From: Armillaria gallica
Taxonomy: Eukaryota > Basidiomycota > Agaricomycetes > Agaricales > Physalacriaceae
Length of the DNA: 64,000 nucleotides
NCBI GenBank assembly: GCA_037576215.1
Contig: JBANDB010000004.1
Coordinates: forward strand, 558,001 to 622,000
Reading direction: 5' to 3'
How positions within the stretch are numbered: the stretch's first letter is position 1; every line of letters begins with the position of its first letter. A model generated the notes under the pieces. It saw nothing but the letters and a program-made list of their open reading frames with translations, was not told the origin of the DNA and did no database searches. Position numbers and translations under genes: made by a program. Shown in pieces: positions 1 through 64,000 of this stretch.

Positions 1-2
1 AT

Positions 3-1289
3 GATTGGGAATTCCATACTGTTGATGTCAATTCTGCTTTCCTGAACAGTGAGCTACCACATGACCAGCCTGCTGTGTATATGAAACAGCCTGAAGGTTT
101 TGTCCTCGAAGGCCAAGAGAATAAAGTCTGGGAACTGCTAAAAGCCTTCTATGGTCTGAAACAAGATGCCCACCTCTGGTATGACAAACTTAAAAAGATC
201 ATGATCAAATTAGGGTTCAAGATCTGCATCTGTGATCCTTGCATCTTCATCTGTGTATGGTCTGGACAACTTTCCATTGTCTCCTGTCATGTTGATGATT
301 TCAGTCTCTTCTGCAATTCTGTAGCTGAAGTCAACCTACTCAAATCTGAGATATGTGAGCATGTCACTATCAAGGATGGCAGTGAAGGACATTTCCTTCT
401 TGGCATTGAAATCATTCATGACCAGAAAGCTCATACCATCTCTCTCTCCCACTGCCATTATATTGAGGACCTAGCTGAGCGCTTCCGCCTCAATACTGGT
501 AGAGATGTTTGGACTCCAATGAATCCCTCCATCAAATTGTCCAAGGATGACTGTCCAGAGACTAAAGAGGACATTGAATACATGAAGACTGTTCCCTATT
601 AATCTGCAGTTGGTGGTTTAATGTATGCTGCTGTCATGACCCACCCTGATCTGACTTTCCCCACACACAAGGTTGCGCAGTTCATGCAAAACCCTGGTAA
701 AGCTCATTGGCATGCAGTCCAGCACATCATTCGTTATGCATACACCACTTGCAATAATGTCCTTACTCTAGGGGGAGCTTCTCCAAAGCCAGGAGTCCCT
801 CCACTCTATGCATATTGTAATGCAGATTTTGCCAATGAAAAAGATCATGCTTGTTCAGTGTCTGGTTATGCCCTGTTCTATGGAAATCAAGGTGCATTTG
901 CTTGGTTAGCTAAGAAACAGACTGCCACTGCCCTCTCTACTGGTGAGGCTGAGTACTACTCAGGCACTCATGGTGGATGTGAAGTTCTTTGGATCCGCCA
1001 ATTCCTTGGTGAGATTGGGTTCAAAGAATCAGCACCAACTCCTCTCAAAATTGACAGCACTTCTGCCATCCATACTATTGAAACTCTGGATCAAGTCAGT
1101 AATCACACTAAGCATATCAATGTCACATACCACTGGATTCGTGAAGCAGTGAAGGTGGAGATCATGCAACCAGAGTATGTGCCAATAGAGGATAATGTCG
1201 CTGACATTTGTACCAAGTCTTTGATGAGACCAAAGCATGAAAAGTTCTCTCAAATGCTGGGCATGCGTCCTCACCAGGATGCAAGTTGA
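3..1289 (+). pseudogene. Ty1/Copia-type pol, C-terminal part (reverse transcriptase + RNase H), one in-frame stop
   Basis: The frame is open from the window edge, so the protein begins outside. Reverse transcriptase signatures run in order: VDVNSAFLNSEL (first catalytic Asp), then VYMKQPEGF, then LLKAFYGLKQDAHLWYDKL, then HVDDF, the Copia YVDD box with His in place of Tyr. The connection region follows (SAVGGLMYA, HPDLTF). RNase H residues follow: Asp in ADFANEKDH, Glu in STGEAEYYS, Asp in KIDSTSAI. The C-terminal box NVADICTKSL is typical of Copia. One TAA at 600-602 splits the frame right before SAVGGLMYA, where Copia proteins usually have a Gln or Arg codon, so this copy is probably dead. 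The stop at 1287-1289 runs directly into the polypurine tract. Family assignment is secure. Confidence 0.95.
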
Positions 1290-1296
1290 GGGGGAG
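1288..1296 (+). other. Polypurine tract of the Copia element
   Basis: The purine run GAGGGGGAG lies directly between the pol stop codon and the TGTTGAGG start of the LTR. This is the usual position of the plus-strand primer in Copia elements. Confidence 0.85.
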
Positions 1297-1544
1297 TGTT
1301 GAGGTACATGGTAATTACCGATACAACTATGCACCTGTAGATAGATATGTTTGTACATGTTGTTTTTCAAAGCTTCTGCAGCTGGCAGCCATGTAGCGCC
1401 GCCTGCTCTTTCTTGTTTCCTCAGTTCATCATCATTACAACTGAGGTATGTTTTGTATTCACTCATTTAATTTACCATTGCTTACTCTTGATGTAGTATC
1501 TTATTTAGACTTTATCAGAATTCTCTAGGCCCTACCAATTCACA
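1297..1544 (+). repeat. 3' LTR of the Copia element
   Basis: It starts with TGTTGAGGTACATGG right after the polypurine tract. The right border is tentative: I placed it at the CA of CCAATTCACA, giving about 248 bp with TG...CA ends. The 5' LTR lies outside the window, so the two LTRs cannot be compared. I did not find a second copy in the window. Confidence 0.7.
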
Positions 1545-2109
1545 CTATGACAGGTGCACTATGCAGTTGCCTAAGTAGAGTAGTCACTGCAAAGGGTTCC
1601 TCATTGGACAAGGGCATAGTCATCCCCTGCCCTGTCATACTGACATGGTGTGTCGAATGATGGGAATTTTTGTTCTGGTTGAATGAATTTTGGGTGCTTG
1701 TGCAGCTGTTCAATTTATTGGTGTCATCATTGGACTCAGGATGATGTGGGATTTCTTTTAGGATGTCAGAGCACATATCATGTTCCATGATGAGCATTAA
1801 GAGGGGGACAAGATGAGAGGATATTGCAAGCACAAGGTGAATGGTAGCTATGCAATTTTAAAGTTGCTATGCTCATATATCAGGTGATATGGAAACATAA
1901 AGTGTATGGCAGTTTACTAAAATCACTATTTGTCTGCTTGATTGGCCATTTCAGTGCTGAAATTCCATGCACAAGAAACAAGCTGGCATGCATGGACAAT
2001 TGTCAGGCTCCAGTTCTTATGGCTGCAAGTGCAGAAGTGAATAGAAGTGACATACAGAAAGCAAAAAATAGGTGATATAGGATGTCTCTCTTCTGCCTCC
2101 TTTGGATTA
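1545..2109. other. AT-rich intergenic stretch, no gene seen
   Basis: Open frames here are short and without recognisable motifs. No tRNA, repeat or conserved coding signal was seen. Confidence 0.6.
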
Positions 2110-3665
2110 GGGGTGCACACCATACCGTATATGGTGTACAGCCATACGACTATGATCTCAATTGGTCATGGAACTATCTGTATACTGTACCATGAGGATC
2201 ACTCACTGAAGCTGTTGGTGTCAGTATGGGTATGGTATGGCTGTTGACAGCTGTTTACAACCATATATTACAGTGTAAAATAAATAAATTTTGTGTATAA
2301 AAATAAAACAGTTACCTATCTAAAGCTTTCTTAATGGCCACACATTCATGCCATAGACAATGCTTCACAAGCACAAGGACACAAATCATATCCAGCTTGA
2401 GGCTAGCATACCTTGGAGAGATACAGTCATCACCCGGTCTGTTGTACAGGGAAATTTCTGGTGGATTTCAAAGCCTCCCTCATCCACCTTTCATCCAAAA
2501 AAGTATGTCATAATGTCAATGATATATTTAAGAGTGTACATTATAAGTTTGGGGTGATTCTATAATGATTTGATAGCGCGGTGAATTTTTTCAATGTAAG
2601 TCCAAATTTACCGGTTACCGGGACCTCTGTACACCGGCTTCCGTACGCCAAATTTGGATGACCTTTTCCCGATTTGGATTAATTTCTCACGGCTCTGGAG
2701 AGTGGTTCGGGCTCGTTTTGCCCATAGCACCACAACGAGCAGTCTCTGGCCCATGGTTCCGCAGGAGAAATATGTCCTTATAGCTAGTAGAACAATTTCA
2801 AATACCAATTTATGCTACCCAGCACCCTCACTCTTGTCTAATCCTGTATTTGTGTTTTTCCGAAATTCATATCAGTCACTATTGATTTTTTCCTGACCGA
2901 TACAAGTCTCCTTAACTTCATTCTTGTTGGTGATATGATGGCCTATATTGTACTCTGTAAGATAAAAATAAAATTGGAACCATAACATAGCAGCAAGAGA
3001 AGTTATATTCAAATGTATAAAGGAATAGTGGTGTACAAAAGACCGGGTGATGACTGTAGTGAGAAAATGTGAAAAAAGAGACCAAAATGTCAGTAAGACT
3101 GGTTGGTCATTATTATAGTGAGGCTGGCTGATGATTCAGTTCAAATAACAAACTGTGTGGTTCAGACAAGGAGTCAAGTGGGTGGAAAGAGCATTGATTA
3201 TCACTAGAGGTCCATGAGGGCAATCTGAGTACAAGGTATAATAGAACCAACTATGAGGAGTTAGTTTAGATGGGCTGAGAATTAGAGAGAATGAAAAATC
3301 CACCTTCACAACCAATATTACTTTTGAACTGGGTCAAGACTATCCAAGAATGAACCAATAGTCAGCAGCTATGACCATGTACACAAACTGACAAGGTGAG
3401 AACAGCCTAACTGTGACTTGAAAGTGAAAGAGAAAGACAGGTTGAAATGACATGCCAGAGCTATGAAACCGGAATGGTGCTATTTTATTTTTCTAAAAAT
3501 GGAGCTGTATTATGCCATTACATGGCCATCTCACAAGCACTGTGACAGCTATGGAATATCAGTATACTGTGCTGTACAGATGCCCACCAGGGTGTGTTTG
3601 GTGTCAGTCCATCTTCCATATAACGGTTACTGATAACTATACAATATGGTGATGGTGTGCAGCCC
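2110..3665. mobile_element. Putative TA-flanked non-autonomous element, interrupted by a second element
   Basis: The left end reads GGGGTGCACACCAT after TA (2108-2109). The right end, reverse-complemented, reads GGGCTGCACACCAT and is followed by TA (3666-3667). That gives 14-bp inverted ends with one mismatch and TA on both sides, as in Tc1/mariner/pogo target duplications. No transposase is visible inside. The 633-bp element at 2424-3056 sits within it, so the element without its insert would be about 0.9 kb. The short ends make this moderate evidence. Confidence 0.5.
2424..3056. mobile_element. 633-bp mariner-like non-autonomous element, TA target duplication
   Basis: Inverted ends of about 25 bp with one mismatch: the left starts TA|CAGTCATCACCCGGTCT and the right ends AGACCGGGTGATGACTG|TA. 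TA lies on both sides (2422-2423, 3057-3058). The interior has more CpG than its surroundings, mostly at 2600-2770. It holds a short minus-strand open frame (2608-2808) that ends in KPVYRGPGNR and matches no transposase domain I know. Confidence 0.75.
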
Positions 3666-5140
3666 TACTTTGGATCTGAACAATTCTGGGTCCATCTCTC
3701 CTGGAACAAGATATTATCTGAATAACATACTATTCATTGGGTGGCAGGTCCTTTCAGAGTGAAGAGGTAATTAAATGATTATTCAAACCAGAAGCATCAC
3801 CTCATGTATTAAATACATGACTTATTTTAAAAAAAGAATTTGGGATTGCTTCCGAGAGAATCAGTGATCTAGTGACCAAATCTCTGCAAAGCAAAGGGCA
3901 ATGTTCCTTACAAACTTCTCCAGCATCATGATGGAAACTGTGTAGTTTGTCCCATGAGTTCATTTTCAGAAAATATCTTATGCTGGCATGGGATGCCAGT
4001 GTATACAGACATGATTCTATACATCAAGAATTATAGCTGAATGTTTATTTACATTATATGTGAACATTGAGATTCTCATTTCCATGAACCAAAGGACAAA
4101 CACTTTCCATCAGAATACTGATACTCTGTAAAATAACATCAAGATCCATAATAGAAAGACATCTGAGGTGCACACTTCATTGATATCAAGAGTTTTCCAT
4201 TCAATATGCTGGGTATCCTCATCCAAATTTGAACAAAAAAGAATTCAGAAAAGGAAGTTTAGTCAGTGGTTCCTATACTATATTCATCTTTACAGCCACA
4301 GCATTTAGTGAAATTGTCAGCTCATCTATCTCACAACAACAGTGAAATTTTTCCTCTATTTTGAAGGAAATAAAGTTCTTTTTAGTAGAAATTTAAATTA
4401 TTCATACATAGATACTGCAATGTAAATTGAATAAATCTATTTGACTTCTCCAGGCATTAATTACATAAGCATCTCCCCTTTAGGCACAGGTGTGATTGCA
4501 GAGGTGTTATTTTGATGCAGCTCCCCTGGACCTCTTAGATACCATCAGAGTGCATGCTATCATCTATAGTCCACTGGTGCCGCTTCTCCACATCTTTTGT
4601 TGGCTCTACTCTGTATGAGTGATGACCAAGAATAAATATCCTTCTGTCTCTCTCTCTGCTGTTGAATGGGCCATTGTTTTGGCAAGCTTCTTTTGCTTGC
4701 TATTTTAGACAGCGACAAAAGGTTTGTGTTTGAGAAAATCTCAGACACAAATATCATGGGAAACACTAGCATAACAGGGTTTACATAATGATGTCATTGG
4801 CTTCTCGGTTTGCCATGTTCTGCCACATCTTGCTCTGTTTTGTTTGCTCTCCATCTCATGGTACCGATAATTGAACTTATATATCCTTGGCCTCTTATGG
4901 CCTTTTTGCATAATGCAGTGGTGGACAATGATAAGTGATACACCAGGATAAAGAATTTTTGGTGCATAATCCAATGTGGTGGCTCTTACCCTGCATTGAT
5001 AATGAGCTAGGACTCTGGATTTGATTTGAACAATGTGAAGGATAGATGGGCTGTCTGTGGCACTTGATGTATCATGACTATTTTTTGTCTCTATGGCACT
5101 GGAGAGTCAGATATACATTGTGAGTAAAGCTTGCATTATT
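3666..5140. other. AT-rich stretch, no gene recognised
   Basis: Nothing supportable was seen except a weak similarity between about 3720-3870 and 26030-26170 (shared run around TATTAAATACA and flanks), which may be two old copies of one dispersed repeat. Confidence 0.5.
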
Positions 5141-5242
5141 GCTCAAGTATCAGTTCAATCAAGAGATTAATTAGAAGCTAGAATTCAGATTTTTTGGTGC
5201 TCTAGCTTCTAATTAATCTCTTGATTGAACTGATACTTGAGC
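5141..5242. repeat. Perfect 42-bp inverted repeat with 18-bp loop
   Basis: The left arm 5141-5182 and the right arm 5201-5242 are exact reverse complements over all 42 bases, separated by 5183-5200. A transcript of either strand would form a long perfect hairpin. No target duplication marks it as an ordinary MITE. It lies just upstream of the MULE coding remains, but I cannot show that it belongs to them. Confidence 0.95.
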
Positions 5243-5606
5243 AACTAGAGCATGATGTTGCAAGAATAGACCAGTATGTCATGAATTTGTCAGAATATAG
5301 ATGGCTCTAGTCAGTAGATGTCATGGAATAAAAGGTTGAAAATGTCTCTCTTGCTTTGTATCATCTCTCTGGCTGCGCCTGCACTATCCCTATCACTCAA
5401 ATCACTAGTTATGAGTTGTGTGTCTTCCCCTACTGCCAATAGCAAAACAAAGGATTGTACTTCAACTTCCTATGGTTATAGCCCAGGCCTAAGCTTAGAT
5501 GTTGCTTTTATGCAGGCTGAAGATCTGGTTTATGAAGATATGCATACAGAAGGTATGCTTAATTCCTTGTGAGCTCAATATGTAACCTGATCCATCATAT
5601 ACAGAC

Positions 5607-6770
5607 ATGATCATCATTAATATTGAATCTTCTCCCTTGTCTACTGTGTCTGAGCTTCCGGCTCATAATGACTTATACTCTGTTTATGAGGCATCCTTAA
5701 ATGACACACCCTTTTCAGCAAGGTTCATCACCTCACTCACTGTTGATCAGTGTTTAAGTCTTTTCTTGCCCTTGGTCTTACCTCCCAACACTGTCTGCCT
5801 TGTTGGATGGTCAAAACTGTTCCATCAGCATTTTCTATCAATTTCCAGCTTCTCAGTGGATTCATTCCTTGTGGCAAAGATGTATAAACATTTCTTGGTG
5901 ACCAGGAGCAGCAGTATAAAATCAGGTTTCATGCAGTTGTTCTGGAATATAATGGTTTATTCTGTTGTCATGAAAGTATTTTGAGTTTATCTAATGTCAT
6001 ACAACATGTAGGAGATGTTTACACAGTTCACTACAGTCTGGTATAACTCTGGCATAACTGTTTTAGTCTCCAGGAGCATGTTGGACACATAAAAGTGGTA
6101 TTAAATGCTATTCAGACCTCGGGGATTCTTTCACCAGATGACTATGAGTTATTGCTCTCATGTCATGTTAATACTCCACTGCAAGGCTTTTTGTTGTTGG
6201 TGACACTCACACTCTTCATGCTTCATGAACTTTTAGGTGAGATATGGCTTGGTGAAAGTATTCTCAATATGCATGTTTACTTATTTGAGTCATTGCTCAA
6301 TGCTACATTACCAAATTCCATCCACATTTTTCCTGCTTTTATTCACCAGGAGCACAGCCTTGCTTTTGAACATCACAAGTTCACAAAACAATTCCAACTG
6401 CTATGTGATCTGCTCCTACAAAATCCTCCTACATATCTCACTTTTGTGTATAACAAGCATAGCATTCATTGGGCATCTTGTTTAATCTCACTGAAGGACT
6501 GTGTTATCTTTCATGGTGATTCTCTGGAATGGAAAGCTAACAACAATATGTGCCGTAAAGTCCAGTAGCTCTTTGGGGATGTCACTGAGATCCAGGATCA
6601 GTGGTAGGAAGATATTCTTCCTATTTCCTTGCAGTCACCAGGTAGCAGCTCTTTCAGCAATTGTATCTTTTCTTGATCATGACCTGCCTTTGTGGACTCA
6701 GAGTGAGTCACAACAGTTTCATTATGTCTGGATGAGCACAATTCTTCAAGCACATTATCAAAGTGTTTGA
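5607..6770 (+). pseudogene. Ulp1/C48 cysteine-protease-like region of the MULE (decayed)
   Basis: Two open stretches (5607-5984 and 6095-6568) carry a pattern seen in Ulp1-like proteases of transposons: a helical region with WLGESILNMHVYLFESLL, then LTFVYNKHSIHWASCLI with the catalytic His before Trp, then VIFHGDSLEW with the catalytic Asp. The Gln and Cys end of the site would follow near 6620-6690. There the signal changes frame (open stretch 6501-6770, with SFLDHDLPLWTQSESQQF), so at least one frameshift breaks it. Plant and fungal MULEs are known to carry such protease domains. That this one is part of the MULE downstream, and not a separate gene, is inferred from same-strand proximity. 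Confidence 0.6.
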
Positions 6771-6811
6771 CAGAAATGCAGCCACTTGAAGGTGCATAGC
6801 TTGGTGAGTTA

Positions 6812-9800
6812 ATGATATACTTGATGATATTGCATATAAACTCAATGCTACCCCAGTCTTTAGCAGATGAATTCACACCTAAAAATTTGGTGTCACTTGT
6901 CACAGTCCAACAACTTGGCCAGGCCCAGAAGTCTTTCCCCACACCTAACAGCCATGATTCATTCTTTGATGCTTCTATGCCTGTAGCTAAAGATCTCATA
7001 CTGAAGAATGCTAACAAACTTCTTGCTGATGATGAGAATTATGGATCAGACATGGATTCAGAGCCAGATTCAGACATAGCTTTTGATGACAACCTATCCA
7101 CGCCATCAAAGCAGACTTCCTTGTCCAGATCTTCCCATTCATTACCAAAATACACCCCTACTGTACCTTGTTCAGAGAGCAGATCACCATCTAAACCAAC
7201 AAGTGTGCCTTTAGATCCACAGCAGCCACTGCAGGCAATGATGTTCAATACACTTGAGGTAGAACTGCATTATGTCTATTCCTATGAACAGTAACATGGA
7301 TATGTCTGGAAGAAGGCTGAAAGTGTTCATGACCATACTACAGGTAAGCTTATATCAATATCATTTTTATTCCATTCTCATTTGTTTTAGGAGTCATTAA
7401 GCAACTTCAAATTCAATGCAACTATCATGGAAGCCCTTGGTCTTCTTATAAAGATAGCATTGATTCTTCAGACTTCTGAAAAGGCAAAAGTAAATGTACA
7501 GGATGCTCTACTTGTGTCAACATCCAATGCTCTGCAGAATTAGGTACATTCCACTTCACATCTGTTGACCTCATCCATAATCATCCAACCACCCATAACA
7601 ACAACCTTTCCATCTACAACCCTCCATCAGAAGCTCAGAAAGAGATGGTACAAACTCTGGTACCACTCAAAACATTCACTTGCCCTGACATTGCAACACT
7701 TCTTCTTTCATGTTTCCCTGATCATCAATTATCACTTCAAATCTTATGAATCTCTCTTGCCATGAAGCTTGTAATGCTGTAGAAAACCTTGGTGGAGACA
7801 TGGTTGCCGTTGTTCAGAGATTGACCAAGTTAAAAGCAGCCAATGATTGCTGAGTAGTATATTTTGAGATCAACACTGTTACAAAAGAGTTTCGTCAACT
7901 ATTCTTTATAACACCAACACAGGTGGAATTGGGTTGACAATTTGACAATGTTGTTATCAATGATGTTGCTCTGCAACGAAATCAGGATAATCTTCCATTG
8001 AATATTTTTATCTGCATTGGCCACTTTTTCTCAACACAAAACCTTATGTATTCACTGCATGCAAGTGAGACATCAGAAGAGCATGAGTGGGCTCTAAATC
8101 ATCTTTTCTCCATGCTTCCATCCCATTCTGACCAATCATTCTTTTCAGACTATGATAGTGGTCTTCTCTCAGCAGTATCTCATCATCCTCTAACCAAGAT
8201 CACATTTCATGGACAATATCTCCATCATCTTGATGGCAATATTATTACACATGTCACACCAGTGCTTGGTCCTCTTCTTCAGCCATTCTGTGAGGCATTT
8301 TGGAGTATGTATTATATAATATCACCAGAGGCATTTGAAGTTGCCTGGCAACAGCTTCTAGCTGATTATCCAGGAGTAGCATCCTACCTTGACCATGAGT
8401 CATGGCTTAATTGTGAACAATGGGCATGGTACTCAATATCTATATGATTTACATGTGGTGTCTATACATCAGGTCATGTGGAGAGTGAAAATAGAGTTAA
8501 CAAGGGTGCTGGTGATATCAAAACAATACTCTTTAATCTTGTCACAGAGCTTATCAAGATAACAGAGAGTCAAGATGACAAGGAAATCCTATGCATTTGA
8601 CAGGTATGTATATACATGCTATCAGAGCATTTTAAATAGCTCACAATCAATTCAGACAACACAAGCACAACACTCTTTGGCTACAGATGCATTATTTGCA
8701 GAACCATTGAATTTGATTTGGGGAAACTGTGTCTCCTATGCTGTTCATCATACAAAGAAATGGAGCATTCCATGTTCTACAATGTTGAACAGGTACCTCT
8801 TCCAGCAGGTCATACACATTGGGTTGGTGATCTGCTGTATGGCTCATACTATAACATGTACTGATAGCTTCATAGGATGCCCTTGTTGTTCCGAACATAC
8901 CTGAGGTACTCTCTCTGGTACATCATGCCCTAGCAGAAGATGAAGTGACTCATCTCATCAATGCATCAGAGGTGAATGATGTTCACTGGAAGTAAGAAGT
9001 CCATAGTAGCTAATTATGTACTATCTTTCACAGAATCTTCTCAATATGTTCGAAGATGATGACATCAAGCTGTCTACAAAATACCTTCTCCATCTTATTA
9101 CTACACACAGATGGTTATGCTCAGGGTTATTCAAGATTGCCTACTATGCATCTGAGTCCATCCATTTTATTGCTGTCCTTGACACAGGGCATACCCTTTG
9201 TGATTGCATGATGGGAATAAACCTAGGAATCCCATGCCACTACTACTATGCACTTCTTCACTACTCCTGGCTGACTGGAGAACAAGGCTCATCAGCTGTT
9301 GTATTCCATCTTGGCCTATTCAACTGAAGGTATTTCTCTATCAGTTTCAATTTTGAATACACCTGCTCATAATGCACAAGATGGCTTGCAAATTGTGACC
9401 TTGATATCACCAAGCTATCATCTGTCACCATAGGAAAAGTCACACTGGATAGCTCACTGTCCATTGATCCAATCATTCCCTTGGCACTTCCCCTCTTTTA
9501 TGATCACCATATAACACCACCTCCCATAACTCGCACTTTTCCTCCCAAGCTCATTCACCAACAAGCTGTAGCTAAGTTTAAGGATCTTCTCTGACATGTA
9601 CAGACTGAAGAGGATCTGTCAAAGCTAAAGCAAGATATGGAAGAGCTTGAGTGCATCTTCAATATTTTATATTTATAGATGTGGTGATCTGATAGCACCA
9701 TGCATTACTAGGGTGCATTGCAATGCAGAGGCTAGTCCAACAATCTTACCCCCTTGGCCTGTTCATGCAAAAGGCCAGCTTAGAAAGGCTAGACTTACTG

Positions 9801-9968
9801 CAGCTCATGAAGATCAACCTTCCTCAAAGTGTGTTCAACTCAATAACTCTGATAGCAATGAACATAGACTCAGAGGGGATGGACCTGGTCAGCATAAATA
9901 TTGTAAATGCACAGGAAGAGGTCATTATACTACAACTTGTGGAAGAGGTAAGTAGCCTTAATTGCTGA
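6812..9968 (+). pseudogene. Mutator-like (MULE) transposase, decayed by stops and frameshifts
   Basis: Parts appear in order. An acidic Ser/Pro-rich N-terminal segment (6812-7294; SDMDSEPDSD) comes first. A FAR1/WRKY-GCM1-like zinc finger follows at about 7390-7590, ending FHFTSVDLIHNHPTTH. The MULE transposase core at 7860-8560 has VVYFEINTVTKEFRQLFFI, then NVVINDVALQRNQDNLPLNI, HASETSEEHEWALNHLF and VYTSGHVESENRVNKG. A SWIM-type finger lies at 9180-9260 (GHTLCDCMMGINLGIPCHYY). A C-terminal zinc-knuckle-like motif is at 9895-9945 (YCKCTGRGHYTTTC). A likely intron is 7344-7390. In-frame stops within the core are mostly TGA. Spacing in the last two fingers is off by one residue from the usual CxCx(n)CxH and CX2CX4HX4C. 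The family is well supported; the copy is dead. Confidence 0.8.
7344..7390 (+). other. Probable spliceosomal intron in the MULE transposase
   Basis: GTAAGC donor, pyrimidine-rich tail and TTTTAG acceptor, 47 bp long. It lies just before the WRKY/FAR1-like zinc finger. The length fits basidiomycete introns elsewhere in the window. Confidence 0.55.
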
Positions 9969-10406
9969 GATCCATTGTAGCACAATTGTCACAACAACAT
10001 TCTGTTATGTACCAATTCATTAAACAATGGATCATGCTGAAAGACTGTTTCAACCTATGATCTAGTACAAAGGTTGATGGCCTACCCAATAGATATAGCT
10101 AAACCACAATGGCACCTTGGTACCCTGAACTCCCTGGCAGGGCAGGTGATTTGTAATGGTGCTCCTGGAGGAGCCAAATAGATACAGCCATGTAAATTTA
10201 CATTCAGCTGAAATTTAATCATGAAACCAGTCAAAACCTCCACCAGGAGGCATGGCACCCATGATATATTCTGCAGGCTAAAATACAGAGTGTTTGATGC
10301 TGTCCTGCATTTCATAATATTTTCAGATGCCATAATCTGTCTGAGAGACTTAGAGACTATTAGAAGACCAATATTCAGACTTATGATGAGTATGCTATCT
10401 TAATTA
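9969..10406. other. Gap between MULE coding remains and a MITE, no gene recognised
   Basis: Only short open frames. The 3' terminal repeat of the MULE should be near here, but I could not pair it with a 5' end. Confidence 0.45.
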
Positions 10407-10669
10407 CACTGCATGGAGAATCCAATATTTTAGCTTAAAATATTGGATTCTATAACTATTTATTTTCTCAATATACTGGACTGAAATATTGAAACAATAT
10501 TTTTAATATATTTGTGATATTTGAGAAATTTCCAATATTTTTTCAATAAACAAGAATATTGAAATAATATTCAAAGTAATCTTTTAATATTCCAGCATGG
10601 AACTTGGAAAAAACAAATAGTTATAGAATTCAATATTTTAAACTAAAATATTAGATTCTCCATGCAGTA
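10407..10669. mobile_element. 263-bp AT-rich MITE with long, self-palindromic terminal inverted repeats
   Basis: The first and last roughly 52 bp are inverted copies with a few mismatches. Both contain CTGCATGGAGAATC, then an AATATTTTA...TAAAATATT stretch, then GAATTCTATAACTATTT or its close variant. Each arm is itself nearly palindromic. A 3-bp TTA flanks both sides (10404-10406, 10670-10672), which would fit PIF/Harbinger-type insertion, but so short a duplication is weak evidence. No coding capacity. Confidence 0.8.
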
Positions 10670-11715
10670 TTATTGGAAGAGTTGGATGTATTCTCATTAA
10701 TACTTTCCCTTGAAACTGAAGGCTTCAAATTCATAATCCTGGACCAATGGAAGCAGTGAATGCAGGTGGCTCTGAGGACTACTAGGGTGGTCAGACGTGA
10801 GCAAAATAAGAGCAATTATTAGAGGAAACTAATAAGAGACCATCCTAAGTATATCACTTATTTTTCTGTTAGCGTTGATGTAAACAGGGCAAGAGAGAGA
10901 AGACAATGACCGTTGATGAGCCAAATGGCAGTTAACTGTCAGACCAGATCAGACCAATGGCAGTTAACTGCCTGATGTCTATTTCTCACCAGTGAGGAAA
11001 TAAATTCTGATAAGATCTCTCAAGTATTATAATCATGTATTAGATATAAAGTACTGATTATTGAGGCCTAAATCTACAAATTGAGCCTGGGAGCAGCTAA
11101 CGAACTTGCATTCCCTATAAGGAAGTGGCAGTTAACTGCTCAGCATGGGACGGCATGACAATTAACTAGCCATGGGAACCTGGTGGATTGATTGGTAAAC
11201 CATATCAAGACCAGGGTTTATCAGCACTTTCAGTTTGGACGGAGATCAAAATGCCTTGTAAGCAAGTAGTGAGAAGTCGACACACACTACGTGAAGTCAG
11301 ATTTGTCATGAACGCACAAGAGACAAGGCTCGGTATTTTGGTAGGATTGAATTGATCTAAGCAGAAAAAGTGAGAGCCTAGTAAGATGAGTAAAAGCAGA
11401 GGGTGGGAACATACAGATCTATGCGGAACTACCACACCATCACGAGAGCAAGGAGAGAACATGCCAATGAATCAGCTCTTGCAGATGCCAACCTCGAAAG
11501 GAGAATGTTACCTCATAGCCAAGCCTGACACTGCAACGAGGATCAATAGGGGTCTGTGACCCAGAGTAGGTTTGAATTTTTGAGTTCATGAATTTAGATC
11601 GGTCACCAGTTACCTCTGAGTGTAGGAGTGAGTAAGATACATCACAACGAGGATGTGCAAAGGCAAAAGTCGTGCCATGGTCAAATCGGATCAGGCCAGC
11701 TATGTGCATCAGGTA
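10670..11715. other. Gene-free stretch with three copies of a 10-bp palindrome
   Basis: The palindrome CAGTTAACTG occurs at 10929-10938, 10961-10970 and 11129-11138, each preceded by TGG. The first two sit in a 32-bp direct repeat. No convincing coding region was recognised. Base composition shifts here from CpG-poor to CpG-richer, at about 11.2 kb. Confidence 0.5.
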
Positions 11716-11853
11716 CTGTACTATTTCAATCAATTCGTCAGTCACAGGTCACAAGGCTGAAAAAACTCACTGTCAAAAATCGCCATAAATTGAAACAAAA
11801 TTTCTGAGCTCCATGAGTTTCAAAATTGTGACAAATTGATTGAAATAGTACAG
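11716..11853. mobile_element. 138-bp mariner-type MITE with TA target duplication
   Basis: The left end TA|CTGTACTATTTCAATCAATT and the right end AATTGATTGAAATAGTACAG|TA are exact inverted copies over 20 bp, extending to about 25 with one mismatch. TA flanks both sides. The element is short, non-coding and AT-rich. Confidence 0.8.
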
Positions 11854-12059
11854 TATGTTCCTTTTCAAGTATTTGGACTTGGACCCTCATCGAATCTTCA
11901 CCTGTTTCCTTCATCATCCTCTCATTCCTCCCACTGATATCAGTTTGCACACTTGCTCTGCTCTCCTCGTCACATGGCATGACCCCAAATCTCTTATGCA
12001 TACCCTTTGCCCATGGCCATCACCACAGAATCTCATACCCTGCATAGTCGAGACCATAC

Positions 12060-13130
12060 AAGCATTGTCTGTCTCCAATTTCTATTACTCCTCAATGATG
12101 ATGACATTTTTCCACTTCCCACCACTCAGACATGCACCTGACTTCTCTCAACATCAAGCTGACTTTCAATATTTCCCATGCCTCTGCTGTTGCCACTCCT
12201 GCCTACTCCAATGCCAACTGTATGTACGTTCACACATATATCTGTGACTCTGTCATCCTCTTCGTGCCTTCTCGACCTTTGATTGTCATGTTTATCACTA
12301 TTTCTACGCCAATCTATCCGGGGTTTCTACTTCCGGCTACCCTTGTGTCTCTCCCTCCATCCGTTCCCCACCTCAATATCATCCCCAAGTCAGTGGGAAA
12401 ACGTAATCAAGAAAAGGCACTCAGTAGTGCCATCGTCGTATGCCCTAACATTGACGAACTCAAGATACTTAGACGGCGAGGCCGGCAACAAGTCCCGGGG
12501 TGTCGTCGTTCCTCATTTCAAGTGCCTTTGGGTGCTGGTCATGTGTAAACCTAGGATGGCGCAAATGAAACCTGGGAAGGAAGACCTTGACTAGAGGTTC
12601 GGAGTTCCCTCTCTTGCGCTTAACATCATTCACCCCACTCCATGGTCGTCAGCGAATGGGCACAGGCAGCTCGGCTTGCTGATGCGTGCCTTGTGCTCTA
12701 ACATGTCGCCTTCCCAAACAGAGTACAATGGGGCTGCCTATCTCCCTCGCTACTGTTTCTCCCCTCCTCCCGATCTTCACCATGTCTCACATTCGACGAT
12801 CTGTTGGTGAGGAAGATTGATCGTGATATTCCTCCACCACCTCCGAGTAAAGTCACTCCTTTGAAAGAGCAAAGGTTCACAATAGGAGGGCAGTGCTTCG
12901 TCCTCAACAATAGCGATGATGATGATACCCACTTCGAAGTTTCCTGGAACCGGTCAAAGTTGACGTTCAAGGTGCTGGTGAGATGGTGATGGTCCTGGTG
13001 TCGCATAAGTTACATGTCTTTCCCCACTCTTGCCATTCAATGTTCTCATGTTACTTCATAGATCCTCTGCCATTGTCTTGAAGATGACTGGTTTTACCCC
13101 CGCTTCATGTATATATCTTTATCTTTATCT
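12060..13130 (+). pseudogene. Block X, copy 1: fragment of a recurrent coding block (unknown function)
   Basis: This stretch aligns by eye, in the same order, with 19080-20110 and in part with 17181-17600, 26960-27250, 31440-31990 and 38120-39110. Landmarks are a start around TTACTCCTCAATGATGATG, a middle around 12390-12560 (SVGKRNQEKALSSAIVV), a Pro-rich part at 12800-12990 (IPPPPPSKVTPLKEQRFTIG) and an end FKVLVRW or similar. It has several frame changes and no single long frame. A kinase-like fragment follows at 13583, so block X may be the N-terminal half of that protein. The function is not recognised. Confidence 0.5.
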
Positions 13131-13582
13131 GTCAGTACCTTCGTTCTCCGACTCGTGCATTTATACCAAATCACATACTACCTCCATCTCTTCGTGGACA
13201 TAGAACATTCGGCCAATGAAAGAAGTCTCCTTATTGAACTCAACAGCACCGATGCTACTTCCATGTGGGGCCCAATACCTACACCAACCGCTAAAACACA
13301 CCTACTCGGCGGCTATTTCCATTGCATCCTCTTGGCTGCTGGCTTCTCTGACACGCTCGATTCACTCTGCACATCTGTTTGTGTACTATCCATCAGCTGT
13401 CCCTCTATGAGGACTTCAAGATAACTGACATCCTTCATAGGTGCTGGCGGGTGGTTAACCCTCGTATGACACTGATTTTCCCGACGGTGCTGGGAGAATC
13501 GGATTTCTTACATTCGCAAAAGAATTACAGATTCCGTCGAAATACTCCTTTGTTAAAACCCCAATGTACCATACTGGCGTGA

Positions 13583-14388
13583 TTGGGGGTCAAGTGTTCA
13601 TTAATTCTCAAGGACAAGGTGCGTTTTCAGAGCCTACATGGGCTTCTCCTCTCAGCGAATATTACTAATATCTGCCCGAGAGAACTAGCTGGAACTAAGA
13701 ATATTGTGTACACCGAGCTCGAGGACCTGCAGTGGTCGGTGATTCCGTACTACTATGAGAAACATAAGGTATGGTACACCATGTCCGATCTCGTGTCGCA
13801 CGGATCGCCTGACGAACAGTTCGTAATGTCCAATGGGGAGTCTACGTGTGTAATTCTCCTGGAATACAATGAAGGCATCACGCCTGCTTAGTTGCAAACA
13901 AGTATCCAAGCCACGAGTCTCCGCAATACAAGCCTTTATCTGACGAATTGTGTACCGAATGGCTCCATATCGCCAAAGAGCTCGTAAGTTATCTCCATTT
14001 CTACTCAGTATTCTGTTCAAATCTCCTTGAACAGTACGTCTCGGCGCTACTCAGGATGTCCACCGTGGCCAAACACAGATTAGTCCACTGTGATCTCAAA
14101 ACGCAGAATATCATGATCACCTCCATGTCCCCCCGGCAGGTCGTGTATATTGATTTTGTGTTTTCCGCGCTCAGGGTTCCCGAGCACCTCATCGAAGTTC
14201 ATAATACCCGATATCGATCAGTCGTTCTGCTCACGGGTTGCTGTCGTCAGCATACTAAACATGTTGAACAGTGGGCGAAGAAACATTCACCAGGTGGTTT
14301 TGATGTATCCAAGTGGAGGAAATTCAGAGTATTAATGTTTCATCTCCAAATGTCGGTAGTCCCAGTGTTCTTCAACTACGCCGCGTAG
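13583..14388 (+). pseudogene. Protein-kinase-like fragment, copy A
   Basis: The N-lobe part contains NIVYTELEDLQWSVIPYYYEKHKV and YTMSDLVS. After a likely intron at 13984-14034 the C-lobe follows, with the catalytic loop HRLVHCDLKTQNIMI (HxD with Asp, Lys and Asn present) and VVYIDFVFS where kinases have DFG. It ends in QWAKKHSPGG. A stop near 13890 falls between the lobes and may be intronic or a lesion. The closest relatives seen are the minus-strand copy at 17853-18560 (YAYNELKDLQGTVISYYYGKHK, ILHGDISVQNMLI, VVFIDFARC) and the short piece at 39182. The substrate is unknown; DFG replaced by DFV suggests a divergent kinase or pseudokinase. Confidence 0.65.
13984..14034 (+). other. Probable 51-bp intron in kinase copy A
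   Basis: GTAAGT donor and GAACAG acceptor. Removing it joins DELCTEWLHIAKEL to the exon that carries the HxD loop. Confidence 0.6.
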
Positions 14389-14699
14389 ATCGTTACGATA
14401 TATGGACTCATCGCGTATATCCTTTCAGCTGTGTAGTATGTATACCATTACTTATCTCCCCGACCATCACATAGGTATTCACCGCTGAGTAGTTGGCCTC
14501 GATAGGGGGCGGCCTGGACATAAAGTCACGTTTCTCATAACAAAGACACTACGCAGGATACCATGCGCTATTCTTCTCGCCGGGGAGTTAGGGAACTGAT
14601 AGATTAACCGATACATTTCCTTCGACAGGACGCAGAAACTCTATTCACCATTACATAGCTCACAAAATCGCAACTTCCCGCTTGGTATTGGCATTCATA
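14389..14699. other. Spacer between kinase copy A and a duplicated segment
   Basis: No gene seen. From about 14700 the sequence begins to match 39560 onward. Confidence 0.45.
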
Positions 14700-16838
14700 C
14701 GTGAACACTGAGGTCCTCTGCATGATCAAAAGACTGAAAACTGTCGATCGGAATATTGATATTCTGGTAAAGAAATATAAAAATCATTTCGAGACGGAAA
14801 TTAGATACATGCATACCACTTCATCGATATCCGTCCTGGAGTCGTTCGGTGCGAATCTGAGAACTTTTGGTTCAGAAAATTCACTGTTCGTGTGCGGTCG
14901 ATGGTCCCTTCGACAATTCAGCCTTTAAAGAAACTATCAGCTCCTACGGAGATGAAAACATGGGTTGGCTCGTACATAACAAGTAGGGAGTTGACATAGA
15001 CTACAAGGTGTTAGATCTAGCATTCACATAGAATAGGTGATGTGCTGACGTTTTGGTAAGATAAAATCGACACCTAGGAAGATTAAAGTGTTTGGCCACA
15101 CGAGATACTGGGATTTACAATTAACTTCAGACCACGGAAGTGTGTTCAGATTTTCCATACCGTTATCAAAGTAAGTAGCGACCATGCGCTGCCAGTTGTT
15201 CAGTCCCTGCGTATCCCATATTGCGGAGAGACTGTTACCTCGTAGCTAAACCTGATACCACCACGAGCCGCGTGAGACCAAGAAGCATTGCAGAAGTGCT
15301 ATAAAAGGTTAAAAGAAGAATCATGAAGAACGGAAACAGCTTGCCTGGAGAACGCGGAAAATTCCCTGCATTTATTCAAGTAGTAACACATTGAGAAGGC
15401 GATGACAAAATCGCACATAGCAGGGATGGAAAAGACAGCGCATGTCGACTTCTTGAGGGTATGCGAGATGTAGGTATGTTAGTTATTGTATCAAATCGTA
15501 AACGTGCCTTTATGTTTGGTAACAAGAGGAAGCTGGATATGGTGTATCTGTCGAGAGCTGTATGAGTGCTAACCTCAAGCCACCAGAAGAAAGCGTTTTT
15601 ATTACACATCGTAGACGGCAACTAATGATCTCGTGAGGAGGAGACTAGAAGATGAAAGATAGCTTACAGACTCCGGTACCTTTAAAGATGGTAAATCAGG
15701 TCAGCCACACTATTGACGGGACACACACCGAAGGCGACTGTACCAATCAGAACCTGCAAGCTCATTTTCAGGGAAAAGCTATCCTGTCTATGGAGGGCGC
15801 CTACCACAAACCACGGAAGAATCCTACCAAAGTGACGGCCAACTAAAAGGGGACTGAGCTTTGCGCTTCGGTAACGGGCAGGAGATAGAGCGAACGTTTC
15901 CAGATCCGGATAGCATATACACTGTATATTACGCCGGTGAGTAAAGATGCAGGCAAGCATTTCATAAACATACACCTGGACACCCACGATGATAACCATC
16001 TGCAGAATATTGATAAGTATCAGATATTGGAACACAATCGGAGGACGAACGCTGAGCAGTATTTGAAGCTATATATTTGATGTAGAGTTTATTCTGAGGA
16101 CAGTTCAACTGAGACCGAGATAAATACCTTAAAACTCCTGGGTCAGGAAAACCAATGAGGTTCGCACAACTTCCCGATGATCTTGACGTACCAAACGATA
16201 CGATAGATCCCACCATAGTCACCAAACAAATCAACCAGATAGTGATATATCGCATGGGTACTGAAAGCCACATGAAGACTATCCAGAGCCCTGGGTAACA
16301 CGGTGATCGATCAGAACAATTAAAAGCCGGATGGACTTCGACGCACCAAAGTATAAGAACCTGGTCACAGGAGCCCAGTGACTCGGAGCAGATTTGAAGT
16401 ATCACAAGAAGTATACGCACGGAGTATCGGTACACCCACCAATCATCTGGGTATTTCTTGTAATAGATGACCACTTGGAGATTCGTTATTCCGAATAATC
16501 TGTTATCGGCAGAGGGGTATAGTTGAGGAGAAATATAGGAACAAGCAGACTTACATGACAGCTATCGTCGAACCAATACAGAGAGGACCAAGAGTCATTC
16601 CGAAGGGAGGAACAGTGGTCTGCGCCTGCGATGTCATTCTAGAATATGAGGGTAAAGATGAGAAAGATAGACGTGAGGACTGGGGCGTCCATTTCTTTAT
16701 GCATCTCTTGCAGAAGGTCAAGATACTTAGTGGATCCGGATGGCAGTGCATGGGAAGTGCGTCCTCGGCGCAGATAAAACAGGCCCGCTCCTCCACGTCC
16801 AATAGATGATCAAACAGCCATGCATGCGTTACCCTCAA
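14700..16838 (-). pseudogene. DUF6534-like multi-pass membrane protein, copy 1 (with duplicated flank)
   Basis: Reading the minus strand from 16838, an exon ends TLGPLCIGSTIAVM, then comes a GTAAGT...AACAG intron, then VIYYKKYPDDWWVYRYS. This mirrors copy 2 (TLGPVYFGTIVAAMQ, then ITFYMKYPKDWWVHRYLV). Later segments are hydrophobic (YLILINILQMVIIVGVQVYVYE). The pattern is that of the DUF6534 family of fungal seven-helix proteins, whose function is unknown. Several frames are broken by stops. The whole stretch including the non-coding tail (14700-15350) resembles 39560-41706, so it is one half of a segmental duplication. Confidence 0.55.
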
Positions 16839-17190
16839 AAAGAGTGGATCTTTGATGCAATTGAACGTCAGATGGTGCCATCTTTCCGCTCAAGGCCGGG
16901 GAGATCCGTGTGCAAAAATAGAGAGCACGCGCATCTATCAAGGTGCCCGTGGTTCTAAAGCCTTGGTATTGTCGTCTCTCAGTATGGATATATCCGTTGA
17001 TAGTCGAATTGTTAGCATTTGATTCTCGTGGCAGACGGACGTAGACCCGTCCAAGCTTAGCATAGATCTTCGCAGTTTTATGTGTTTCGCGACAGAAGAG
17101 TTTGATTTGGTCATAAATCAGCGATTTTGGAGATATTTGGGATCCTTTCGTGCGTTCAGACTCTCCAAAATCAGGTTCCTGATGTAGTCC

Positions 17191-17580
17191 GTGCCCTGTT
17201 TCATCATCAATAGAGATAAAGCTATAGTGATTCGTGAAGCGAATGGGTCGTTTTCCCGAACGGAGTACATTGGCGCCGTTCAGCTCTCTCGCTACGGTGT
17301 TTCCCCCCGCTTCCGATCCTTGCCTTGTCTCCCATTTGACGATCTCTTCGTGAAGGAGGTCCAACGCATCGTTCCTCTGCCACCTCCTAAGAATCCAGTG
17401 CCTTTCAAGGACCAACGGTTCGGACGAGAAGAACAGTGCTTCGACTTCAATGACAGAGACAATGTCGACTCGTTCTTTAAACTGAGTCCAAGAAAGGAGA
17501 GTCGCTCAATTCAACGTTACCCGGAGCAGGTCGAGGTTGACATTCAAGGTGCCGGGAAGATAGTGATGGTGCTGATGTAA
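17191..17580 (+). pseudogene. Block X, copy 2: C-terminal piece only
   Basis: A 129-residue open frame contains LPFDDLFVKEVQRIVPLPPP, PVPFKDQRFGREEQCFDFND and VEVDIQGAGKIVMVLM. These match the end of the other block X copies at 12800-13000, 19790-19920 and 27000-27060, and this is the best preserved version of that part. The upstream half is missing. Just downstream, on the other strand, is kinase copy B. The true start codon is unclear. Confidence 0.55.
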
Positions 17581-17852
17581 TGGAAAGTACACGTCTATTT
17601 CTTATATTTAATCATTTAATATTCAGGAATCTAACTTTCCACCGTAGATCTTCTAGCAGGGAAAGAGGGGACCAGATCGTGACCAGCACTCCTTAACGAG
17701 ATTCACTAAATATTGTCGACGCTAGCTAAAAATGTTTTCGAACAGACTATTCAACAGATATTCTTCAAGAACGATAATCAATTTCATAGGGAAGTAAAAC
17801 AACGCTCGTGGAAAGGCTATCAGCGACTACCTGTTTAACACGTAGCGCGTAT

Positions 17853-18560
17853 TCATATGGACACCCCGGGATACACGAGATCACCTCCAAGAGTGCCCTT
17901 CGCCTCTGCCCATTCGACGAGATCTTTGTAATGATCCATACAACACAGCGTCAAAAAAGTCATAACATCTTTCGGCTCATCGTGACCGAGTTCCTTTAGC
18001 TTGTGCTCCGTCAAGTTAATATTGCACCTCGCAAAATCGATGAATACAACATGCGTCGGGTTATTAGCAGTAGGAGTAATGAGCATGTTCTGTACACTTA
18101 TGTCTCCATGCAAGATTCTACGTTTGTTGATCTTGGTGATACCATGAAGTGCAAGTTTTGTCTGTAATGCAGTATTTCTGTGAGGGTAAAGGATCTGAAA
18201 AGATATAATACATACAACAGCTTTGGCCTGCCCGACCATGATATCGTAGAAAGGTAAATTGGTCCTCGGCTCGTCGGTATCGGAGTGCTCTGGGAAGGCT
18301 TCGATCAATCCCTCGAGAGAGATATCATTGACATACTCGAAGACGAGCACACGAGCGACTTCCCCGTTCTTCATTGCCAGCTATTGGTTGTATATGAATC
18401 ATAAGCCAAGACGTCAGGAAATCAACACACCTTATGCTTGCCATAGTAATACGAAATCACTGTTCCTTGTAGATCCTTCAGTTCGTTGTATGCGTAGTTC
18501 TCACAGCCAGGGAGTTGCTTCAGAGACAGAGCTAGAGCCAGAGAAGGTGGCGAGCGAGAT
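17853..18560 (-). CDS. Protein-kinase-like domain, copy B
   Basis: Read on the minus strand: KQLPGCENYAYNELKDLQG, then VISYYYGKHK, then a likely intron near 18381-18432, then MKNGEVARVLVFEYVNDISL (hinge region), then a 54-bp intron (18162-18215), then the catalytic loop RRILHGDISVQNMLI and VVFIDFARC in place of DFG. The C-terminal part ends DLVEWAEAKGTLGGDLVYPG. It is the most continuous of the three kinase fragments. HGD with a following Asn is compatible with catalysis, while DFA instead of DFG is unusual. The 5' end is not resolved. It has the look of fungal protein-kinase-like (PKL-fold) families. Substrate unknown. Confidence 0.6.
18162..18215 (-). other. Probable 54-bp intron in kinase copy B
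   Basis: On the minus strand, GTATGT donor and TTACAG acceptor. It joins GQAKAV to TKLALHGITK in phase 0. Confidence 0.65.
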
Positions 18561-18639
18561 TCGAGTGGAAGCAGCGAGGCCTGGAAGATTTTCAAAACAC
18601 CAGTTCCTCGAATCTCGTTGGAAACTCGTGTTTTAACAT

Positions 18640-19079
18640 CCGCAGTACAGACGACAAATCAATGAGCCTCAGATTGTTGTAGTTCGAGCACGGGAGGGAA
18701 CGAAAAGAGCAACTCGTTTAGACCTAGTATGTCGACATGGTGGTAAACGGTAAAGAAAGAAAAGCTACGGGTACGGTAAATAACGGGTTCGGAGCCGGTT
18801 GATTCCGACGGCTCGTACAGCCACCAGTAACTCCAATACAGATTCCATGAAGGGCTGAAGGAGTTCAGTAATGACAGTTGTTTGCGAATGACGGAAGTTT
18901 GCGTTCGCTATCTGGTTTAACTACAGCAGGCAGCGTCACTTCGAAGGAATCTCCGATGCTTAGAGATCTACCACAGTGCCAGGCCCGGAGAAATGCAGTT
19001 AGCTGGTATACTCTGCGTCCCTGCCTTGCCATCACCGCACGCGTAACCTTCGCTCTCCAACTCTCCCTTCCTTTCATCT
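18640..19079. other. Spacer, no gene recognised
   Basis: CpG-richer DNA between kinase copy B and block X copy 3. Overlapping open frames on both strands show no recognised motif. Confidence 0.4.
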
Positions 19080-20110
19080 GCACATCATGCGCCCCCACTC
19101 CGCCTTTGATCTCCACGACATCATGTTTAGTGACACAAAACTCTCCAGGCAGGCGGAGGCTAAGCTTCTGACGTGGCTCGATGGCCAGACTAACGTTATC
19201 TCATTCGACTTTCCATTGCCATTACTCCTCGATAATGATGCGACTACCAGACACCTCTCCGCGCCTACGCCGCTCTTGACGCTGACTCAAGATATATTTA
19301 CGCATGCGGCCGCAACTCTGCTCCCCAATCTTACCACCCTCCACGGCCCGCCACATCTTGTTATCCTATTTGCGCCATCTCTACCAAGATATATGCTGAT
19401 TCTCGTACTATGACCACCCTCGAGTCCCTCCGTCCCTCTCTTCGACATCTCCATGCTGTGTTCAAGTATGTCGGTAAAACGTACCGAAGAAAAGATGCTT
19501 CGTGGTACCGTCGTCATATACCGTAACATTGAAGAACTCCAACGGAGGGAGAGGCCGGCGAAGAGTGTTGGTGTGGTGTCATTCCTCGTTTCTCCTTTCA
19601 AGTACCGTCGGGTCCTAGTCATGCGTATATCGAGCATGGCTGAAGTGAAAGCCGTGAAGGAAGGGCTCGACGAGAGGTTCCCTCTCCCTCAACGAGCCAG
19701 AACACGACCAACCTTGTCTACCATCAGTGGCTCGGATCGCTCGATGGTTGTCAGCGAGCGTGCAGTGCTCCGTGCTTAACGATGGTGAAGACGGTGACGA
19801 AGACTTGTTCTTTCAACGGAGTCCAAGAAAGGAGATTATTTCGACGATGTTGCCACAAGCAGGTAGAGGTTGATGTTCATGGTGCTGGAAACATGGTGAT
19901 GGCGCTCGTATAGCGTAAGGTACGGGTATTTTTCTCCGTTATTGTCATTCAAAGTCGTAATCCTTCATCATAGATCCCCTGCCGTCGGCACCAAGATGCA
20001 TGATTTTACTGTTTGTTCATATATATATTCCTCACTATTTATCCTTACCTTCGCTTCTCCGATTCATGGATATATACCCAATTACATCCCATGCTCCCTT
20101 TTTGTAGCTG
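19080..20110 (+). pseudogene. Block X, copy 3
   Basis: The longest copy of block X. The first frame (19087-19413) has HSAFDLHDIMFSDTKLSRQA, LLTWLDGQTNVISFDF and LTQDIFTHAAATLLPNL. The second (19453-19779) has EEKMLRGTVVIYRNIEELQR and SGSDRSMVVSERAVLRA. The tail at 19850-19920 matches the VDIQGAGK end in another frame. At least two frame changes make it a pseudogene. I do not recognise the family. It looks like a globular protein with a Ser/Thr/Pro-rich linker, and in copies 1 and 5 it precedes kinase fragments. Confidence 0.5.
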
Positions 20111-20370
20111 TCGACCTCAACGTTCAATATCTAAATCAGGTGACAGGTCAAGACTACTCGTGCTTGTCCGGCGATCATCCAAGGTTTTTTTGCTACTCCA
20201 CGTATCGTGTCTGAAGATATGAAGACCTGCGTTATGCAGCATCGACATTTTCTAACCTGAACACTCCTAGCTCAATGTCCACATTCGGCTCAGGTTGCGG
20301 TCTGGATCCATGGTGAGTTACCAGCTCCCCGGTAGAATGGTTCGAACTCATCGACAACGGCTATGTGAAA

Positions 20371-20529
20371 TTATTCAGTTGACAGAAGACTGAAAGATTC
20401 ATATGATCTGCATACTTGATTTGTGCCCATGTTGCGACCCTTTTCCTCTTCAAGACACTCGGCCAGGACACAGACAATCTCTTTCATATCCCTCTTCCAA
20501 CGTTTCAGATCATCTTGTGTTCCATTGTC
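20371..20529 (-). pseudogene. 3' end of the DUF6535 gene, stranded outside the inverted segment
   Basis: The minus strand encodes ADNGTQDDLKRWKRDMKEIV and then CVLAECLEEEKGRN before the frame ends near 20371. It stops exactly at the 9-bp flank of the left 1,111-bp element. Its frame fits on to the frame ending CYTLHLA at 24385-24405 if the flanks are rejoined. This is the C-terminal tail of the gene whose body is now on the plus strand between the two elements. Confidence 0.75.
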
Positions 20530-20538
20530 GGCCGGATG
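20530..20538 (+). repeat. Outer 9-bp flank of left element (half of a split target duplication)
   Basis: GGCCGGATG. Its partner is the inner flank of the right element (24397-24405), which reads GGCCAGATG on the minus strand. The only difference is at a CpG. Confidence 0.8.
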
Positions 20539-21649
20539 GGGCCAAGAGAATTCTGTGTTTGACCCTTGCGTGCATGCGTTCAACTGCGTTCGCCTGCGTT
20601 TGCGTAAGTTCAACTTGCGTGCGCTTGTGCCCTGATTGATGCGTTTAGATGCGTGGTCATCTGATAGCTAGTGTCATTTCAATAATACGTCATAATTATG
20701 TTTTCTGTTGAAATTAAACTTACTTGTCCGGATTTCCTGGAGATATCTCCATGACTTATTATGACTCACTAATGTGGTGGAATGGTCTGGAAAGGCTATA
20801 AATGCATGCATGTTAGTAAGTTCTAGTATCACAATGAATATAGTACCCTCTGGTGTTGAAGTACTGATGCTGTTCTCGATTTTGAGTGAATCAGGCATCT
20901 CTAAAATTAACGCAAAGACTCACGCATCTCAAAAATAAGTCACACATGCGTCCAAACATTGAACGCAAGCGTTCAGATAGCGCACGCATGCGTTTCTTTT
21001 CAAAACGCATGCATCCGAGATTAAATGCAGATGTGTGACAGTGTTGTGACAAATCTGCATTCGGTGCATTTGATGCGTTCAAGTCTGAGTTGAACTAGTT
21101 GACTTATGATCGCTTCAATTTATCCCACCCATAATTGCTTCTAGTCACTCATTCTAGGCAGTTATCTTATTTTAATGATGTATTCTAGTCATGCATAGCC
21201 AGGTTGCCGTCAAGTCATCGTTTTTGAGCCAGGATTTGGCTCAGTTTCTTCTTAGTTTCTTCAACTTGTTCCTCAACAAAATGGTAATGGTGCCATGGTT
21301 TTTACTGATGGTTATCATACCTCATGACCACTAACACTCTCAAAACCTCCAAATTCTCTTACATTTAAAATACCAGCTCGAACATTAATGGACTCAGCTG
21401 TACAGAGACTCTACCATGACAAAGAAAGTTAATTATGGCTGGTGTCGATGTCATACTTGGTATAAATCTAATAAGCAGTAAGTCTTACTTACACTGTAGC
21501 TAATAAAATAATTTAACAGGTGTTTGTAAGCCCAAACGCACAAGATGGCCAACAAACGCATCCATGTCACGCTCACGCAGATGTGACAAACGCATGCGTG
21601 AAAATGCAAATGCACGCATGCAAATGCAAATGCAGAATTCTATGTGCCC
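20539..21649 (+). mobile_element. 1,111-bp non-autonomous transposon, left copy
   Basis: It begins GGGCCAAGAGAATTCTGTG and ends CAGAATTCTATGTGCCC, so it has short inverted ends around the palindrome AGAATTCT, with subterminal regions dense in ATGCGT/ACGCAT words. Its inverted near-identical partner at 24406-25516 has exactly the same length. Open frames inside (for example 20891-21082 on the minus strand) exist in both copies only because the copies are nearly identical; no transposase motif is seen. 9-bp target duplications suggest a Mutator-like (MULE) affiliation, by inference only. Confidence 0.9.
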
Positions 21650-21658
21650 AACTGCCTC
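21650..21658 (+). repeat. Inner 9-bp flank of left element
   Basis: AACTGCCTC. Its exact reverse complement GAGGCAGTT is the outer flank of the right element (25517-25525). The pair is one target duplication split by inversion. Confidence 0.85.
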
Positions 21659-22000
21659 GACCTTTGGGACCCCATCTGCTCTGGCAGAGAAAGGGAAGAA
21701 TTCATCCTCGCCTGTTGAAAATTATGTGCGACGGCCAATCAGGAGAAGATAGCCTTTCATTTTTGGTCTACCAGGGACTGCACCTGTGAGAGTGCCTACT
21801 GGTATGTGTGCTGCTCTAAGCATTACCACTTCCCTCATGAATCTATTCTAGGCGACTCTCGAGTGTATCCACCGAGTCAACCTTTTGAAGAAGCAGGGCC
21901 AACGTCCAGTGTTTGGCGAGCATATTTGGATGAAAGCCTGATTTACCACACTGATATGCTTGAAAAGCAGAGAGGACAAACGAATGTTCTCCTCGTTTTT

Positions 22001-22055
22001 GTGAGTGCGTTCAGTCAAATGCATGAAACATCACTTGAATCTTTTCCCTTTGTAG
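22001..22055 (+). other. Probable 55-bp intron in the DUF6535 gene
   Basis: GTGAGT donor and TTGTAG acceptor. It joins TNVLLVF to AGLFLVIVTAF, a junction typical of DUF6535 proteins. Confidence 0.75.
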
Positions 22056-24396
22056 GCGGGACTATTTTTGGTGATCGTCACTGCCTTCATCGTACAATCT
22101 TCAGCCAACCTTTGGCCAGATTTTTAGAAATTGTTTGCACTTTTGCTGTTCGATCAGATCAATATACAACGCGTGCTAGCTAACAGCACATCCCTTGACC
22201 GCATCACCACATCTGGTGCTGATCCTACAGCACCCTTTTCTCCAAAACCTTTAGACTCGTGGATAAATGGGCTTTGGTTTGCGAGTCTTACCCTCAGTCT
22301 TGCAGCTGCATTCTTTGCCATCATTGTGGATGAGTGGTATTACCATTATCTCTCGCCTGTCGCTGGAGACCCCCAAGTTGGCATCCATACTCGACATTTC
22401 CGTTACAAAGGTCTCATCGATTGGCACTTCGGCACATTCATTGGCTTCTTACCCCTCATGTTACGCCCATCCCTTGGCTTGTTTTTCTTCAGCCTTGTGT
22501 TATATCTCATATCTCAGCAGAAGAAGATCGCGATCACCTTAGGAATATTATTCTTACCACTTTTTCTCGCCATTGACCCGATCAACATATTGGGCATAAA
22601 ATACCCAGAGTTGCCATACAAAACGTGCTTGAATGCACGTTTATACACTTCATCATATGGGTACTTCAACAACTCCCCATGTTCATTACCCAGATTCTCT
22701 CAATACTACTCGATATTTATCTTGAGATAGAAACATTCGAGGATCTTGAGACATATACTGCGGGAAAATCATACATCGAAAACGAAGTTGATGCACTTCT
22801 TTGGCTGTACACAGGATCATTGACTTCCTCCACCCGTCATCTGGTTATACATGCTCTTGCTGGATTGCCTCCAGACCGCATCACATGTGCTAAGGAGGTT
22901 TTCAGTCCATACTGGGCTGAAATACGAGATGAGAAAGAAAGAATTTTGATGGATTGTATGGTGCTGGCCCGGGATGAGTACTCTTGGTGGATTCCAAAAG
23001 ATATCCCCAATATCGACCACAGGATCAAGCCACTCCTTCAGTTGGAGATTCTATTTCCTGAATTATGCCAGAATCTTCCATCTGGAATCTTCGGAGAGCA
23101 TAATCTGGATTTCTCAAACAAGCTTTCCAATATGTTGTCAATAACTCTGTCTTCCATCGACGATGCACATATTCAGAGGCCTGTTGACCAGAAGCAAGTC
23201 GTCATAAATGCCTTACTAGCAGACAGGGATGTTCACCATCCTGTTGTCTGGAAGAACTTATTAGACCACTATCTGGACAAAGAAAAGTTGTTTCATGACC
23301 TGGGGGATGCTCTCACCATCGAAATGTGTCTCAGCTTGGTAAAAAGCATATATCTCCCCGAACGCAGTCCTCCCAAATCATGCAGCTGCACTTTGGCGTA
23401 TGCCTTAGTAACATATTGTAAACCAGAAATTCTCAAAGGTCTTCTCTTATTCTTTGATACATTTGATCCACACAAGGACACAGTTGATTATGAGCGAAGA
23501 CTCTTGCTCGCATTGTACGCACCTTGGTGCCTGACTCTACCCCATCAGGTGTTCATTTGGGCCAACACTACCCATTCCATCACGATTCTACAATTACCAA
23601 GTACCAGCTGTTGCGCGTCGCATTATATTCAATAGGCAAACATATTCCTTATCATCCCAACGATCTTCCTTAAACAGTGGCAGACCAATGTTTTCCAGGC
23701 AATACTCTCTTACATCATGTCTGATTTATTTACTGGGAGTTCTTTGAGTAGTCGGGAGGATGTAGAATTCAAGGAACTCTTTTGGACCTGCCGTTCTTAT
23801 GCTCTTGTATGCATTGCTTCGCTTATGGATGGAAGCCCTGAGGACTGCATCGTTGAACCTCCTGCAGAATGGGCCATGAAGCCTTTGTTTCTGAATATTC
23901 CTTGAGTCATCCATGATGAAAGTGTAGCAGATGAACCCTGTTTGTCCACTGTTCAAGCCTTCCCTGATCTTCCTCAACACTTTGACTCTATAGTTGGCAT
24001 AGTTTCCTTTCTATTAGGACAAGCATTCTCTAGAGGGATCTTCAATGCATATGAAGCTTTTGAAGACAAAGGCAGTTTGCATTATATTGCAGAGAACAGT
24101 AGCCTTCACCCAGAGCTCTTTGAAGGACTATGCGGTTATATCACTGGGCTCTCTAAAGCCAAGGCAAGGAAACTTCCAGATATTCAATCGAACCAGTCTC
24201 TTGGCCGGCATATTCAAGTCTCCATCAGGCACATGTCATTCATTGCATTTGTGCGAGCATCGCCCGCAGTGGCACCTCACCATGCCCTATGTTATCCTCC
24301 TTGGCTTCAATTGCTCCTGATTATGATGAATGGTTTAACATTTTGGAAATCTTATACTCCCCAGATCACGGATATTCTGTTCAGTGCTACACACTC

Positions 24397-24405
24397 CATC
24401 TGGCC
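24397..24405 (-). repeat. Inner 9-bp flank of right element
   Basis: CATCTGGCC on plus, GGCCAGATG on minus; pairs with 20530-20538. Confidence 0.8.
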
Positions 24406-25516
24406 AGGCACATAGAATTCTGCATTTGCGTTTGCATGCGTGCATTTGCATTTTCATGCATGCGTTTGTCACATCTGCGTGAGCGTGACATGGATGCGTT
24501 TGTTGGCCATCTTGTGCGTTTGGGCTTACAAACACCTGTTAAATTATTTTATTAGCTACAGTGTAAGTAAGACTTACTGCTTATTAGATTTATACCAAGT
24601 ATGACATCGACACCAGCCATAATTAACTTTCTTTGTCATGGTAGAGTCTCTGTACAGCTGAGTCCATTAATGTTCGAGCTGGTATTTTAAATGTAAGAGA
24701 ATTTGGAGGTTTTGAGAGTGTTAGTGGTCATGAGGTATGATAACCATCAGTAAAAACCATGGCACCATTACCATTTTGTTGAGGAACAAGTTGAAGAAAC
24801 TAAGAAGAAACTGAGCCAAATCCTGGCTCAAAAACGATGACTTGACGGCAACCTGGCTATGCATGACTAGAATACATCATTAAAATAAGATAACTGCCTA
24901 GAATGAGTGACTAGAAGCAATTATGGGTGGGATAAATTGAAGCGATCATAAGTCAACTAGTTCAACTCAGACTTGAACGCATCAAATGCACCGAATGCAG
25001 ATTTGTCACAACACTGTCACACATCTGCATTTAATCTCGGATGCATGCGTTTTGAAAAGAAACGCATGCGTGCGCTATCTGAACGCTTGCGTTCAATGTT
25101 TGGACGCATGTGTGACTTATTTTTGAGATGCGTGAGTCTTTGCGTTAATTTTAGAGATGCCTGATTCACTCAAAATCGAGAACAGCATCAGTACTTCAAC
25201 ACCAGAGGGTACTATATTCATTGTGATACTAGAACTTACTAACATGCATGCATTTATAGCCTTTCCAGACCATTCCACCACATTAGTGAGTCATAATAAG
25301 TCATGGAGATATTTCTAGGAAATCCGGACAAGTAAGTTTAATTTCAACAGAAAACATAATTACGACATATTATTGAAATGACACTAGCTATCAGATGACC
25401 ACGCATCTAAACGCATCAATCAGGGCACAAGCGCACACAAGTTGAACTTACGCAAACGCAGGCGAATGCAGTTGAATGCATGCATGCAAGGGTCAAACAC
25501 AGAATTCTCTTGGCCC
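24406..25516 (-). mobile_element. 1,111-bp non-autonomous transposon, right copy (inverted)
   Basis: Reverse-complement partner of 20539-21649 and equal in length. Many of the differences noted by eye are CG in one copy against TG or CA in the other. Its TIR-like ends read AGGCACATAGAATTCTGC (inner) and CAGAATTCTCTTGGCCC (outer). Confidence 0.9.
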
Positions 25517-25525
25517 GAGGCAGTT
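25517..25525 (+). repeat. Outer 9-bp flank of right element
   Basis: GAGGCAGTT, the exact reverse complement of the left element's inner flank (21650-21658). Confidence 0.85.
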
Positions 25526-25733
25526 CAGACTCGTTTTTGGATTTTCTGGCGCCTAGTGGGAAGGTGCGCACTGCCTCGTCAGTGCTTTGGAACCCTTCGT
25601 CGGTGGACTTGGGATACAGTAGATTGCCATCTCGAATGCCATCCAAGGGCGTATGGTGTGCCATCCAGAGCGTTATCAGGGAGGAAAGAAAGAAAATACT
25701 CCGAGACAACAAGAACAAGGTGATTGGTAGCAA
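25526..25733 (-). pseudogene. 5' part of the DUF6535 gene, stranded outside the inverted segment
   Basis: The minus-strand frame carries MAHHTPLDGIRDGNLLYP (a possible start Met near 25664), then STDEGFQSTDEAVRTFPLGA and RKSKNESELPR up to the element border. Rejoined to 21650 in the original orientation, the frame stays open (LPR followed by PLGPHLLWQ). This is a disordered N-terminal region of the kind that precedes DUF6535. The true start may be further upstream on the minus strand. Confidence 0.6.
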
Positions 25734-26035
25734 TGCGATTCCAGCGCCGATACATTTATATGCAAGGCTGCCAAGGCATAAGGTTTATGGCAGTTTTCAA
25801 AATGCAGTGCTGATGAGCTCGACCCGACCTTTCAATGACAGACTCCGAGTTGCGAAATACGAGCCAGTATAGACAGACCAAAATGGGAAACACTTGTCAG
25901 GGTCGTGGTCTTGGGGTTGTGAGTACGGATGCAAATGGAAGCAATGCACGATAAACAAAGCTCTTCCTTCTTTGGATCTGCAGGATTCAGAGATAAGTGT
26001 TCCTTCAATGTCATATTATTCACATGTTGTAGCAA

Positions 26036-26959
26036 TCCTCACTGAACATTTTTGGAGTGGGCAGGTGATTCAATGATCATTTGAAACAGAAGCGCTGTGT
26101 GGTATTATCACCCTGCATATTAAATACACAACTTTCCTGAAAAGGCTGTGGGAATTGTTCCTGAGGGAATTCCTTAATGTAGGTGCTCATAGATAGAAAG
26201 AGTCGTATACAGTGACATGCCGCTCTAGCTGAGTGGTGGATGTTGTTTTCGCCATACGTATAACTAATATATCAGTCCTGATAACAAATACGATTTGATG
26301 CATGCTATATATTAGAAGCAAGAAATCTGAATTTTACCACAATGAGAATTAGGCGAGGGCACACAGTGAGTACCTGTCAAATACTTTCAAGGCATAGGAC
26401 TTACACACAGACGACCAGTCAACAGGACTCACAACAAACCAAATAGAAATTTAAATCAATGCTTATCATCAGGGAAAGATTCTTGGCAAAACGGGAGGCG
26501 CTTAGTAACCCCAAATAGGGAGGGATAATATGAAGACGACAGTGCCTGCAATTGTCTGATGTGCCTATGGTTTTAATTGTCAAGAAATGTACTATTATAA
26601 TGTAGACGGGACAACATACACGAACGTCGTCATTGCAAACCTTATCCAATGGTTTGAGACACGGAAGAATGTCAGCAGCTAAATCAGACCAATAACATCA
26701 CTTAATAAGCTTTAGGGCAGGGTATTGATTCCTCTTATACCATTCCATCTCTTGATTCTGAGAGTGATGCAACAACGATTTTGCAGTGAAATTCAATGAC
26801 ATGGCGATACATGGACATTCGGGTCTGGAAATTTCTTTGGCCTGTCCAATCCTCCAGTTGTTCGGTCTCTTCTTGGAAATGCATCCCTACTTTTACCTCT
26901 GGCCACCTGGTTTCTCATGAGATAAATCCAGTAAAAGCAGGGTCTTAAGGGGAACGGTG
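26036..26959. other. No gene recognised
   Basis: Short open frames only. 26030-26170 shows weak similarity to 3720-3870 and may be an old dispersed repeat. Confidence 0.45.
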
Positions 26960-27250
26960 ACATTCCTCCAACAGTGGTAAGAGAGCAGGTGATACAACCT
27001 TGCAACGAGCGGGTAGAGATTGACATTCAAGGTGCTGGAAAGAAGATGATGGCGCTGGTTAGCGAAAGGTAAGCGCCTTCGTCCGTTCTTGCTATTCAAA
27101 AGCATATCACTCGTTCATAGATATGTCACTGCCACCATAAGATGGCTATTTTTGCTCCCGATTCCTGTGTATAATTTTATCATTATTTGTTGTCTCTGGT
27201 GGATATATATTCAATTGCACTCTATGATTCTTCGTTCAACAACACCCGTT
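26960..27250 (+). pseudogene. Block X, copy 4: 3' end only
   Basis: The sequence around GACATTCAAGGTGCTGG and the following non-coding part (27060-27250, up to the TATATATTCAATTGCAC region) match the ends of block X at 12965-13180, 17540-17610 and 19870-20100. The upstream half is missing. Confidence 0.45.
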
Positions 27251-28156
27251 ATAACCCAAACCAGACATCTGAAACTCAAATCGTTTTTCCTATATGTGCT
27301 ATTCTGCCTCGAGTATCACCTGTGAATGATGTCAAGCACCCCGCATATCAGTTGGTCACAATTCGAAGCTCACCGTGTCTTCATATCCTCCTTTGATATA
27401 ATGTCTCCCCTTGCTCATGATGACCATCTATAAAAAATGGAGCTTGCAGCTCAAACACGTTATTTTGCGCAACGGGACCTCTACGAGATGAGACGTTCAT
27501 TCTCTTCACACGTCAACCATGTCCCAGTGTTAGAATTGTCTGGGTGAGAAGGTTTATCAGTAGAGGAATATATCAAGTGGAACGATTAAAATACATCTTA
27601 CATAGCTATTTCGTTCAAAACATTGAAGAGCCAGTGAAATTTTACTGCATATGACGCAAGGATGTGGTGGTGCCAAGCAAAGTCACATCACATCACGTCC
27701 CCAATTCTTTCCGAACGCAGTGAGGAGAAGGGAGGGCTTTGTCAACCCGAAACCGACCGTTTGCCCACTGTAGAGTGTATGCAGGGGCTATTTGGTGCCT
27801 GTTTGTGTTTGCATGCAACACCTTCTGCCATCAACAATTTATCCCTCTTTTTCCCAATGTCTGACATTGTGGGTCTTACTCAACATTTTTCCCGTTGGTA
27901 ACACTGTTTCATCTGCCAGGGTGATTGGTGTCGATTCTACCCGATGTCTTATATATGTGTCTGAAAGTGTGTTTCAGCTGTCTCATATGCATTGATATAA
28001 AGCTGGGCCAAAGTGAGGAGCTGCTTATTGAGCACGAATACCCGTTATTGTTTTGACACTGGCAACAGTTTGTGTGTACCTGTGTACCTGCCAGTTTGTC
28101 GTGCTTGCTACTGCTTCGAATACAACCGCTAACGATCATATTTAGATCCGCTTCAT
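27251..28156. other. No gene recognised; contains a short repeat shared with 37.25 kb
   Basis: The segment 27600-27700 (around GAAGAGCCAGTGAAATTT) resembles 37250-37345 (GAAGAGCCGGTGACGTTT). No coding match was recognised. Confidence 0.4.
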
Positions 28157-30470
28157 TTGAGATTCATGCTCGGCACACTATCGGTGTTTGCGCTCAGTGT
28201 TTGTTTTTGGTTGGAGTGTTGTTTCAGACGCTATGCAAACTGGTTGCATTCTCGTGTGGTGTATGTCAAAGGATTTTTTATTATCAAAGATCTCGTTTTA
28301 GATGCTTGTGTGGTTCTCACTGTGAGCGCTGTTGAATTGGAGCAGTTTCACCCTGCACTGTACAGCTGTAGTACCGCTCAGTGCAATCCTGCTTGGTTGT
28401 ACCTTTCACAAGAAGAGTTAGAAGATGGATTCGAAGGTATTAGTGTTCGAGCAATCCATAGTAGTATGTTGATTCTGCGGAAGGCATGTTCTCGAAAATC
28501 TGTCATTGACACAATTGTGGTTAACTTTCTGTGTTTCACTGCTGACATTGCGCTCAAAGAGAATCCGATCTTGCACACAAGGGTTGACCATATACAGGCC
28601 ATTTGTGGACATCAGTGTGGCATTATCTTTAGCCTTTTCCTTTCTCGGTATGGTGATATTCTATTTTCTGCGATGGTTCATCCTCAGCATGGTAATCATT
28701 ATCATTGTTCAACTGTGAATATAAACTGAAGTCTTTGGGGCTGTGGAGACAGTGTTTGACCCACATTTATTCGGATCACAACTCCGACGAATTGCGTACC
28801 CGAGATTGCAGAAGTTTCTTCAATTGTTGCACTTTACGAGGAGAAAGTGTTTATTATCTGCACTGAGGCATGAAATTATTGAGGCCCTTAGATGTTCAAT
28901 GCTGGATCGGTGGGCTGAACTGTTCGAAATGCCACTTCAAATTGTGGGCGAAATCTTGAACTGCTACAAAGTGAACGTTGATCTGGAGTCTGATCTGGGT
29001 CTTTGTGATGTGATGGACTACGAGTTCGGCAGAGATTTCTGTGTGTCTGTTCTCCCTCCGATGAGGATATGAAAATGTGTAGGACAACGACGTGACCCTC
29101 AAATTCATCGGTGCATGCAAATAGCTGCTTGGCAATCGTCTGACCATTTTTAGTAATATTTGCAGGGATTGGCCACAGCCCATGTCTTTCGATACAAAGT
29201 TAAATAGCTGTAGAAGGTTTCAGGAAGGCATGAAATGGACTAGGTGCCAGACTTGCTCGGTATGTTCTCATGATTTACGCTGTGGACAGCCATTAGTGAG
29301 TCATTGTTACTCGAAAGAAGACCTCGAGGACTTGTCTGAGAGGTTGAATTTCAACTTGTTGCGAATCAGAGATGGAGACATTGGCATGGAACCAATAGAT
29401 CATTCGGTTCTCGGGTCGTACATTTTAGGTCCGCATGGATGGGTGCATGGATTTTTGACTGTGTGTACCCAATCTGAGGCAAGGCTTGAATCTGGTTTCT
29501 TCCAAAGTATGCCTTAAGAAATCACCTTTTTCGGGGTACTCTTCCTAAAGAGTTTCAAGACTTAATTTGTGTGGAGGAACTTATGGTTTGCACTGTGTAT
29601 CGGTGTACCATTCAGGTGAGCAGATAATATGGGAGTTCAGACCCGGATCAGCCTCGAGTTTTCCATGGAAATGTTTGCGCTCATGATTTAAATTTGGCGT
29701 CCACTGCGACAGTCTTGCACAACCCCACAAGATATTAATGGTTTATTAAGCGTAGTGTTTGTTGGGCCGAAGCAGTCAATATGTTCTTGCTTGAAAACGA
29801 TGTACACAATTAGGAAGAACAAGGTTTGGCTTTCGCAGAATAATCCGTTATATGAGAACATTAAACTGTCAATGGCTCAGTTGGAGATGTACGACGATGT
29901 GGATGACATTATTCCTGGGTTGGAAGATCTGGTTTGGCACCACGAGCCTTCTTCAAAAGCAGCAGAAGCATTAATGGAGGAAGAAATGGCCAGTTTTGAA
30001 AGGTGCTTTGCAGTGGAAGCCACAGAAGAAGCGATAATGAATGACACGGAAATGACTTTATTGGAACAGATGGGTGTGTCTGATGTAGAAACTGTTAACG
30101 TTCAGGGAACTTGGAAGAGGCTTCACTGTGGCAGCCTTGATTGAGAAACCTGGCTATCAATCCTAGTAAAATGCCAGACTTAACCATATTCTGTGGTGAG
30201 AATGCTGTGCATGAGTACAATAATCCGAGCTTGATCCCACTCTCATGCATCAATACATCGAATTTGTAACAGATAGATTGCTTGTCACCCTCGGGTCCTC
30301 CAAAGTGTACTTTGTCTAAAATCCTTTCCCTTTTATGGAGATGATATCGCTGTGTGGCAAAACCAATTTTTTCAAGCAACATAACGCAGAGTACACTTTG
30401 CCTAACTTTGGTAAATCTGTCTGTATTGACCGTAAATACTGGTATGGTGCGGATCCCTAACCTAAACTGC
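28157..30470 (+). pseudogene. DUF6570/Helitron-associated protein, N-terminal part, truncated
   Basis: Open frames 28157-28729, 28743-29072, 29182-29517 and 29755-30144 follow one another on the plus strand. Recognisable parts are RNHLFRGTLPKEFQDLICVE, MVCTVYRCT, PRVFHGNVCAHDLNLASTAT and VFVGPKQ...MYTIRKNKVWLSQNNPLYEN, the DUF6570 core that in basidiomycetes stands upstream of a Helitron-type helicase. MTLLEQMGVSDVETVNVQGT follows, then HEYNNPSLIP at 30200-30235, where the Helitron-like N domain should begin. After that the similarity fades and no Rep or helicase domain follows. Several frame breaks and stops show a dead, 3'-truncated copy. It is CpG-richer than the Helitron at 52-57 kb and belongs to a different Helitron lineage. 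Confidence 0.7.
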
Positions 30471-30474
30471 AAGA

Positions 30475-31439
30475 CCTTGTACGTTGTCTTCCTTACTTTT
30501 TCTTGCAGTTAATTGACCATGTATTGAAGAGACTTCGGGGCTGATTTTTAGACATTTTTGCCAGTTGCAGAGTACTGCGTCTTGTGTATCTCGTTGGAAA
30601 TTGTTAATGTAAAAATGTATGGATTGGATCTGTGTCATGCCGAGCACCGGCACGTCGGATAAGGAAAAAGGAAAGAATCGGGGACCGGCGTGAAACCGCC
30701 GCTACAGGGATCGATGTCACATCGGATCGAATCGGATCAAGCCGGCGACGTTCAAGCGGAGTTTGAAATTGGCCCTGCCACGAGTTCCTTCCTTGTCTTT
30801 GCTGCGTCCTCGCCTCAGCCAATTGATGAACGTACATTTCTACCAAAGGTTATCAAGAACGGATACAAACACTCACAACTTTAGCCTGTCGGTATGGTTA
30901 GACTGTCGGGACTCGGAGGACTGGATGGCAACGGGATGTACATTCCACTTTCAGTCCCGCTCTTTGTCTGATTCTGTCATCTTAGTTCTGCTTTACTCTC
31001 TTCTCGGTTATGCATGTTCATCTTTGATTATGACGGACCACCATCGGATGACATATATCTGATGATTTCCACCGGCTGCGGGGTCTTGAGGACATAGACG
31101 ACGTTCCTGCATAGTGCAGCAGCGATCTATAGCTCTGGTGTGGGCTTACCGATGAAAAAGATATAGGTAATTATCATGCTTTCTCAATGAAGTAGAGCTG
31201 TAGACTTGAAGCTTGAAAGCTTGAAGAGTCTTTGTCTAAGGATGAAGAGAAGGGCGACGTGTCAGTGTCTTCGATTGAGTTATCGTTGGCTGAGATTCGT
31301 GGGCCGTTGAGAATCGGGCCGTCGAGCCAGGAGCATGCATCTCTGCATATCAGCCTGCTCAGATTTTGCCGCTCCTCACGCGCACGTACAGCCCCCGCAC
31401 AAACCATCGCAACTATGCCTTTGGTTGTACACTGCCTTC
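30475..31439. other. No gene recognised
   Basis: CpG-rich. A stretch near 30790-30880 (GCTGCGTCC...AATTGATGAA...AAGAACGG) resembles 37445-37515 and may be another shared fragment of the duplicated gene blocks. Confidence 0.4.
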
Positions 31440-31990
31440 AACGCTTATATCATACATACTCGGATGCCGGTTAATCTTCGTCCACGTTATGAGCTGTCAC
31501 TCTTCTGGTTTCTGCCATATTGAGTTTGGCGACGCACGCTTCTCAGGCACGCCGAAGATCAGCCGCTCATTTGGATTTGGCTCGATGATCAGACCAACGT
31601 TTTCTTCCTCTGTTTTTTATAACTCCTCAATGACGACAGTGGCTCGTCACCACCTACGCCGCTTCGCACCCCGCTACGTGTACCCGTCGTCGTCACACCC
31701 AGCTCTCTCGCTCAGTGCGATACCTCTGCTATCGCCATCCCCATCTACTCCAACGCAGATTCAAGAGTCGTTCACACATACAGCCGCAATTATGCTCTTT
31801 AATTCCATTGTCGTCTAGGCCGTACCGCATCTTGTCATCCTCCAATCGACACGTTTATAACTGTATCCTCACCAATCTGGACTGGCCATCGTCCTTCGTT
31901 TCCCGTGATCATCTCGATAGTAGGCAACTTGCTCTATGGGATTTAATGGACACGTGTGCTATGATACTCACCGATCCCTGGTGAGAGCGG
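31440..31990 (+). pseudogene. Block X, copy 5: 5' part only
   Basis: Matches the start of block X copies at 19080-19400 and 38120-39000. Shared pieces are the region around TTGAGTTTGGCGACGCACG, then ACTCCTCAATGACGACAG with a Ser/Pro-rich part, then ACGCAGATTCAAGAGTC leading to FTHTAA. Frame changes and stops show it is not functional. The rest of the block is absent. Confidence 0.45.
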
Positions 31991-33815
31991 CCTACTTAGA
32001 TTTTGCGGACAGAAGAAGATGCAAGACGGCGGCGTCATGATGTCGCTACAGTGTAAGTAACTACTTTAGATGTGATGCCAAAGGCACATCAAGCCGAATT
32101 TAAAAATACTTTTTCAATTGCCGACGCCTCCTAGGCGGTTATTTGCTTCTTCCCACCTAACAGCGACTCTGAGTTGCATTGTCTATCTTTACGGTGAAGG
32201 ATACTCACTTCATCGTGGTTGGCAATGCTCACACATTCAATAGGCATTTGAACGTGTACAACGTTCTTCTGCCTCCTGATTTCACATCCTGGGTAGCACG
32301 AGTAAATGACGACTGCAGAAGAACAACAGGCAGTGAGCTACCACTGACAGTTGATGTGATTGTGTGCCTGCAAAATGAATTGTACTAAGAGGTATGTAAC
32401 AGTCCCGCTGCATGATGATCAGATTCTAGAATAAACCAATGATTCCAGTTTCTAACTTGGACCATCGACGGATAAACTTCAGTCGCTGTATTGAAGAAAG
32501 ATGAAGACGACCAGGCATAGACCTCGGCGCCCGGATCGGAAAACTGGCAACGTCAGATGAACGATATGAGCTCAAGAGCGGTGATGACTAAATCGGGATA
32601 TCACGCCGTCATCACAGCCACAAATATGACCCTTCCTTCCTCTCTCGTACGTCCATCCCTCTTCTCCGCCTCACCATTACATCTGGAATAATCTAGGATT
32701 CACTGTTTGGCATCTGCAGTTCCATTCCTTGGTGTTGTTCTTTCTAGACAATGGAGTCCGCAGGCAATCTTTCCGCTGTTAGATTGATCCCAGTTTGGGT
32801 GAGTCTATATCTCTCTGATTCATTGCTTTATCTCGTCTCACCTGGACAAATACAGCGAGACTATACTTTCGATCTCATCAGGACGTAGCCGATACCACCA
32901 AGAATCAAAGATGAGGGAATTGATGAAACAGAAGAGCCGCAAGTTCAAAATTGCCTAGCCTTGGCTAGAATGATACCTAGTGGTATACCACGCACCATCA
33001 TTGGTATATATATTCCATTTAAAATGTCCGATATCATGCCGACATGGTCTGCGCAGCAAAGAATGTCCCTGATTCTGACCATCTACTCGATATAAAATGT
33101 GTGTTGATCAAAAGATTGCACTTTGCGAGCCAACTATACTAAACCTAACTGACTAGTGCACCCTCCTGGTGAGATTATCTGCCTGGTTTTTAAGAACCAG
33201 TACATATCAGCATCGACTCCGTAACTCAAGAGCACGCTACGATAATTCTCGTCTTCCTCCATGCACAGGCTCTCCTTGCGTGATGGTGGAACTTTGATGC
33301 ATGATTAATTAAAAGGATTGTTCGAAAGTACGATCCTCGATTGCTTGCCCTCGATCAGACCCTGGCTTACAAAGTTGAGCTACTAGGGATGCCACGTATT
33401 TGCCGTAATTGTTCCACGGACCGACAATCAAAGCAAGGCTCCCGGCTATCTTTTCCCGATCATGGCAATCTTATAGACATTCAATTTCATTAGACAGCAT
33501 GTGCTTTGCCTACGCTAATGAACGCGCGGATCCTTTTCATCATTTGATGCTTCAGACGGACTGAAGATGTGGATCCCCAGTACGACTCTCCCCGCCCTAA
33601 TACGATTTTCACATCTCATTTCGCCGTTATTGAAATCACCAACTCCAGAGCCTATTCTGCGAGTAGATTCTATATCAGGAACCAAGCCGCCGTACCTTTC
33701 GGATGCATCATGCTCCGTTGATGCGCTTCCAATCTCAGTCGCGCCCAGAACAGGACCGTGTCGGAGATATATAATGGCCCCCTACTAGAATGTGGAGCTG
33801 TAGAGTGTACTAACC
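31991..33815. other. No gene recognised
   Basis: CpG-containing DNA with short open frames on both strands, none with recognised motifs. Upstream of the 7TM gene this may include its promoter, but I see no clear element. Confidence 0.4.
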
Positions 33816-35110
33816 ATGAACGATCTTCCAATAGATTATGCATCTCTCATAGGTGCTTGGTGTAGCTCCGTGCTTTACGGTTCGTTGTTATTCATATGCA
33901 TATGGAGTATCCTAATGACAGCCACGCTATTGTAGGCGTCAAGTGAGTACTCGATGTATTCTCAAGTCTGATATTGCAATATTGAACACCTCTAAGTATG
34001 GTTCTTTACTTCAGCTGTGTCAACTTGCTTGTCAGACGCCGTTGGTGGTACGCTTCATTTCAATCACGAATGCCAAATTTACTATCTTTCTCTTATAGGC
34101 TCTTACTTGGGAGTGCGACTCTCCAGTTCATCATTTCAACGATCCATATCGCTGCAGTCTTCGCTCTATGATAGAAGGCTTCATTTGGTTGAAGAACCCC
34201 AACGGCGCCCTTTTGTACTGGGGAAACCAGGCTCGATTGGTTAATGTCCTCAAGGAGGCTGCGACAATCACGAATGTGGGTTTTCTCATATATCATAGAA
34301 ATCCACTGTCATGACAGCGACGTTCATATAGTGTCTTGCGTGCGACACCATAATGCTTTGGAGATTATACGTAATCTGGAATAAGAGTGTGAAGGTCTCC
34401 GTGCCTCCCGTACGTTTCATCATCCCATACTTACGCAACTCCTCGACTGATGCTAAACGAACGCTAGGCAATCATGGTCCTGGCATTCGGAGGTCAGTCC
34501 TCCTCCTTCTTATTTATGTTTCCATCTCACTGCTCACGTTCGAAGTTTGCGGATATATCACTATATACCACCTATCAACTCTGTCTCTCCAACCAGAATC
34601 TATCCAAGCCCTTTATCGATGGCTGCAGGCCTCATATTCGCTGTCTCTCGCGACGCAGCTTTCCGTTACCACCATGATTGTAGCTCGTATCTGGTGGATG
34701 TCGAAACGAACAGGATCTTGGAAGACCAGCCTAACGTCGAAGCCATATGTGGACATTATATGGATGATCGTTGAGTCAGGGGCAATATCTGCCATGACGT
34801 CGACACTCTTCCTCGCTTTCTTCAACACAGATGCGACGATTAGCATCATCCTTGGTGATTCGCTGGGGCAGATAAGCGTATGTTATCCTTTCTCCCTTAT
34901 TCAGCTGGAGGACTGCGCTAACTCTCTGTGTAGGCTATCGCTCCAGCCTTGATCTTATTCCGCGTTGGATTAGATGCGGAAGTGAGTACTGATGTACATG
35001 AGTCGTCTTACAGGCTTCATCCAAGCAGCTCGCTGCATGTCACAGTCGAGCATTCAGTATGCTCGGACCGGACCTATTCGAAGTTCGAGGATCCGTCAGT
35101 TGAGAATAGG
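33816..35110 (+). pseudogene. Seven-transmembrane protein of a mushroom-specific family, probably frame-broken
   Basis: It starts at an ATG with MNDLPIDYASLIGAWCSSVL. Exons then join through short introns to YGVNMVLYFSCVNLLVRRR, LLLGSATLQFIISTIHIAAV (helix), MIEGFIWLKNPNGALLYWGN, CDTIMLWRLYVIWNKSVKVS, LLLLIYVSISLLTF (helix), YSLSLATQLSVTTMIVARIW (helix), DIIWMIVESGAISAMTSTLF (helix) and LGQIS joined to AIAPALILFRVGL. That order is typical of a large family of orphan fungal seven-helix proteins. A one-base frameshift is visible at about 34166 (helix 2 runs into TGATAG), and the join near 34470-34500 is also off frame. The role is unknown. Confidence 0.7.
33936..33942 (+). other. Probable 7-nt microexon in the 7TM gene
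   Basis: GCGTCAA sits between an intron ending TTGTAG (33880-33935) and one starting GTGAGT (33943-33996). Only with this microexon does the reading frame give YGVNMVLYF, the junction expected for the family. Confidence 0.6.
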
Positions 35111-38100
35111 GCATGGAATGTTAGGGAGGAGCAAACGCAATAGACACCTACTGGGCATTCCGTCTACACGAATCTATTTACTTTGCTGAAAACAATGAAG
35201 ACCCCGACAAGAATAATACACACATTTCCCTTCTTTATACCATGGTTGGTAGGATTGGATGCCTCGATGCTCAGTCACGGAAGCATCTGCGTGTTTTGTT
35301 CGTCTTTAGATGGTCCAACCATTTTCTGGGAATGTGGCTAATATTACTGTCTTCGCAGCCAATATGGCTATTACCATTACATTCGACACGACGAGTGAGT
35401 ATTATACCACTCTCCGGCCTACGTCAAATCCTCCTCCCTACATTTTCAGAACCTTTCTAGTTTTTATTTTCTAAAGTTCCGAGGAAGCTGTGATTCGTTG
35501 CAATGGCCATACCACATTCTCTTATGAGCAGTTTCATCTCAGTAAATCTCACGCATTCAATTTTACAGTATATCCTCGCGAAGAGTCAGAATGTATATGC
35601 TACAAGTTCAAGGATCCGAGTCGCTCAAAGACAACAAGAACAATTATCATAATGGAAACGGTAATAAAAAGGATGATCACTGCGGCAGTGCCTCGTCAGA
35701 GGAAGATTGGACTCAATTTGGGTCCCGGGCCGCAAAGTCTGAACAACTAATCGATATTACGTCTGCTCAAAAGGCAAGCAGTTAATGCGGTTCCGTTGGC
35801 TCCTCCCGCATCATCTGTTACTTCGGTCCATCAGAGATGACTCCTCTGCACTCGTAAGAGCCTCGCCGCCGGCACTGGTTTTCTGCGTGCCATTACGACT
35901 GTTTCTGTGCCTCACCTCAGAGCCCATTTGAATTTTACAACCTGCACTGGAGTATTGACGCGTCTTTTCATTGATCTCACGTGTTATAAATACTCATCTT
36001 GATTTATTTGTTGAAGCGTGGCCTAGTCCTATCAGAAATGCGGGAGCGCTGATCATCTGGCAATGATGTACTAAGTATAGGGAAACTCTGCTTTATGGCG
36101 AGTCAGATCTTGACGTACATCGGACGTGCCCAAAAGGAGTCATTACTCATAGCTTCCTCCCATCAGTCCTTGATCTTTCTTTTATCGATTGTTCAGTTCA
36201 GCCCATTGCCCCAACTGCTGTCTCTCTCGCTAGGCTCTTGAAAATCCTCCGGCGGTCTATGCACCCGCATACCTACCTGGATGGCCGAGGCTATGTCACT
36301 GTTGCTTTTCGAGGAGGTTGAGGAGGAGACGGTGGAGGAGTACTCGGATCCTATCCTTCCCACTACCGAGAGGGATACGCGCTCACTGCGATGCTAGACT
36401 TGGATTATCTCATGAAGGCAAAAACATCGGTATATGCCTACATTTTCCCATGATTATTTTGGCTCCTGACATATTTGTATTAGTACATTTCTATGCTACG
36501 TGGCTCTACCAAATCAACGAAGGGAGTCATTCATTACGGTGTTCGTCCATCACCAAGTATCGGCAAATCGTTGTTATTGATTTTCGCAGAGCCTATATGC
36601 ATGTGCCTCTTCCAAATTTCAAGGAAGGATGCGATACATTCAAGTAGAGCTTTTCTTCATATATTACAGAGAAAATAGGATCCAACTTGGTCAGATATGG
36701 AGCTTCCTGGTGGCCTTTAGGTCCCTCGGCACTATGACTTTCAGAATCATTGATTCATGCGTGAACTGCGAGTTTGGAAATCAAAGACTGAAATATGATC
36801 ATACCGCGTCACTTGGAAACATAGAGTTCTGTGACTTGGAGTAGATTTGTATTGTCGCAAAAAGAACGTCATGTACGGATTAGCAGCCAGGAATGTTGCT
36901 GCTTATAGGCCTGCACAAAGAGTAGAGCGTCTCTTCTACGAGACCTAAGAATAATTCACGGAAAGTCACTTACCGAAAGTCAAATATTCCGCTTGGAACA
37001 TGTAGGAGGTCAAATGAATTGGCAGTGAGGCTTCCGCGTGTTCTGAAATGGAATAGAAGGAAAGCGTTGTCAAAGGAAAAGTAATTGTAAAAAAAAAAAC
37101 AGTAGAAACTCAACACGGAGGCGACAATGTAAGCCGTAAAGTCGGTGTTCCAAACATCTGGGTGTGAACAAGGTTGGAACGAATTAAGGTGGTCGAGCGG
37201 GATTAAGTTAGCAGGGGACGACTGCAACTGTATGATGACACGTACACGCAATATAGCCACTTGGCCCGAAACGTGGAAGAGCCGGTGACGTTTCACAGAA
37301 CTCGACACGAGGATGTCACAGTGGTGTTAGCGAAGCAAAAGTCGCGACACATCAAGGCTTGATCAGCCCGCTTCGTAGTTTGTAATCATTGGACCCTGCA
37401 TCCCTTCAATAAAAAGGAAATAAAAAAAGAAGCAACCCAAACCTGGTGCTGCGTCCGCGATTAGTCGAATTGATGAAATGGTGCTTCTCTCGAAGATCGT
37501 CCAGAACGGCTACCGAATCCCGATGCTCGTAGATCTAGCTGGCCAGTACAGATGAGTGGGAGGAAAGTAGTACTTGGATATCCCAACATTGCCGTCTGGC
37601 AGACTCCTCTTTGGATTCGCTTACTGTCTCAGTCCTGTCCGCTTTGTGCTCTTCTAAAATATCGTACGTTCCTCTTTGATTATCACGTTCTACACCCTGG
37701 CGAAAAAGATCTAATCGTTTCCAGTGCATGCAGCGTCTTGAATACGAAGACGAAAACCTTCCAGCCGGCGTGTTGCAAGTCAAAGCTTGCTGAAGAAAAG
37801 GATATCGCCGGTTCTCAGGCCATCGGAACGAACTGGGGCTGTTCAAAAGTCGTCACAGGATGAACAAAAGGGCGAGATATTTGCATTGTCGAGTCCGTCA
37901 TTGATAGATGATATTCATCGACCGCCTGGACTCGGACCGAGGTGCTATGTAAGCATACCGGGTTAACTTATGGTAGCGCACGCTCCAACCATTCAAATCA
38001 TTCCGTTTCCCGTTAAGCTCCACGACTCTGTCATTCCCCCCCACGCAGGTTGTTTGCCGCGCTCTCCCGACTTTGTCTCCACCACGCAGGCTATGCTGTA

Positions 38101-38119
38101 TGGTGATCTCGACTACCTC
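35111..38119. other. No gene recognised; several unassigned open frames
   Basis: An open frame at 35591-35785 is hydrophilic (KDNKNNYHNGNGNKKDDHCG, SASSEEDWTQFGSRAAKSEQ) and could be the tail of a membrane or nuclear protein. Frames at 36318-36647, 36970-37308 (minus) and 37552-37863 show no known motif. 37250-37345 and 37445-37515 resemble pieces at 27.6 and 30.8 kb. Confidence 0.4.
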
Positions 38120-38253
38120 CGCTGACTCTCACACTTTTCCTTTGATTTGTACATCCTACGCCACCAGTATGCTTCTGATCTATACCATGTCGAGTTTGGC
38201 CAGACACGTTTTTTTTTGGCAAGCCGAGGATGAGCTATTCATGAGGCTGGACG

Positions 38254-38261
38254 GCCATACC
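38254..38261 (+). repeat. 8-bp target duplication, left
   Basis: GCCATACC, repeated exactly at 38757-38764 on the other side of the MITE. Confidence 0.9.
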
Positions 38262-38756
38262 AGGACCCCCGACTATGCCTATGGAGGTCGGCACGCGGAG
38301 TTCGGACAAATTTGACCTTCGATGGTTCGAAGGTCGGCACCAAATTCGGACAGATTCATTGACCTCGGATTGTAGGTCAGAATTTTAGTTCGGACAAAAA
38401 AACTCACATGTACAATGTCAGAACGGAGTTCGGACGAATCCATGGACATGGTGCAACCTCTGCAGTAGGTCATTCTCAATTTCTAGGCGACAAAGAAAAG
38501 CTTTTGGGCCACGGCTTCCTCTGGACAATGTGACGAAAGCAAAGTGGCAATGAAGAATAGAAAATTTGCGGTATTTTAGCGATTTTTGGCCATTTTCTCT
38601 AGGTCGGCACAGAAGTTCGGACAAAATTTGTTCCAGAGTCGATTTTAGCGAAAGTTCGGACAGAATTCTGACCTCGGCCTGGACAAAAAGTTCGGACAAA
38701 TTGTCAAAAATGGAGAATTTAGCGTTCCGACCTATGTAGGGATAGTCGGGGGTCCT
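38262..38756. mobile_element. 495-bp hAT-like MITE with repeated TTCGGAC subterminal motif
   Basis: Inverted ends AGGACCCCCGACTAT (left) and ATAGTCGGGGGTCCT (right), with a perfect 8-bp target duplication as in hAT elements. The interior is packed with about eight TTCGGAC words on both sides, plus GGTCGGCAC and GACCTCGG, resembling transposase-binding subterminal repeats. No coding capacity. Confidence 0.9.
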
Positions 38757-38764
38757 GCCATACC
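38757..38764 (+). repeat. 8-bp target duplication, right
   Basis: GCCATACC, identical to 38254-38261. Confidence 0.9.
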
Positions 38765-39181
38765 AGTATCCTCTCACTCTTATTACCATGACTCCCTGAT
38801 GATGACAGCGACTGACGACTATTCACGCCATTTGCCACGACTCTGATACGCCTCCAACTTTCTCTGTGCCCACCACGCCCAGCTGGGTCGCTCGTTTCTG
38901 AGTCTCTTTTTTCGCAGCTCCCGCCAACTCAAATGCCAACTCAAGATATATTTATGCATACTACTGTTCCTCCGTTCCCCAATATTTCGGCGCTTCAGGG
39001 CCCTCTACACCTGATTAACCAACCCACGCTCTCTCGTGCAATGATGGGAGCACCTATCACGCCGATATATCCTGGTTTGGCCTTGGTTTCACTTCTCGAT
39101 AATAGTCAGCTTGCGATTACGGATGGTATGTTGTTTTGCATTACCATGTCAGTCCCTGAACACCACCAGATATAGCCCCTG

Positions 39182-39397
39182 CTATATGGTATTGTCGAGA
39201 TTAACAAGCGTGGTATTATGCACCAAGGTGTCCGTCAAGAAAATATCCTCATTGCGCCCGACTTTGTGGATCCCAAACATGTTTTCATCATCGATCATTC
39301 TGTATTATTATGTGCTCCACAAGTTACATCCAATCTATCGGGGTTTATATCAACAGCTGATGATTCCGACCGCGAACCTGCGTCTCGAGTGTATTGA
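39182..39397 (+). pseudogene. Protein-kinase-like fragment, copy C
   Basis: A 71-codon stretch, LYGIVEINKRGIMHQGVRQE then NILIAPDFVDPKHVFIIDHS, aligns with GITKINKRRILHGDISVQNM and HVVFIDFA of copy B. The catalytic HGD reads HQG here and DFx reads DHS, so the active site is lost. The frame ends at a TGA (39395-39397). It is fused directly to block X copy 6, supporting the idea that block X and the kinase were one gene. Confidence 0.55.
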
Positions 39398-39559
39398 GAG
39401 AACAATGGTGCTAACTACTTATCCGCCGTGTACCGAGGATCTCGTACTCGATGTTACCATACTCTATACTTTATCTCTATACTCTATCATCTACATTCTA
39501 TCTAGACCTTTATTAAAGTACATGATAATCTCATTAATGCGAGACGATCGAGAGCTCGT

Positions 39560-41706
39560 TTAGGTGATTCGAAGATTGAATGCTTTCCATGGGAATACTG
39601 ATGCCCTGAAAAATGACGATGAAGTTCTGCAGGATGCGGAAATACAATTAATTCATACTACATCACTGGTATCAAACACTGAGCCATCGGGTTTAAATCT
39701 CATCACTTGTGTTCCAAAAGATCCGCTTTTCACTTGCGCCCGACGCTCTGGCCGGAAATTTAACCTTATAAGAAGAAAATGTTAGTTCCTAGGGAGATAA
39801 AATTACGGGCTTGCATGTACATGACGAGTAGCGAGTTGATAAATACTAAAAGATGTTAGATCCAGAATGAATACAAAGGAGAGGAGGACGAACGTTTCGG
39901 CAAGACAAGTTCGATGCCAAGGAAAATGAGAGAATCAGGCCACACCAGATACTGCGATCCGAGATCAGGCTAAGGAACAATATGAATGCATGAGGTTGCG
40001 ATACCGTGATAAGAGTAAGTAGTGCGCATGTACTGTCAGCAAATCAGACACTGTATCCATTTGAAAGGCAGTGTTACCTTTTAGCTAAACCAGACAGGAC
40101 AATGAGTCGCATTAGGCCTAGAAGTATTGTAGATGTGCTATGCGAAATCAGAAAGTGGGCCTGAAGACCCGGGAAGGGGAATGACTTACCTAGAGAATGA
40201 AGAAGCTTCCTTGCATTTATGCAGGTAGTAGAACATCGCCAAGGCGATGATGAAATCAACGATTGGTGGGACTGAATAAATGAAACATATTGATGCCTGG
40301 AGGATACTCTGGGTTGAAGTGCTTTAACAGACACTTGCGACATACCTTGATATGCGGTAACACCCCGAAACTGGGTAAGGAGTATCTGTAGAGAAATCGT
40401 AGTGAGTGCACAGAAAGCAAAGTTATTCTTACGTGCTGTAGATTGAGACTATGCATCTTTCGTGAGGAAGAATAGACTAGAAGGTGAATCGTGACTTACA
40501 CATCCCAGTGCCTGGATCTGTGTTAAATAACATGCGGGGCTATCAATGGCATACGCACCAAAAGCACCTGTGACATTCAGAATCTCGGGGTCGTTGTTAT
40601 CGACAAGTTTACTGTGAGCGAAAAGTGCGTACTATAAACCACGGAAGGATTCTCCCAAAGTTGCGACCAACTGAATATTGATTAAGCTTCGGTTTTCAGT
40701 GGATAAGGGGAGACATGGCGCACATTTCCAGATCCTGATAGCATATATACTGTGTATTATGAGTACGTATGCAGGAACAATTATACAGTACCTACGCTTG
40801 GACCCCCATAATGATAATTGCGTAAAAATATCAGTAAGCGGACACGTAGGATATGCAGAGGATGAACACTGATACCTATTTGAAGCTAAATGGGTGTTTC
40901 AGTTAGGCGCATCTCTGAATGGAGCAGAGAATGAAAGACCTTAAAACTCCTGGCTCGGGAATCGTTGAAAGTCCCAGCATGGGACTTGCATGACGACTTA
41001 CCACACAACATGATCTAGTCCAACGTACTGTACTATTACGACCATATCTTCACGGGTTATTTTTTCGCGTTACGCACTTCACAGAACCACATCTTCATTA
41101 TGATGTCATATACCTTAATAGGCAGTCCAGCGTGAGCCGGACCGAACAAATATCACTATATTGAGTAGTTTGAGGCACCAAAAGGGCCTGTTACGTGTTA
41201 TGATGTTCACAGATCTTCATATTACGAGGCTGTGTTATATGTTATGTGAATATCCGGTCGTAATAGTACAGTAGTCTCCAAACAAGTCAATGAGATAATA
41301 ATATAGCGCATGCATAGTAAGAGCAACATGAAGCGCATCAAGAAGCCTGGCAAATGTCATTATTGCGGAGAATGACACAGCTATCCTTTGTAGCAAGATG
41401 GACTCGGACTCACCACAGTATCCCAACCTATCGACAGAAGATCAGTGAATGAAATCGAATTCTGGGGAGGTAATAATTACCAAGTACCGATGCACCCACC
41501 AATCCTTTGGGTATTTCATGTAAAAGGTGATGACTTGGAGATTCGTTATTCTGAATAAACTTCATGGAGAAGAAGCATTGGTAAAAGGAGGGATAAAGGA
41601 AGACCAGATTTACTTGCATGGCGGCTACAATTGTACCAAAGTAAACAGGACCGAGAGTATTTCTCAGTGATGGAGAAGTGACCAAGACATGAAACAACTT
41701 GGACAT
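39560..41706 (-). pseudogene. DUF6534-like multi-pass membrane protein, copy 2 (with duplicated flank)
   Basis: On the minus strand from 41706: MSKLFHVLVTSPSLRNTLGP then VYFGTIVAAMQ (helix 1), an intron, ITFYMKYPKDWWVHRYLV, an intron at 41428-41481, a short exon (VGIL), an intron, and LLDALHVALTMHALYYYLID then LFGDYC. This is a good DUF6534 pattern. Beyond 41235 the frames break. Later parts and the non-coding tail (39560-40100) resemble 14700-15250. Order and strand match copy 1, showing a segmental duplication of about 2.1 kb. Function unknown; predicted plasma or endomembrane protein. Confidence 0.6.
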
Positions 41707-44700
41707 TGTGGGAGATGATATTAGAGGATGAGAGAGATATGTGTAAGTATGCTCACTTTATATCACTGGTGGATAGAGGCAGTTCCTTTTTTCTTTCTCT
41801 GAATGGTAGATCACGGTATGATGATGTTAGTATTGAAAAATAACATTTCTTTTCTATGACACTTGATGATCATTCTCAGCGTCGAGCGATTTCCACCGGT
41901 GTCAAAGGCAAGAAGGTTTGTTTTGTCCCTTCTGGGATAATATGCTAATCAGCAACCATATAATTGCCCTTGATGTCTCTAAATAAACAGAGGACCAGAC
42001 CTAAGGTAAACTCACCAAAATTTCACAAAGAGGCCTGCATAAACTAATATCACTGGTCTTTGGTTCTCTGATTACTATGAAGTTGAAAGTTGATATTGGC
42101 CTGGGGCCGACAATTCCTACTCCTTCTATGCAATGAACGGTCCCAATAAATTAGTATTTGAGACAAAATTCTTATCACCCACTGTCGAAAGCCTGTTAAA
42201 AATGGGTGATCAAAGATGATCCTGAATAATCAAGAGTGCTGCAAGAGTGACGTGGGTGTCAAGTGGGTGTCGTTGAAAACTTTAGCATCATTCCATTCAC
42301 ACAAATCATGATTACACACCTTCATAATTGTTTACTATGCAGGAATGCTAAGGTGTAATGTTTGTAACAGTTTCCCTTGTATCACTTTTCCATTTCCGTG
42401 CCTGAACAATCTTTTATCTTCTTGATCAGAATGGGATTAGAACAGTAGGTCTGAGGGAGATGTTGTGTACATGCAAGTCAACAGAAGTAAGATTTGGCAG
42501 AAAAGAAATTGAAAGTTGTCCTCAGAATGGCAACAGAATGGGCCAATTAGGTATATTACTCTCTCTTTGGTTGTTCCCACTTGATATTGTTCTCACCACC
42601 CACCTTTGTCATTGCAGAAAAATAGACTGAGTTACCATGTACGAGTTATCTAGTCCCAACGGCACTTGCAAACCGATGCTGAAGTGATGTTTAAAAAAGC
42701 AAAATGTTTCACATCTCAGCCACTGTCCCACTCATTCCAACAAGCATGAGGCACATTTACACCTTGTCCTACATCTACGGCCCACAAAACGAAATACTCA
42801 AAGTTAAGCCAAGCCGTGTAGACATCATACATCGTAAAGCCTGAAGATCAAGATTTGAGTGAGCACCGCAAATACCGTTTTTGCGAAATTGTGGCTGAGA
42901 GAACATGCCATGCTGGGATGCATGGCATCACAAGCGCTGGTGCATACTAGGCATGAGATGATGGGAAGAGTCATGGGTGACGAACCTGATCTTGTGGTTG
43001 TATATGGCCAGCTCAGTGATGTCGAGTTCCTAGAGAAGCTAGTACAAGGTTGGAAGGCAATTTTCATGGGTGTGAAGTGGGCAAACACCGTACTGAAAAG
43101 CTTTTATGCTGTTCCTATCTACCGTGTGGCTAGGAGGGTTAGCAATGATTTAAAATCTCCCCATTATAGGTCCTCAAGTTCTAGAACGGCATGGGTGTGC
43201 TTGCTGTGAGCTTGGCTTGGGGAATAAATAGAGGGTAATGAGGCTAGGATTTTGTAGTGCTGGTAACTGTATCCTTGCATCTGGCATGCATGGTGCCATG
43301 TAATGGTGAGATGAAATGACCATATTTTGACTCTGGGATATGGGCATAATAGCGTGTAAAAAATCACCTATGCACAAGTCGTGTTTTTCTGTTCGCAAGT
43401 TTGTTTTACTGTCCAAGTTCGCTGTAATTACTCTAACAAGTTAAGGCTTTATTTACACAAGTTCTCTATTGCCGATGGTCTGCAAAGGCAGTGATATTTG
43501 AACATGGCACTATATGGCACTTAAACCATTCTGCCCCCCCTATTACGAAGCCTTTATCTCTCCAGAGATTATAATTTTTCTTTGGTCTCACAGCGGCTCA
43601 CCAAGCTCAATCATCATGGGCTCGCAGTATGCACATTTGGATCCAGAGCTGATGTCTGGATCATGTCGAAATGTATGTCAATTCATAAAGGGCACAAACC
43701 GCATGCACATAATTACTTTGAAGTATTGAGGATAGCCAGCCTGTCAGCTACTAAGTAACTTCAAATCTGGAGATCAAATTTCAAACATTGAAGGGCAATA
43801 AATCTGAATTCATCACATGAAATGGTGCTATACAGTTGGTAAAGCAGATCAATTAGAAGCTGAAGGAATGCAGGCCACCACAGCAATGGTGGAAATACTG
43901 ATTACTGAAATAACTCGATACTTAGAAGAAGTGGAAGCTTAAGGCACTAACCGCCGAATTGATGTCGGCCCGCTTAACCATCTCGTCCCACTCTGAACCC
44001 GCTGTGGCTCTTCAGACATCAATGGTGGAAACTTGTGCTGGTGAACACACCTCCATAGAAAGTGGCTTAACTTGCAGGGAGATGCAAACTTGTGTACTTA
44101 AAGGTAACTTGCAACCGGAAAAAGGACAACTTGGACCGGCCTGAATTTTTACATGCTATTACGCCCATACTGGGACTTGGCCGTGATCTGGCATCTTTTG
44201 CCCATCTTTACCTCTTACGACTCTGATTGTAGGTTTGATCTTCCATCTCTTCATCATGGTTCTTACAATTATGATCCAGATGTTTGATTTTACCAAATTA
44301 TCTACGAATCCGATACAAGGTTCTCATCAAGTATCTTTGAGTCGGAACTGCCAGGACATACCTCTTTGTTTCTTCATGATCAACATATCATTGACACTGA
44401 CCACAATGCAAGTGTCATGCATGTACATCACACTGAACTTCCTGCTCTCCCCACCGCAAAACAAATACCACAAACTCTGCCTCTTTTAGGACAGAGGCTA
44501 CCTGACATCTTCTCGTCCCTACCACCCACATATGTGCTTGCACTTGCTGTCCTCTCTCAGAATTTTTCTTTGTGCAGTGCAGGTCACCTTGTAAGGTAAC
44601 CTTGACATGCAAGATGTACAGCATCACGATGCGCTGTGGTATCGAACGATATGAGTTGTACCCTTCGAGGCTGTGAGCTCACCAAAAGGCCGTCGTCTAA

Positions 44701-45926
44701 GTTTCTTCTTGGATTCTATCACAATGATCATAGCAAAATGCACCATCAATTGAGACAAACCAGTCGTCCACTTCCATCAGTAATCTTTTCTGAATCCTGG
44801 TCTAACGTTTGATTTAACGTTGCTCCTCGGAAAGAGGGACAGTCCTCTAACTCTATCTGCTTTGACAGACAGAAATGTTCATGTTGGTCTATGGAAGGCT
44901 ATCCGTAACAATATGATCAGCAGTCTGGTGGCCAATTTGAATGAGATCGATTGTGCAAGAAGAATTCAGCGTGGCTGCATAAATTGTGGGACCCCGATCA
45001 AAAGTTGATTAAGTCCACCAAATGCGATGTGATGCGATCCGTTCTCTTCTGGCACTGCCTTCATGGAATCATATAGGATGTGTATGGTTTAAGAAGTACT
45101 GCCTTGGTGTGATATTTGACAGCTTCTAATTATGGTTAGTATTACGGAAATTTTATCTGAACTGGTTTTGAAGTTTAAGAGGTAAAACCAATGTAAAAAG
45201 CATCGCCACTGAAGTAGACAATTTTATGAGTATGATAATAGTATGATGAAAGGGCTATGAAAGCTTCTTTGTAAGCCTGAAGTAATAGGGTACACAATGT
45301 GGGGCTGTGACTGACCAAGTGAAGAATGTGTTCTACTAATCTGGTATAAACAACACAGAAGAAACAAGTGACACAAAGGGCACAACATAAAAATAATGAC
45401 ACTTTATATATGGACCAGCATGATCTCAGTGTGCAGCCTGCATGGTGCCTATGTGGCTCACATGGCTGCATGGTTTATCAGTGTGGTCGGCTGCATGGTC
45501 TAGGGCAACTTTGCACAAAATGAATTAACATTTGTTAGTGTGTTTTATCACCAACTGGGACAGCCCCTGACACATTGAAGCTATATTGAAGCTGTGTAGA
45601 TGTAAAATCCAAGGGTAACTCATATCTGCAATACTAGTTTAAGGTCTTTAGGGACATAGAATGAGAGACTACTTTGGTTTCAATGAAGAAAATTCTCCTA
45701 ATTATATATATGTACATTTAAGATGCACTGGTAATCAGAAACCATAGATCCGAAGTTCAATACACTGTAATTGGTGGAAGTTGAGCTTCAAAATCATTTT
45801 TTGACCCAGGTATTTTTGCTGGAGACAACTCATGAATGAACATGAAATGAACATAATAATTGCTATTGTAGAGTGAGCCATCACAGCAGGAGGTGAACTT
45901 GACCCATCACCATCATCTTGCAATTA
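41707..45926. other. Mostly gene-free, CpG-poor DNA
   Basis: The longest candidate is an open frame at 42859-43209 (ELVVVYGQ-like core DEPDLVVVYGQLSDVEFLEK), but it starts with GTG and has no known motif. No repeats stand out by eye. Composition turns CpG-poor after about 42 kb. Confidence 0.45.
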
Positions 45927-46640
45927 GAACTTGGTCAGTTCTGATTCATTTCTCTTCATCCTTAACTCATTTTAAAAGGCTCCTAGTACCTTTTGAAGAC
46001 ACTGCAAGTTTCAAATAATTTGGTCTGGCCATTGGGTCATTATGAGGATCACGTCCTGGTGTAGCAGGGAGGTCATTGGAACTCAGTGACTTTTTTGCTG
46101 TTTGGCTTCATTCTTGGCTTGTTCTGAATGGCATTTAGTCCCTCTCACAGATGAAACAAGCCTTGTAGAAATTTGTTAAGTACTTGCTCCACTATGGGGA
46201 TGGCATTTTGACTATGAGAAGGGTAATCAGAACTTGGTGAGTTTTTCATTGTGTCTCTTCATTGTAGACTTGTTATGAATGGCTCTTATCTCATCTCAAA
46301 GATGCAAAAAGTTCTACATGATTTGGTCAGGCCATTGGGTAGCTATGAAGATCACATCCTGGGTAGCACAGGTGTCATCAGAACTCAGTGAGTTTTTGAC
46401 TGTTTTCATTCATCCTTGGTTTGTTCTGAATGGCTCTTAGTCCCTCTCAAAAACATAACAGGTCTTGTATGATTCCACTAAGCAGTTGTCTCGCTATGAG
46501 GATATTATTTCGACTGTGAGAAAGGTTATCAGAACTTAGTGAGTTCTTCATTGTTTTTCTTCATTGTTGGCTCATTATGAACAGCCCTTATCCCTTATTG
46601 AAGATTCAACATGTTTTGGTCAAAATGTTGTGGTACAGTA
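45927..46640 (+). repeat. Tandem array of a 151-bp unit, about 4.7 copies
   Basis: Unit landmarks GAACTYRGTSAG occur at 45927, 46079, 46230, 46381 and 46532, that is every 151-152 bp. Each unit ends in a CATTCTTGGCTTGTTCTGAATGG-like segment. The intervening halves alternate between two types: GGCCATTGGGT...GATCACRTCCTGG, and ACTATGRGGAT...GACTRTGAGAA. So a two-unit (302-bp) higher-order period is present. Confidence 0.85.
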
Positions 46641-48149
46641 CACTATGCTGTACAGAACCTGACTCAACATTTGACATGCAGATGGAGTCAGGACAGACAG
46701 AGTACTCCAAAGTATAGTTACCATATTTCATTGACACTATGTATGACTGAACTATTGATATAACTATAAATCTTTCATTGTGTGTGTAGCCCCCTCAAAA
46801 TATCTCAGTAACAGGATGTAGTCTATGCACACCAGCAGGTACCCCCATACCCACCACATGGATCTGTGTGTACACACTTGGGATTGAAGTAGTCCTCTCA
46901 CTGAACAGTGGAGGCACCAGTCCACAACAACAGGTACTTGAAGAGTGTGCCTGGGTTATCAAAACTGTCTGACTAGCCTACCTACAAACAGATATTGTGA
47001 ATTAGCCATCAACATCCATCAAGCAAAAGCAAGCATAGGACAGAGCCAAGGTTTCTGCTTATCCTCATACAAGTAAAATGGTGATATTCCTAGGTAAAAG
47101 AGTGAATGCCATTGTATGCCTGGAAACTCAGAATGATATTAAAATCATACCTCCAGTTTGGTGTGTCTTGCAAAAAGGGAGTTCAATCTTAAGCCTTTGC
47201 ATGCCTTGATATGTTTTGACAGACACCCAGTGCTATTGAATTCACAGTGCCTCATCAAAGCAAAGGAGGCATAGAAATGCCAGAATATATAAAAGCTGCA
47301 GCTGTGCTCATATACCAGATCCTGCCCAATGCTCAGGATGCTCAGCTTTGTCAGACATTCTGCATTTCCCTTTTAAGGCAATATTAGGCCCCAAAAGGTG
47401 ATATAAGGCCAAAAGGTAATCGAGCCAATAATTAGCCCTTACTACCTGAGAGTCAGGTCTGGTAAGGGTGCTTATCAGATGCCTAATAAGGATACCCTCT
47501 TATCTAATAAAGTCCCTTATAAGAAATGGGTGTAACCTTACTACACTCTAAAAAGGTTTCTCCCGCCCTTTGAATGTACCCAATAATGAAGTTTAAATTC
47601 ATCTGATGTTCCTTATAACAAGGCTTATCACCAACAGGGGAAGCTTGTTTGGCAGATTCAAAGACTTGAAAAGGTGCAGGAGAAAAATGTATTTTTTTTT
47701 CCCATTTTCATACTCAAAACCATTGATAATATTGAAATTTTCCTTAGTATTTTGCTTCTATTTAATTCTTAACAGTTAAGGACATTAATGATTTGCTTCC
47801 ACCAGGGATTGAACAGGTGACTAAAATAGAGGACATCTGGATCTGGCATGTGTTATGTAAGCATGTGTAAGTGAAACATGTTCCCATATCTCCTCCATGA
47901 CATCATCACAGAGAAAAATTGTAACACCAGAAAATGATTCTTCTTGTCATTAGGTACATTTGCCTGAAGACCAATTCAAAAAATTCTCATTTTTGGATGA
48001 GCAGAAGGCAAAATACTTTTTTAATGCAAAAGTGCTTCTTTTTATATTTACAGTCCACTGGTATCATCGGAAAATTTTTCATCTTTTTCTCAGATACAAA
48101 TTTGTCCAGTCACATGACAATCTGGAGTGGTCTGCTGTCACCAATTGAT
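46641..48149. other. No gene recognised
   Basis: AT-rich, with runs of TAATAAGG and CCTTATAA type words at 47390-47560. A 40-bp stretch at 47827-47865 is an inverted match to 51615-51655. Confidence 0.45.
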
Positions 48150-49795
48150 AGGCCTAAGACTTCCATAGCAATGGAAACACCAACTCGGAATGAGATTGGG
48201 TAATTAATGTAGTAGCATGGCAATCAAGGTGATCATGTGTGTGAGTGGTTCGGGGCACCTCCATGCAGTAAATCAATTCCTCTATATGCAAGTATACACT
48301 GTGACTTTAAGTCTGCGAAGTAGTACTGCTTCGTAGTCGAGTACTAGATGCTAAGGCTATAAGCTGGTAGGGTTCTCTTGAAGTGAGAGGGAACGGAAGT
48401 GGGTATGATGTGAATACCATGAATCTGTATGCAAAAATGCGAGACGAGACTAGAAAATGTCGCTCTATGGTAATTGGAGTGGGGTGAATGATGGAGAATA
48501 GACTGAATGGTCAGCAATAGTCTATGAGTGAACGAGGCAATGAGAAAACGTGGTTGGAGACAGCGTGTGGCAAGAGAAAATGTTGAACTATGAAACTGGC
48601 AATGGTACTGGTCCTATACAATGCAATGGTGCTGAGTCAATGTCGAAACTTGTCTGGTACTGAAATGATCCTATCCTATGTCAAACTAACCTTCAAGTCC
48701 ACTTGAGGGACTGATACTATACAAAAACTGGCTGAAACTGGTCCTAAGTCTGCTCGGAGACTACCCAAGTGGGCAATGATAATGATGGTGAAAGGGAAAC
48801 TGTAAAAACTCCAATGGTGTGAAAGTGAAATGATGATGGCCTATAAAAGATAACGGGGGGCAAGGTATGGCATGGTGATCACATATTGGCACAATGTGAG
48901 TGTGCACCAATAGTGTTAAGAGCAAAGAGCGCATAGCAAAGGACTCTTCACAGTTAAAAACCATGGAATAACTCTGGTGAGCTCAAGAGTCAATGTGCAA
49001 TCGAGAATATGCTGGGGTAAATGGTATATTGCTATAGAACAGTGAATAGACATGGTTTACTGGAGATAGACTAGTGCGTGATGATAATTGATGTAGTCTG
49101 GGGTCAACTAGGGATGAACTGCCCTTGAACTACATTTTCTAGCTAGTTTTTATACTACAAGTATGAATTTATAAATAGAGTAAATATGCGAGACTTAGTA
49201 AGGCTGTAAGGCCTTGGCTTTGTAAAAATCGGAGGAAACATATGGTACTTCATCTTCTAAAGTAACAGCAACTCATCGACATTGCCATGTATGGATGTGA
49301 ACTGTATGGGGTCATTGAGCGATGCACAGATTGTTAGGTGCTGTTTAGCTGCGGATTACTTGAGTGATAGTTGTCGTGCTGAGGAGTACGCATGGGGCAA
49401 CATTTTCTTGAGGCCTTGGCAAAGTAACAGCCTTAGTAAACACAGTCTGTAGTTGCTGTAGCTGCAATTGCCATAGCTGGGAGGGTACTCGCACCAATCA
49501 CGTCATTTTCATTAAGTGATCAATGAGTGCATCAACTAGGTGCTTCTGAGTGATGCATCAATTCCATATTGGGATAATTGTCGATTGAAGGTGCCTTGCC
49601 ATGATGAAGTACAGCAATTATCATGCATGGCAAGATGGGATGGATAACAAAGTGCATGAGGAGTGGTTGCCATAGGATAAAAGTGGTATCAGTGTGTGTG
49701 CAATCATTGGTTTGCTGAAAGTCCGTTGAAGGGACCGTAATGTTAATTAGCAGGTAAAATCCATGAATTCTAAGCATACAGAGCCTGGAGGCTCA
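48150..49795. repeat. Long dispersed repeat R, copy 1 (about 1.65 kb)
   Basis: Direct-orientation match to 57540-59110. Shared landmarks are GACTTCCATRGCAATGG, GCACCTCCATGCAGT, ACACTGTGACTTT, CTAGCTAGTTTTTATACTAC, CTTAGTAAGGCTGTAAG and CATACAGAGCCTGGAGGCTC. The middle has diverged. The right end, read on the minus strand, still encodes DEPPGSV, the C-terminal end of the TE gene found intact beside copy 2. So this is probably the 3' region of a transposon. Confidence 0.75.
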
Positions 49796-49925
49796 TCACC
49801 ATCCTGCCATGCACCTCCTGCCTACTAATCCCACCTTCCTGCCTGCTGTGGCCTGCCTGCATGCCAATCACTGATTTCTCAGAGACCAATTTTTTGGTTT
49901 AGGGATGGTCTTGGGTGGTCTTATA

Positions 49926-51504
49926 CACTGACTGACAAAAACAAAGAAACACATGGTTTTTTTGATTGCAGTCACAATAGCTTGTGAACGCCGTGATATT
50001 TTTTCAGACTTCCAGTGAGAGAAATATAGCTTGGTATCTGTAGTTTCTTGTTAGAAAAAGAATGAGATATATATGCGAAGCAAATGGTGAGATATAAATA
50101 TGTTAGCTGAGAGTGTCATTTTTAGTAGTGTAAGTAAAATGAGAAAACAAGAAAATTGACCTGACAAAAAGTCCAACAACCTAATACCTAGTATGCCCAC
50201 CCTTTGCCAATATCAAGGACCTCACCTGTGATGGGATACTACCATATAACACATCACAATACTCTTTTCCAAGGGCAGCCCACTCCTCCTGCAGAACGGC
50301 AAATAATGCGGCAGTCGTTGTTGGGTGATGTGGTCTGCTGTTCAGACGATGCTCGAGAGTAGCCCAAGCATTCTCTATGATGCTTTGGTCAGGGCTATTT
50401 GGTGGCCAGTCCATTACAGAGATGTTTTTGTTGGCGAGCCACTTTTTTGTAAGCCGAGCCATGTGCTTGGGGTCATTGTCCTGCTGAAAAAGGACATCAT
50501 TGACTGAGAGATCATAGTCCTGGAGAGTACCAAGAAGTCCTTCATTAAGTATCTGGCAGTACTGGACAGCATTCATGGTGCCTTCCACCAAAATCAGCCT
50601 TCCAAAGCCCAAACGCATCATGCATCCCCAGACCATCACCCCCCCACCCCCATGCTTCAACTGGGGCAGCACATTATGCATGTCTAGTGCCTCACCAGGA
50701 CCCCTATGACACCACTGCACTCCATCTGACCCAAAGAAGTTGAATTTGGATTCATCTGAGTAGAGCACAGTATCCCATTTTTCTGCTCCCCATTCTGCAT
50801 GTGCCTCTGCCCACGCCCGTCACTTTCTAACATGAGCCTTTGTAAGCAATGGCACCCTCCACCTCTTGTAACCTTTCAGACCCTCATCCGCAAGCCTGCA
50901 CTGCACAGTGCACTCCAAAAGATAGTCAAAATATTGCTGTTGAACATCAACCGCTGTCCTGCAGTCATGACTATGGATTTTTCACACAGCAAATTTGACA
51001 TCTGCATCATCCATTTTGCATGGGTGACCTCTCCCTTTGATGTGAGCATAGTAGTTCTCCTTTCCTTTGTATTTGTGGCCAGTTTTACAGACGGTAGAGC
51101 GTGAACATCTAATGACATGGCTGCTTTCGGTGCAGGTGTGGCCATCTTGAAGGAGAGTGCAAATATGGGCTGCTTTTGTAGGAGTAATAGGTACATTTGG
51201 TTTGCAAGAGGGAGGTGTATGCAAGATAGGAATTTCAGTGCAAATGGCCCTGGTGGTGGTTCAGATTCGAGTTGATTCCGACGTTGATGTGATGCCATTA
51301 CATCACCAAAATTGGTATGTGGTTTTGCTACCCTCTTACTTTGTTCACTGATTGATATTTTAGTCTCATTATTTTTACAATATTAAACTACAGGTATCAA
51401 GCTATATTTTTCTCACCGGAAGTCTGAAAAATATCATGGCGTTCACAAGCTATTGCAACTGCAATCAAAAAAACCATGTGTTTCTTTATTTTTGTCGGTC
51501 AGTG
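49926..51504 (-). mobile_element. Complete Tc1/mariner element with ~120-bp terminal inverted repeats
   Basis: It starts TA|CACTGACTGACAAAAA and ends TTTTTGTCGGTCAGTG|TA. The inverted repeats (49926-50046 and 51385-51504) match over about 120 bp with scattered mismatches. Length is 1,579 bp, usual for Tc1. TA target duplications are at 49924-49925 and 51505-51506. The transposase gene lies on the minus strand. Confidence 0.93.
50181..51224 (-). pseudogene. Tc1-like DD34E transposase with premature TGA stops
   Basis: The N-terminal helix-turn-helix part at 50982-51224 includes ITPTKAAHICTLLQDGHTCT. The catalytic domain at 50181-50768 has LYSDESKFNFFGSDG (Asp 1), VLFQQDNDPKHMARLTKKWL (Asp 2), and WPPNSPDQSIIENAW (Glu) with about 34 residues between Asp 2 and Glu. 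The frame is broken by TGA between FAV and KIHSHD and again between HVRK and RAWAEAH. Both would be CGA (Arg) before a C-to-T change. Catalytic residues are all present, so few changes separate this copy from an active one. Confidence 0.9.
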
Positions 51505-51656
51505 TAAGTACATCTCAACCCATCTTATGCTGCAAATGGGCCCCCAAAATGCATAAATACAATAAAAATTTCGATTTTTTTTTTAAACAGTGATTTTGTC
51601 TATCACATGACTGATTACATAACATGTGCCAGAACCTGGTGTCCTCTATCTTAAAC

Positions 51657-51749
51657 AACAAGCCAAAGTCCCGTGTCTTCATCACGATTGCCGGACTCTC
51701 ATACCTCAGGTCCTGGCAACCTGACTATGACATGGGACTTTGGCTTGTT
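51657..51749. repeat. 21-bp inverted repeat with 51-bp spacer
   Basis: AACAAGCCAAAGTCCCGTGTC at 51657-51677 and its reverse complement at 51729-51749, with one mismatch that is again a CpG (CG against CA). It could be the ends of a tiny MITE or a transcript hairpin. No target duplication was confirmed. Confidence 0.75.
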
Positions 51750-51793
51750 GGGGCCTGCCCCAAACCCAGCTTATTACTTGGGAGTGTCAGTTA

Positions 51794-51831
51794 TTAGTTC
51801 AGAAACAAATATCTATTATCAATGTAATAGA
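51794..51831 (-). other. Candidate Helitron 3' terminus (hairpin plus CTAA)
   Basis: On the minus strand a 7-bp hairpin TCTATTA/TAATAGA with a 6-nt loop (51812-51831) is followed 14 nt later by CTAA (51794-51797) and then T. Helitrons end in CTRR preceded by a short hairpin and insert before T. The position just after the helicase frame is right. Short hairpins are common in AT-rich DNA, so this is a candidate only. Confidence 0.45.
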
Positions 51832-51896
51832 GCCTCAGGGTATACAATATTCAAAGTATTTGTATCTTTTTCTGTATCTGGAAACAGAACTTGAAT

Positions 51897-53967
51897 CTAT
51901 TGTCCAGAAGTGCAATGGCTAAGTGCTACATACAGTTGTCCATGAGAAAAAATAGGAGTACATAAATCTAATCCAACATAAGTAACTGACTGTCCTTGAG
52001 ACTTGTTGATTGTCATTGCAAAAGCCAACCTGATTGGAAATTGGCGACATGAAAATGCAATAGGAAGTTCAGCTGTATCTGCATTGATTGTGATGCGTGG
52101 GATGAAAACAGCCTTGCCTGCATTATTACCACTGAGAAGACGACATTCTAATACATGTGGACGGAACCATGTGAGAATCATCCATGTCCCATTGCATAGG
52201 CCATTTGCTGGATCCAGATTGTGGAGAAGCATAAGAGGACATCCAACTTTGAGAGCCAGCTTTGCACGTGGCAATCCAGAGGCATTGAAACTTTGAAGAA
52301 ACTCCACTGGATAAAGAGTAGCAGGATCATCTAACTCTTCCTCTATTGTCTTGTCTGTACTCCAATAGACTGTCTCTTGTCCTGGAAACATATCCAGAAC
52401 CTGTTGATTAATTTTATCAACATCATCATTGTGTCCAGAGAGAATTGTTCGTTCTAAAAAGAAATGGTCTTGGAAGTGGCCAGCTTGAATGTTTGGATAG
52501 ATATATTTAATGAGTTCAGAGAGTGAATTGTTGGCCAGACACATAGAAGCAGGAAGAGTGATAGTACAATCATCAGTAAGTCCTTCACCTGCACCAACAG
52601 TAAGTAGCCAATGGGCAAACTCTATATTTTCAGGAGTCTGATCCAGGCACATGTTTTTCTTCAAATGAATGACTTCAATGTGAGGCCATAAAGGTGAACA
52701 GTGAAATGAAGCTGCAACAATCTGCTCCTGTGATCCTTGTGATACAACTGGCAATGTCTGACAAAAGTCTCCTAAAATAAATAATCAGAAATGACAATCT
52801 ATAGTGACTCAGAATAAGGACACATACCATCAAAAAGTACAGTTTTTCCACCAAAAGGAACATCCTTATTGCAGACATCACGAAGAGTACGATCAACAGT
52901 CTCAATATCATGTCAGTTCTGCATAGGAACTTCATCCCAAATGATGAGAGAAGTTCTATAAAGAAGTTCAGCTAAGTGAGTCCCTCTACGAATGCTGCAT
53001 GTTGTATCATCATGTGAGGGAATTGGAATTTTGAAGGTGCTATGGCTGGTACGCCCTCCAACTAAGAGAATTGCTGATATACCAGAGGAGGCACAGGTCA
53101 ATGCAATCTTTCTTTCAGCATGAACAGCAGCAGCAATAGTATTGCACACAAAAGTCTTTCCACCACCTCCAGCACTATGCAGAAATACCAATTTCCCTTG
53201 TTCATTCATAGCAGAGTCAAACACAGCATTATAAGCAGTCTTTTGCTCTTCATTGAATGTTTGGAGATTGTTAGCAACTAATTGCTGCAGAGATGGGATA
53301 TCATAAGCCAGCTGTGCAGCCAGAAGAGGATTATCTTCATAAGCAGCCCAGTCCATGATAGAGGCTGGCATCTCAGTCCACTCAGAGAGACGATGACCAT
53401 GAGATTGAAGAAGCTTATTGATAAGATGGAGACCAAAATCATAGAGCTGAGCCTCTGTTGGATTTGGAACATCACGTTGGTGGAGCTTATGTGCCAAATC
53501 ATCACAAATATTCTTCTTGAACTCCTCCCACAGCTTATCTGGCTTTGCTGGCTGGCAGAAGAGAAGAAGGGTCACAAATAGTGATTGCAACTGTGCTCCT
53601 GACTGCATAATAGCTGCCTCCTGTAAGCATTGTCTCCATTCATTATCATTTTCCAGCAATCCCATAGCAATGCATGCTTCTTTAAAAGTAGCACACTCCA
53701 CATTGTTGACAGTGCATAAGTGTTAGAAGGATTGAGCACCAGTAACAGCAGTCAAAAGAAGCTGCAGATAGAATCATTCGCCAGATGAGGGGGCAGCTTG
53801 ATACATTTGGCCAATAGTAATGCCAATAGTAGTATATTTTTGGTGTAGATTCCACTTCCTCTTGCTCCAGGTATAGTGAGCAGGAGTCTCCTGATATAGA
53901 TATTGGCATGCATTTGGATCCCTCTTATTGAGCTCAAACCATTACAACAGAGTAGTTGTCTTTGCAT
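51897..53967 (-). pseudogene. Helitron: Pif1-like helicase part
   Basis: On the minus strand, WFELNKRDP and a YLYQETPAHYTWSKRKW spacer lead to TFNEEQKTAYNAVF, then Walker A HSAGGGGKTFV, then CASSGISAILLVGGRTSHS and Walker B SLIIWDEVPMQN. An intron follows (52772-52827), then GDFCQTLPVV, LSGHNDDVDKINQQVLDMFP, and the C-terminal helicase motif FAMTINKSQGQSVTYVGLDL then SHGQLYVALSH. Premature stops: TAA before HLCTV, TGA in SGE-FYL, TGA in MQN-HDIE, and TAA between LL and WFEL. All convert to CAA or CGA by one base. The protein would unwind DNA and act in rolling-circle transposition together with the Rep part. Confidence 0.93.
52772..52827 (-). other. Probable 56-bp intron in the Helitron helicase
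   Basis: On the minus strand, GTATGT donor and TTTTAG acceptor. It joins VLFDG to GDFCQTLPVV, a conserved Pif1 helicase junction. Confidence 0.8.
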
Positions 53968-56640
53968 CTGCAGCTGCTAACACCTCTTCTGGACTGTCAT
54001 TCTCATCATATGTGATAAGCTGTTCATCAGGGAGATGGACCTGAAGACAGACAACATTTGGCTCCTCCTGATGTAGCCGAAATGAAAAAATCCTCCAGCA
54101 TGATTCAATAGCAGAGATGTAGCGTGCATCCAAAAACTCCTTGATCTCATCATGATCCTGAATCTCTAATGTAGTCCTGTCATGGCCCTTGTAGATGTAT
54201 TTATGGATATATTTGATGGCCTTGACAGAAACACAAACTTCCACATTGATGTGACAGTTATATTTTGCACTGAGATAAGGATTGTATGGGACAATATCAC
54301 AGTTGGTATAGACAGTATGGGTTTCACCACGCATTTTAACATACTCACGACCATTGTTAGGATGTGCCAAATTGGGATATCCATCATTGGTGAATTCAGT
54401 GTGCTCATTGAAGTCTTTTGGAAAGTTTTTTGAACAGCGGCCATCAGGCTTCTTGCAGCGATGATCACATGGACCATGAACCATGCATCTGGTAACAATC
54501 TCATAAAGAATTGGTTGAGTAACAGGATCAGGAATCTGAGCACATGAGACTGAATCAGCATCAGCAGGTGTGTGAATCTTGTCTTCAGGATCCAGAAAAA
54601 TCAAAAGATGCATATGAGGGAGTCCATGCTTCTGAAATTCAATAGTATGCACCATAGCCCTGACTTTTCCAAATATTCCACCCTTCTTGATTTCTTCCAG
54701 TAAGGCCTCCTTCTTCAACTGGAAAACCCTGGCCACAATATCTGGTCGATCCTCCACCTTCTGATCTGGTCCATCTGTATGCTTCAGAGCCTCAACAATT
54801 TCTGGCCACTGCAGGTTTGCTATCATTGTAAGAAAGATATCTGGCTTCTGTAAGGCTCTACAGATTGCCATAGAGTCTTGGTACAGCTGGTACATTGCAT
54901 ATGGACTTCCAGTGTGTGATGATGGTAAGATAATACGCTGGCCAGAGTTTTCCAATCCATCTGCATTGGTTGTTGCATCAACCAATCCTTTATACAGATC
55001 TGCATGCATAGTTTTCTGATTGTGTCGAACCCAGTTGAGATTATTTTGTTCAATTGATGCCCATGCATCTACAATATACTGCTGGTAGAGCCTTTCTGCT
55101 CTATACAATGGTGCATTTGGTTCAAATATTAGACAGTCCTGTAGGCGATAAGCATAATACATATGTTGGGTAAGCCTTTTATGTTCTCTACGTTCACTTG
55201 TTTCAGTCTCTTTCAGGAGCATATGTATATTCCAACCCAATTCTCCATATGGAAAAAGAAGAACATAATGAAGAGATTGATAACTTGGATGAAGTTGACT
55301 AATGCACTTGAGAGAATGATCATGCATACATAAAACAATGTCTCAATCATTTTGAACAGGCTCAGATCCATCTCCAGGAATGATAGCAGCCAACTCATCT
55401 ACTGTTGGAAGATTATATCGTCGCCCATCAGTTCCATCACCCACATGCAATCACACTTCAATATTTGGATACTCTTCACGGGGTTTGTCTTTCATAATGA
55501 GATATGCATGTTGATATAAAGCAACATATGGATTTACATCCTGCATTAAATCCTGTAATTGGGATATGATTTCAGGATTTAGATTAGGATTGCAACGATT
55601 ATGCATACTCAATGCCTCCACTGGATCATGTATGTACAGCTGTGCATAAGGCAATTTTCCTTCTTCCTGAGGCAGCAGGGATCCCATCTGGTGATGAAGC
55701 TTGCCAGATACATGGAAGCAGTATGGTCCTGAAGAACTGGTAATTGCCTCATCAACTTTTACAGCTAAAGATGTAAATGCCAATGCTGCATTATACTGCC
55801 TGATATCTTGTAAGAAGGCTTTTGACAATGGACTGTTGCCACAAAGAAGATTTTGAAGAATGGCAGGAGCAGAAAGAAGAGGAGGTAATTTAACCTGCCC
55901 TTGTAGACAGCACATTCCAAATTGCGGTGTAACTCTTGACTTACTCTTAAGTCATTCATCATACCAATGTAATGCCCCACAATGTTCACAAACATACTTT
56001 CTACTTCCAATATTATGCTGAGAGTGCACTTCAGCATATGGATGTCTTGCTAGAGGAAGTTGTACAAGAATAGCATGTGGTGGTTGATGTTGATGTGGTA
56101 ATGGTAATGGTGGCTGTAGAGGTGGTGACTCTCTTATAGGTGATGGTGATTGGTGGCGGTGCTCAGCAAAAGTTGTCTGGTCAATATTTTGTGGTGGCTC
56201 AGTGCATGGAGGATGAATTTCAATAGCTCTCCCTCGCCCATGTCCTCGACCACCCCCACGTCCACGGCCTTGTGGAACAGAAGTATTATCAAATGCAGAT
56301 GTCTGTCCTTCAGGAGCACCACCACATGACTGTCTACGATGTCAACCTCTGGTGGAAAAAACAGGAAGAGCTGGTACTACAGGCATGGGATGTTCATGTG
56401 AATGATCCAACTGAGATAAGATATGAGTCTCAGGTGGTATATTAAAATGTGGAAGTTCAATATTAGGATCAGGACCTGGACATGGTGATCGATCATGATG
56501 GATAGAGGGGGAGGTCATCTGAAGATGCTGAAGACAATCCTGCTCCTGTTCTGCATGACGATTCTGCTCTGGTGTAACTGGAGCTGAAAAATCAAAATGA
56601 TCATTCTCTCTGGTAGGAGTAGATGGAGACCTATTAACAG
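53942..56640 (-). pseudogene. Helitron: N-terminal and Rep part
   Basis: The N-terminal disordered stretch (56100-56640) has RGRGRGGGRGHGRGRA. Then comes CEHCGALHWYDE, GMCCLQGQVKLPPL, YAQLYIHDPVEALSMHNRCN (Helitron-like N domain), then LHYVLLFPYGELGW, QTMHADLYKGLVDA, the Rep two-His motif HGLPHMHLLIFL, a Cys/His set (CMVHGPCDHRC) and the two-Tyr motif AIKYIHKYIYKGHD. One frame runs through, broken only by TGA stops in RG-HRRQ, YDE-LKS, IEV-LHV (55451-55453) and QND-DIV, all of which would be CGA before C-to-T change. It nicks and joins DNA through the Tyr pair in rolling-circle transposition. Confidence 0.92.
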
Positions 56641-57539
56641 CATGCTGTGAGTATTGATCTTAAAAAAATAAGAGTGGTACACACATAACAGGGTATGGAG
56701 AGGTGGAAATAGTAGCAACACTTTGTAAGGAAGAGGCAAAAACACCTGAAAGAAAATCAGAAATGAAGAGCTTCAATCAAATATTGATAGACAGTACTGT
56801 GAGAGATCCCAAAAGTCCTTATTATATGTAAAAGGGCTGTAATGCTTGCCTGAGATGGTACACTGTGAGGGGAGGATGGAACAGAGCAGAGGGTAAGAAG
56901 GAAAGGGGACAGGCTTGAACTGCACCATAGCAGCATGGCAAAGTTGAAACTCAGCCAGAATAAGCCGTGGTCTGGCAATGGCTGGAAAATTCAAACTCAG
57001 CTTATTTGTCATCATCCACCTCTCTTATTATATAGATAGATAAAGAGATAATTACATAATACATGAGACAAATTTTCCACTACACTAAAAAGTCATACAT
57101 ATATATGTATCTTAAGGTTATAGATGATTATGATAGAATTATTGCACCTACTCAACCCCAAATTGCCTCCAATCCTATAGACCAATTGAGTTACATTTAC
57201 ACATCACAGTTTCAGCCAGAGGCTCCAAAAGTCACAGAGAGGCATGAACATAGATTTTTGCATGATTTTAACATAGAATGATATCTTATCTACTCCTACT
57301 CTGATTCTTCATCCTCCTCCTCCTCTTCTTCATCCTCTTCATCCTTGTTCTTGCTGTCATTGTCCTTGACTGAATCTGCAAAGTGTACTCCAGGAGTGGT
57401 TGCCTGTATGAGGGTAGAAGTCCCCACATCTGTGGGGACATTGATCCAAGAGATCGTGTTGACTCTTGATGGCTGGGCAGCAATGCTAGCCTCCTTAGCC
57501 TGGCCCTTTCATTAGGTGCTTGATTAATGGTGGTAACGG
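56641..57539. other. Upstream of the Helitron frame; CT-rich simple sequence
   Basis: A minus-strand frame at 56773-57015 could be a 5' exon of the Helitron, but no motif supports it. 57299-57352 is a CTC/CTT-rich low-complexity run. The 5' TC end of the Helitron was not located. Confidence 0.4.
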
Positions 57540-59110
57540 TGATGAACCTAGACTTCCATGGCAATGGCAACACCCAAAACTCAGAGAGAGCTTAGGCAAT
57601 TAATGTGGTAGCACAGTAATCAAGGCATTGTGTGTGAGTGGTTGGTTTGGTGCACCTCCATGCAGTCAATTCCTCTAGAACACAAGATACACTGTGACTT
57701 TTCAGTCAGTGAAGTAGTACTCTTGGTCAATGAGTACTAGTAGACATTGGCTGTAAGCTAGGAGGGATCTTGATAAACGAGATAGGAAGGAATCTGGTAT
57801 GACATGAATACCAAGAAACCGTGATAGAAACCATTAAAATGGTCTAGAAAATGTGGGGATGGGCTAAAGAGCACAAAAATAGCTCTAGAAACCGTGGCAA
57901 TGCTCTAGAAAATGTAGCAATGGACTAGAAAATGTGGGGATGGACTAGAAAACATGTCCAGATGGTGTACTGTGATGCCAAGTCGAAACAATGGCAATAA
58001 ATGTGCGGAAACTGCCTTGAAACTGGAAGAAAATGTAGCAACTGCAGTGCTGAGTGGGGTGTTGCAGCAATAGATGCACAGGTAATGACAAGGGTGATCC
58101 TATGGAGAACAATGCTGAACTGGGCCTACACGGAGGCAATACTGAACTGGGTAATGAAGACGATGGCGACATAGAAGGTGAAGACATAAAACAATCCTAT
58201 GTGGTGAAGGTGAAGCGATATTGTGGCATTAAAAGACAAAAGCAAGTTATTGATGTGAGATTCTATGTATTGGTGCAATATACAAAGTGAACCAACAACA
58301 TTAAAAGTAAAGCAAGCAGTGAGAGATAACTTGGAGTAACTGTAGCTGACTGGAAATGCCATAATCTTATCAGCTGGGTAAGAACTACTCTAAAAATGTG
58401 GTTTCTAGCTAGTTTTTATACTACAAGTATGGTTTTATAACTAGAATATTCATTGGAGCCTTAGTAAGGCTGTAAGTCCTTGGCTTTGTAATAGCCATAG
58501 TAAACATATGGATTCTATGGTTCTAAAGTAACAGCAACTTCTTGACATTGCTGTGTATAGATAAGAGCCTTGTGGTTTTATGGTGCAATGAGTGGATCAT
58601 GAGGTGCTGTTTAGCTGTGGAATATTGAGCTGCAGTTGCTGTGCTGAGGTGTACACTTGTGGCAATGGTAATTCGAGGTCTTGGCAGTGTAACAGCCTTA
58701 GTTAACATGGTCTGTAGTTGCCATGGCTGTAATTATCGTAGCTGGAAGAGTATTCACATCAATCACATCATTTCATTAATGATTGATAGGCACATCAACT
58801 ACATGCTTCTGCGTGATGTGGCAACTCTATATTGGGATGATTGGTGATCAATGGTGCCTTGCTGTGATGGGGTATGGTAATTATGATGTGCAGCAAGCTG
58901 GGAAGGATAATGGAGCATTGAAGGAGTATAGTCGTCATGGTTTTAGGATTGTATCTGTGTGTGGGTGGCATATACTGCGAAAGTCTGTGGTATTATTGAC
59001 TGTTGGCAGTATTATGGAGTGTGTGGGGATTATAATGGTGTTGTTTTGAAGATATTAGGTGATGAATGGGTAAATCCATGAATTCTGAGCGTACAGAGCC
59101 TGGAGGCTCA
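57540..59110. repeat. Long dispersed repeat R, copy 2 (about 1.57 kb)
   Basis: Direct repeat of 48150-49795. Its right end overlaps the 3' end of the minus-strand gene at 58993-60723 (DEPPGSVRSEFMDL), so the repeat includes the end of that gene and a long non-coding tail. Confidence 0.75.
57844..57958. repeat. 20-bp tandem repeat CTAGAAAATGTGG..., about 5-6 units
   Basis: CTAGAAA words occur at 57844, 57885, 57905, 57925 and 57945: exact 20-bp spacing for the last four, and one degenerate unit between the first two. The matching place in repeat copy 1 (about 48450) has a single such word, so the array grew in this copy. Confidence 0.8.
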
Positions 59111-60723
59111 TCAACGGTATTGCCACTCTCTGCTGTACCATGTGCTTGGCCTCCACAGCTGTGTGTGACTCTACTAGGCACTGTCGATGCTGTTGCTACT
59201 ACCTTTTTTGCCTTTTTCTTGCTGCGACTCAGCTTTCCAAGATCCAGTGGTATATTGCTAGTGTCTATGTCCACACCTGCGGGACTAGGAGACACATTGT
59301 TCATAACAGGATAGTGATCAGCAACTGACAATTCATTCAGTGGGGAAATGATGGCCTCATCAGATGATATAACAGGGCCACTGGCAATGCCAGAAATTTC
59401 TGAGTCCGAGTCTGACTCATTGTCGATTTCTTTGAGTGATTTCCAGATTGCTTCCTCCTCCTCACTAGCAGATACAGGGACTTTGGCAGGAACAACTGAT
59501 TGGAGGGTTCTTGATGGAGTGAAGACATGGTCATTGTAGAACTGGAAAGTGTCAGTGATAGACTGTGTGCCTTTTCTGACCAACTTGTTAATCCTCATGA
59601 TGTAATGGTTGAAGTCCATGATGTAGTCTATCCTGGTCTTGTTATCAGGGGAGGCAAACTTGGTATCTCTGGAAAGAATCCAGTGTGTCTGTGAGAGTCT
59701 GTTAACATGGTAAGATGGCCAAGTTATCATGCCCACTCACTGTTACCACAATGAAGGCAAGCACTGATGTATTCATCTCTTTCATGTGCCATAAATCACT
59801 GTTTGTCCTCTTCATAGACATATTCGGGGCATCAAGAGCACTTTCACCCCAAAGAAGACAGGTTATAATCTTTTCAGTATGTCAGTTATACAATCTCGAG
59901 TCCAGAGATGCTGACCACAAACCTTAACTCCAACAAGTGTCCTGAACATAGTAGCTCCTGAGGTAAAGCCATAGGAGAGCAAGCAAGGAGGAAGCCTAGT
60001 GTATTCATTCTTGTTGGACCTATAACCCATCAGGTGCTGGCACAGTGGATCTGCAGATCAGTCAAAGCCTTTGTGAAAATACCCTGCAGGCACGATGTCT
60101 TCAAAAATTGTTGCCACAACATGTTTTAACCGATTGATCAGGTTTGAACAATTGTCGGTTGCTGCTTTTTTCATCTACATAGGCAGTCAGCATCAATAGC
60201 TTGGACATTCAGAGACACTTTAAATTTTTTCAAGCTTGTGATACTTTCCAGTAATTGATCAACCCACAAGTGGATGATAGGCTGCCAGGAGATGTTTGTA
60301 AAGTAGCAAAATGAGGCACAGGTGGATGATCTGCTCAGGTGACAGTCTTGTTGCACCAGAATCAATGGCATTCATGAGTGTAGCAGCATTGAGCTCATGA
60401 AGAGCTATGTCATGTCGAACACTGAAAAGCTGTTTCCGCTCACACCAAATATGGCTGAACATGACCATTTTCATTGCACTATACTGCAACTCCTTTTGGC
60501 TATCCTTAGAGCCAAGGAGAGACTTTGGTTTCTCTGTTGATACTGGGTCATTGGCAGAAAAGTCTATTGTCCCGATGCTGGAAGAGTTGCTGGGCTGTGA
60601 GAGAAAAGACATGGAAGAGGTCACCCCAGAAGGTAATGAGGTATTCATGAGGGAAGGAGCTGCAGTTTTCAGTCTACAGTTTTCATCTTGAAGGCTTTGC
60701 ATCAACAATTGTGAGTCCTCCAA
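58993..60723 (-). pseudogene. TE-associated gene, possibly DUF6698-like
   Basis: Read from 60723 down: a coiled, Gln/Ser-rich start (MEDSQLLMQSLQDENCRLKT), then IWCERKQLFSVRHDIALHEL, a broken stretch, then NSDLWHMKEMNTSVLAFIVV, an intron near 59710-59750, and LSQTHWILSRDTKFASPDNK then YIMDFNHYIMRINKLVRKG. An acidic tail follows (EEEEAIWKSLKEIDNESDSD) with a basic RSKKKAKKV, ending DEPPGSVRSEFMDL. The WHM...FNHYIM pattern recalls the DUF6698 family found in mushroom genomes, but the match is from memory and weak. Because its 3' end is shared with repeat copy 1 at 49.8 kb, it is probably part of a transposon. Confidence 0.35.
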
Positions 60724-62449
60724 TGCCTGCCATCAAGATCAGTGAGAGAATTATATATAGAGAAAATCAGATGTACCTTCATCATGTCCTGCATGGACAT
60801 ATTGCCAAGTAAGAGAGATAATTAGGCAGCATCCATTGTAAAAGAGAGATGAAGAGTGAGTGACAATGGCTGAAGTTTTCAGTAACTGTGCTTGGCTGAG
60901 TCATCATACTAACCTGGATTTAATTCACCAAAGTGGCATTGATGAATCACACCTACTCCAGCTCGTGTTGCAATTTGCAACATTAAATACTTTACACATT
61001 GGCCAAGGAGACTGCACAAAAAGAACAAGCAAAGACAGAGGATCCTAATGGAAAGGAGGGCATTGTCAAAAAGAGAGTCAATCAATATTGAAGGCAAAAA
61101 CTACTTGCACGAAGTGGGAGGGTCCACTAGGTCTGGTGATAACATTCCAAGTCTAAGGTAAGAGAATTGTACTATTATAGACAAGAAAGATCAGGAGGTT
61201 GTCTAAAAGCCCATGCATCAAGGAGTGTGAGTGATAGTCTGAAGCTGTGAGTGTATTTACTTATTGGTGAGCATCAAGCAACAGAAGTACCATTTGAAAC
61301 TAGTATAGCAAATACTGGAGGGATGTACAAGGCAATACTCTCATACATGGAGGCAAATCATTGCAGGTGGTAGGTAGTAATTGACATCTAATAGGACATT
61401 ATTAACAATGATGACCAACTCCACCAAAGGACATGCCTACAAGTTCTCAGCTGAATTTGCCCATGTTGTTTGGCTGTACGGAAGCTGAAGAATCATGTCA
61501 CCATTGCCTGGCAAGGTCAATGTCGCTTCATGCCGTTACCTTCTCATTGCTTGTCACTGGCCAAAGAGTGAGTGCAGTGTTGCAGGGTCTTAGAGTTACT
61601 GAGGTGTCAAGTCAAGAAGCTGATGGTTGTCACCTTAGACATTGTGGAATTGGGAGTTGTGGGGACTATTCCTGTGGTATCATTAGGAGTCATGTGGGAT
61701 CCTCTTGTTTGTGGGGGGGAGGGTGTTCTTTTTTTGTGTTTTACTGTTACCATGTTTGCTTGTGGGGGTGGGTGGGAGATTCGGGATTCTCATGGCATAG
61801 CTGTCATCCATAGTGCTGATTGCTTATGAAAGACAAGAGGGCCATAAGAGTTTAGGTGGAACATTGTGGGCCAAAGCAGCAACACAAAGACAAAGTCTAG
61901 CTAGCACTTGCAGCAGTGATGGTGGTAGGAGGCAATGAGTGATCAATGATGAAAGTCCCAATAAGGCAATAGACCTTAGCTATCATAACAATGTGCCATG
62001 CATTGCTCTGTATCATTTTACACCTGCTCAGGCTTCTCCAGTGTTGAATCCACATGTAATTCATTGCTCTCTGGAAAGCTTGTCTACTTAATTTATCTAC
62101 TGATGATCTGTTGCTCTCAAGGGAATCTTCGAATACTGGACTCCCTGATATGTATCTCCTTCTGTTTCTTCCACCATGCACCTACCTTCTGTACCACCTA
62201 TCACATTGCTTGCAAACATATATCAATCCAGAAGTGCTGGAAGAAATGTACACCAAAGGATCTAGCTTAGTCTTCAATCTCATGCAATTACACAATTTCT
62301 TGAGTTTGAACACCAACAATGGATTTGTTTCTCTAACTTCAGGTGGGATGTCTCGACTTCAATCTAGGCATTAATTCAAATACTGATAGGATATCAATGA
62401 TAGTATTTATTTGGACATCTGCTACATGCATGCCTTAAATAAAACAACT
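60724..62449. other. No gene recognised
   Basis: Short open frames on both strands (for example 61433-61813) with no known motif. A GT-rich run at 61700-61790 looks like simple sequence. Confidence 0.4.
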
Positions 62450-64000
62450 TTAGTAATGTCCCATCAATTCTGATGGCCAACATATTTTAGAGATTTCATC
62501 CTAAGGAATGAATCACTGTCAATGCTGTCAATGACTAAATACTTCTTCATCCCATCAGGTGAATTAAATCTGTAATTCTCGACTAAAAGCATGCCACAGA
62601 TGATGACATAAATGGAAATAAATGTTGACTGCATCCTCTTTCATGCCCAAACTCTGTAAAAGCCTAAATCATAGTCTAGCTTTGCATTTGAAGTACCAAC
62701 AGGCTTATCAAATAGATGAACAAGTGCAAGAGGGAAAGATTTCCCACCGACAATGCAAGAAAAGAGCATTGTGATCTGTGTAAAAAAAGGACCATCTAAG
62801 CCATCAACAATGGCACAATCATACTGAGGAGGGTTCTAGAAATCGGAGCTGCACCATAAATAATTGGTGCACATATTCCAATCTACGGTGTTATCATAAT
62901 TGACTTTCAGGAGACCATACAGCTGGATCTATACATGGGAAGGTGTGTTAATATTTGCATGCATAAATAACATATTGCTCACCTCATCGTGCCCCTTGAA
63001 TGCCTTGAATGACACCTTTTCTCGGGAAACTAATGGAATGATCTTGGGATGTTTTGCAAACTGCCCAACCATGAAGTTCAATAAATAATCTTTGAAATTT
63101 CTGTACACTGCATTGTCAGCCCTCAAAACTGGCAATTCTTGGATCTTAAAAGTCCCACCGCCCTTGCCCCAGTGACCATGTAGTGTTGCTTTGCCAGATC
63201 TGCCTGCTGTTAATTCAGTGTCATTATTGTCATCATCTTTGGATGTTGCCTGGTGCAGCAATTCCTCTTGTAAATCTATTTGCTGATGGATGAAGGATGC
63301 AGCATTGCACCATGAATCCACCTGCAGAATCTAAGATAGGGCAGATAAGAAGATGCTAATAAAGGGTATATTTGATAGTACCTGTTCTGCAACTTCCTTG
63401 AAATTGGTCTGCAGCTGATATGCATCTTTTCATTAGGTTTGGTGTTGTAGTTCTGCATAACACCCTTGGCCATGATATCATTAACAAGATGTTGGTGAGA
63501 ATGTATTTTCAGAAAGTTCCATGACTTTGCCTTTGGCTTCACTGACATGGTGAGCTGTTCGTATTCCTATGGAGTCATTTAACATCTACCCCATTGCTTT
63601 GTGATGTCTGCTTACCTTGATAAGTTCAGAGAATTTAACAAGTTTATCTCAGATCACTTGCATAGTTTCTCCATGTGGAGGTTAAAGGCTGCATATGAAT
63701 TGAGCTCTAGATAGCTTCGCATACATTTCAGTAAGTGGTAGCCATGTTTGTTTTGTGTCTCAGTGAGGATGTTTTGGGTTACAAAGATGATATGCTGAAA
63801 CGAATGGAATCAGTCTCTGCGAACATCGAAAGGCTAACTTTGGGTTGGTACCTTGGCCAGATCTTTGTACTTCCCTCCATCAGTGAAGTGCACCCCCATG
63901 AAACTGCTTTCAAAGTGATAGAAGTCCCTCCAGCATGGAAAGAGCTTTATTCTGTTATTACACAATCAGGATATAGCGAAATAGGTCAGTACAAGAAATG
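62450..64000 (-). pseudogene. Plavaka-like (CACTA-type) transposase, C-terminal part, runs off the right edge
   Basis: On the minus strand from the edge: MYAKLSRAQFICSL, then GETMQVI-DKLVKFSELIK and SRHHKAMG, then KSWNFLKIHSHQHLVNDIMA, KGVMQNYNTKPNEKMH, TFKIQELPVLRADNAVYRNF, LLKVNYDNTVDWNMCTNYLW, YDCAIVDGLDGPFF and FPLALVHLFDKPVG. The NYNTKPNEKMHGPLK-type box and the LKVNY..TVDW segment are typical of proteins annotated as Plavaka transposase in basidiomycetes. Stops and frame changes are frequent. The catalytic part should lie to the right of the window. Confidence 0.6.

Follow-up and report, generated by a model that had tools for sequence, protein, structure and literature searches.

Two facing transposon copies with exchanged target duplications flank a probably inverted gene body in Armillaria gallica

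The stretch of DNA analysed, termed the window, comprises 64,000 nucleotides of Armillaria gallica (C4:558001-622000, in an 86-Mb assembly of 28 contigs). Within it, two copies of one 1,111-bp element face each other across 2.76 kb, which form the body of a DUF6535-type gene. The features of the locus, in window positions, are as follows.

20371-20529, minus: C-terminal coding piece (...NGTQDDLKRWKRDMKEIV...STE, stop), from the minus translation, the proteins P0005 and P0007, and paralogs
20530-20538, plus: site a, outer duplication copy GGCCGGATG; four element-free paralogs have a single related 9-mer in this position
20539-21649, plus: left element copy, 1,111 bp, with imperfect terminal inverted repeats
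20743-21597, plus: identical tract of the left copy (element positions 205-1059)
21650-21658, plus: site b, inner duplication copy AACTGCCTC
21659-24396, plus: interior, very probably inverted, body of the DUF6535-type gene (Pfam PF20153; orientation from paralogs)
24397-24405, minus: site a, inner duplication copy GGCCAGATG in the minus reading
24406-25516, minus: right element copy, 1,111 bp
24458-25312, minus: identical tract of the right copy (element positions 205-1059)
25517-25525, minus: site b, outer duplication copy AACTGCCTC in the minus reading
25526-25664, minus: predicted exon 1 start (MAHHTPLDGIRDGN..., 49 codons counting into site b), from upstream homology to the paralogous locus L065

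The protein encoded by the interior is of the DUF6535 type (PF20153, E = 2.9e-29); for this family the Pfam entry gives no function, and many copies of it lie on C4. The interior has 19 protein hits, and the nine that carry a source name are all from Armillaria or Desarmillaria. The C-terminal piece follows the interior part in the proteins P0005 (Armillaria solidipes) and P0007 (A. fumosa). The match of a further protein, P0012, to the predicted exon 1 start is weak (21 residues, E 0.008). Both elements sit inside one gene, site b being in the predicted exon 1 and site a in the last coding part; the body is on plus, and the first 49 and the last ~50 codons, beyond its two ends, are on minus. 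There is also an in-frame TAG at 22125-22127 of the body, where two paralogs have CAG, so this gene copy is broken in more than one way. The locus illustrates that a short non-autonomous element is able to divide one gene into three parts distributed over both strands.

The original prediction, i.e. two facing 1,111-bp copies of equal length with each 9-bp target duplication split across them, is exact as to coordinates and letters. Pairwise alignment of 20539-21649 with the reverse complement of 24406-25516 gives 11 mismatches and 0 gaps over 1,111 bp, such that copies of one element, in inverted orientation, stand at both borders. The left copy is flanked, on plus, by GGCCGGATG and AACTGCCTC, and the right copy, in the minus reading, by AACTGCCTC and GGCCAGATG; the duplications are exchanged between the two border copies, that of site b matching exactly across the pair (9/9) and that of site a at 8/9, its lone mismatch being a transition in a CpG. 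The possibility that these 9-mers are frequent chance words is not borne out either by counts in the window, where AACTGCCTC occurs 3 times (21650, 25517 and 41776) and GGCC[A/G]GATG at the two borders only, or by comparison across 34 copies of the element family.

These 34 two-ended copies, 32 of them outside the pair studied, come from a DNA search of the genome with the family, which gave 41 matches; 40 of 58 candidates were scored, so that the counts are lower bounds. The family mostly keeps its own duplications, with 23 of the 32 other copies matching at 8-9/9 (9/9 in 17, 8/9 in 6; a further copy matches at 7/9 and another at 6/9), and in all six 8/9 cases the difference is likewise a transition. 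The flanks of the remaining 7 agree at 1-3/9 only, including one copy (L030) in which a one-base shift of the end restores the match, its end base having probably changed. When the 5' flanks of the 34 copies were each set against the 3' flanks of all the others, matches of at least 8/9 were seen only within this pair and one pair on C16, the latter being a palindromic duplication whose two copies share their flanks. Thus, among the copies examined, exchanged duplications are specific to this locus, since cross-copy matches of at least 8/9 otherwise occur only in the C16 palindrome, and no further pair with exchanged duplications is present among the 34.

The element is a non-autonomous transposon with terminal inverted repeats, whose insertion duplicates 9 bp of the target, and the left copy (20539-21649) has no open frame of at least 80 aa wholly inside it. 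Mutator-like elements and their non-autonomous derivatives make target duplications of 9 bp, the length characteristic of the MULE superfamily and found as a perfect repeat in the 17 other copies noted above. The element resembles them in this and in having terminal inverted repeats, but differs in that these span just 23 bp and match imperfectly, at 78%. The genome has three matches to MULE domains, and no element ends lie within 3.1-3.3 kb around each of the three; nor are there element ends at the 4 KDZ loci examined out of 169 KDZ matches. Membership of the Mutator-like superfamily is hence unproven, because no transposase is linked to these ends. A candidate autonomous partner, L064 on C20, is 4,364 bp long and has the same ends and a perfect duplication; six frames of at least 90 aa were seen in it, and the two submitted to Pfam gave no match. 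A further candidate of 3.6 kb, delimited by pairing of end matches, lies at C19:1526460-1530013.

The orientation of the interior was assessed by comparison with paralogous loci. The interior and the left flank match neighbouring stretches of several paralogs, in which the interior has the opposite orientation and the gap between the two stretches is 9-10 bp. When the interior was re-inverted in silico, with the elements omitted, alignment was unbroken across the left border to all three loci tried (L044, L045 and L046). Overall, five paralogous loci could be aligned at the left border; all are without the element and all agree on the order, and four of them (L045, L046, L058 and L059) have a single GGTGGRATG at site a, the fifth (L044) being diverged at this 9-mer and also without the element. 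In P0005 and P0007 the 3' part of the interior and the C-terminal piece of the left flank are likewise in one protein, running through site a; the match of the final part before this site, in which the window shifts frame, was made by eye.

In the right-border comparison, L065 aligns upstream of the gene, at window positions 26020-25584, with a score of 72, as good a score being reached in 0 of 300 shuffles (maximum 32). In a continuous local alignment, L065 reaches 341 with the re-inverted right join vs 241 with the present one, and it is this locus that gives the order there, the site b 9-mer not being conserved in paralogs. The signal is weaker in L045 (34; 0/300 shuffles) and L046 (33; 1/300), whose closeness to each other means that they are not independent. 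Another locus considered as evidence for the right junction, L066, was uninformative, as its stretch contains no gene start (head score 21) and yielded no signal (179 of 300 shuffles as good). Since L058 and L065 come from one element-free unit (C4:3405272-3409300), both original borders can be seen together.

It is thus very probable that the 2.76 kb, the body of the DUF6535-type gene, is inverted relative to the ancestral order between the two facing elements, as indicated by element-free paralogs at both borders and by proteins of two other Armillaria species at the left. That the segment is flipped had been predicted from the flanks; the five element-free loci have the uninverted order at the left border. 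It might be argued that there was no inversion, the flanks being alike by chance or the paralogs being the rearranged ones, and in this respect the match at site a is 8/9 rather than 9/9, but nothing else was found in its favour. However, the chance of a 9/9 match is ~4e-6, and that of 8/9 or better ~1e-4, and the five left-border loci without the element agree on the order, as do the proteins of the two named species; the element-free paralogs refute the proposal, which is exceedingly improbable.

Judged from alignments and trees, the two copies are sisters, each other's closest relatives, without a third member among the 40 scored candidates. They separate from 27 other rows in trees with a support of 99 (ends alone), 100 (middle) and 100 (whole element), and have in common 8 bases that are absent from the other 28 rows compared; the next best identity to the pair is at most 95% among the 40 scored of 58 candidates. 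A proposal that they represent independent lineages, i.e. ordinary members of the family ~5% apart at their ends, was overturned by the ends-only tree and the table of sites. The youngest other sisters, L010, L012 and L013, differ by 6-10 bases and lie on three different contigs, which makes a lone sister 2.76 kb away notable.

The differences between the two copies are unevenly distributed, with 8 in element positions 1-204, 0 in 205-1059 and 3 in 1060-1111, i.e. 0 in the 855-bp middle vs 11 in 256 bp of ends (4%; Fisher 8e-8). The left copy is 4-7% different in the middle from the 11 nearest other copies. Simulations weighted by site variability gave an identical run of at least 855 with 11 differences in 0 of 200,000 cases, and among 435 row pairs a longer identical run is present only in the palindromic C16 pair. 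CpG bias was considered as the cause of the identical middle and rejected: differences in CpG context number 8/45 at the ends vs 0/73 in the middle, and at the remaining sites 3/211 vs 0/782. With majority polarity, and with the terminal base included, 8 or 9 of the 11 end differences are changes that arose in the right copy. At 9 of the 11 sites a G or C of the left copy corresponds to an A or T in the right one, and the right copy's terminal base, at 24406, matches neither the left copy nor any of the 25 other rows in which that position is occupied. The identity of the middle 855 bp is most simply read as gene conversion that followed the accumulation of changes in the right copy.

Collapse of a repeat during assembly could also leave two copies alike in the middle and different at the ends, and both joins lie inside 1.1-kb near-identical inverted repeats; it might be that two ordinary insertions with matching duplications are present, with the interior misplaced through the repeats and the repeat middles collapsed. 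Against this, the assembly comprises 86 Mb in 28 contigs, there are 0 Ns in the window and in 66 loci examined, and the >99%-identical young copies L010, L012 and L013 keep 6-8 differences in their middles, so that repeat collapse is not general. Misassembly is judged unlikely.

Two routes to the inversion have to be weighed, both of which leave the same footprint. In the first, a single element would have resided in the final coding portion of the gene, at site a, and its two ends, each contributed by a different sister chromatid, would have entered exon 1 as a pair at site b, by hybrid-element or an equivalent duplicative insertion. In this one step a second, inverted copy would be made, the intervening DNA flipped, and both duplications split across the copies. 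The right copy would later have gathered mutations, and gene conversion would have replaced its middle with that of the left copy or evened out the two. By our own derivation, the product of hybrid-element insertion is x E t' ... x' E' t; from one event it predicts two identical inverted copies around an inversion, with the duplications exchanged. In the second route, two elements would have inserted separately and in opposite orientations in the same gene, each with its own duplication, and a homologous crossover between them would then have flipped the interior.

The copies are sisters without a third member and, on few sites, without a sign of chimerism, so the one-step route explains the observed arrangement no less well than a crossover after two insertions. 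Hybrid insertion should give two copies identical at birth; the sister relation and the differences mostly new in the right copy are consistent with this, but are not exclusive to it. In the test for chimerism, the likelihood ratio for coherent over chimeric copies is 7, 49 or 343, depending on the treatment of site 1087 and with a crude rate estimate, and the crossed arrangement gives a Fisher p of 0.15, 0.07 or 0.02; the test is small, with 11 sites, 3 of them at the 3' end, and with one choice of polarity p = 0.15. Between fresh sister copies, chimerism would not be visible. Moreover, a crossover that closely followed a new local insertion would result in the same sequence as the one-step route, and the copies appear to have exchanged sequence, so that the recombination needed for a crossover seems to occur. 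Nor was a transposase found, and no report of hybrid insertion for this element family came to light in a broad search of the literature, as far as the sources found extend.

The exchanged duplications and inverted order also fit a crossover, and the 855-bp identical middle suggests that the two copies do recombine. Nearby insertions are not rare in the family, given close inverted pairs on C20 (94% alike) and C1 (95% alike), the two C20 copies grouping weakly in trees (63-65), and not in the ends tree. Ectopic recombination is, in addition, reported as shown for Galileo in Drosophila (PMC2775673). Against the crossover, the lineage would have had to insert a second time 2.76 kb from the first copy, and the scored copies include no third member. 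There are no chimeric ends on the few available sites; the flip would therefore have to predate divergence of the copies. Thus, of what was predicted, the inversion stands, whereas recombination between inverted copies as its cause is only one of two routes, and sister copies without a sign of chimerism on few informative sites do not favour it. Since the test leans towards coherent copies and the sister is local and alone, one aberrant duplicative transposition, giving the second copy and the 2.76-kb inversion and being followed by gene conversion, is narrowly favoured as a tentative reading, its probability being somewhat short of even. The crossover is nearly as good, a real possibility to be put slightly lower again.

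An inversion bracketed by transposons with exchanged duplications is a phenomenon already known, from flies (Drosophila Galileo). As outlined by Delprat et al. (2009, PMC2775673), Galileo generated inversion 2z3 of Drosophila buzzatii, the copies at 2z3 are chimeric, and the chimerism is taken by the authors as proof of ectopic recombination; the outcomes of hybrid-element insertion and ectopic recombination are described in the same account as strikingly similar, and are told apart by the chimerism of the copies. By contrast, the sisters described here are without detectable chimerism, the duplication is 9 bp rather than the 7 bp given for Galileo, and the reference for order is paralogs rather than uninverted chromosomes of the same species. 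Here, too, the inverted segment is 2.76 kb within one gene. Alternative transposition is reported for maize Ac/Ds (PMC3744419, PMC8225341, PMC3470690, PMC9910405). For fungi, no inversion with exchanged duplications came up at the level of titles and the openings of abstracts, where a published case may still escape notice.

The element family studied here differs from the known cases of hybrid element insertion, and the reciprocal product of such an insertion is not seen. P elements are another known case. A single genome shows the two borders, the original order and the tract that was homogenised afterwards; the locus is therefore a good test bed for distinguishing inversions made by crossover from those made by transposition, which have the same flanks.

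The spacing and orientation of neighbouring copies of the element family were assessed from its 63 5'-end matches across the genome. All four pairs with 5' ends less than 5 kb apart, i.e. those in the window and on contigs C20, C1 and C16, are inverted, and two pairs in direct orientation have their 5' ends 5.8 and 6.0 kb apart, leaving gaps of 4.7 and 5.0 kb. The C16 pair and a long element on C20 are located as follows.

C16:140622-143410 (2123-4911 of locus L033), inverted orientation: two copies of the element family
C20:1032028-1036391 (locus L064): 4,364-bp element with terminal repeats as in the window element

When compared with each other, the two C16 copies differ by one single-base gap and nothing else, and both have identical 20-bp flanks and an identical target duplication, ATTAAAATA. 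The pair is a palindromic duplication, comprising the element plus its surroundings.

The C20 element is bounded by a perfect 9-bp target duplication, AAGGGGTTA, and its likeness to the window element is confined to the regions near the ends and a few short motifs. No Pfam match was found for either of the two open frames searched. It may be a longer relative, or a carrier of captured gene pieces.

The window interior, i.e. the body of a DUF6535-type gene, has 60 matches, many of them on C4 with 64-80% identity; some are pieces of one gene. The DUF6535-type genes have undergone a large local expansion on C4, e.g. at 64-532 kb and 3.4 Mb.

Other repeats in the window include an inverted repeat (5139-5244), the 44-bp arms of which match perfectly and enclose a loop of 18 bp. 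Direct repeats of 74-79% identity (49104-49508 and 58370-58773), spaced ~9,266 bp apart, suggest an old tandem duplication. A dispersed repeat of ~170 bp (18672-18842) has at least 32 matches, of 88-99% identity and on many contigs, with 40 of 106 candidates scored. The KDZ transposase family has 169 matches genome-wide, and among the matches listed many are partial or contain stop codons.
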